A stretch of 38,658 bases of DNA, taken from contig JAAFIL010000032.1 of assembly GCA_013297775.1 (NCBI GenBank), positions 1-38,658 on the forward strand, given 5' to 3'. This DNA is from Bacteroidota bacterium. Lineage in GTDB: Bacteria; Bacteroidota; Bacteroidia; B-17B0; Aurantibacillaceae. The notes beneath the pieces were generated by a model. That model saw nothing but the letters and a program-made list of their open reading frames with translations, made no database searches and was not told the origin of the DNA. Below are positions 1-38,658 of this stretch, piece by piece. Positions within the stretch are counted from its first letter, which is position 1. The number at the start of each line of letters is the position of its first letter. The position numbers and the translations under genes are program-made.

Positions 1-636
1 GTGGTGGCGATTACGGATAAGGTAACGAACCAGAATGTGAGTTATAGTTCGGTGCCGTTTGTGGGTAGTGGGAGTTCGTTTATGGGGTATAGTTTGAGTG
101 TGGTGGCGCCTGCGAGTGTGAATGCGTTGGAGGTGGGGGTGTATGTTTGGAACCCGAGTGTGAGCCAGGTGGTGTATGTGGATGATTTGGAGGTGAGTAC
201 GACGCTGGGTGGTGGGCAGAGTGTGGTGACGGGGTATAGGGGGGATTATGTGAGTGAGGTGGATTATTATGCGGGGGGGCAGAGTATGGTGGGGCGGACG
301 TGGAATGCTGCTAGTTACCGTTACTCGCATAATGGGCAGGAACGGGAGGATGAGATTTTTGAGGGGGCGCAGAGTGCGGAGTATTGGATGTATGATAGTA
401 GGTTGGGAAGACGGTGGGAGAGGGACCCGATTACATATCCATGGCAAAGTCCTTATGCAGCGTTTAATAATAATCCAATTCTCTATTCGGATCCACTTGG
501 TTTAAAAGGAGAGAAGCCATCGAAAAATCAAAAAAGAGTTGATAAATGGAATAGTAAACATAACAACATAAAAGCTAAGTTAGATGCTGATAATAATGTA
601 GTATTATCATGTAAAACCAGAGAAGCCAACTTCTGA
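1..636 (+). CDS. RHS-family polymorphic toxin, C-terminal part (5' truncated by window edge; frameshifted at its 3' end)
   Basis: The frame is open from the first base, so the gene begins outside the window. Residues about 85-168 hold the conserved end of an RHS/YD shell: a SYRYSHNGQE segment, then a MYDSRLGRRWERDP segment, and the SDPLGL tip that marks the junction between RHS shell and variable toxin. RHS proteins build a hollow cocoon round a toxin that is released at this junction. Bases 1 to about 420 are strikingly G-rich and C-poor, then the sequence becomes AT-rich just before the junction, as expected where toxin tips are exchanged. After the junction only about 43 residues follow before a stop at 634-636. 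The +1-shifted frame is open from 602 and continues with a coherent domain, so this stop most likely results from a frameshift near the A run at 613-616. The RHS identity is confident; an intact product is doubtful. Confidence 0.85.
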   Translation: MVAITDKVTNQNVSYSSVPFVGSGSSFMGYSLSVVAPASVNALEVGVYVWNPSVSQVVYVDDLEVSTTLGGGQSVVTGYRGDYVSEVDYYAGGQSMVGRTWNAASYRYSHNGQEREDEIFEGAQSAEYWMYDSRLGRRWERDPITYPWQSPYAAFNNNPILYSDPLGLKGEKPSKNQKRVDKWNSKHNNIKAKLDADNNVVLSCKTREANF

Positions 637-1288
637 TATTAAAACTGAACCACAAGAAAGCAAAAAAACAATTGATGTTTTCATCAAACATGGAAACTCA
701 AACGGTAATACATTTGGTGGTAAGTTAGGCGGTCATGTGGCATTAGGTATTGGAGACGATGTTTATGGGTTTACCAATGATAAACATGGATCCCATTTGT
801 TTGCTACAGGAGGGTCCAAAAAGAATAGTTATTTTGAAAAAGACGGAAGGGATTCTTGGGAGCCTGATAAAATAGGACCTAACGTGACAAAGATAACTAT
901 CCCAGTTACAGATGAGCAATATGATGGGATTAAATCGATGTATGAAGATTTTTATAAAAATGGCGCAAGTAGGAATCTACATAATCAAAAAAAATATGGA
1001 TATGATACGCCATATGATTACGCTATTATAGGAGGGAGGCGTTGTGCTTCATCTGCTTATCAAAGCTTAATAGATGCTGGTATTTTAGAGAAAAAGATGA
1101 TGATAACGGATAGAATGTTTCATTCTGGCAGTCCAGCAGCATTATTGAGGTATTTAAGGGCTTTAGCAGAGGAGAATAATTGGGATTATAACTCAAATTT
1201 TAAGACGCGCAGACTCTCGGATGGTACTGATATGAAATCAAATGATTATTCTCCGAACTTACTCGATAAAATATTTGGAAAGAAATAA
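602..1288 (+). pseudogene. RHS C-terminal toxin domain, permuted papain/NlpC-P60-like, out of frame with its RHS shell
   Basis: Frame 2 is open from 602 to the stop at 1288. Its translation contains KHGNSNGNTFGGKLGGHVAL near the start and GGRRCASSAYQSLIDAGI later. A His in a GHVALGIGD strand followed much later by a Cys heading a helix is the order seen in circularly permuted NlpC/P60 (YiiX/LRAT-like) cysteine hydrolases, so His (734-736) and the Cys of RRCASS are the likely catalytic pair. There is no ATG or TTG between 602 and the first possible start, a GTG at 737, and starting there would remove the His. The domain therefore makes sense only as a continuation of the upstream RHS gene through a one-base frameshift. 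This may be a decayed gene, a programmed shift or a sequencing error. The permuted-papain assignment is motif-based and moderate; the targets (peptide, lipid or amide bonds) are unknown. Confidence 0.6.
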
Positions 1289-1302
1289 ACGATTTTTATA
1301 CT

Positions 1303-1800
1303 ATGATGAACAAAACATCCATATTTATTTTTACTTTACTGATTTTAGTTTTGAAATCAAATTCTCAAAATGATACATTTGAAAAGTGCATTTTGGGAAA
1401 AACCTTGTACTTAGATTCTTTGATAAATGAACAAGGAGTTTCAAGTAATTTTACAGCATCAAATATCAGAATCAAATTCAAAGGGTATAAAAAGAAAAAA
1501 AGCGCAGAAAATAAAATTTATAGAACAGGTAAAGTGAGTCTGCTTGCTAATGATACCGCTAAGAATTTATACAGTAATATTAAGAGTGTAAAGTATTTTG
1601 TAGGAATAAATGAAAGGCGTATCTCATTTGATTGGGTTGACGATTATAAGGCATTTAGTTTTGATAATTATAAGGAAAATTTTATAGCGATGTTCAATAG
1701 TAAAGATGTTCAATATGTTTTAAAAAACAATAATTTTGTACTTATCTCACATACAGATATTGATAAATCAATTATTTTTTATTTTCACTTGTCTCCGTAA
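1303..1800 (+). CDS. small secreted protein, candidate immunity protein
   Basis: This 165-residue protein is not one I recognise. It starts MMNKTSIFIFTLLILVLKSN, a typical signal peptide probably cleaved near SNSQ, so it should be periplasmic or envelope-associated. The rest is mixed, lysine-rich (KGYKKKKS at about 64-71) and strongly AT-rich, like the flanking toxin tips. It lies 14 bases after the toxin-domain stop and before the second RHS tip, the usual position of an immunity gene in RHS loci. It may therefore neutralise the permuted-papain toxin, but nothing in the sequence proves it. Two Met codons in a row give a one-residue ambiguity in the start. Confidence 0.6.
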   Translation: MMNKTSIFIFTLLILVLKSNSQNDTFEKCILGKTLYLDSLINEQGVSSNFTASNIRIKFKGYKKKKSAENKIYRTGKVSLLANDTAKNLYSNIKSVKYFVGINERRISFDWVDDYKAFSFDNYKENFIAMFNSKDVQYVLKNNNFVLISHTDIDKSIIFYFHLSP

Positions 1801-1899
1801 GAGGAAATTTTAAAAAGTGAAAATCAGTTAATTAACTTTATAAAAACGTTCTTTAAAATATTATAGTTTAATACCGATTATTATGGGTTCGGACAGACA

Positions 1900-2946
1900 A
1901 TGCCGGGGAGAACGTGGAATGCTGCTAGTTACCGTTACTCGCACAATGGGCATGAGAAGGAAGATGAAATCTTTAATGGGGCGCAGAGTGCGGAGTTTTG
2001 GATGTATGATAGTAGGGTGATGAGAAGGTGGGAGAGGGATCCTGTTGTGAAGCCGTGGGAGAGTCCGTATGCGGTGTTTGGGAATAATCCTATTTATTAT
2101 AGTGATCCTTTGGGGTTGGATGCTACAACTGATTATAAAGATAAAAACGGAAAATTAATTGCACATACAGATGATGGCTTAAATAGAACAATTGTTATCC
2201 CTGATGAGAATAGGAAAGCTTTTGATGTTGCTTTTGAGGCTGCTGAAAAATATGGCGTTACAGATTATGAACCGACCAATAGAAGATTAGGAGCTGATTA
2301 TGGTAAAAAAGAAGACGTTAGTTTTGCAAGAGAAGCGGCACAAAAATGGTTTCTAGGTTCTGTCCAAGAAGCCGCTAATTCTGGTAATTCTCAAAGTGAT
2401 GGCAAATGGGCTGAAGCTGTTAAAAATAATGAGGCTACAGCCTTTCATTTGTTTTATCAATGGGCCATTGGTACAGGACCTAATGAAAGGTCTTTTGATG
2501 AAAATAGCGTCATGGGTTATTACCTGCTTAAAACCCCAGAAGTTCAAGCTGCAATTAACAATTTAGCCAATAATCCATCTGAGAATGGTAGTTTAAGGAG
2601 TAAAGAATTTGTTCGCTCTTTAAGCAAGGAAGGTAAAGTTGACTATGTAAAAAGTTTTTTTAAAGATATAAAATCGAATCCGACAAGGGCTTTTCATGGT
2701 AGTTTTAAAGGTTCTGTTTCTGTTCAAAAAGTTACACAATTAGGCGGTATTACTGCAATTGATGTTATTGTAACTATGCACGACAACATGACGGCTATGT
2801 CTGGTTCACGTTTACCACCCCCAATTGGTTATGGCCCTGAAGGTTCAGTTTTTAATCAAGAATATCCCAACGGCTTTAAAGGAGCATTAAAGACGATTGT
2901 GATTAATTATAAAGTTAAAGTAACCGTATTAACAAAAAGTAAATAA
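1900..2946 (+). CDS. orphan RHS tip with uncharacterised C-terminal domain
   Basis: The first 75 residues repeat the end of the upstream RHS shell: SYRYSHNGHE, MYDSRVMRRWERDP and the SDPLGL junction, nearly identical at DNA level. Homology extends left to about 1870, just after an in-frame TAG at 1864, so no full RHS shell precedes it. The remaining 270 residues are unrelated to the first toxin. A helical part (FREAAQ-like and FHLFYQWAIG segments) is followed by a beta-rich end with GSFKGSVSVQKV, DVIVTMHDNMTA and LPPPIGYGPEG. This resembles the displaced tip cassettes known from enterobacterial rhs loci, which are expressed only after recombination into the main gene. Whether ATG 1900 is used alone is unknown. 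The C-terminal domain has no function I can name. Confidence 0.7.
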   Translation: MPGRTWNAASYRYSHNGHEKEDEIFNGAQSAEFWMYDSRVMRRWERDPVVKPWESPYAVFGNNPIYYSDPLGLDATTDYKDKNGKLIAHTDDGLNRTIVIPDENRKAFDVAFEAAEKYGVTDYEPTNRRLGADYGKKEDVSFAREAAQKWFLGSVQEAANSGNSQSDGKWAEAVKNNEATAFHLFYQWAIGTGPNERSFDENSVMGYYLLKTPEVQAAINNLANNPSENGSLRSKEFVRSLSKEGKVDYVKSFFKDIKSNPTRAFHGSFKGSVSVQKVTQLGGITAIDVIVTMHDNMTAMSGSRLPPPIGYGPEGSVFNQEYPNGFKGALKTIVINYKVKVTVLTKSK

Positions 2947-2949
2947 AAA

Positions 2950-3438
2950 ATGTCTAAGCCAATTATTAAGATTACTATAACTCTTTTATGTATTACTTTT
3001 TTTAGTTGTAAATATATTGAAGATGACTTGCCAGATATAATTACAAATGAAATAAATGGTAAATATTTATATAAATATCCGACTGGGCAAATTGAAGTGA
3101 TGTATGTAAATAATGACTCTACTTTTCACCAAGAATTTTTTATGAGTGAGAAAGAATATTTAGACAAAGCAACTCCGATATTTAAAAATACTGGCAAATG
3201 GTCTATATCAGGCAAAGATATTGGTTTCAATGATTTATTAGTGTGTAGTGATTTTGGTGTAGATTTCGATACTTTAAAAAATAAACCCCACTTATCAAGT
3301 TTTTCAGATGCGTGTTGGCGTAAACCCAAATACAATCGTAAAGATTATAAATTATATTTTTATTTTGAAAACGGTTATGTATTTACTAAGCAAAAAGATA
3401 GTATTCCGATTTATCATGATAGGAATAGTCGTTGGTAA
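2950..3438 (+). CDS. lipoprotein, candidate immunity protein of the orphan RHS tip
   Basis: This 162-residue protein has an N-terminal hydrophobic stretch ending in a lipobox (ITFFSC, Cys about 20), so it should be lipidated and envelope-anchored. The body contains GKYLYKYPTGQIEVMYVNND and NTGKWSISGKDIGFNDL, giving a lipocalin-like beta pattern, but I cannot assign a family. Its ATG lies 3 bases after the stop of the orphan RHS tip, so the two are probably translationally coupled. Toxin-then-immunity order makes it the best immunity candidate for that tip. The lipoprotein call is confident; the immunity role is inferred from position only. Confidence 0.65.
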   Translation: MSKPIIKITITLLCITFFSCKYIEDDLPDIITNEINGKYLYKYPTGQIEVMYVNNDSTFHQEFFMSEKEYLDKATPIFKNTGKWSISGKDIGFNDLLVCSDFGVDFDTLKNKPHLSSFSDACWRKPKYNRKDYKLYFYFENGYVFTKQKDSIPIYHDRNSRW

Positions 3439-3649
3439 TGTACCACTAAATAAAAACTATAATAATGGGAAAAGAATATTTTAAAAGGCTAGACGCTTTA
3501 TAAGGCTAGACGTAAGCCTCCGATCACCTCTTATAAAAAGGGTACGGCTATTCGTTAGATATATATGTTAAAATATAAAATAATTAGAGACCACCACTAT
3601 GCCTCAATCGAAAAAGTGCTTGTTTTGTTGGGCTTTCATCTCTCATTAC

Positions 3650-3926
3650 GATTCCTATTGCATAATTCCATCTAATACCAAAAGCAGATATATTTTAGTC
3701 CAATCTTTTGATAAAAATTGGTGTTATTTTCGTTGCTAATTTTCGACGTAGCTGCCTGCTACGCCTGTAATTACCGCCTCAATCCCACCAATTTTTATTG
3801 GCAAAATCTTTGGACTAAAATATATTTGCATTCGGTATAACTCATTTTTTAAATATTGATTTTAAATAGTTTACAGAGTTAGCTACTTTATTCTAAAGTG
3901 TCCGATTTCTTTAAATCTCGGTTAAA
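3650..3926 (-). repeat. R1 dispersed repeat, copy A (interrupted)
   Basis: On the minus strand this reads like copies at 10877, 23018, 37457 and 38468: an AACCGAGATTT start, the core CTTTAGAATAAA, then AGCTAACTCTG and a GAGTTA block. The tail matches the 37545-37567 region (GGAATTATGCAATAGGAATC). The copy is broken at 3676-3837 by the MITE-like insertion. Confidence 0.75.
3676..3837. mobile_element. MITE-like element, 162 bp, TAA target duplication
   Basis: The ends are inverted repeats of about 28 bp. The left end begins TACCAAAAGCAGATATATTT; the right end, read on the other strand, begins TACCGAATGCAAATATATTT, and both continue into TAGTCCAA. Partial pairing continues inward (ATAAAAATTGGTG at the left, CACCAATTTTTAT at the right), and the centre has a CGTAGC/GCTACG hairpin at 3747-3763, so the whole element can fold back. 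It is flanked by TAA at 3673-3675 and 3838-3840. The uninterrupted R1 copy at 37539-37549 shows the empty site with a single TTA/TAA. It encodes no protein. Three-base duplications of this kind fit the IS5/IS1031-like group, but that link is inference. Confidence 0.8.
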
Positions 3927-4135
3927 TAAAAGCCGCATTTTTTTGAGGCAATTGCTGCAATCTTATAATATTGAAAATTCAGAAACTACTGAAAATTTAA
4001 AATAATTTTTATGCCTAAGGTTCAATAGGTTTTGATTTAGCGTTAACTACTAGTTCTCTGCAATTGCTAGTTTACTTAACCAATATAATTTACTTTTGAA
4101 TTTATCGAACTTAATGAAACTATTTATTAAGTTGA

Positions 4136-4167
4136 TTTGTAAACGACTTTATGTTAAACCTAATTTG
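4136..4167 (+). promoter_or_regulatory. possible Bacteroidota-type promoter of the EEP gene
   Basis: TTTG at 4136-4139 and TAATTTG at 4161-4167 lie 21 bases apart and just upstream of the ATG at 4176. They resemble the -33 TTTG and -7 TAnnTTTG boxes of Bacteroidota, but the -7 box is one base short of consensus and the implied leader would be very short. Confidence 0.3.
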
Positions 4168-4175
4168 AAATTACT

Positions 4176-5591
4176 ATGACTGAAACTTTAAAAATTGTTA
4201 GTTGGAATGTGAGGAACACGCATTACGATTTTGGAAGCGTACCTACGACAAAAGTAACGAATCTTCGAGAACATTTACCAAGACCACATTTAGCATTTGA
4301 TTATATAATTAAGTGTATAATTAAATGGGAGGCAGATGTTGTATTTTTAATCGAAGCACCAAAACAAGCAATAGCTTTAACATTTTACTTAGAAAACGAC
4401 TACTTAAATAGGAGAGAAAAAGAAATGAACCTAGGAAAGGAATCAAATTGGTATGTTTTTGATTCGAGTACATCCGAGAATAATAAAGTTACGAATTTGC
4501 ATGAATCATATATTATACTTTGTAGAAAGGATTTGTGGAAAGATTATGAGGAGGCTATGAGTAAAATAAAAAGTTTTGGTCCTCAGTTTCACGAAATAAA
4601 CATGGGAAGTGAAAGAAAACCAGATAAAAAACTACTTGAAATTAGGAAGAGCGTATTTTTTGAAATGAACTTCTCAAACTTCAAAATGGGACTATGCTGC
4701 CTTCATGCACCGCCTCCAAAAAGTTTGAATACGAAGTATAGAATAGAAATTTTGAATCAATATTTTCAATCCTTAGAACAAGTTTTCTTGAAAGAAAATT
4801 ATGATTGTATTTTATTTTTTGGTGATCTAAATCTTCAAGAAGATGAAGGAGATAATCATAAATCAAATCCAAAAAATCCTTTAAAACTGGAAAAATTTAC
4901 ATTAGCAGCCGAACAACCAAAGGTAACCGTTTATGGAATCAATGAGGTTTGGAAAGGTGAAAATCCAAAAGATACAAGCACATATGACAGGTTCTACATA
5001 TGCATTAACTCATCAAAAAGGGACAAAATCAAATATCCGTCCTTGGGCTATGAAGTTTTAGACTTAGTCAAAGAATTTTTACCGATACAGAACGCAATTA
5101 ACATAGCTAAAGAGAAAATTAGTAATGCAGTTGAATCTTTAATCGAGAATCAAAAAAAAATAAATCCTGATGCAATTGACGAAGAATATGATACAAATAG
5201 ATTAACTGCTGAATTTCGACAAAGTAGAAAAAATATTGAAAAGTATTATTCTGGTGATGAGTTTAGAAATAGATTCGATAAACTTAATACAATTTATGAA
5301 AGTCACGAAAAAAGAAATCAACTAATTCAAAAAAATAAAAATCTCAAAACCAGTAGTAATAATCGAGACTCGAAAAAAAATCTAGCCGCATTTAAACAGT
5401 CGTTAGTTGAGGCTGAAAATATTAATCAAAAACTTAATTCCTTAAGTATGTTTTTTAATCCTATCCTAATGCCAAAATGCACTTACAGTGATTCGATTTC
5501 CGATCATGCACCAATATCGCTTACACTAAATATAAGTTATGAAAGCCTTAAGATTCAACAACAGCAAATGAATCCATCCACTTTCAAATAG
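4176..5591 (+). CDS. endonuclease/exonuclease/phosphatase (EEP) superfamily protein, cytoplasmic
   Basis: All the usual EEP motifs are present in order: LKIVSWNVRN at the N-terminus (metal/substrate Asn), DVVFLIEAP (metal-binding Glu, about residue 59), LCCLHAPPP, FFGDLNLQ (the GDxN motif, about residue 216) and SISDHAPISL near residue 448 (catalytic Asp-His). The enzyme should hydrolyse phosphodiester or phosphomonoester bonds using divalent metal. At 471 residues it is longer than most family members. The extra length is a charged Lys/Asn/Glu-rich, probably coiled-coil insert at about 300-425, placed between the core and the SDH motif. No signal peptide is visible, so it should act in the cytoplasm. 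It ends 34 bases before the 1615-residue gene on the same strand, and the two probably form one transcript. The true substrate is unknown. Confidence 0.85.
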   Translation: MTETLKIVSWNVRNTHYDFGSVPTTKVTNLREHLPRPHLAFDYIIKCIIKWEADVVFLIEAPKQAIALTFYLENDYLNRREKEMNLGKESNWYVFDSSTSENNKVTNLHESYIILCRKDLWKDYEEAMSKIKSFGPQFHEINMGSERKPDKKLLEIRKSVFFEMNFSNFKMGLCCLHAPPPKSLNTKYRIEILNQYFQSLEQVFLKENYDCILFFGDLNLQEDEGDNHKSNPKNPLKLEKFTLAAEQPKVTVYGINEVWKGENPKDTSTYDRFYICINSSKRDKIKYPSLGYEVLDLVKEFLPIQNAINIAKEKISNAVESLIENQKKINPDAIDEEYDTNRLTAEFRQSRKNIEKYYSGDEFRNRFDKLNTIYESHEKRNQLIQKNKNLKTSSNNRDSKKNLAAFKQSLVEAENINQKLNSLSMFFNPILMPKCTYSDSISDHAPISLTLNISYESLKIQQQQMNPSTFK

Positions 5592-5625
5592 CCAACTACC
5601 AGTCAAACCAGCAACAACAACGCCA

Positions 5626-8600
5626 ATGGAAACTAACTCATCTATACTCAACCAAATTCTTCAAAATACCATTTTCGCTGAATTAGATTTCACCGATGAA
5701 ATGCTATTAGAAACTAGTCCCGAATCATTTGTCATTGAAAATTATCCAAGTCAAATTCAGGAAAGTTTTAAAAACATAAACCGCCTAGATAAAAATCTAC
5801 AAAAATTTTATCAAGCTAAACTTAAGTTTAAAAATACAAACGTTACAAACGTAATGGATTGGTGTTTTGATAAAGCCGCTTTTGATGTTACTGGTAAAAT
5901 AGGTTTGTTAGATGGGTATTCAGTTATTGCTATCCGTTCATTCAATAACAATTTTCAATTTCAACCCTTTCAAGGTTTAAAACAAAGTATAAAAGCATAT
6001 TTAATTGAGCAACAACTTTATTTGAGTGAAGAAAATGAATTTGAAGAAGATGGAGAAGAAAAAACCTCGCAAAGCTCTAAGCCTGCTTTAAGCAAAGAAA
6101 TAGAACAAGAAATAGATAAGCTAATTGCAAGGCTACCCCAATTCCCATCGTTTCAATTAAACTTCGACATCTATGCCTTTCCCATTCAAGAAAAATCGGA
6201 ATCGAAACATGTAGTAGCGTTCTTAAAAATTTATACAGATTTTAAAATTAATAATAAAACAATAACCCTTTCATCAGAACTTAATTCAATCAACACCTCA
6301 TTTATCCGCTTAAAAGCTGAAATAAATAAACGACATAAAGGATTAAGTTTACACGATATAACGAAAGCATTTTTCCCATCCATTGACAGCTACTTAATGA
6401 ACGTTGAGGGTTTAAACACTGCCATTGAACACGTTTTATTAAAAGAATTGGTTATCAATTTAGATGTAAACGATAAAAGCGTACAATATGTTAATGTTAT
6501 TGCTGGCATAGACTTTACCTGGAAACCCTTCGATTGGCTACAAATTAATGACCCTGAACTATTAGTATTCACTGGGTTTTATCCGAATACAACCTTTGTT
6601 ACACTTCGTTCGCAAGTAAAATTACTTGAGAAAACATTTGTATGTAGCATAAGTTTACCAAATAGCGAGGTAGAAGTTTTTCTTGATTCACAATTAGAAA
6701 ATAACAATATACCACTTGGCGAAATCATAAAAACGCACGCCCCAAACATTGGTTTAGGATTAGATAAAATGACGTGTAGCAACCTACGCTTTGTAGGAAA
6801 CATTAAAAACAACTACTATTCACTTTTATTTACCCTAAATGATCTACTTGAGTTTAATATTGGAAATAATAAATTCAAATTCAAAGAAGTATCTACCGAG
6901 TTAATGTATAGCCATGGTAAATTTGGTTTCAACTTCAGCACCAACATTTCCATTAATGACCAAGCTACTAATAGCGAAAAAATACACATTACCATCCAGA
7001 GGTGGCCACATAGCAACGACATCGAAGTAAAAGGTGGTCTTGATTTTATGGGCGAAAGCAATGGGCTTTCAATTGCCGATATTTTAAATACATTTGGCTA
7101 TAATCCTAATTTCTTAACAGGAGAAAATGGCTATTCCCTCATTGATATTAAAGAAATAATTAACGACCTAAAGTTAATAGGTTTTTATTTTTCATACAGT
7201 TCATTGCAAAAACAGTTCGAGTTGGTAGCCGATACAAACTATGGCGAACTATTTTTTAAAGGGGAAGCGGATCCTGAAAACAGTTACTCATTAGTTGCCG
7301 GGTTTTTACTCGAAAAAAGAGAAGCCGACTCACAAACAAAACGTCCCGCTGTAAAATCTATTACGTTCCCTGTCGGCAGCGCAAAAATTGAGTTCAACAA
7401 ATTACTGGTAATCGTTGCTAATAATGATTGGAAAAATTTCACCATTCCGCAAACATTAGAATCAATTAGCGAAATTCCTGCACTTAATTTAGTGAAAGGA
7501 ATTACCATTAAAACCCAACTCGATTTAATAAACAATAGCAAAGGAGGCGAGGTGCAAGCCTTGCAAAAAGTACTAGGACACAGCCAACTCGAATGTGATA
7601 TTTTTCTAAATACAAAAGAGCAGAAATTAAAAACAACACTCAACAAACTCGAAATACAAGTAAATGATACAAATAAAATTCAATTAAGCAACGTTACATT
7701 TAGTCTTGCACACAACGAAGGTTTCAGTGCAAGACTTGAAGGAGATCTCCATATTTTCATTAACGAAAACAATTACTTGTTTCATGGAAAACTTGAAATT
7801 TCAACTATAGGTCTTTTTGTTAGTGTCGAATATAAAAATGCAATCCATTTTAAAATAGATACCGTTGATGTTACCCTCACCAACTTGGGCGTAATGGGCA
7901 CTATTCTATTTACACCGCCCGCTTTAGGTTTAGGCGTAACTGGAAAAATAAAATTAAACCAAGCCACAGAAATAGATTTAGCCGCAGTAGTAACGTTTCA
8001 GCCACCATCGCCCGTGCCTAACGTAGCGCATTTAGCAATTAGAATAGATAATTTAACCGCCGAAAATTTATTTGCCCTTTGGGATAAAGAAAAGGCTCGC
8101 ACGCTCCCCGCAAGTATAAAATCAATTCATCTCCATACATTAGCATTTGCACTAACTACCATAGACTCGATAACTTTACCAAACGGCAAATTATACAAAC
8201 GTGGTTTTGAAGCAACAGCATCGCTTGAGTTAGGCAGTTTTCAAACTTATCTTTACTTTAAATTACAACAACGTGAAATGGAAGCGTGCCTTTACCTCTC
8301 GCCTATCCAAGCTGGCAATTGGTTCAAACTAATCGGAAAAAGTGAAGGTGTTTATAAAGTTAGTACCAAAACTTTATCTAAAAAAATACCTTCCGACAAA
8401 CAATTAAATTCCGAAGAAAACATAAGCTATGTAACAGGCGCCGAAGGTAAACAGATGCTACCTTATAATAAAGAAACAGTATTAGAAATTTTAGAAGATG
8501 AAAATAAAAAGGTTGTCAAAAAAATAAGCCGCACCGTTAGTGAAGTTGTACGTGAAGGAGGTGCATTTCTGGAGTTTAAAAATAACGATGGAAAGATTCA

Positions 8601-10473
8601 ATTACTTGGGTCGCTGCAATTACATTTACTTGGCCTAGAGGCATTGGTAGATGTCAGTTACGATGGAAATAGTCTTGATTTTTCTGCACTACTAAAAATT
8701 AGTTCGATTGGCGAAATTAACCTTAAATGTTTGGCGGCTAAAGAAATTTTTTATGCGAGCGCCTACTTCAACTTTGTTTTAAAAGCCGATATAGATATAC
8801 CGCTAATAAATAAAACCGTTAGCCTCAATGAGTCGCTTAGTTTCGACTTAAAATTTCTTGCGCACGCATTATCTAAAGATGAGTTTACGAATATCACAAA
8901 ACTAAAAAATATTCCATCGTATTTTAGAGGCAAACCTAAAGGCATTTATTTCTTAATAAAAAGCGAAATACATATTTGTGGCTACGATATTAGTTTTGAT
9001 TTATACCTAAGTACAGAAAAACTCAATCAATTGCCAGTTGTTATGATTGAGTCAGTAAAAAATGATGCAGAAAGAATTTTTTATAAACTTATTGAACCTA
9101 TTAAAGTTGCTGGCGAAATAATTGATAAAATTGCGGGAAAAACAACAGAAGTCATTAAAGATATATTTGATGATTTAGCAAGCGTATATAGGTGGTCGCC
9201 TACCGAATTAGCTTTCATTTTAGGGGCTGACCCAAAAACTAGAGATGTAGGTCGCGATGCGTTTAATCAAGTATTTCAATACGACTTTTCTGTACGAATG
9301 GAATATTTTGGTTTCTACGGGCAAACGAGAGACGCCGCCCCAATAAATATTGGAATAGCTATATTTCCTATGCTTGGTGTTTTAGACCTTTTATTTCCTA
9401 CTAATAAATTTGTTCCTTACGGAAATTTAGCAAGTGGTGAAACCTTTAGGAAAAAAAATTCGCTCATTATTTTAAATCTATTTCAAAAAACACAACATAA
9501 TTACACTAATATTGATGAACAAAGTTTAGAGGGTACAACGTTATCTTATACCGACATGGATATGGATAAAAATAACGTGTGCATTGCATTTAATAGTTTA
9601 GGTAATGAACTTGTGTTAAGAAAGTTGACCGCTGAATATTTAAACCCGCTTAGTGAAGATGTAAAAACTGTATTTAAGTATAATCTTGCACATAGTCCTT
9701 CTATTACTGCCGATAAAACAAAATTATATGTGCTATATGTTGAGAAGAATACTGAAAAATTAATGTTAGGCCAATTTAATGCCACCACACTAAAAGAATT
9801 AACTCCACCCAAACAGGTTGGAAATCACACAAGCTCGGGGTCTCCAGCTATTGCTTACTCGAATGGAGATTTGGTTATTGCTTGGCTAAGTAGCGGCATG
9901 GAAGAAAACGGTGGATATAAAATAAATGCTGCCATTATTACTGAAACCGATGAAGAGAAAATTACTTTGGGTCAGCACAAGGTATTAGATGATACAGGAA
10001 TAAAAGGCGTGGCACTTTTTAAATACGTAGACAAAACCATAAAAAATGAAAATAATGGTGCCGTATTTTTAACGTGGATAGGTCCAAAGATGAGAAAAAA
10101 CAACACTGTAGTAGGTCGAGATAATTTAATAAACGTAGCCACTTTAATTGATAGTCATCTGTTTGGAAAAAAAACATTTAAAGAATACTCTGATCATGTG
10201 CCTACGCTTGTTCAGACTAACAAGCAATTAATGATTGTATGGGTTAACGAATACAAAGATGAGCATATTGAAGTAGGAGGAGTAGGCCCATGGCAAACGG
10301 GCTCAAAGGGATATAATTACAATGCTGGAAATGCTATTACTTATGCCTCTATTGTGAACGAAAGCCTCGAAAATATAACCACCGTGCCAACTACGCTCAT
10401 TCAACTAAAAGGTAGCCCTCTCATTATTTCGAGAGGAAAAACGACTACGTTTATTGGGCAAAAATGGGATTAG
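5626..10473 (+). CDS. giant beta-rich protein of unknown function, 1615 aa
   Basis: I do not recognise a family. There is no signal peptide, lipobox or membrane segment, so a cytoplasmic start is likely. After an acidic linker (EFEEDGEEKTSQSS, about 138-151) the protein is made of long alternating amphipathic strands, for instance GLGVTGKIKLNQATEIDLAAV and ALVDVSYDGNSLDFSALLK, repeated over about 1000 residues. This suggests an extended beta solenoid or groove. A helical segment follows (EIIDKIAGKTTEVIKDIFDD), then VYRWSPTELAFILGADPK at about 1187-1204. The last 320 residues look like beta-propeller or sialidase-type blades (NNVCIAFNSLGNELVLRKL, GSPAIAYSNGDLVIAW, VPTLVQTNKQLMIVWV). It follows the EEP enzyme directly. 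The structure could be a scaffold, adhesin-like toxin carrier or lipid-handling protein, none of which can be shown from sequence alone. Confidence 0.8.
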   Translation: METNSSILNQILQNTIFAELDFTDEMLLETSPESFVIENYPSQIQESFKNINRLDKNLQKFYQAKLKFKNTNVTNVMDWCFDKAAFDVTGKIGLLDGYSVIAIRSFNNNFQFQPFQGLKQSIKAYLIEQQLYLSEENEFEEDGEEKTSQSSKPALSKEIEQEIDKLIARLPQFPSFQLNFDIYAFPIQEKSESKHVVAFLKIYTDFKINNKTITLSSELNSINTSFIRLKAEINKRHKGLSLHDITKAFFPSIDSYLMNVEGLNTAIEHVLLKELVINLDVNDKSVQYVNVIAGIDFTWKPFDWLQINDPELLVFTGFYPNTTFVTLRSQVKLLEKTFVCSISLPNSEVEVFLDSQLENNNIPLGEIIKTHAPNIGLGLDKMTCSNLRFVGNIKNNYYSLLFTLNDLLEFNIGNNKFKFKEVSTELMYSHGKFGFNFSTNISINDQATNSEKIHITIQRWPHSNDIEVKGGLDFMGESNGLSIADILNTFGYNPNFLTGENGYSLIDIKEIINDLKLIGFYFSYSSLQKQFELVADTNYGELFFKGEADPENSYSLVAGFLLEKREADSQTKRPAVKSITFPVGSAKIEFNKLLVIVANNDWKNFTIPQTLESISEIPALNLVKGITIKTQLDLINNSKGGEVQALQKVLGHSQLECDIFLNTKEQKLKTTLNKLEIQVNDTNKIQLSNVTFSLAHNEGFSARLEGDLHIFINENNYLFHGKLEISTIGLFVSVEYKNAIHFKIDTVDVTLTNLGVMGTILFTPPALGLGVTGKIKLNQATEIDLAAVVTFQPPSPVPNVAHLAIRIDNLTAENLFALWDKEKARTLPASIKSIHLHTLAFALTTIDSITLPNGKLYKRGFEATASLELGSFQTYLYFKLQQREMEACLYLSPIQAGNWFKLIGKSEGVYKVSTKTLSKKIPSDKQLNSEENISYVTGAEGKQMLPYNKETVLEILEDENKKVVKKISRTVSEVVREGGAFLEFKNNDGKIQLLGSLQLHLLGLEALVDVSYDGNSLDFSALLKISSIGEINLKCLAAKEIFYASAYFNFVLKADIDIPLINKTVSLNESLSFDLKFLAHALSKDEFTNITKLKNIPSYFRGKPKGIYFLIKSEIHICGYDISFDLYLSTEKLNQLPVVMIESVKNDAERIFYKLIEPIKVAGEIIDKIAGKTTEVIKDIFDDLASVYRWSPTELAFILGADPKTRDVGRDAFNQVFQYDFSVRMEYFGFYGQTRDAAPINIGIAIFPMLGVLDLLFPTNKFVPYGNLASGETFRKKNSLIILNLFQKTQHNYTNIDEQSLEGTTLSYTDMDMDKNNVCIAFNSLGNELVLRKLTAEYLNPLSEDVKTVFKYNLAHSPSITADKTKLYVLYVEKNTEKLMLGQFNATTLKELTPPKQVGNHTSSGSPAIAYSNGDLVIAWLSSGMEENGGYKINAAIITETDEEKITLGQHKVLDDTGIKGVALFKYVDKTIKNENNGAVFLTWIGPKMRKNNTVVGRDNLINVATLIDSHLFGKKTFKEYSDHVPTLVQTNKQLMIVWVNEYKDEHIEVGGVGPWQTGSKGYNYNAGNAITYASIVNESLENITTVPTTLIQLKGSPLIISRGKTTTFIGQKWD

Positions 10474-10669
10474 ATAAATAGCAGTTATTCTATCAAAAGT
10501 TTTGGTTAGTATTAGTAATACGAAATGATTTATAGTTTAGTTCAAAAATTTGGTTAGTAAAATTAGACTAAAATAGACTTGCTTTTATTAATAGAAAGAT
10601 TTAGTGCATAAAGGCGTAACGTTTGCCAAGTGTAAAATGGATTTGACCTAACTTTAACCATATTATACG

Positions 10670-10693
10670 ATAGGAATCTATTACGATTCCTAT
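10670..10693. repeat. perfect hairpin of the R1 tail motif
   Basis: ATAGGAATC and GATTCCTAT form perfect 9-base arms around TATTAC. The same GATTCCTATTGC string occurs in R1 copy A (3650-3661), so this is probably a head-to-head fragment of the R1 tail. Confidence 0.55.
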
Positions 10694-10876
10694 TGCTTAA
10701 TTCTGAAAATATTTTTTCTTGAAATATGAGATGGCTGCAAGCTAAAAACCATTCATAACAGGGGTTTCATAAAGTTCTATTTTTTATTAGAAGCGCTACA
10801 AGCCAGTAAAATCGTTTTCCATATCTTAAAAAAACATTTAAAATTCAGTAGAAATCCTTGCAGCGGTCTCATTAGA

Positions 10877-11023
10877 TTTAACCGAGATTTTAAGAAATCG
10901 GTCACTTTAGAATAAAATAGCTAACTCTGCAAAATGTTTAAAATCAAAATTTGAAAATGAGTTAGGGGGAGATAGACCGTCGAAATCTATCACAAAACAA
11001 AACCTGCCACAGTGATTAGAAAT
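10877..11023 (+). repeat. R1 dispersed repeat, copy B
   Basis: It matches copy D (37457-37604) over its full length: TTTAACCGAGATTT, CTTTAGAATAAAATAGCTAA, TTTAAAATCAA, ATGAGTTAG, then AAATCTATCACAAAACAA, CTGC and TTAGAAAT. Near its start, ACCGAGATTT and AAATCGGT can pair as a stem. Confidence 0.8.
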
Positions 11024-11030
11024 GTTTTTA

Positions 11031-11168
11031 TCTCGTCCTTGTTTAGCGAAGCGTAACGAGGACGTTTTAGAACTGCGTTTGTAACGCAGATAAAGTGATA
11101 GCGTTGGCGTTACAAACGCCCATTTAGCACGTCCTCGTTTCCGCTAACGCTCAAACAAGGACGAGGGG
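11031..11168. repeat. inverted-repeat element with three hairpins
   Basis: The outer arms TCTCGTCCTTGTTT...AACGAGGACGT (11031-11065) and ACGTCCTCGTTT...AAACAAGGACGAGG (11129-11166) are complementary with a few mismatches. Between them are two perfect smaller hairpins, CTGCGTT/AACGCAG (11073-11089) and GGCGTT/AACGCC (11106-11120). The inner pair GCGTTTGTAACGC / GCGTTACAAACGC is also complementary. No protein is encoded. It abuts the end of R1 copy B and may be a REP- or MITE-like element. Confidence 0.7.
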
Positions 11169-11388
11169 AAGAGGAATTAAGAAACGCTTAAACCGAGATT
11201 ATGCAATAGAAATCTATTCCGAGCAACGAGGCACGATACGATACCTGTGTTTCTTTGAGCCAGAAGGCACGAGAGCGAAAGTATAGAAAAGCTACGGCAA
11301 GTATTTCTAACAAAGTAGAACTAAAAGATTCATTAGTATTAGATTATTTTCATAGTTTAATAATATAAGTTCGTTTAACCTAACACAT

Positions 11389-11419
11389 AAAAAAGTCTGA
11401 TTAAAAAACCAGACTTTTT
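11389..11419 (-). terminator. intrinsic terminator of the cytochrome-like gene
   Basis: AAAAAGTCTG and CAGACTTTTT form a stem around ATTAAAAAAC, with a T run on the minus strand. It lies 35 bases after the stop of the minus-strand gene at 11455. Confidence 0.75.
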
Positions 11420-11454
11420 AGAATAAATAGTGGGGAATGTAATGTTACTACTAG

Positions 11455-12996
11455 TTAATACGTCTTTCTACTTTTTAAACCCTTAATTATTTTTTTGATA
11501 GGTGGGTATTGTGCAAAACCAATAGCGAAGCTAAAATCTCCAATCTTATTGTTGTTTACTGAATCAAGAGGATAATCTGCTATGCTGGCGTATTGATGAC
11601 AACTAAAGCAAGTATTTGTATTTTGTACATACGTTTCCATTGATGTATTAGCCACTATGCTGCCAATAGGATTCATTCCCGAAAGATTAAGTCTTCGTGG
11701 AATTGTATCGGGCTGTACACGCGCAGGCTGAGTGGTATTTGACCAAATAACGTTTACTAATTGGTAATACTGCCATACCGAACCAGAATAGAGTGAATTA
11801 ATCTTACCTTGCATTAAAGCATTAATAGGTGCTGCATTAACGGTGTCAATAGCGTTTAACCGTGTACATTGAATTGGAACAGGCTTTGCTTGCCACAAAT
11901 AATAAGGTGGTGAAACATTAGGCGAACTGGAAACAGTAACCGTCGAATTTGCCTTACCTCCTTCGTTTTTTACAGTTACGGTTTGTATGGTTGCCGAGGC
12001 ATTATAAAAATTATAACCATAGGTAGGTGCATTACCTTTTAGGGCAGGTACGTTATCTACTTGTTCAAACGTAGCCCATAGCCATGTTGGTTGCGTTTGT
12101 GTTTTATGCAAAATATGTAATCCTACTAAAGCTACTGTTGTGGTTCTGAGTGCATGCGTCATTGGATCCATAACCGTAGCAACAGATAGTTTATACCTTT
12201 TCCATTTAGGCGAAGATAGATTGGTAACTTCCATCCACGCTGCTTTTAATTCAATAGCACCAACAGCTCCATTATACACACCTGCCGGGAAATTTATCAT
12301 CGTGCCTGCTTTAACTGAATCGTGTTGGGTTTTAGCATTGTAATACCCTTTACTTACTATAAAATTATAATAGTCTTGATTAAGTAAAACCTCGTACCAT
12401 AAATTAGTGCCATTTTGTGCCCCAAGCCAATTGGGCTCGCCACCCGGTGCTGCTTGGTTAGGACTCACACTAGAGGCCGAAACATCTTCGGTTACTTTAC
12501 TGGTAAACGTTAATAATTTTGTGGTTTGTTTATTAAAAAGAAGTTTTTGCGACTTAAATTTTTTAGCGTATTCGTCCGAAACTAAAGTACCCCATGCGGG
12601 CGGACTTGCTCCATTTGCAGGAAAAAGTATATTTCGAGGCATGTACGTTTCCCATTGAACTTGACCCATATCGCCCGGTGTACCAAAACTGCTAGAGGGA
12701 TTTACGGGCCAATTAAGTGCTACAAACTCTTGCCAAGCAAAACAATCGGCTTTCGATTGATTGATAGAACTTAAATCGCCTGGTACTTGGTTGGTGTAAG
12801 TAACAACGTATTTATTAGCTAAAGCCCCTGCGTAACAGTTACAGGTGTCGGGTGGTGTGCTGCTCACCCCTCCACTTTTAGTGATACTGTTTTTAGTAGT
12901 CGCCTTTCCGCCCACTAAAATACTTGTAATGGCAATTAAAATAATGACTAAGAATAAGGCTAGTTTTTTCGAATGTATATGTATTACTTTTCTCAT
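11455..12996 (-). CDS. membrane-anchored mono-heme cytochrome-c-like protein
   Basis: This 513-residue protein has an N-terminal hydrophobic segment (about 11-29, LALFLVIILIAITSILVGG) that anchors or exports it. A single heme-binding motif CFSCH (463-467) sits near the C-terminus, preceded by STMETYVQNTNT. The middle carries AWQEFVALNWP (87-97), VGAIELKAAWMEV and VALVGLHILHKTQ with LWATFEQVDN. I recall these motifs from a family of uncharacterised cytochrome-c-like proteins of about 500 residues in several phyla. It should bind heme c covalently outside the cytoplasm and pass electrons, partner unknown. The 712-residue gene lies upstream on the same strand, 144 bases away, and probably supplies the partner. 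A terminator follows at 11389-11419. Confidence 0.75.
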   Translation of the reverse strand: MRKVIHIHSKKLALFLVIILIAITSILVGGKATTKNSITKSGGVSSTPPDTCNCYAGALANKYVVTYTNQVPGDLSSINQSKADCFAWQEFVALNWPVNPSSSFGTPGDMGQVQWETYMPRNILFPANGASPPAWGTLVSDEYAKKFKSQKLLFNKQTTKLLTFTSKVTEDVSASSVSPNQAAPGGEPNWLGAQNGTNLWYEVLLNQDYYNFIVSKGYYNAKTQHDSVKAGTMINFPAGVYNGAVGAIELKAAWMEVTNLSSPKWKRYKLSVATVMDPMTHALRTTTVALVGLHILHKTQTQPTWLWATFEQVDNVPALKGNAPTYGYNFYNASATIQTVTVKNEGGKANSTVTVSSSPNVSPPYYLWQAKPVPIQCTRLNAIDTVNAAPINALMQGKINSLYSGSVWQYYQLVNVIWSNTTQPARVQPDTIPRRLNLSGMNPIGSIVANTSMETYVQNTNTCFSCHQYASIADYPLDSVNNNKIGDFSFAIGFAQYPPIKKIIKGLKSRKTY

Positions 12997-13055
12997 CGTG
13001 TTTAGTTTTTAAATGAATTAAATAGTATTCTTAACTATAAATTTTTTTGGGTTAA

Positions 13056-13085
13056 CAGGAGACGAAAACACTATTTCATCTCCTG
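13056..13085. other. stem-loop between the 712-aa gene and the cytochrome-like gene
   Basis: CAGGAGACGAAA and TTTCATCTCCTG pair over 12 positions with one mismatch around a 6-base loop. No T run follows on the minus strand, so it looks more like a processing or attenuation structure than a full terminator. Confidence 0.4.
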
Positions 13086-13140
13086 CTAAAATTTATCCCT
13101 TTTGACTTCTTTAAAAAATGTATCAACAACTAATGGACTG

Positions 13141-15279
13141 TTATACGATACTTATGCTCACCGCAATACTCCCGATATTATCTTTTAAGCCAGCTCCATA
13201 TATTCCATTAAGATCATCGTTAATACATAGCATGAGTTGGCCTGTAAGTCCTGTTGGCACTGTTGCTTTGTTTCCTACTAAAAAAACGGTGCTGCCAACC
13301 CTACCTATCAAAGCTCCTTCATCTTGCCCTGGCATTGTATAGCCGGGTTTTGCTTCAATAAATTGAGGATTCCCATTAGCATCGTATAATCTACCTCCAT
13401 TGTCCTCAGGATTAGCGGTCCATAAACCATCTAAATAACTTATGGTAACACTAGGTGTTTGACTCGTGATGGTTAAACCTGTATTTTGCCAAGCTATATT
13501 AGAAGCAACGGTGCTTTGGATAGTAGTGGTAACATTCAACAAGGCTGGCATTGCCACACTTTTAGTTTGATTAATATTGGTAATATAAATGCCGTGCAAA
13601 CCAACAGCCGCGTTTATGCCAACACTTACATTAATATACAAAGATGTATAAGGATTACTTGAAATAGAATTTGGCAAGCTGTTTCCAGGAACTGCATAAC
13701 TAATATTATTAACCACACTGGTAACAGTTGCAGTAATATTAGGGTCGTCGAAGGTAACACTAGGATACGTGTCTGGTTGACCAGCAACAGCTGTGCAAGT
13801 GGCACAAGTGAGTACAAATGCTGCGTTAGATGAGAGTGGCAATATATCAGGAGCTATATAAGTACTGTTGCTTAACTCCGAAATAGGATTATTAACTGGG
13901 TTCGGAATCAATGTATTGTACATACTGGTATAATAATCTTGATAAAATAACTGCAAAGGTTGAGCCAATAAAACATCGGGTGTACCAACGGCATTATACC
14001 CTTGAGGTGTGCTTGCAGGATACGCATCGGCTAATACTTGCATTGAAAATGTAGCTGCTACTTGCGAACCATAATCAATGAAGCTTTTAGAAATGCCATT
14101 ATTAATTTGTATATCACTAATGGTATAATTATAACTTGCTGGCACTTCAAATACAGCGTGCAATATAAAATTACCTGACAATGGATTTCCATTTTCATCA
14201 TTTAATGTTTTTGAACCTCGTACAATTGTCCAAAATTCAGAAGCTGGCGTACCATCGGGTGTTGAATACAAGTTAAAGTCAGGCATTTGTATGTAAAGGC
14301 CTGGAGGGTTAGTAAGACTTAGAGTTAAGCCATCGTTAACATATCCATTAATGCCATTGCCAATAGTTGGGTCGCTGTTTCTAAACTTTTGACCGTATTG
14401 CGCATCACAAAGTAAAGCATTGTTTTGTGTTGGGTTAGCCCAAACGGTGTTTCCAGAAGTACCAGATGGATTATTTCGGAGTACAGTAGCCGCCGATGAA
14501 ATCCCAATTTCCGTTTGTAGTGTATTAGGTGTACTTGTTAAATGCATGGCACCGCCCAAGTCGGCAGTACTAACCGTTCCTGTATTCCATTTATTAAGAG
14601 GGTTGTAATAGGGTTGACCTGTAGAGGGATCGGTTGTATTAGGCAAGGATAAATCAGCTAATGTAATTTGTGGTTTATTTAATACTGTTTGATACAACTC
14701 TAATACTTTAGCACTGTTTATTTTCCACAATGAATTCCAGTACTCAGGATTTTCGCATGTAAAATCAATACGTGTTATTTTATTATCGGAGCTACGTCGT
14801 GTAACTGCCCATTCGCAATACTCATCTTGCCATCCACGCGGCCCATAAGGGTAGTAGGGTGCGTTGGGCTGTTGGCTGGCATCGCAAGGACTATTAGATA
14901 TTTGTGCAGGCATTGCTCCAGTATCGGCAAGTTGGTTTAATGTTGTTTGAGGTAAAGTGGGATAGTTATAAGCCAACCTTCCAGGGAATGCCGACCAAGT
15001 AATAGGCACCGGGCCGTTGTTTGCTCCAGCAGGCACTCCATCAAGTGGATTATAATAATTAGTTAACTCAGGTGTGTTCGTGGCATTCCATAAATTACCT
15101 ACCATACCTTGCTGGTTAAACCCATCCAAATTTTGATTCCACAAGGCATTAAGCATTTGCTGTAAAACAGGCTGGTTTTCGAAATCTTGAACTGCCGCCG
15201 GGGTTCGGTATTGAAACGAAGCGGTTGTTGTGTTGTTCGCTGTTGAACCACTACTTTTTTTGGTGTTATCTTTTTTCAT
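13141..15279 (-). CDS. 712-aa conserved-looking protein of unknown function, probable partner of the cytochrome-like protein
   Basis: No classical signal peptide is seen; the N-terminus is polar (MKKDNTKKSSGSTANNTTT). Notable segments are GPRGWQDEYCEWAV (146-159), DFTCENPEYWNSLW (172-185), GGAMHLTSTPNTLQTEIG (242-259) and LCDAQYGQKFRNSDPTIG (290-307), followed by PPGLYIQMPDF. I believe these belong to a widespread uncharacterised family found beside cytochrome-c-like genes, but I cannot name it. The C-terminal part (about 480-712) is Thr/Ser/Asn-rich and beta-like, with an immunoglobulin or TIG-type look (VGINAAVGLHGIYITN). The cysteines in the three N-terminal motifs could bind metal or form a cofactor. 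The pairing suggests an oxidoreductase with the cytochrome as electron acceptor; this is inference. Confidence 0.7.
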   Translation of the reverse strand: MKKDNTKKSSGSTANNTTTASFQYRTPAAVQDFENQPVLQQMLNALWNQNLDGFNQQGMVGNLWNATNTPELTNYYNPLDGVPAGANNGPVPITWSAFPGRLAYNYPTLPQTTLNQLADTGAMPAQISNSPCDASQQPNAPYYPYGPRGWQDEYCEWAVTRRSSDNKITRIDFTCENPEYWNSLWKINSAKVLELYQTVLNKPQITLADLSLPNTTDPSTGQPYYNPLNKWNTGTVSTADLGGAMHLTSTPNTLQTEIGISSAATVLRNNPSGTSGNTVWANPTQNNALLCDAQYGQKFRNSDPTIGNGINGYVNDGLTLSLTNPPGLYIQMPDFNLYSTPDGTPASEFWTIVRGSKTLNDENGNPLSGNFILHAVFEVPASYNYTISDIQINNGISKSFIDYGSQVAATFSMQVLADAYPASTPQGYNAVGTPDVLLAQPLQLFYQDYYTSMYNTLIPNPVNNPISELSNSTYIAPDILPLSSNAAFVLTCATCTAVAGQPDTYPSVTFDDPNITATVTSVVNNISYAVPGNSLPNSISSNPYTSLYINVSVGINAAVGLHGIYITNINQTKSVAMPALLNVTTTIQSTVASNIAWQNTGLTITSQTPSVTISYLDGLWTANPEDNGGRLYDANGNPQFIEAKPGYTMPGQDEGALIGRVGSTVFLVGNKATVPTGLTGQLMLCINDDLNGIYGAGLKDNIGSIAVSISIV

Positions 15280-16111
15280 ATTATAAAAAATTTACTTTCC
15301 TACTCTTTGGCGTTTCGGATTAAGCCCCCGCTATTACCATGCGGGCTTGGTCGTTTTTAAGAGGTTATTAAGCCTTTTGCTAATGGGTTCTGCTCCATAA
15401 AACAAAATTAAATTAATGGGTTTGCGTTTGTAAGAATAGAAATACCTGTTTTAGAAAAACAGATATAAACACTTGGTTTTGGGGTGGTAAGTTTAATAAA
15501 TGTGAATAAAGTTTCCATTCTATAGAAGCATCATAAATTTCTTTTTCTAACTAATGAGGTATTTCAGATTAGAATTTAGAAATTAAAAAATTATCTCTTT
15601 CAAAGCTGTAATTAGGTTTTGGGCGTGCCCCCTTTAGAGTATATACATGGCTTAGTGTATTATTTACACTTTAAGTTTTACTTTAATTAATGTTATTCTT
15701 GGGGTCGGGCTTTACGCTTTAGCCGCTCGGTCTTTTGCTACACCTGCTGCTGCGTGCGGGGGTGTTCGTGCCTCCGCCTCCGCCGCTCGCGCAGTTGTTC
15801 GCAAAAGCCCTTTGCGGGCTGCCGCTTCATTTGTATTGAGCGAAGCCGAAATAATCCCTCACGCAGGGCTGTTACAGAATTTATGTTGAGTGAAGCCGAA
15901 ATAATCCCTCACGCAGGAGGTTAAATTATAAAACACCTAGGTAATTTTTTAATTCTATCCGCTCAATCAACAACATTAGCAACATGAATAATACCTAAAG
16001 CAAATATATTTTATTCTAAAGATGCTCTTTCTTGAAATTTGATATAAATGAATTACTATAAAATTAGGCAATAGTTATCTGATAGAATTTTATGAAGTAA
16101 ACAATGTGCTT
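15280..16111. other. gene-free spacer containing R2 copy a
   Basis: No gene is supported. A bulged stem (AAGCCCCCGC with GCGGGCTT, 15322-15348) lies in the 5' leader of the 712-aa gene. A GC-rich R2 repeat covers about 15617-15917. The rest is AT-rich; no terminator is evident after selD. Confidence 0.55.
15617..15917 (+). repeat. R2 dispersed repeat, copy a, with duplicated 3' end
   Basis: It opens with TTTTGGGCGTGCCCC and ends with AATCCCTCACGCAGG, like copies at 27917 and 34984. The interior has the GGTCGGGCTTTACGC segment and a GC-rich middle. The end module (TATTGAGCGAAGCCGAAATA through CCCTCACGCAGG) is present twice, at about 15830-15866 and 15879-15917. Confidence 0.75.
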
Positions 16112-17149
16112 TTACAAAAAGATCACTTTTCCTTTTTCACCAATTTCGTTTTCTACCACTCTACCAATAGCATGTACTGTTTTTTTATTTTGAATACACC
16201 ACGCTTCAAAAGTAGGTACATACGTTTCAGAAACGCTGAATAATAAGCCACCACTGGTTTGAGGGTCGCAATACAACATAAAATCTAAATCTATCATGCC
16301 TTCGGTTTGGGCTTCGTAATGACTAAAATTACGTGTGGTGTTATCTGGATAAATAAATTGATTTTGGTAATGCGCTACATGAGGCAAAAATGGGACTTGT
16401 GTTTTTTTAATATGAATATTTAAAGGTTTTGTTCCAATCATTTCTAAAGCATGCCCTACTAATCCAAAACCTGTAACATCGGTCATTGCTGTTATGTAAG
16501 GTAATGCACCTAGTTCAAAACCTAAATCATTTAAAGTACACATCGTGGTTAATAGCGCTTCGTAATAGGAACTACTTAATGCCCCACGTTTTAACGCTGT
16601 ACTTAAAATGCCAGTGCCTAAAGGTTTACTCAAGTAAAGAATATCTCCTACGTGTAGTGTATGATTTTGTTTTAAATGCGCTTTAGGCATGCCTCCTGTA
16701 ACTGCTAATCCAAAAAAGGGTTCGGTACTTTCAATGCTGTGGCCGCCAGCCAAGCTAATGCCCGCTTGATGACAAACGGTGCGCGCGCCATCTAAAACCT
16801 GAGCTGCTAATTCGGGAGGTAACTGTTGTGTGGGCCATCCTAAAATGGCAATGGCCATATAGGGTTTGCCTCCCATTGCATATACGTCGCTAAGGGCGTT
16901 GCAAGCGGCTACTTTTCCAAAATCAAAAGCGCTGTCAACAATGGGCATGAAAAAGTCGGTGGTGCTAATCAATAATTCATTTTCATTAAGGGCATAAACA
17001 GCGGCATCGTCGGCGTTAGCATTACCAACTAATAAATGTGGGTCGTTAAAAACTAAGTCTGTTTTTAAAAGTGTTTTTAAAACTGAAGGAGCTATTTTAC
17101 AGCCACAACCGCTGGCTTTACTGTAATGGGTTAACTTAATGTTTGACAT
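16112..17149 (-). CDS. selD: selenide, water dikinase (selenophosphate synthetase)
   Basis: SelD converts selenide and ATP into selenophosphate, the selenium donor for tRNA 2-selenouridine and selenocysteine. The N-terminus matches the family closely: LTHYSKASGCGCKIAP, with the active-site Cys15 and Lys18 corresponding to E. coli Cys17 and Lys20. It is therefore a Cys-type, not a selenocysteine-type, enzyme. Other family segments are GGHSIESTEPFFGLAVTG and TDVTGFGLVGHALEM. The 345-residue length is normal. The start overlaps the end of mnmH by 19 bases, so the genes are co-translated. No selA, selB or tRNA-Sec is seen in the window, so the visible use of selenophosphate is tRNA modification. 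Confidence 0.96.
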   Translation of the reverse strand: MSNIKLTHYSKASGCGCKIAPSVLKTLLKTDLVFNDPHLLVGNANADDAAVYALNENELLISTTDFFMPIVDSAFDFGKVAACNALSDVYAMGGKPYMAIAILGWPTQQLPPELAAQVLDGARTVCHQAGISLAGGHSIESTEPFFGLAVTGGMPKAHLKQNHTLHVGDILYLSKPLGTGILSTALKRGALSSSYYEALLTTMCTLNDLGFELGALPYITAMTDVTGFGLVGHALEMIGTKPLNIHIKKTQVPFLPHVAHYQNQFIYPDNTTRNFSHYEAQTEGMIDLDFMLYCDPQTSGGLLFSVSETYVPTFEAWCIQNKKTVHAIGRVVENEIGEKGKVIFL

Positions 17150-18171
17150 AAGGTTTCAAATTCTTGTTTTATAAGCATGGCATTTATAGCCACATCATCT
17201 GTATGGCTTTCTATTAAAACAAATTTAGTTTCTGTTTTTTTTTGATGTTGAAAGGCATAAGCTTTGTCGTAGTAATTCAGAACACGTTGCGCCACATCTT
17301 CTATGTTACTTTGGTCAAGCATCAATAGACACTCTTTAGCGAGTTGCCCACCTAATTGCTCGCTTATGCGAATAATACTTTCTTTTAAAACTGGAATAGA
17401 GGCGTTCCCATAATCGGCTACTATTTTTTTTAAACGTAATTCGAAGGGAAGTATCAATTTTAAAACGGGTGCTTTTTTCATTTGAAGCCAAAATGAATAA
17501 GGTATTTTATTATAACCTATGCTCATGGCCTCATCTTCTATCAAAAACGGTAAGGTTTGTTGTTTTAAAGCATTGTAAAAATTATTTTCGAATAGTTGTT
17601 GAGGGGTTTGTGCTTTTTCGCCAATAGCACCAAACGCCGAGCCTTTGTGGCTTGCGAGTTGTTCTAAGTCAATGGTTGGCAATAGTTTTTGGTGGTGGAT
17701 GTGCCTTAAAATATCTGTCTTATAGCTGCCCGTAGGCCCACCTAACAAAACCAATGCGTGTAGTTGTTCGAAGTGATTTAATACCATGCAGCGGTAGTTT
17801 TTATAACCTCCATTTAATAGTTTGGCGGCCATCCCATGTTGGTTAAGCAGCCACGTAAAACTATTACTGCGCATGCCGCCTCTAAAACAATACACATAAA
17901 CAGGTTTTGCACGTGATAGTTCTTTTACTTTGTTTACCCAGTAATCTAGTTTCGGTGTAACCAATTCGTAACCTCGGTCAATTGCCGTTTGTTTACCTTT
18001 TAATTTATAGAGCGTTCCTATTTCCGCACGTTCTTTATCTTCAAAAAGCGGAATATTAATGGCATTCGGAATATGTCCTTTTTTGTATTCAATGGGCGCG
18101 CGAACATCTATTAACAGATGCTGAGAACTTTGTGTAATAAATGAATCTACATCTAGCCCTTCGCCCTTCAT
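17131..18171 (-). CDS. mnmH: tRNA 2-selenouridine synthase
   Basis: MnmH (SelU/YbbB) replaces sulfur by selenium at wobble uridine 34 of Lys, Glu and Gln tRNAs, through a geranylated intermediate. Residues about 10-125 form a rhodanese domain with the catalytic loop CFRGGMRS (Cys95) and the substrate-handling strand HLLIDVRAPIEYKKGHIPNA. Residues about 140-330 hold a P-loop, GGPTGSYKT (144-152). At 346 residues the length is usual. The start lies 2 bases after the stop of the BNR-repeat gene and its end overlaps selD, so all three are probably one transcript. Functionally mnmH and selD form a complete selenium-transfer pair. Confidence 0.95.
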   Translation of the reverse strand: MKGEGLDVDSFITQSSQHLLIDVRAPIEYKKGHIPNAINIPLFEDKERAEIGTLYKLKGKQTAIDRGYELVTPKLDYWVNKVKELSRAKPVYVYCFRGGMRSNSFTWLLNQHGMAAKLLNGGYKNYRCMVLNHFEQLHALVLLGGPTGSYKTDILRHIHHQKLLPTIDLEQLASHKGSAFGAIGEKAQTPQQLFENNFYNALKQQTLPFLIEDEAMSIGYNKIPYSFWLQMKKAPVLKLILPFELRLKKIVADYGNASIPVLKESIIRISEQLGGQLAKECLLMLDQSNIEDVAQRVLNYYDKAYAFQHQKKTETKFVLIESHTDDVAINAMLIKQEFETLCQTLS

Positions 18172-18173
18172 CG

Positions 18174-20747
18174 TTAAAGTTTCACAAAACGCTGCGTTGC
18201 AGAAACTTCTTTTCCAGTAACAGTAATAAAATATAAACCTTCTGCAAGCGAGGATATGTCTATGTTTTCTGAGTTGGTTATCACATCTTTCATTACTTCT
18301 TTTCCTTTGGCATCATAAATAGAATAAGCTGTAATGGCTTTATCAGAACTCATCAAACGAATGGTGTTGCTGGCTGGGTTTGGATAAACACTAAAGTTGA
18401 GTTTAGGAGCAGCCACATTATTGGTTATATCCGAGGTAAGCGCCAAATTACTAACATCAATAGATTGTAACGAACGGGCGTAAGTTCCAGCTATTAAACG
18501 GTTGTTAACCCCATCTAAATCAATATCCCAAATTGGAATGAGAGGCATATTACCTCCTAAACGTAGCCAATTAACACCTCCATTGGTTGTATAATAAACA
18601 CCAATGTCAGTAGCTACAAATAATACATTTTCATTACCCGGCTTAATCAGCACATCATTTATTCCTGTTTGAGGTAAGTTACCGCTTATGTTTATCCAAG
18701 TGCTTCCATTGTTAACCGATTTATGGATGTGTGGAATGTAAGAGTTGTAACGGTAACCGCTGTGTGTAACGTAAACGTTATTGGTTACATTTGGCGAGGC
18801 GTGAATAGAAGTTACATAACGGTTAGGTAAGGTCATTTGTAAACTATCCCAAGTGGAACCGTCATTTAGAGAACGCCAAACGTTTCCATCAGATGTGCCT
18901 ACATAAATGTGTTGCGAGTTTAAACGCGAGTTGTTAATAGCACTAATGGTGTGAAAACGGTTTCCAAAAATAACACCGTCTGTTAAATCAGGGCTAATGG
19001 GTGTCCAGTTATCGGTTGGATTGGTAACATTTTTAAATACGCGGTAAGTACCTGTGTACATAATATTGCTGTTTGAGCCGAACACATAAGGCATATCCCA
19101 GTTGCGGCGGTCGCTAGTTGGAAGCGTATTATCGAAGCTATTAAAGTTAAGCCCACCATCTGTTGTAACCCATAAATTACCGTTTTGGGTTTCGGTATAA
19201 ATTATATTGGGATTGATAGGGTCGTGTCGCGGTTGAAAGCCATCGCCACCAAATACCCTCGGCCAAAGGTTAATTGTTGTTGTATTGCCATTGGTAGTAC
19301 CGTTATCTTGAGCCCCCCCCCAGTAATCGCCAGGTTGATGCGGGTTTACCGCTACTCTATAAAATTGTGTATTAGGGATGTTATCAATTTTCAACCAGCT
19401 TGTACCATCATCATTAGTTTCATACAAGCCGCCGTCGGTTGCCATAATGTAATTACCAGGGCCTTTAAATTGCATCCCATGACAATCTGCATGTGGGTTA
19501 TAAGTCCACCAAGGTGGCTGGTTTATAAACCAACTTAACCCACCATCAACAGAGCGAAAATGTTCTACCCCTAAGATGAAAATATCGTTATCGTTAGTTG
19601 GATTGACATAAATTTTACCAAAGTACCAACCAAAGCTATTGTGTAATCCGTTAGCAGGCGCACCTACTTGTAAACCTGTAAAACTAGTACCTCCATTGGT
19701 TGTTACATAAACATCATTCAAATTGTAAGTACTATCACAAACTGAAACGTATAGTTTATTAGGATTTTGCTTACTCATGCAAATACCATAGCGCGCTAAT
19801 GACCCGCCAGGTAATCCGTTTTGTAAGATACTCCAACTAGCTCCGCCGTTACCTGTTTTGTAAACCCGAGAAGTTGTACTAAATCCTAAACTCTCTTGAT
19901 TGGTTCTGATACGCGACCAACTGGTAGCGTAAACAATATTTCCATTAGTTGGATGAATAACTAAATCGCTTACACCTGTTTGGTTATCAATGTAAAGTAC
20001 TTGTGTCCAACTGGCTCCCCCGTTCGACGATTTATAAACTCCTCGGTTTGTATTACGTTGCATGGGCACTCCCATAGAAGCGGCATAAAGTACATTACTA
20101 TTAGTAGGGTTTACAATAATACGGGAAATAATACCCATTTGCGTTAAGCCAATGTTTGTCCAAGTTTGACCACCATCGGTACTTTTATAAATACCATTTC
20201 CTATAAAGGCTGTAAAGGGCGTATCTGGGTCTCCAGTTCCCACATACATGGTGTTACTATTAAATGGATCGAACGTAATACAAGCAATAGACAAAGCAGC
20301 TTGATTGTCAAATATAGGCACCCAAGTTTGTCCACCATCTATTGTTTTAAACAAGCCACCGCCCGGGTTACCAGCAAACATAATATTAGCGTTTGTAGGA
20401 TGAATAGCAAAAGCTGTTATTCGCCCGCCAATATTGATAGGACCTTCTAATTGCCAATTGGCGGCACTTGCAGCACTCTTAGATAAAAAATTAGAACTAG
20501 ATACCTCTGAAACGTTGTCATTCAACATTTTTGAGTAGGCTCTGTAATCCAAATTCAAATCGGGGTAAGAGCGCATAAAAGCAAAGTGTTCTGCCGGACG
20601 CATCAAATCTTCTCCCTCCTCCTCTTCAAGTTCTGAAAACTCTGCATTATTAACAGTTGGAGAAATAACCTTTAATTTAAAATAATAAGTAGTTACTAAA
20701 CTAACCAAAGCCAAAGCAAATGTGGCTATTAATACTCTTTTTTTCAT
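18174..20747 (-). CDS. exported BNR/sialidase-repeat (VPS10-like propeller) protein with T9SS sorting domain
   Basis: This 857-residue protein begins with a hydrophobic export signal (VLIATFALALVSLVTTYYF). From about 90 to 770 it carries many beta-propeller blades with Asp-box motifs such as STDGGQTW, SSNGGASWTQ, TDGGLNFNS and TTNGGVNWLR, spaced by NPTNSNVLYAAS-type strands. The last 75 residues (FSVYPNPASNTIRL ... GLYFITVTGKE ... FVKL) are a typical type-A type IX secretion sorting domain, so it is delivered to the cell surface or medium. Catalytic residues of true sialidases are not evident; similar proteins are usually annotated as glycosyl hydrolase or WD40/BNR-like. It lies only 2 bases upstream of mnmH, an odd partner for tRNA selenation, suggesting shared transcription without shared function. 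Confidence 0.85.
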   Translation of the reverse strand: MKKRVLIATFALALVSLVTTYYFKLKVISPTVNNAEFSELEEEEGEDLMRPAEHFAFMRSYPDLNLDYRAYSKMLNDNVSEVSSSNFLSKSAASAANWQLEGPINIGGRITAFAIHPTNANIMFAGNPGGGLFKTIDGGQTWVPIFDNQAALSIACITFDPFNSNTMYVGTGDPDTPFTAFIGNGIYKSTDGGQTWTNIGLTQMGIISRIIVNPTNSNVLYAASMGVPMQRNTNRGVYKSSNGGASWTQVLYIDNQTGVSDLVIHPTNGNIVYATSWSRIRTNQESLGFSTTSRVYKTGNGGASWSILQNGLPGGSLARYGICMSKQNPNKLYVSVCDSTYNLNDVYVTTNGGTSFTGLQVGAPANGLHNSFGWYFGKIYVNPTNDNDIFILGVEHFRSVDGGLSWFINQPPWWTYNPHADCHGMQFKGPGNYIMATDGGLYETNDDGTSWLKIDNIPNTQFYRVAVNPHQPGDYWGGAQDNGTTNGNTTTINLWPRVFGGDGFQPRHDPINPNIIYTETQNGNLWVTTDGGLNFNSFDNTLPTSDRRNWDMPYVFGSNSNIMYTGTYRVFKNVTNPTDNWTPISPDLTDGVIFGNRFHTISAINNSRLNSQHIYVGTSDGNVWRSLNDGSTWDSLQMTLPNRYVTSIHASPNVTNNVYVTHSGYRYNSYIPHIHKSVNNGSTWINISGNLPQTGINDVLIKPGNENVLFVATDIGVYYTTNGGVNWLRLGGNMPLIPIWDIDLDGVNNRLIAGTYARSLQSIDVSNLALTSDITNNVAAPKLNFSVYPNPASNTIRLMSSDKAITAYSIYDAKGKEVMKDVITNSENIDISSLAEGLYFITVTGKEVSATQRFVKL

Positions 20748-21180
20748 ATTAAAACTATTAAGTTGTTCAATTAAGGGGGAGTATTTAATAAATGTAATCT
20801 AAATTACAGAATTAAACGTAAAAATAAGTCAATTGTTTCAATATTTAATTACTCAAAAGAGGAAAATAAAATGACGGCATCCGATTTAACAATCTGAAAT
20901 AGAAACTTTATTTTTATTTGAGTTAAATCTCTTAGTCAAAATGAGGTAGTAAAAATTAACAGTATTAAAAAAGTTAAGGATTGTGTTTTGAAGCATTTTT
21001 TTGAAATCTAATCTATTTTATGATGTATTAAGCCTTGAAAACTATTTATGCACTTCGCAAAAAATACTTTTATAAATATAACAGTTTGGCATAAACTTTG
21101 TCTGATAAGATGTGTTACAAAGATACTTAGCCATAAAGTCGCTTTTATTTTAGATAAACGGCATTAAAGAGCTTAATATT
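20748..21180. other. divergent intergenic region
   Basis: This 433-base AT-rich stretch separates the divergent BNR-repeat gene and the small basic protein gene, so it must hold both promoters. A GTAATCTAAATTAC palindrome lies near 20797. TTTG/TAAAC-TTTG strings near 21085-21102 could belong to a promoter but do not fit the spacing well. No gene or repeat family was recognised. Confidence 0.4.
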
Positions 21181-21612
21181 TTGCGTATTATTGTAATCTC
21201 AAAAGTGAGAACATTTGTTTACATATTTTTAATTTTATTGGGTATTTCCCTTTCCACGCCACTTATTGCCCAAACTGGTGGTCGCAAAAAGGAGCATAGA
21301 AATCAAAAGCGCGGCGGTTTTAAGTTATTTAAAGGTCGAAAAAGTAAAGGTAATGCTGATGCTTTTGCCAGAAGCAGTCGTAAACGCGGTTTTTTTGCAA
21401 GAGTTTTAGGAAGAAAAACAAATAGTCAGGGTTGGGCGTATCGTTCGACTAAAATGAGTCGAAAACAACATACCGAAGATCGTCATGTATTTAAACGTTA
21501 CCGTACCAAAGGCAAAAGAACTAATTTTAGTATTCTTAGTAGGCAAAATCGAGATCGTGAACGCTCTCGTGTACGTGGTGTAAAAGTCTTTCACAAAAAG
21601 AAGCATTCTTAA
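21181..21612 (+). CDS. small basic secreted protein
   Basis: The protein has a signal peptide (TFVYIFLILLGISLSTPLIAQ) followed by about 110 residues extremely rich in Arg and Lys (GGRKKEHRNQKRGGFKLFKG, SRKRGFFARVLGRK, RDRERSRVRG). No family is recognised. Mature proteins this basic could bind DNA, lipopolysaccharide or peptidoglycan at the surface. A second protein of the same style lies at 34573-34851. No ATG is available: the open frame starts at TTG 21181, while GTG 21205 gives a more compact signal peptide (MRTFVYIF...) and is at least as plausible. Translation as a real gene is supported by the clean signal peptide and AQ cleavage site. Confidence 0.65.
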   Translation: MRIIVISKVRTFVYIFLILLGISLSTPLIAQTGGRKKEHRNQKRGGFKLFKGRKSKGNADAFARSSRKRGFFARVLGRKTNSQGWAYRSTKMSRKQHTEDRHVFKRYRTKGKRTNFSILSRQNRDRERSRVRGVKVFHKKKHS

Positions 21613-21665
21613 TTAGGAATTATAAACATTTCTTATTTATACCCTCAAGCTAAACTAGTATTTTT

Positions 21666-21673
21666 TACTTTTG
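21666..21673 (+). promoter_or_regulatory. -7 promoter box of purD
   Basis: TACTTTTG matches the Bacteroidota -7 consensus TAnnTTTG exactly. It overlaps the upstream TTG (21671) of the purD frame, which supports the ATG at 21692 as the real start. A clear -33 box is not visible. Confidence 0.5.
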
Positions 21674-21691
21674 TGCATTCAGATAAACCCT

Positions 21692-22972
21692 ATGAATGTT
21701 TTAATACTCGGATCAGGTGGTAGAGAACATGCCTTTGCATGGAAATTAGCACAAAGTAAGCATCTACAAAATCTTTATATTGCGCCAGGAAATGCGGGTA
21801 CGGCTAATTGTGGTACCAACATTCCCATTTCTGTCAACGATTTCGAGGCAATTAAAAATTTAGTATGGGAAAAAGACATTAACATGGTGGTTGTAGGGCC
21901 TGAAGATCCGCTCGTTAAAGGCATTCACGACTATTTCTTACAAGATGATGTATTAAAAGATATTCCAGTTATTGGTCCAAAGAAAGATGGTGCAATATTA
22001 GAAGGCAGCAAAGACTTTAGTAAGCAATTTATGATTCGTCATGGTATTCCAACGGCTCGCTACCAAAGTTTTACAAGCGAAACACTTCAAGAAGGTTTAA
22101 CCTTTTTAACAACGCTAAATGCGCCTTTTGTTCTAAAGGCCGATGGATTAGCTGCGGGGAAAGGCGTTCTAATACTAAATACCCTCGAAGAAGCTCAATA
22201 CGAATTAAGTGCCATGCTAATTCAGCAAAAATTCGGTAAAGCTAGTTCAACAGTGGTCGTCGAAGAGTTTTTAAATGGAATAGAACTATCCGTTTTTGTG
22301 TTAACTGATGGAAAAACATACAAAATACTTCCGGCCGCTAAAGATTACAAACGTATCGGAGAAGGAGATACCGGATTAAATACAGGTGGGATGGGAGCAA
22401 TTAGTCCTGTTCCATTTGCCGATGCTGCATTTTTAAAAAAGGTAGAAGAACAAATTATTAAACCCACCATTACAGGGTTTTTAAAAGAAAATATAGATTA
22501 CCGCGGTTTTGTGTTTATTGGTTTAATGAATTGTAATGGCAATCCTTTCGTTATTGAATACAATTGTCGTATGGGTGATCCAGAAACCGAAGTTGTATTG
22601 CCGCTCATCGAAAGCGATTTGTTAGATATTTTACAAGGCGTTGCAACTCAGACGTTACATACTAAAATATTGAAGATAAGCCCTCAGGTAGCTGCAACTG
22701 TTGTTATGGTGAGCGGTGGTTACCCCAATGATTATGAAATCGAAAAAGAAGTAACCATTACAACAGAAACAAATGAAACGCTAATTTTTCATTCAGGCAC
22801 AAAGTTAAAGGAACAAACTATTTTAACCAGTGGCGGTAGGGTATTTGCCTTAACTTCATTTGGAGAGTCTATCACAGAGGCCGTTAATAAAAGTTTTGTT
22901 CAAGCTGAAAAAATTCAATATCAAAACAAGTATTATCGAAAAGATATAGGAAAAGATTTATCGCAATATTAA
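21692..22972 (+). CDS. purD: phosphoribosylamine-glycine ligase (GAR synthetase)
   Basis: PurD joins glycine to phosphoribosylamine with ATP in the second step of purine synthesis. The N-terminus MNVLILGSGGREHAFAWKLA is the classic GARS start; the ATP-grasp domain shows VLKADGLAAGKGV, VVEEFLNGIELSVF, KDYKRIGEGDTGLNTGGMGA and FVIEYNCRMGDPETEVVLP, and a normal C-terminal domain follows. I place the start at ATG 21692, since the open frame further left begins with a TTG inside a promoter box and adds only MCIQINP. It is a monocistronic gene as far as visible, followed 45 bases later by R1 copy C. Confidence 0.97.
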   Translation: MNVLILGSGGREHAFAWKLAQSKHLQNLYIAPGNAGTANCGTNIPISVNDFEAIKNLVWEKDINMVVVGPEDPLVKGIHDYFLQDDVLKDIPVIGPKKDGAILEGSKDFSKQFMIRHGIPTARYQSFTSETLQEGLTFLTTLNAPFVLKADGLAAGKGVLILNTLEEAQYELSAMLIQQKFGKASSTVVVEEFLNGIELSVFVLTDGKTYKILPAAKDYKRIGEGDTGLNTGGMGAISPVPFADAAFLKKVEEQIIKPTITGFLKENIDYRGFVFIGLMNCNGNPFVIEYNCRMGDPETEVVLPLIESDLLDILQGVATQTLHTKILKISPQVAATVVMVSGGYPNDYEIEKEVTITTETNETLIFHSGTKLKEQTILTSGGRVFALTSFGESITEAVNKSFVQAEKIQYQNKYYRKDIGKDLSQY

Positions 22973-23017
22973 ATGTTAAATATCTCATAATAGTACTCCT
23001 TCATTTTCCATTGCCTA

Positions 23018-23109
23018 TTTAACCACAATTTCAAGAAATTGGGTACTTTAGAATAAAATAGCTAATTCTGTAAAACACTTAAAAACAGTACTTAAAAATA
23101 AATTAGATG
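23018..23109 (+). repeat. R1 dispersed repeat, copy C
   Basis: It reads TTTAACCACAATTTCAAG, then ACTTTAGAATAAAATAGCTA, ATTCTGTAAAA and a degraded AAATTAGATG end. The stem bases differ from copy B yet still pair (CAATTT with AAATTG). It lies between the convergent purD and dprA ends. Confidence 0.75.
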
Positions 23110-23123
23110 AAAATACTTGAAGT

Positions 23124-24242
23124 CTAAGCAACCCATTTATACATTTTACCTGGCATACTTTTTATGAGATGGTTAAACTCCATATTCAACAAACCAGATA
23201 CAGCCTTACTAACTGGCATTTCGCTTAAAAAACTAATCTCATCCAAATGCAATTCTGGTTTTGCTTTAAAACATCTAGCAATAACTTCTTCTTCTACATT
23301 CAAAAAGATTGGGATAGAAACCTGAGAACGAACTGGTTTTTTAACTACTTGCTCTTGCCAATTCATAGCATAAAGTAAATCAGACGCATTCTCAATAAGT
23401 GAAGCCTTGTTTTGCTTGATTAACCCATTAGGACCTTCCGATAAAACCTCACCTGGGCGACCAGGAAAAGCAAAAACATCTTTATTGTAACTTTGTGCAA
23501 TAGTAGCCGTAATTAAACTACCACCAGTTCGCTTGCTTTCTACTACTACCAAGGCATCTACCATCCCTGCTACAATGCGGTTGCGTCGAGGAAAATTAAC
23601 TGCATCTGGACTGGTATTACTCATAAATTCAGTAAGTAATCCCCCGCAATTAATCATCTTTTTAGCAATTCTATCGTGGGTATCTGGATAAATGCGATCT
23701 AAACCATGGGCCAAAACGCCAATAGTAGGTATTTCCGATTGCAAACATTGCTTATGAGCGGCAACATCTACGCCATAAGCAAGCCCACTAACAACTAAAA
23801 CACCGCTTTGTCGCAAGTCGCTAACAAATTGCATGGTTTGCGAAATCCCATACTCACTTGGGCATCGGGTTCCAACTACACCAACAATTTTATCAGCATT
23901 CAAATTGGCATTACCTTTATAATAAAGCAAAATTGGACCATCCACACAGTGTTTGAGGCGTTGCGGATAATTCGTATCTGTAAAGAACAGAGGTGTAATT
24001 TTATGCTTATCAATAAACGCTAACTCATATTCTGCCTGTTGAAGTGCCGATTGGCTCTTCGAAATAATATTTTGTGCTAAAATAGAACCAATACCAGGTA
24101 TTTTTAATAATTGACTTTTTTTCGTTTCAAAAATAGCTTTGGCACTACCGCAATAGGCCAGCAAATGTTTGGCATTAACATTACCTATACCTTCTATACA
24201 GGTTAACCCAATTTGATAGTTTAATTCATCTATATCTGACAT
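23124..24242 (-). CDS. dprA: DNA-processing protein DprA
   Basis: DprA binds incoming single-stranded DNA and loads RecA during natural transformation. Residues 15-60 form helix-hairpin-helix units (CIEGIGNVNAKHLL, LKIPGIGSILAQNI). The Rossmann-like core has GVVGTRCPSEYG (121-132), SGLAYGVDVAAH (152-163), a FPRRNRIVAG segment (217-226) and the VVVESKRTGGSLITA strand. A winged-helix-like tail follows, where LHLDEISFLSEMPVSKAVSG sits at about 330-349. Length (372) is normal for Bacteroidota. It suggests possible competence, though no other competence genes are in view. It is convergent with purD and divergent from the TonB receptor gene. Confidence 0.95.
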   Translation of the reverse strand: MSDIDELNYQIGLTCIEGIGNVNAKHLLAYCGSAKAIFETKKSQLLKIPGIGSILAQNIISKSQSALQQAEYELAFIDKHKITPLFFTDTNYPQRLKHCVDGPILLYYKGNANLNADKIVGVVGTRCPSEYGISQTMQFVSDLRQSGVLVVSGLAYGVDVAAHKQCLQSEIPTIGVLAHGLDRIYPDTHDRIAKKMINCGGLLTEFMSNTSPDAVNFPRRNRIVAGMVDALVVVESKRTGGSLITATIAQSYNKDVFAFPGRPGEVLSEGPNGLIKQNKASLIENASDLLYAMNWQEQVVKKPVRSQVSIPIFLNVEEEVIARCFKAKPELHLDEISFLSEMPVSKAVSGLLNMEFNHLIKSMPGKMYKWVA

Positions 24243-24482
24243 AATACGTTTATTTATGGTTCTCTTAATATGAGTTATTTAATTGTATTTACGGGTTTAT
24301 AGTTAATGTTTTAATTTGTTCAAAATTTTATATTAAAGATAATCACTTAAACCGATTGCTTTAAGTGATAAGTTACAATAATAAATCCTCTCAATTCAAA
24401 TGATTTTGTGTGAATATAGTATTGAAAATAATTGGTATTTTTTATTTGGTTTAGTTTTTATACCTTGCCACTTATTTTTTCT

Positions 24483-26837
24483 ATGTCCAAAGGTACGTTC
24501 ATTTTTAGTGTTTTCGTTGCTGTGTTTTATAGCAATTTTTCTTCTTTTGCACAGTCGGTACTCTTAAAGGGTAAAGTTATTGAAAAAGAAACTAGTGAAA
24601 TTGTTTTCGGTGCATTAATCATTTTAGATAATAAAAATGTAGCAACCTCCGATATGAATGGGGAGTTTACAATTAAAACTTCTACTGGCAATCACCTTTT
24701 GGAAATTAACATGGTAGGTTTGGCCCCTTACAAAGAAAAAATTTCTTTAAAAGCAAATGACACCTTAATATTAAATGTGTTATTACTTCCAGGAAAAGCC
24801 ATGCTAGACGAAGTTGTGATTAGCGCAGGAAAATACGAACAAAAACTTAGTGATGTAACAGTTAGTATGGAAGTCATAAAACCATCTCTAGCTGAAAATA
24901 AAAATACGACTTCACTTGATATTTTAATGAATCAAGTGCCTGGAGTAACCGTTTCCGATGGGCAAGCAAGTATTAGAGGGGGGAGCGGATTTAGTTATGG
25001 CGCAGGGAGTCGTGTGTTAATGCTCGTAGATGAAATGCCACTCATTAGTGCCGATGCTGGCGATATCAAATGGAATTATGTCCCGCTCGAAAATATGGAG
25101 CAAATTGAAGTAATCAAAGGTGCATCTTCTGCATTATTTGGTAGCAGCGCACTAAATGGAGTTATTAACCTCCGAACAGCTTACGCCAAGGATAAACCTT
25201 CAACATCGGTTAGTATGTTCGTAAGCGGATACGATGCCCCAAAATATGGGCAATACAAGTGGTGGTCAGGCACACGCTTTCAACGTGGATTAAACTTCTC
25301 GCATGCTAGTAAACATAAAAATTTCGACTTAGTATTAGGAGGTCACGATTACGACGACGAAGGCTACCGTTACCTCGAAACAGAAAAACGACAACGCTTT
25401 AACGCCAACTTACGTTACAATTTTCAAAAACGCTTACGCGGGCTTTCGGTAGGCGTAAATACCAACATGATGCAAACACAAGGAGGGCTATTTTTTCTTT
25501 GGCACAATTACGATAGTGCCTATATACCACAAAATTTCAATATACAGCGTTACCGAAATCAACGGTTTAACATAGATCCTTACATCAATTATTTATTCGG
25601 ACATAACAACAAACTGAGTTTAAGAACCCGCTATTTCTTAACGAAAAATAATAACGATAAAAATCAAAGTAGCGATGCCGAACTTTACTACAACGAATTA
25701 CAATATCAAAAGCGTTTTCATAATAACCTTAACCTTACTACAGGCATAGTGTACATGGAACAACAAGTATTTGGAGATAGTTTATACGGCAGACGCACCG
25801 GACGAAACAAAGCAGGATATATTCAATTGGATAAAAAAATACTTAATCGCATTACATTATCGGGGGGCTTACGCGGAGAAGATTATCAAATAGATACAGC
25901 TCGCAGCCGTTACGTTTTAAAAACACCTTTCGGGAAAAATAATTTACCGTTTGTGCCAGTTGCACGCGTAGGCATCAACATCCAAGTATTTACTTATACC
26001 AACATCCGCGCTTCTTTTGGGCAAGGCTATCGCTTCCCAACTGTTGCCGAAAAATTTGTAAGCACAAACGTAAGTGTATTACGAATATTTCCAAACCAAG
26101 CACTACAAGCCGAAACTGGACAAAGCACCGAAATTGGTATTAAGCAAGGTTTCAAAATCGGCGATTTTAAAGGCTTTGCCGACGTAGCCTATTTTTGGAC
26201 CAACTACGACAATATGGTAGAATTTGCTTTCGACTATTATGGTAGCCGAAATCTCGGCTTCCTAAAACTAGACTCTTTCGGCTTTCGTTCTCAAAATTTA
26301 GGGAAAGCTGTTATTAACGGCATCGAAACAAGTTTAAATGCCATGGGAAAACTAGGCCCTGTAAACGTTACAGTATTTGGCGGCTACACTTACATCAATC
26401 CATACAAACCCGACTTTAATCCTTTAGTAGATACCTTAGGATTACCAGGTATTAAAACTTTAAAATATCGCAACCGACATTTAGCTAAAGTAGATATACA
26501 ACTGGATTACCATCGGTTCTCGATTGGTTACAGTTGTCGCTATCAAAGTAAAGTCGAAAATATTGACCGACGTTTTGTAATGGGGCTTTTTACCGAATTA
26601 GATCCTAGTTTTGATGTTGACTTTGCCCCTTGGACTATTTTACCAGGGCTAAAAACTAATTTCAGTCGGTTTCAAAAAGATGTAATTGTTCACGATTTGA
26701 GAGTTGCTGTTAACTTCGGAAAACACGTTAAACTCAGTTACATCGTCAATAATTTTACTAACGAAGAGTATCAAACACGCCCTGGCGATGTGAGGCCACC
26801 AACTCAACACATTGGGCAATTAAGTTTTAAATTTTAA
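24483..26837 (+). CDS. TonB-dependent outer-membrane receptor
   Basis: The 784-residue product starts with a signal peptide (MSKGTFIFSVFVAVFYSNFS ... FAQ), followed by a carboxypeptidase-regulatory-like domain (about 25-105), a plug domain with TSLDILMNQVPGVTVSDGQ, SIRGGSGFSYGAGSRVLMLV and EQIEVIKGASSALFGSSALN, then a long beta-barrel ending in the terminal Phe of QLSFKF. The ATG at 24483 is preferred: the open frame starts at a TTG at 24432, which would add 17 residues ahead of a good signal peptide. The next gene, a secreted EEP enzyme, begins 4 bases later. The receptor may import the product of that enzyme, for example a nucleotide or phosphate-containing compound, but specificity cannot be read. 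Confidence 0.93.
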   Translation: MSKGTFIFSVFVAVFYSNFSSFAQSVLLKGKVIEKETSEIVFGALIILDNKNVATSDMNGEFTIKTSTGNHLLEINMVGLAPYKEKISLKANDTLILNVLLLPGKAMLDEVVISAGKYEQKLSDVTVSMEVIKPSLAENKNTTSLDILMNQVPGVTVSDGQASIRGGSGFSYGAGSRVLMLVDEMPLISADAGDIKWNYVPLENMEQIEVIKGASSALFGSSALNGVINLRTAYAKDKPSTSVSMFVSGYDAPKYGQYKWWSGTRFQRGLNFSHASKHKNFDLVLGGHDYDDEGYRYLETEKRQRFNANLRYNFQKRLRGLSVGVNTNMMQTQGGLFFLWHNYDSAYIPQNFNIQRYRNQRFNIDPYINYLFGHNNKLSLRTRYFLTKNNNDKNQSSDAELYYNELQYQKRFHNNLNLTTGIVYMEQQVFGDSLYGRRTGRNKAGYIQLDKKILNRITLSGGLRGEDYQIDTARSRYVLKTPFGKNNLPFVPVARVGINIQVFTYTNIRASFGQGYRFPTVAEKFVSTNVSVLRIFPNQALQAETGQSTEIGIKQGFKIGDFKGFADVAYFWTNYDNMVEFAFDYYGSRNLGFLKLDSFGFRSQNLGKAVINGIETSLNAMGKLGPVNVTVFGGYTYINPYKPDFNPLVDTLGLPGIKTLKYRNRHLAKVDIQLDYHRFSIGYSCRYQSKVENIDRRFVMGLFTELDPSFDVDFAPWTILPGLKTNFSRFQKDVIVHDLRVAVNFGKHVKLSYIVNNFTNEEYQTRPGDVRPPTQHIGQLSFKF

Positions 26838-26841
26838 TAAT

Positions 26842-27861
26842 ATGTTTAGAAAATTATGCGTAATACTATCCGTCTTAATCGTCGCACTCACTAAAATGGA
26901 AGCACAAAAAGAAGTAACGATTATGTTTTACAATGTTGAAAATTTTTTCGATACAAAAGATGATCCTAAAACAAGCGATAACGATTACTTACCTTTCAGC
27001 GAACTAAAATGGGACGAAGAAAAATACACAAATAAAATTAAACACATTGCGCAAGTAATTGATAGTTCAGTTATAGGTGCTGCACTCCCCGACATCATTG
27101 GCTTTTGCGAAATAGAAAATCAACAAGTTTTAAACGATTTGGTTCTTAAAAGTCAACTAAAAAATCGTGCTTATACAGCACTTTGCACTACTGGACTGGA
27201 TGAGCGGGGCATTAACGTTGGACTACTTTACGACAAAACTAATTTCGAGTGGATAGACACAAAAGAATTAAATGCCACTAATCCCGCTCTAGGTAATTAC
27301 AAAACGCGCAACATCCTATTTGTAACTTTAAAACATAAAGCCACTCAAGAAACCATTTACCTCTTTGTAAACCATTGGCCCAGCCGTCGCGACGGCGAAA
27401 AAGAAACAGAACCCCGACGCATACATGCCGCCAAAGTTGTAAAAGCAAAGGTAGATGAAGTATTAAAAACAAATCCGCTTGCAAAAATTATAGTGATGGG
27501 CGATTTGAATGATTACCCAACAAATACTTCCGTAAATACAACACTTCGAGCAAAAGAAAACACCAACAATGCCGTTTTATTTAATCCATTTTATCAGTTT
27601 CATAAAAAGGGGCAAGGCACTCATGCCGGAAGAGAGGGCTGGTATGTATTTGACCACATCATCGTAAGCAAAGGGTTATTCATGGCAAATAAAGGCTTGC
27701 AATTTAAAAGCAATAACGCATACATTCTTAAAAAAGATTTTTTGCTTTTTAAAAACAAACGGACAGGCGAAGAAAAACCCAATCGAACCTTTAGTTCAGA
27801 TAACAAATATTACAATGGCTACAGCGATCATCTGGCGGTTTATATTCAATTAAAATTTTAA
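26842..27861 (+). CDS. secreted endonuclease/exonuclease/phosphatase family protein
   Basis: The 339-residue product has a signal peptide (LCVILSVLIVALTKMEAQ) and the full EEP motif set: TIMFYNVENFFD, IIGFCEIENQ (metal Glu), FVNHWPSRRDGE (His), IVMGDLNDYPTN (Asp/Asn), VFDHIIVSKG and NGYSDHLAVYI (catalytic Asp-His). It should hydrolyse phosphodiester or phosphomonoester bonds outside the cytoplasm, such as extracellular DNA. It sits 4 bases after the TonB receptor stop, so the two are translationally coupled. A nuclease-plus-receptor pair fits scavenging of phosphate or nucleosides. It shares the fold with the cytoplasmic enzyme at 4176 but lacks the coiled-coil insert. Confidence 0.9.
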   Translation: MFRKLCVILSVLIVALTKMEAQKEVTIMFYNVENFFDTKDDPKTSDNDYLPFSELKWDEEKYTNKIKHIAQVIDSSVIGAALPDIIGFCEIENQQVLNDLVLKSQLKNRAYTALCTTGLDERGINVGLLYDKTNFEWIDTKELNATNPALGNYKTRNILFVTLKHKATQETIYLFVNHWPSRRDGEKETEPRRIHAAKVVKAKVDEVLKTNPLAKIIVMGDLNDYPTNTSVNTTLRAKENTNNAVLFNPFYQFHKKGQGTHAGREGWYVFDHIIVSKGLFMANKGLQFKSNNAYILKKDFLLFKNKRTGEEKPNRTFSSDNKYYNGYSDHLAVYIQLKF

Positions 27862-28262
27862 CCTAGATCGCAATAACAAGTTTTATCAATAAACTTTAAT
27901 CCCACCTACTTACTATTTTTTGGGCGTACCCCTTATCCATCTCTAGTGTTGGTGTGTAGGCATTCGCATATCATGTAATTAAAATATAAACTTAAAATGG
28001 AAGTCGAGGTCGGGCTATCGGCTTTCGCCAATGCGGCTTTGGCGGCTTTTGTTGCGGCTGCGGTGGCTTCTAAAGTCGCCTCCTCGCTCGCACAAAACCA
28101 CGCCAACGCCTACATTGGGCTGCCACCGAATTTATATTGAGCGAAGTCGAAATATCCCTCACGCAAAAAGAGTTCGCTTAAAATTTAAGAAATACTTACT
28201 CGAAATTGGAGTTTAAATATTAATAGCACCTTACCAATGCCTATACACTCACATACCTTTGG
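27862..28262. other. convergent spacer filled by R2 copy b
   Basis: The 401-base gap separates the convergent EEP and aldehyde dehydrogenase genes. R2 copy b occupies about 27917-28174. Nothing else was recognised; no clear terminator is visible. Confidence 0.5.
27917..28174 (+). repeat. R2 dispersed repeat, copy b
   Basis: It begins TTTTTGGGCGTACCCC and ends ATATCCCTCACGCAAAAAGA. Its core GGTCGGGCTATCGGCTTT and AATGCGGCTTTGGCGGCTTT is almost identical to copy c read on the minus strand. Small open frames within it are artefacts of GC-rich repeat sequence. Confidence 0.8.
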
Positions 28263-29717
28263 TTAAAATTTAAGATAAGGATAAAGCCCATGCAAGCCAC
28301 CCTCTCTACCAAAGCCACTTTCCTTATAACCGCCAAACGGCGACGTAGGATCAAATTTGTTATACGTGTTAGCCCACACCACACCCGCACGCATCTTAGT
28401 AGTGAGGTTAAATATCTTCGAGCCTTTATCCGTCCAAACACCAGCACTTAAACCATAAGGTATATTATTCGCTTTTTCAATCACCTCTTCAATGGTACGA
28501 AAAGTTTGAATGGTTAACACAGGACCAAAAATCTCCTCTTGCACCACACGGCTACTTTGCGCCGCACCAATAAAAAGTGTTGGCTTACAAAAAAATCCTT
28601 TTTTAGGCAATGTACAAGTGCTTTGAAATAATTCTAAACCTTCTTCAACCCCAATTTTTAGATAAGCTTTAATGCGATCTAATTGCTCTTTACTGTTAAT
28701 AGCACCAATGTCAGTATTTTTATCTAAAGGGTCGCCAACAATCAAGGTATTCATGCGGTTCTTCAATTTTTGAATAACTTCCGCTGCCACGCCCTCTTGC
28801 ACAAACAAGCGAGAACCCGCGCAACACACATGCCCTTGATTAAAAAAGATACCATTCACAATACCCTCTACCGCTTGGTTAATAGGCGCATCGTCAAATA
28901 CAATATTCGCTGCTTTTCCACCCAGTTCAAGGGTTATTTTTTTAGTAGTGCCCGCCACTGCCTTTTGAATATGTTTGCCAACATCGGTGCTACCCGTAAA
29001 CGCAATTTTTTGAACATCAGGATGATTAACCATGGCAGCACCCGTTTTACCAAAGCCTGTAATAATATTAACGACTCCTGGTGGCAAATCAGCTTCTTCA
29101 ATAATTTCGGCTAGTTTAAGCGCAGTAAGTGGTGTACTCTCGGCAGGCTTTAAAACAACGGTATTGCCAGTAGCTAAAGCGGGCGCAATTTTCCACGCAG
29201 CCATTAGTAATGGAAAATTCCACGGAATAATTTGCGCGGCCACACCTAAGGGCTGGAGCCTGCGGTTCGGAAAGGCATAGTTTAACTTATCGGCCCAACC
29301 CGCATAATAAAAAAAATGGTTCGCCGCAGTAGGAACATCAAAGTCTCGACTTTCACGAATGGGCTTGCCACCATCTAAACTTTCGATAACCGCCAGTTCG
29401 CGCGCACGTTCTTGCATAACCCTTGCTATGCGAAAAATATATTTAGCTCTATCGGCACCAGTTAATTTTTTCCAATAAGTATTGTAAGCTTTTTTAGCGG
29501 CGGCAATCGCTGCATTCACATCTTTTTCGTTGGCCTCAGCTACTTCGCTTAATTTTTGTTCGGTAGAAGGCGAAATGGTATCGAAGTAGGTTTTCGATGC
29601 AGGCTTTTGCCATTTCCCATTAATAAATAAATCGTATTGCGGTTTTATTTTAGCATGGTCGCGAGCTTCGGGTGCTGGCGCATATTCCCATTGAAAGTCG
29701 GGGGCTGATGGTTTCAT
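28263..29717 (-). CDS. NAD(P)-dependent aldehyde dehydrogenase
   Basis: The 484-residue enzyme oxidises an aldehyde to the acid with NAD(P)+. Catalytic features are all present: the oxyanion Asn in IIPWNFPLLM (about 167), the Rossmann GSTDVGK segment (242-248), the general base Glu in LELGGKAANIVFDDAP (264) and the nucleophile Cys298 in FFNQGHVCCAGSRLF. GHVCC replaces the more usual GQxC, as in some bacterial family members. There is no signal peptide. The gene lies 26 bases downstream of the S41 protease gene on the same strand and probably shares its transcript. The natural aldehyde is unknown. Confidence 0.92.
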   Translation of the reverse strand: MKPSAPDFQWEYAPAPEARDHAKIKPQYDLFINGKWQKPASKTYFDTISPSTEQKLSEVAEANEKDVNAAIAAAKKAYNTYWKKLTGADRAKYIFRIARVMQERARELAVIESLDGGKPIRESRDFDVPTAANHFFYYAGWADKLNYAFPNRRLQPLGVAAQIIPWNFPLLMAAWKIAPALATGNTVVLKPAESTPLTALKLAEIIEEADLPPGVVNIITGFGKTGAAMVNHPDVQKIAFTGSTDVGKHIQKAVAGTTKKITLELGGKAANIVFDDAPINQAVEGIVNGIFFNQGHVCCAGSRLFVQEGVAAEVIQKLKNRMNTLIVGDPLDKNTDIGAINSKEQLDRIKAYLKIGVEEGLELFQSTCTLPKKGFFCKPTLFIGAAQSSRVVQEEIFGPVLTIQTFRTIEEVIEKANNIPYGLSAGVWTDKGSKIFNLTTKMRAGVVWANTYNKFDPTSPFGGYKESGFGREGGLHGLYPYLKF

Positions 29718-29743
29718 AAGTTATAATCTCGCTTTACTACTGG

Positions 29744-31423
29744 TTAAAATTTCTTTTTCGAATTGAACGGCTTAACTGCTTTTTCAACGGTGCTTAAAAT
29801 GTTTTTAACTTTAGTGGCATCAGCTAAAAGGGCAATGGCTTCTTTCACTTCATCATCGTTATAAAGGTTGTATTCGAGCCGTCCATTTTGAAAATAATAG
29901 CGTGCAGCAATCTCTTCTTCTAATGCCTTTTTTATTTCTACTTTATGATTTTTTAAATCATCTTTTTTTCGAGCATTAATTTTTTGAGCAAGGGCATCGT
30001 ATTCAGATTTAACATCATTAAAATATTTTTCATCGCTACTTGCTTTTTGAAGCTCAATCATTTTTTGCTCGCTTTCGGTTTTGTAAGTGTAGTCTTTATC
30101 TTTTAAGGAAGTTATAAATTCATCGTACTCGGCATCGCTTAAATGAAATGTTTTACTGCTAGCAATGGAGCTATGTTGACTAGCGTATTTAGTAGCGTAA
30201 TTAAAAATGTGGTATTTGCTAATCAAGGTAACCAAAATATCGCTTGGGTTTTGTTCAGCGAGTTTAATATCGGGCATTACCCCAGCACCATCGTAAACAA
30301 TGCGGCCATTTTTGGTTTTGAATGCGGTAATTAAACTATCAGGAACACGTTCAACGCGGCCTTCTTCATCTCTGGTGGCATAATCTAAGGCTTGTACACA
30401 GCGGCCACTTGGAATGTAGTATTTGGCTACCGTAATTTTAACTTTCGCATTGTAAACTAAATCTTTGGTTTGTTGCACCAAGCCCTTTCCAAACGTACGC
30501 TGTCCAATAATAATGGCGCGGTCTAAATCTTGTAAAGCACCACTCACAATTTCGGAAGCCGATGCTGAGTTTTCATCTACCAATAAAACTAAAGGCGTTT
30601 GCGTATCAATAGGGTTATTAACCGATAGATAAGTTTTGTCCCAATCTTGTAATTTACCTTTGGTATAAACAACAGGTTGTCCTTTTTCTACAAAGAAATT
30701 AACGATGTTAACGGCTTCGTTTAAAAGCCCACCTAAGTTGCCACGTAAATCTAAAATAAGTTGTTTAGCCCCTTTTCCTTTTAAGGTAAGAAACGCTTCT
30801 TTTACTTCGCCGCTGCAATTATCGGTAAACGAAACGAGTTTAATATACCCTGTATTGTTGGCCAACATACCGCTGTAAGGCACGGCTTTATTTTTAATTT
30901 CTTCGCGAATGAGGTTTAACTCAACTGGGGTTGTTTGATTGGGGTGTAAAATTTTAAGTTTAATGGGTGTGCCTGCTTGGCCTTTTAACATCCCAGTTAT
31001 TTCATCGTATCGGCGGCCAATAGCACTAATGCCATTCACTTCTATTACTTGGTCGCCTGCACGTATGCCCGCCTTGTAGGCAGTAAACCCTTCGTAAGGA
31101 TCTACAATAATCAGTTTGCCATCCATCTCGCCAATGATAGCACCAATGCCACCATATTCGCCAGTAGTCATGTAACGGTAATCTTCAATTTCGTTTTCAG
31201 TAAAATAGGTGTTATAAGGGTCAAGCGAATTAAGCATGGCATCTATGCCCGTTTTCATCAATTGCCCAGGCTTGGTATCATCTACATAGGCAATGTTTAC
31301 CTCGCGATAGACCGAGTTAAAAATATCGAGGTTTTTACTAATCTCGAAATAATCGGGAATGAAAGCCAACCCGCTAAGACTTAGAACAAGAATGCTGATA
31401 TAGATATACTTTTTTTTCTTCAT
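29744..31423 (-). CDS. S41 family carboxy-terminal processing protease (PDZ-containing)
   Basis: The 559-residue protein has a single N-terminal hydrophobic segment (YIYISILVLSLSGLAFIP) and should face the periplasm. A PDZ domain (about 85-175; GGIGAIIGEMDGKLIIVDPY, YKAGIRAGDQVIEVNG) precedes the S41 catalytic core. The likely nucleophile is Ser288 in NSASASEIVSG and the base is Lys313 in RTFGKGLVQQ, the same 25-residue spacing as in E. coli Tsp. Such proteases trim C-termini of envelope proteins. The open frame begins with GTG at 31429, but ATG 31423 followed by five basic residues is the better start. The aldehyde dehydrogenase gene follows closely. Confidence 0.93.
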   Translation of the reverse strand: MKKKKYIYISILVLSLSGLAFIPDYFEISKNLDIFNSVYREVNIAYVDDTKPGQLMKTGIDAMLNSLDPYNTYFTENEIEDYRYMTTGEYGGIGAIIGEMDGKLIIVDPYEGFTAYKAGIRAGDQVIEVNGISAIGRRYDEITGMLKGQAGTPIKLKILHPNQTTPVELNLIREEIKNKAVPYSGMLANNTGYIKLVSFTDNCSGEVKEAFLTLKGKGAKQLILDLRGNLGGLLNEAVNIVNFFVEKGQPVVYTKGKLQDWDKTYLSVNNPIDTQTPLVLLVDENSASASEIVSGALQDLDRAIIIGQRTFGKGLVQQTKDLVYNAKVKITVAKYYIPSGRCVQALDYATRDEEGRVERVPDSLITAFKTKNGRIVYDGAGVMPDIKLAEQNPSDILVTLISKYHIFNYATKYASQHSSIASSKTFHLSDAEYDEFITSLKDKDYTYKTESEQKMIELQKASSDEKYFNDVKSEYDALAQKINARKKDDLKNHKVEIKKALEEEIAARYYFQNGRLEYNLYNDDEVKEAIALLADATKVKNILSTVEKAVKPFNSKKKF

Positions 31424-31514
31424 AAACACAGGCTCAAAAGCTATTGGCGATGGGATTGAAATTTTATTAATTAAGCAAAATCAAAAATACTAAAAAAGCC
31501 TTTGCTATCATAAT

Positions 31515-31528
31515 TTGGGTTAACCCAA
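31515..31528. promoter_or_regulatory. perfect 14-bp palindrome
   Basis: TTGGGTTAACCCAA is perfectly symmetric and sits between the DUF72 and S41 genes, about 90 bases before the S41 start. It is a plausible operator but could also be chance. Confidence 0.25.
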
Positions 31529-31595
31529 GTTCATAAAATAAGTTATTAGAACGAAGCAACAGAAATAATAAATCAAGTTGGTATAAGGTATTTAT

Positions 31596-32495
31596 TTAAA
31601 ACAAAGTTTCTTCTTCTTGACTCGTTATTTTTGGTGGGTTTAAATGAATACCGCCTATTTTTTTTAGCTGTGCCATAAAGTAAGTTACTAAGTTGGGCAT
31701 ATTAATTTGTTGGGGCGTATGTACAAAAAAATACACCGTTTCTAACCCTTGGTTAAACCAGTCGTTTAAGCGTTGCGCCCATTCGTCTAAACGTTCAAAA
31801 TCGCTAGGGTGTTTGTCGTTAGCGTTAAATCGAATAAGGGTGCTGCGGTGGGTTAGCCGAGCATGGCACACATCGCGCCTACCCGCAGTATCGGTTATTA
31901 CTAAGGGCATTTTATTTTTGTACAAATAATTACTCAAGGTATTAAGAGCCGCATCGTTTTTAAACCAATCGGCATGACGAACTTCAATGGCTAATGAACG
32001 CAAATGTGTACGGTCTAAAAAATCTAGTAATTCATTTAAACGATTGGGTGCAAAGTGTGGTGGTAACTGTAAAAATGCGGTGCCACGTTTTGCTCCAAAA
32101 TGAGATAAGAGGTCGTTAAACTCATTGGCAAAGGTTACCATGCTTAACAAATTTCCAGAGTGGCTAATTACTTGCGGTACTTTAGGAGCAAACTTAAATC
32201 CTTCGGGTGCATCGGTTTGCCATTTTACAATTCGTTCCTTTTCGGGTAAGCGGTAATGTGTGGTGTTGAGTTCTATGGTATTAAATTGTTTGGTATAATA
32301 CTTGGCGTAATCTTTAGGTTTTGCTTTGCCTGGATAAATGGTGCCAACAAAATTTTCATCGCTCCAAAGTACACCGCCAACATATACCGAAATGCACGAC
32401 GAACGCACGCCTCCTAAAACCTTTGATGCGCTGCCGTGGCTGTTAGGTAGTTTAAAGTTAACTGTATCTATGGCTACATCTCGTCCAAAATCCAT
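31596..32495 (-). CDS. DUF72 (YecE-like) domain protein
   Basis: The 299-residue protein shows the DUF72 pattern: SVYVGGVLWSDENFVGTIYP near residue 36, FNTIELNTTHYRLPEKERIV, WQTDAPEGFKFAPKVPQVIS, AFLQLPPHFAPN, SLAIEVRHADWF and RFNANDKHPS. The fold is TIM-barrel-like and the function is not established. About 30 residues precede the domain, so a shorter start is possible. It is the last of a minus-strand run with the RluA-like, deacetylase-like and small basic genes, 37 bases from the preceding stop/start pair. Confidence 0.88.
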   Translation of the reverse strand: MDFGRDVAIDTVNFKLPNSHGSASKVLGGVRSSCISVYVGGVLWSDENFVGTIYPGKAKPKDYAKYYTKQFNTIELNTTHYRLPEKERIVKWQTDAPEGFKFAPKVPQVISHSGNLLSMVTFANEFNDLLSHFGAKRGTAFLQLPPHFAPNRLNELLDFLDRTHLRSLAIEVRHADWFKNDAALNTLSNYLYKNKMPLVITDTAGRRDVCHARLTHRSTLIRFNANDKHPSDFERLDEWAQRLNDWFNQGLETVYFFVHTPQQINMPNLVTYFMAQLKKIGGIHLNPPKITSQEEETLF

Positions 32496-32532
32496 AAGGG
32501 AAATGCTATTTTATTAAAGCATAACAGGTGTT

Positions 32533-33240
32533 TTATATTTTCACTTGAATCTGTTTACTAAAGTAAGTCCAAATGCTATCGTCATAAGCAGGCCATGCCT
32601 CTACTGTAACGGTTTCATTTTTTATAGGATGTGGAAATTGCATGCGGTAACTGTGTAAATGAATGCCGCCATTTTTATTGCTGCGGTCAAATCCATATTT
32701 TAAATCGCCTTTTATGGAACAGCCAATGGCACTTAATTGCGCCCGAATTTGATGGTGGCGACCCGTTAGTAATTCTATTTCTAATAAGTGATAGTTATCG
32801 CTAGAGGCAACGAGTTTATAATTTAATTCGCTGCGTAAACTATTTTTTACTTCTTTTAAAAAGGCTTTTGATGTATTTGTTTTTTCATTTTTAATTAAAT
32901 AGTGCACCAAGTGATCTTCAAGTTTGGGGGGCTTTACTTTAACCACCGCTAAATACGTTTTTTCTATGGTTTTATTTCGGAATATTTCGTTAAAACGCGA
33001 TAAGCCTTTACTAGTTTTGGCAAAAATAACCAAGCCGCTCACGGGGCGGTCAATGCGGTGCACAACGCCGCAAAATACATTGCCAGGTTTATGGTCGCGC
33101 ACTTTTAAAAACGTTTTGATGTGTTCGGGCAAAGGTACATCGCCAGTTTTATCGCCCTGAACAATTTCAGAGGGTAATTTATTAGCAATTAAAATGTGAT
33201 TGTCTTCGTAAACAATTCGCGATGCGTTAAAACCTTCCAT
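32533..33240 (-). CDS. RluA-family pseudouridine synthase
   Basis: The 235-residue enzyme isomerises uridine to pseudouridine in rRNA or tRNA. The family signature VVHRIDRPVSGLVIFAKT (59-76) carries the catalytic Asp64, in the HRxDxxxSG motif. Other matches are IVYEDNHILIANKLP at the N-terminus, EKTYLAVVK and the LLEIELLTGRHHQIRAQL segment. It lacks an S4 RNA-binding domain, like RluA and TruC-type members. The specific site modified cannot be assigned. It starts 9 bases after the stop of the deacetylase-like gene and is likely in the same operon. Confidence 0.93.
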   Translation of the reverse strand: MEGFNASRIVYEDNHILIANKLPSEIVQGDKTGDVPLPEHIKTFLKVRDHKPGNVFCGVVHRIDRPVSGLVIFAKTSKGLSRFNEIFRNKTIEKTYLAVVKVKPPKLEDHLVHYLIKNEKTNTSKAFLKEVKNSLRSELNYKLVASSDNYHLLEIELLTGRHHQIRAQLSAIGCSIKGDLKYGFDRSNKNGGIHLHSYRMQFPHPIKNETVTVEAWPAYDDSIWTYFSKQIQVKI

Positions 33241-33249
33241 GCTTCAAAG

Positions 33250-34569
33250 TTATAAAGGATTTTGACATGCGTTTAATACGGCTTCGTAAAATGCGAAATA
33301 GTTTTTAGGGTGGTGTATCGAAAACGAATCGTTATGAAATACCGTAATTAACTCGCCTCCAAATTTTTTAACCTCGTTTATAACAGGAAGCATGGTGCTT
33401 AATAAATCTTTTGCTTCGTTAACTTTTGAGAAAGCCAAGGCTACTTCGTTGCAACAAAAAGGGTGTAAGGTTAAGCCAGTTACTTGTTCTTCTTCTAAGT
33501 TGTACCATTTATAAGGATAGCAATACGATGCCCGAAAACCCAAGGCTTGATTGTAACCCAACGAGTAATCGTGTTCGATGCCCGCCGTAATTAACGATTG
33601 ATAAGTTTGCGGAAAATGCAAGCGGCTAAAATGTTGACGACTTTTTGTTACGGGTTTATGATTGATTTGCGAAAGACGAACGGCTTCAATTTTTAATTGT
33701 TGCTCATTATAATTGGATTTAAAGGAAGGATGTAAACCTGTTTGATGGTAATCACTCAACTGTTTAATTAAGGTTTGAAAAGGGGCATTAGTAGCCGAAT
33801 GATTTTTATCGTTTAAGCCATAATCGCCAAGTAGAAAAAAATAAATCAAATTTACCGATGAGGTTTGGTGCAACTCTTCTATTTGTGCATACACATCGAA
33901 CGGATCGTTTTTACGATTGAGAACCACGGCTACACGTTCTTTTAATTGAGCTGTGTTGCGATGATACACATCGTTTAAAATGCCACTAACTGTTCTTACA
34001 AACCCTTTGTGTCGGTAGCGGTAAGCACTGTCAACATCTATACTGTTGAGGTAAGAATAGATAGGTACTTGTACTTTAAACAATGGGTAACGTTGTTGCA
34101 ATTGGTTCACTAAAGTTTGCATCCAATAGTGGATGAGTGGAATTTGTAAAAAACCACTTTGCCAAGCCAAACTATTTTTATGCTGAAACCGTTGGTGTTT
34201 ATCGCCACTAAATGGTAAGTACTCTTCGTAGCGAGTGAGCAGCCAAAATGAAGCTGCCAACAAATCAAACGGCAAAGCTGTTTTATGGGTTGATTTGAAA
34301 AAGATAAACCGAAACTCGTCGTGCTTATGAACCTCTAGTTTATAATCTTTAATGCGTGTATCAAATAAAATAGGATGTGGCTGCACTTGCAAAACAGTAT
34401 CTAAATTTTCATTCGAGTAATTAATGCGTGCGTGATTGGTTTGCGAAAAAAATAACCAATCGTGCGTTAGCCTAACCTCTACGCCTAACGCTTGAAATAA
34501 AGTATGCGCAATGTAAGCTAAGCGGGGCGAGGATTGCTGACAATATAAATAAAGTGGTGTTAAGGCCAT
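33250..34569 (-). CDS. polysaccharide-deacetylase-like protein
   Basis: The 439-residue protein has an N-terminal region with LPFDLLAASFWLLTRYEEYL, typical of the Bacteroidota DUF7033-type extension, followed by a NodB-like deacetylase core: SIDVDSAYRYRHKG (metal Asp, about 173-176), TGLHPSFKSNYNEQQL (metal His), SRLHFPQTYQSLITAGIEHD and SLGYNQALGFRASYCYPYKW. The enzyme would remove acetyl groups from a sugar polymer. It has no signal peptide, so it may act on a precursor in the cytoplasm. It begins 3 bases after the small basic protein gene and ends 9 bases before the RluA-like gene. Confidence 0.8.
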   Translation of the reverse strand: MALTPLYLYCQQSSPRLAYIAHTLFQALGVEVRLTHDWLFFSQTNHARINYSNENLDTVLQVQPHPILFDTRIKDYKLEVHKHDEFRFIFFKSTHKTALPFDLLAASFWLLTRYEEYLPFSGDKHQRFQHKNSLAWQSGFLQIPLIHYWMQTLVNQLQQRYPLFKVQVPIYSYLNSIDVDSAYRYRHKGFVRTVSGILNDVYHRNTAQLKERVAVVLNRKNDPFDVYAQIEELHQTSSVNLIYFFLLGDYGLNDKNHSATNAPFQTLIKQLSDYHQTGLHPSFKSNYNEQQLKIEAVRLSQINHKPVTKSRQHFSRLHFPQTYQSLITAGIEHDYSLGYNQALGFRASYCYPYKWYNLEEEQVTGLTLHPFCCNEVALAFSKVNEAKDLLSTMLPVINEVKKFGGELITVFHNDSFSIHHPKNYFAFYEAVLNACQNPL

Positions 34570-34572
34570 TGC

Positions 34573-34851
34573 TTAGTTTGCTATAGATCGCTTACTACGT
34601 TTCATTTGTTTTTTAGCCAAACGTTTTTGTTTTCGCAACTCGCGTTGGTTGGCTTTGTTCATTTTGGCACTCGGTTTATTTTTTGCTTTTCGGTTTAGGT
34701 AAGGGTTGTATGCCTCACGGTTTTTGCGCCAGCGTCGCCATATTTTTTTACGTTCTTTTTTTTGAGAAAAAAGTTCGTTTTGCGCTTGGTATTCACTAAG
34801 GGTAAAACTCCCTAGCATCACGGTTAAAAAAAGAATCCATTTAAAACGCAT
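34573..34851 (-). CDS. small basic secreted protein
   Basis: The 92-residue product has a signal peptide (FKWILFLTVMLGSFTLSEYQA) and a mature part dominated by Lys and Arg (KKERKKIWRRWRKNREAYNP, QRELRKQKRLAKKQMKRSKR). It resembles the protein at 21181 in style, not in detail. No family is recognised. It is the first gene of a four-gene minus-strand run and overlaps none of them. A membrane- or nucleic-acid-binding role is possible because of the charge. Translation is supported by the ATG, the signal peptide and the tight spacing to the next gene. Confidence 0.7.
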   Translation of the reverse strand: MRFKWILFLTVMLGSFTLSEYQAQNELFSQKKERKKIWRRWRKNREAYNPYLNRKAKNKPSAKMNKANQRELRKQKRLAKKQMKRSKRSIAN

Positions 34852-35412
34852 AAAACTAATAACGCTCGAAAAGTAAAAAAATTATATTTTAGTTTTTGCC
34901 AACGCTTTAAAACTTATTAAAGTTTAGGTTTGAATAAGTTTGTACCGTAAGAAGTGTAAGGTTATCTTTTCCATTTTGTAGAAACTCTTTTTACGTGAGG
35001 GATAATTTCGACTCCGCTCAATATAAATTCGGCGGCAACCCGATGCAGGGTTTGGTGTGCTTTTGTGCGAGCGAGGGGGCTGAGGCACGAAGACACCCGC
35101 AGCGACTTCGGCAGGCTCAGCGCAGACCGCAACAAAAGCCGCCAAAGCCGCATTGGCTAAAGCCGATAGCCCGACCCCGACTTTACGTTTTGGTGTAACT
35201 ATTTAACTATATACCACGCTATTGATTAGGCATAACCATTAGAAGTTAATAAGGGGACACGCCCAAAAAAAGAAATAATAAATAAGTTGAATATTTATTT
35301 AACAGTTAGTAATTAAATATTTGTGGATATATTATTATTTTAATCTCAAATCATTTTATTGCAGATTGAAATAATCCAATGCTGGTGCGCTTTTCAAAGC
35401 AGGATAAATGGG
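34852..35412. other. spacer carrying R2 copy c
   Basis: About 560 bases separate ispE from the small basic protein gene. R2 copy c (minus strand) occupies 34984-35270. Apparent open frames inside it are repeat artefacts. The flanks are AT-rich, and no terminator with a clear stem was seen. Confidence 0.5.
34984..35270 (-). repeat. R2 dispersed repeat, copy c
   Basis: Read on the minus strand it starts TTGGGCGTGTCCCCTT, contains GGTCGGGCTATCGGCTTT and ends ATTATCCCTCACGTAAAAAG. It matches copy b over most of its length, with extra GC-rich sequence (about 35070-35130) in the middle. Confidence 0.8.
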
Positions 35413-36231
35413 TTACGGCTTTTGCCAAAACACTAAATAGTTGTTGGGGAGTTTTAATTCTTTTGTGGTTTCAAAAATACCATATATGGTGCTGCCGCTG
35501 CCGCTTAAACTCGCATAATAAGCCCCTTGCGTGTAGAGGTAGGTTTTTAACTGCTCAATTTCGGGATACTTTTTAAAAATAGTCATTTCAAAATCGTTTT
35601 GAACTGTTTTTTTCCAATCTTTAGGATGGGCTTGCTCTATAACCTCTTGTAAATTACAGGTTGGTGCTTGGGGTTGCAAACCATTAAACGCATCTTTTGT
35701 TTGGCTATGTATAGCAGGATAGATAAGAACAATGGCGTATTTACTCAGGTTCACTTGGCAGGGTTTTAATACCTCGCCGCGGCCTGTAGCGTATTGAGGC
35801 GTGTTATGTACAAAAAATGGGCAATCGCTGCCCAGTTGTGCCGCCCAAAGCAATTGCTGTTCAAGCGATGCCGAAATTTGACACAGTTTTAACAAGGCTT
35901 GCATAAAAAATACGGCATCGGCACTGCCACCGCCTAAACCTGCACCCATGGGCAATTGTTTGTGCAAATGGGTTCGGAGTGGTGGTAAATTAAACTGAGT
36001 TTGCAGTAAGCAATACGTTTTGTATAAAATATTATCTTGATAAGAGCCAGTAATATTTAAGCCGCTGCTCTGCCATAAAGAGTCGGTAGTTTGCTCTGGG
36101 AGTACTTGTATTTCTAATACATCGCACCACGAAATGGGATAAAATACCGATTCTAAATTATGATAGCCGTCGGCTCGTTTTTCGGTAACCTGTAACCCTA
36201 AATTTATCTTGCAATTTGGAAAAACAATCAT
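35413..36231 (-). CDS. ispE: 4-diphosphocytidyl-2-C-methyl-D-erythritol kinase
   Basis: IspE phosphorylates CDP-methylerythritol in the MEP isoprenoid pathway. The GHMP-kinase glycine-rich loop LPMGAGLGGGSADAVFF (93-109) and the N-terminal MIVFPNCKINLGLQVTEKRA with its conserved Lys8 are diagnostic. The active-site Asp is in LGSDCPFFV and the C-terminal SLSGSGSTIYG loop is present. I chose ATG 36231, as the open frame further upstream adds 17 residues unlike the family and runs into the promoter area. The length is then 272 residues, normal for the family. It is divergent from the lipoprotein gene at 36297. Confidence 0.95.
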   Translation of the reverse strand: MIVFPNCKINLGLQVTEKRADGYHNLESVFYPISWCDVLEIQVLPEQTTDSLWQSSGLNITGSYQDNILYKTYCLLQTQFNLPPLRTHLHKQLPMGAGLGGGSADAVFFMQALLKLCQISASLEQQLLWAAQLGSDCPFFVHNTPQYATGRGEVLKPCQVNLSKYAIVLIYPAIHSQTKDAFNGLQPQAPTCNLQEVIEQAHPKDWKKTVQNDFEMTIFKKYPEIEQLKTYLYTQGAYYASLSGSGSTIYGIFETTKELKLPNNYLVFWQKP

Positions 36232-36296
36232 TTTTTCGTTAAAATTTGTTGTAAAGAACATTTTTTTGCTATCTTGCATCACTAATTTGTAAAGTT

Positions 36297-37334
36297 ATGA
36301 AATTAAAACAGTTTGCTTACGGCTTTTCAATTGTTGCCTCGGCACTTTTATTAACGACATCCTGTAAAAAAGAAGATCCTGTTAAACAACGCGAGCCAGA
36401 TAAAGAATTTATTAGTGCAGTAGATGCTGTGTTTTTAGAAGAAATGGTAAACGATGTGGTATTGATTGCTGCCCAAGGTAATGAAAGCATTACTAGTGAT
36501 ATGGATTTTTATGGTAAAGCAACTAATTCGCCTGCGGGAAGTTCGGTAACGGTTGTTAATAATCCAATTTCTGAAGTAACAACTATTACGTTTTCGAATG
36601 CTATTTGTAAAGATGGTCGTAAACGTAATGGTGCAATAACCGTTGATTACAGTATGTCTAGCACCGTAACCAATGCTACAGAGTTTCGTCAATCGGGGTT
36701 TAAAGCTGAAATAAATTTTTTGAATTATACAGTTGACGATTGGATTTTATCGCGCAATGGCGGTGATAAATTTGTAATTACTAATTTGGCTCCGGCAGCT
36801 TATGTACCAAGCCTTACCGTTTTATCTTGGAATGTAGATGCACACATTGGTTTAACTAAAATTATTACTCAAACTGTATCTTTACAGTTAACTTGGAAAG
36901 ATACACGAAAAATGTCTTTAAGTAATTCGACAAGTTCAGTAGTATTGGCCAATAATGCTTCGCCAATTGATTGGGATTTTGCAAATATTCAATGGTATGG
37001 TAGCCAAACCGATCCTAATGCTAAGATTAATGTTATCACAGGTAAGACAGGTCAAGCCGAAAACTATACAACGGTTATTCCTGATATAGATGGATGGCGT
37101 TTTACTAAGAGTGCGTTTTGTTCGCCAATGGGAACTGCTTTTCAAGGCACTACATCGGCAACTCCCGTTTTCTACGAAGAATACCATCCGTTTACGTCGG
37201 GTATGATGCGCTTACAAGTAGGAACAATTGGTATAAAGGATGAACGTCGAGTAGATTTAGGTCCAGGCTTATGCGATAATAAAGGCATTATTACCATTAG
37301 AGGAATTACCTACCCATTAGATTTAAGAGATTAA
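36297..37334 (+). CDS. lipoprotein of unknown function
   Basis: The 345-residue protein has a lipoprotein signal ending LLLTTSC (lipobox, Cys about 23), followed by KKEDPVKQREPDKE, a typical charged tether. The body is beta-rich with Ser/Thr/Asn-rich strands (SVTVVNNPISEVTTITFSN, KRNGAITVDYSMSS) and no catalytic motif I recognise. It is probably on the outer membrane surface or periplasmic face. A strong terminator follows at 37354-37387. Confidence 0.75.
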   Translation: MKLKQFAYGFSIVASALLLTTSCKKEDPVKQREPDKEFISAVDAVFLEEMVNDVVLIAAQGNESITSDMDFYGKATNSPAGSSVTVVNNPISEVTTITFSNAICKDGRKRNGAITVDYSMSSTVTNATEFRQSGFKAEINFLNYTVDDWILSRNGGDKFVITNLAPAAYVPSLTVLSWNVDAHIGLTKIITQTVSLQLTWKDTRKMSLSNSTSSVVLANNASPIDWDFANIQWYGSQTDPNAKINVITGKTGQAENYTTVIPDIDGWRFTKSAFCSPMGTAFQGTTSATPVFYEEYHPFTSGMMRLQVGTIGIKDERRVDLGPGLCDNKGIITIRGITYPLDLRD

Positions 37335-37353
37335 TCAAATAATTTTATACTTC

Positions 37354-37387
37354 AAAAAAAGACTAATCCCAACGATTAGTCTTTTTT
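37354..37387 (+). terminator. strong intrinsic terminator
   Basis: GACTAATC (37361-37368) and GATTAGTC (37374-37381) pair perfectly around CCAAC, with an A run before and TTTTTT after. It lies 20 bases past the lipoprotein stop and could work in both directions. Confidence 0.85.
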
Positions 37388-37456
37388 GTATTATGGCATT
37401 GTTGATACCTGTTCGATAAGCTTGACTGAATTTAAGCCAAATTCAAATTTATCTAA

Positions 37457-37604
37457 TTTAACCGTAATTTCAAGAGAGAAGTTCTTTAGAATAAAATGGC
37501 TAACTCTGTAAAAATCTTAAAATCAATATTAAAAAAATGAGTTAGATGGAATTATGCAATAGGAATCTATTACAAAACAAGATCTGCGGCAGTTGTTAGA
37601 AATA
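37457..37604 (+). repeat. R1 dispersed repeat, copy D (uninterrupted)
   Basis: It is the best full copy: TTTAACCGTAATTTCAAG, TTCTTTAGAATAAAATGG, CTAACTCTGTAAAA, AAATCAATATTAAAAAAATG, AGTTAGATGGAATTATGCAA, TAGGAATCTATTACAAAACA, AGATCTGCGGCAGTTGTTAG. It preserves the empty site (TTA at 37542-37544) of the MITE insertion seen in copy A. Confidence 0.8.
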
Positions 37605-37896
37605 CTCGGTTCTGCGGTCTTCAAAATAGTTTCAGCTATTCTTACAGTTCTCGAACCTACACTGCCTAATAGCCTTGCAGCTTTTGTTTCATTATAATTT
37701 CGACTGTCTATTTACGCTTTAATTACATGTTAAACCTCCCCATTAAAAACCTTGCATACGCCCAATACATTATAAGCTCTATGTTAATGAAAGGAGGTTC
37801 TTAAAATCATTTTATTATCTAGCAAAACTTTTTTGCATCTTTGTATTGTTACGAGTTTTTTAATGTTTAAAGATGAATAGTTTTAACCAATAACAA

Positions 37897-38472
37897 ATGA
37901 CTACACTTGAAAATACTAATACACCTGAACAAAATTCTCTTGCAACTGAACAAAATAATTTAGAGCAAGAAAATTTGGCCGCAATGGATAAAATGCGCGT
38001 GTTTTTTAAAGGCTTGAAAGATTATTTGCAAAATAGCAATATTGAAAAAGAAAGTTTAGATGATTTTATAGAGGGCATAACTATTTTAGAAACAACTTAC
38101 GAAAAACGTTTGAGTAAATGGAAAACGGCTCTCCATTATCAAAAACTACATTTCCAGAAAGAGTTAGAGCGGCAGCCAGCCAAGTTAGAACATAAAGAAC
38201 TTAACTTACAAGAAAAAATAAAACAATTGGAAGAAAAGAGTGCAGGACAAAAGGAACACATTAAACAGCTTACCAAAAATTTAACAGAGTTAAAGCAAAA
38301 AGTAAATCAATTAAAAACCGAAGCGGCTATTAAAGACGAAGCTGCGAATACCGCCGAAGGTGTTGCTAAGGCTTATAAACGCTACGAGCAGCTATATTTT
38401 GATTTAAAAGCGAAGCTTGAAAATTCAGCTCCAAAAACACCGCTCACTTCGTTTTGGAAAAAGAAAAATTAA
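37897..38472 (+). CDS. coiled-coil protein of unknown function
   Basis: The 191-residue protein has no signal peptide or membrane segment. The N-terminal third is Asn/Gln/Glu-rich (ENTNTPEQNSLATEQNNLEQ) and is followed by a helical part with DDFIEGITILETTYEKRLSK. About 110-155 is a heptad-rich coiled coil (NLQEKIKQLEEKSAGQKEHI, LTELKQKVNQLKTE). The C-terminus is short and basic (TSFWKKKN). I do not recognise a family; a structural or bridging role in the cytoplasm is likely. The stop codon overlaps the start of R1 copy E. Confidence 0.75.
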   Translation: MTTLENTNTPEQNSLATEQNNLEQENLAAMDKMRVFFKGLKDYLQNSNIEKESLDDFIEGITILETTYEKRLSKWKTALHYQKLHFQKELERQPAKLEHKELNLQEKIKQLEEKSAGQKEHIKQLTKNLTELKQKVNQLKTEAAIKDEAANTAEGVAKAYKRYEQLYFDLKAKLENSAPKTPLTSFWKKKN

Positions 38473-38530
38473 ACGGAGATTTCAAAAAAGAATTTCTTTA
38501 GAATAAAATTTATAACTCGGTTAAATAATA
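38468..38530 (+). repeat. R1 dispersed repeat, copy E (5' part)
   Basis: It reads TTAAACGGAGATTTCAAAAA, then TTTCTTTAGAATAAAATT and TATAACTCGGTTAAATAA. It begins within the stop codon of the coiled-coil gene, and the 3' half of R1 is absent. Divergence from the other copies is higher. Confidence 0.6.
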
Positions 38531-38658
38531 GATTGCACTAAAGATAGCACGCAAAGATTCTGTGTTGATTTCCAAATAAAATATTAATTTTTTATCTTTA
38601 CCTCAAGGCGGTTTTGAGCCAGCCTCTGTAGCGTGTTTAAACAGTTTGTGTTTGCACG

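Follow-up and report, generated by a model that had tools for sequence, protein, structure and literature searches.

How does a 162-bp stretch of DNA that carries no transposase gene come to lie inside a copy of another repeat, and which enzyme would have put it there? The question is raised by an element in the window, by which we mean the whole stretch of DNA that was analysed (38,658 nucleotides; contig JAAFIL010000032.1 of the Bacteroidota bacterium assembly GCA_013297775.1).

A foldback element interrupts one copy of the R1 repeat

The element (MITE-1, short form) occupies positions 3676-3837 of the forward strand, as established by direct reading, by alignment and by the seven copies of the 162-bp form in the genome, which are 95-100% identical. 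It starts with TACC, ends with GGTA and has TAA on either side (3673-3675 and 3838-3840). The left terminal inverted repeat, TACCAAAAGCAGATATATTTTAGTCCAA (3676-3703, forward strand), and the right one, TACCGAATGCAAATATATTTTAGTCCAA (3810-3837, reverse strand), are identical at 25 of 28 positions, and no open reading frame of 100 or more amino acids overlaps the element. The inverted ends are part of a foldback that extends over the full length: the RNA fold reaches -57 kcal/mol (z -9.05) and the DNA fold a z of -8.83, and in neither case did any of 200 shuffles do as well.

The element sits in copy A of R1, which is itself an abundant repeat (in the window at 3590-3930, 10876-10990, 23017-23115, 37455-37600 and 38467-38525, and also in locus L103 from about 1647). 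Copy A lies on the reverse strand and is divided into a left portion (3590-3675) and a right portion (3841-3930), both with approximate outer limits; the 26 bp adjoining the element on the left are identical to R1 copy D, and the right portion is 81% identical to it over 90 bp. The filled site (3668-3847) reads CCATC TAA [TACC...GGTA, 162 bp] TAA CTCATTT, whereas copy D, read as its reverse complement, gives CCATC TAA CTCATTTTTT. This uninterrupted 29-mer (37533-37561, reverse strand) has its target triplet at 37542-37544, inside the interval 37539-37549 that the preliminary description had put forward as the same site in its empty state. The 29-mer occurs 61 times in the genome at up to three mismatches (33 times exactly, copy D included) and its reversed-pattern control 0 times, and the filled site is 165 bp longer (162 + 3) than the uninterrupted ones. 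These empty sites are paralogous, being other copies of R1, as opposed to an orthologous locus in a sister strain. The window element is confirmed as a MITE inserted into R1 with duplication of TAA, in agreement with the preliminary description, which had reported a 162-bp element with inverted ends of about 28 bp, a TAA duplication and a location in R1 copy A.

The strong foldback (z about -9) also invites a different reading, namely that the element is a hairpin repeat (REP- or BIME-like, a structured RNA or a terminator) that recombination has spread or a function has preserved. The surroundings of the copies would suit it: when the flanks were joined across 24 sites, of which L029 ends inside the element and leaves 23 informative, 21 had no open reading frame of at least 80 amino acids across the junction, L008 and L031 having frames of 105 and 108 amino acids. 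What speaks for insertion instead are the precise 3-bp duplications and the uninterrupted R1 copies. In addition, a search of window positions 3400-4200 against Rfam, up to an E-value of 1, gave no match, and a structured RNA family was rejected for that reason. We consider the hairpin-repeat reading most unlikely, and it is possible that a function was gained after insertion.

Two MITE families share their ends in the genome

To place the element in its genomic setting we surveyed the draft genome (4.35 Mb in 128 contigs). A 22-base end pattern allowing up to three mismatches matched 42 times, compared with two matches for the reversed control. Besides the 162-bp form, MITE-1 has longer variants of about 194-197 bp, in which the central segment differs. 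A second family comprises forms of 159, 183 and 218 bp that have their ends in common with MITE-1 and a different interior; four of its copies lie at contig ends (C70, C19, C87 and C20). Two 162-bp copies (on C37 and C68) have a first-family body that bears on one side an end typical of the second family (GAACTT); a common enzyme and recombination between the families would lead one to expect this. The window element is short, non-coding and bounded by terminal inverted repeats, and its kind is present in multiple dispersed copies with target duplications, as in MITEs generally. The preliminary description had called for a search of the genome for other copies and for insertion sequences with related ends, their absence counting against it; that search found copies as well as IS pieces with related ends.

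The MITEs duplicate a TAA or TTA triplet

The flanks of the copies were compared next to their ends, as placed by likeness. Automatic pairing of ends gave 31 pairs, which were cut to 22, and one copy (L020) was added by hand, for a total of 23 across both families. Identical 3-bp flanks, each TAA or TTA, bound 21 of these 23 copies, a figure to be read with the nine dropped pairings in mind, all of which lacked an identical triplet. The latter consist of two that join a true end to a chance end (L005 and L155), two that looked unrelated (L044 and L045) and five on four decayed relics (the second pair of L006, L019 twice, the second pair of L023, and L038). The four relics have no placeable ends; counted as failures, they bring the result to 21 of 27. 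Random dealing of the right-hand triplets produced a mean of 9.8 matches, and none of 20,000 deals reached 21. Seven of ten end pairs at MITE distance in relatives likewise show an identical TWA triplet (L058, L061, L070, L073, L077, one pair in L083, and L084); L060, L065 and the other pair in L083 do not. At one of these loci, in another species (G036, L058 1197-1523), TTA flanks both sides of an element of 327 bp that has TACC...GGTA ends and is probably one more MITE of this type.

The duplication could be parsed as a classical 2-bp TA, with the third base representing a target preference or a part of the element; IS630 biochemistry is TA-based in the system described in PMC2170065, and the MITE's own ends start with TA. 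Against this stand the uninterrupted R1 site, which reads ATC-TAA-CTC and differs from the filled site by 162 + 3 bp, and the occurrence of both TAA/TAA and TTA/TTA for the same orientation of the element: under a 2-bp duplication an additional base would have to be assumed, at the left end of some copies and the right end of others. We regard the 2-bp parsing as improbable and refer below to a 3-bp TWA duplication.

IS630 elements of relatives carry like ends and the same duplication

Both ends of the window MITE resemble the left end of an IS630 element present in five copies in a relative (genome G014), the left at 24 and the right at 25 of 28 positions, while the other IS ends compared reach 17-22. 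For scale, 825 TACC sites within 98 kb of the genome were scored against the left end, and 691 of them reach 8-14; the 98 kb are loci chosen around such ends and hence include real ones. The sharing of ends with an autonomous element, a further attribute of MITEs, is seen with the element of a relative, of whose kind the own genome has fragments only.

In G014 this kind of end opens the five-copy element, which has an open reading frame of helix-turn-helix type and is cut by contig ends. A complete IS630 element of 1162 bp was found in the same genome (L093:1421-2582), and has two overlapping frames. The product of orfB scores 115.6 bits with the NCBIfam model of the IS630 family (NF033545, cut-off 100) and 68.3 with Pfam DDE_3 (cut-off 28.6); orfA alone reaches 57.1 with NF033545, and its scores with helix-turn-helix models are likewise below the cut-offs. 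In L093, L095 and L121 a TTTTAAAAAAA run marks the overlap of the two frames and orfB is read in the -1 frame, an arrangement that suggests programmed frameshifting. The spacing between the last D and the E is 31 residues (DD31E) in 10 of the 11 loci scanned, L125 having given no value.

Of the 12 IS630 copies for which both ends were found, 10 have the same TWA triplet on either side, the exceptions being L127 and L125. The triplet is TTA for L093, L121 and the degenerate L128, and TAA for L095. In genome G377 four of five elements have matching triplets (L122, L130, L135 and L139, but not L127), as do two of three (L098 and L134, but not L125) in a group that is more distant and has TACTAAACCG ends. 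This last group came to light through a generic inverted-repeat scan near IS630 genes, after which its ends were read directly; for L093 and L130 the scan did not rank the true ends on top, and it was used as a lead to that group only.

The left end of these elements (L053, L069 and L076 in G014, and L093) additionally contains an inner inverted repeat, TAGTCCAA...TTGGACTA, so that a single IS630 end is already like a foldback element.

A TNA duplication is typical of the IS1031 group, and the TAA or TTA found here conforms to it. The preliminary description had named an IS5/IS1031-type enzyme as the probable driver, in which case the likeness to IS630 ends would be coincidental or shared; the description of IS630 and ISY100 as duplicating TA (PMC2170065) would favor such an assignment. 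The transposase genes found between such ends are of the IS630 family, though, the elements that encode them bear the same TWA duplication, and the MITE ends match an IS630 end at 24-25 of 28 positions. Judged from the elements found with such ends, an IS5-family driver is very unlikely, and the MITE is better attributed to an IS630 lineage whose target is 3 bp long. The other part of the earlier proposal, mobility without a transposase of its own, fares better: the element has no transposase, it was inserted, and its anatomy fits movement in trans.

Remnants of the IS630 lineage and distribution of the MITEs

The genome that contains the window has IS630 debris at C104:129-536 and C91:3674-3837 (the latter interrupted by an R1 copy), both with the end TACCAAGGTGATTTAATTTTTAGTCCAA, and a further decayed stretch on C40. 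Only 19-20 of 28 positions agree between these broken ends and the window MITE, the better match being that in another species. No intact IS630 transposase was found in the draft genome, where Pfam DDE_3 identified two fragments and a search with orfB three partial matches. Complete like-ended IS630 elements were found in relatives, and only broken pieces in this genome. A DNA search of the genome with the IS630 element recovered the genome's own fragments and no MITE copy, so the interior of the MITE is not a demonstrated deletion derivative.

On C104 the IS630 gene fragment (L096 1-130) is joined to unrelated sequence that resembles the end of another insertion sequence. On C91 the R1 copy inside the IS630 fragment reads CCGAGATT and AATCTCGG at its two ends; these ends and its position within the fragment make R1 look mobile as well.

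Among 40 genomes of the genus, blastn gave matches to the MITE in five, the own genome included. Elsewhere in this set near full-length matches were confined to G028 (up to 82% identical), and the other matches are short stretches at or near the MITE ends. Relatives of orfB are present in 6 of the 40 genus genomes (E 0.001) and in 10 of 395 genomes of the class (E 1e-20), both counts including the own genome. Neither G028, which has the nearest MITE copies outside the genome, nor G008, which has MITE-type ends, gave a match to orfB or orfA. An exact end pattern was found in six stretches of named genome records, each with the title MAG: Bacteroidetes bacterium, and in none of the viral contigs searched. 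The 162 bp had no blastn match to plasmids or phages. Plasmids have relatives of orfB in 572 records, each below 60% identity, and six peptide patterns found none in viral contigs.

Proposed mechanism and precedents

Taken together, we conclude that the window element is very probably a non-autonomous MITE moved by the IS630-family DDE transposase of another element, with a 3-bp stagger at TWA. In the mechanism that we propose, an IS630-family (Tc1/mariner-like) transposase encoded elsewhere would recognise the TACCAAA...TTTAGTCCAA ends, move the MITE in trans, presumably by cut-and-paste, and join it at a TWA triplet with the 3-bp stagger that leaves TAA or TTA duplicated. The driver itself may now be lost, broken or unassembled in this genome. 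Movement in trans appears well supported by the anatomy of the element. The MITE can be described as RUP-like, and an IS630 variant with a 3-bp target is its likely driver lineage.

A duplication of 3 bp has parallels in PIF/Harbinger and in IS1031. Along these lines, we think it probable that an IS630 lineage in the class of this genome (Bacteroidota) shifted from TA to a 3-bp TWA target, in parallel to Fot, PIF/Harbinger and IS1031, and seeded several MITE families with recombining ends. No bacterial IS630 element with a 3-bp TWA duplication was apparent in the literature titles and openings of abstracts surveyed, which is weak evidence of absence.

Cardinium belongs to the phylum Bacteroidota. 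Its MITECca01, of about 240 bp, is described with ends that match a resident insertion sequence, as here in kind, but the parent is of the IS982 family and has intact copies in that genome (PMC9769881). Among bacterial MITEs with IS630-type ends, the closest precedent that we found is RUP of Streptococcus pneumoniae, which is described as a 107-bp MITE linked to IS630-Spn1, with a listed terminal inverted repeat of 9 bp and insertion at TA (PMC2229807). On that description, both elements are small and gene-free, lie between genes and in mobile or repeated DNA, have IS630-like ends and would move in trans. The window MITE differs in being longer (162 bp, with still longer variants), in its Bacteroidota host, in its 28-bp ends set within a full-length foldback and in its 3-bp TWA duplication, so that it lacks the TA insertion of RUP just as the like-ended IS630 elements lack the 2-bp TA duplication of their family. 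Correia/NEMIS elements of Neisseria, given as about 107 and 155 bp (PMC2229807), are similar in that they have inverted ends, a target duplication and a short and a long form set apart by an internal segment; host and sequence are different, and the forms here measure 162 and about 195 bp.

As for the enzyme, IS630/Tc1-mariner transposases are described as users of TA, in one statement for the whole group (PMC8533490; PMC2170065). In one assay of ISY100 in vitro, 34 of 39 products had TA duplicated (PMC2170065). As described there, ISY100 shares an IS630-type DDE transposase, an N-terminal helix-turn-helix region and inverted ends with the elements studied here; it duplicates TA and has one transposase gene, in contrast to TWA in 10 of 12 copies and the two overlapping frames of L093, L095 and L121. 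Eukaryotic departures from TA are on record in this group: Sailor elements are reported with mostly TATA duplications (PMC8533490), and the Fot elements of the pogo superfamily with TAA in most cases (PMC7386202). Fot thus offers a Tc1/mariner-group lineage with a 3-bp TAA, likened here by the description of its duplication and differing in its eukaryotic hosts.

The MITE is in itself an ordinary kind of element; what deserves pursuit is the length of the driver's duplication. If a bacterial lineage does duplicate TWA, it would offer a way to ask which residues of the transposase determine stagger and target, with the MITEs as natural substrates. Annotators should not take a TWA duplication by itself to mean IS5/IS1031.

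Interiors and junctions of the MITEs

The long forms of both families (L015, L016, L020, L023 and L032) have a similar central module around TATTTRAGCCAGTTTGTG, which suggests that interiors have been exchanged between the families. A MITE-type end directly abuts R1-type TTTTATTCTAAA at two or more places in the genome: in the window at 15992-16023 (forward strand), where sequence matches identify a lone relic end, TACCTAAAGCAAATATATTTTATTC, preceded by TAA and joined to R1-like sequence, and in L036 (C40:211 onwards). Such a junction is possibly a hybrid of the two repeats. Finally, the motif TTGAGCGAAGCCGAA recurs in the D4 repeats of the window (15816-15915 and 28117-28166), and a related form, CTTCGACTACGCTCAG (as the reverse complement), is found inside MITE-2 (L032 and L034).
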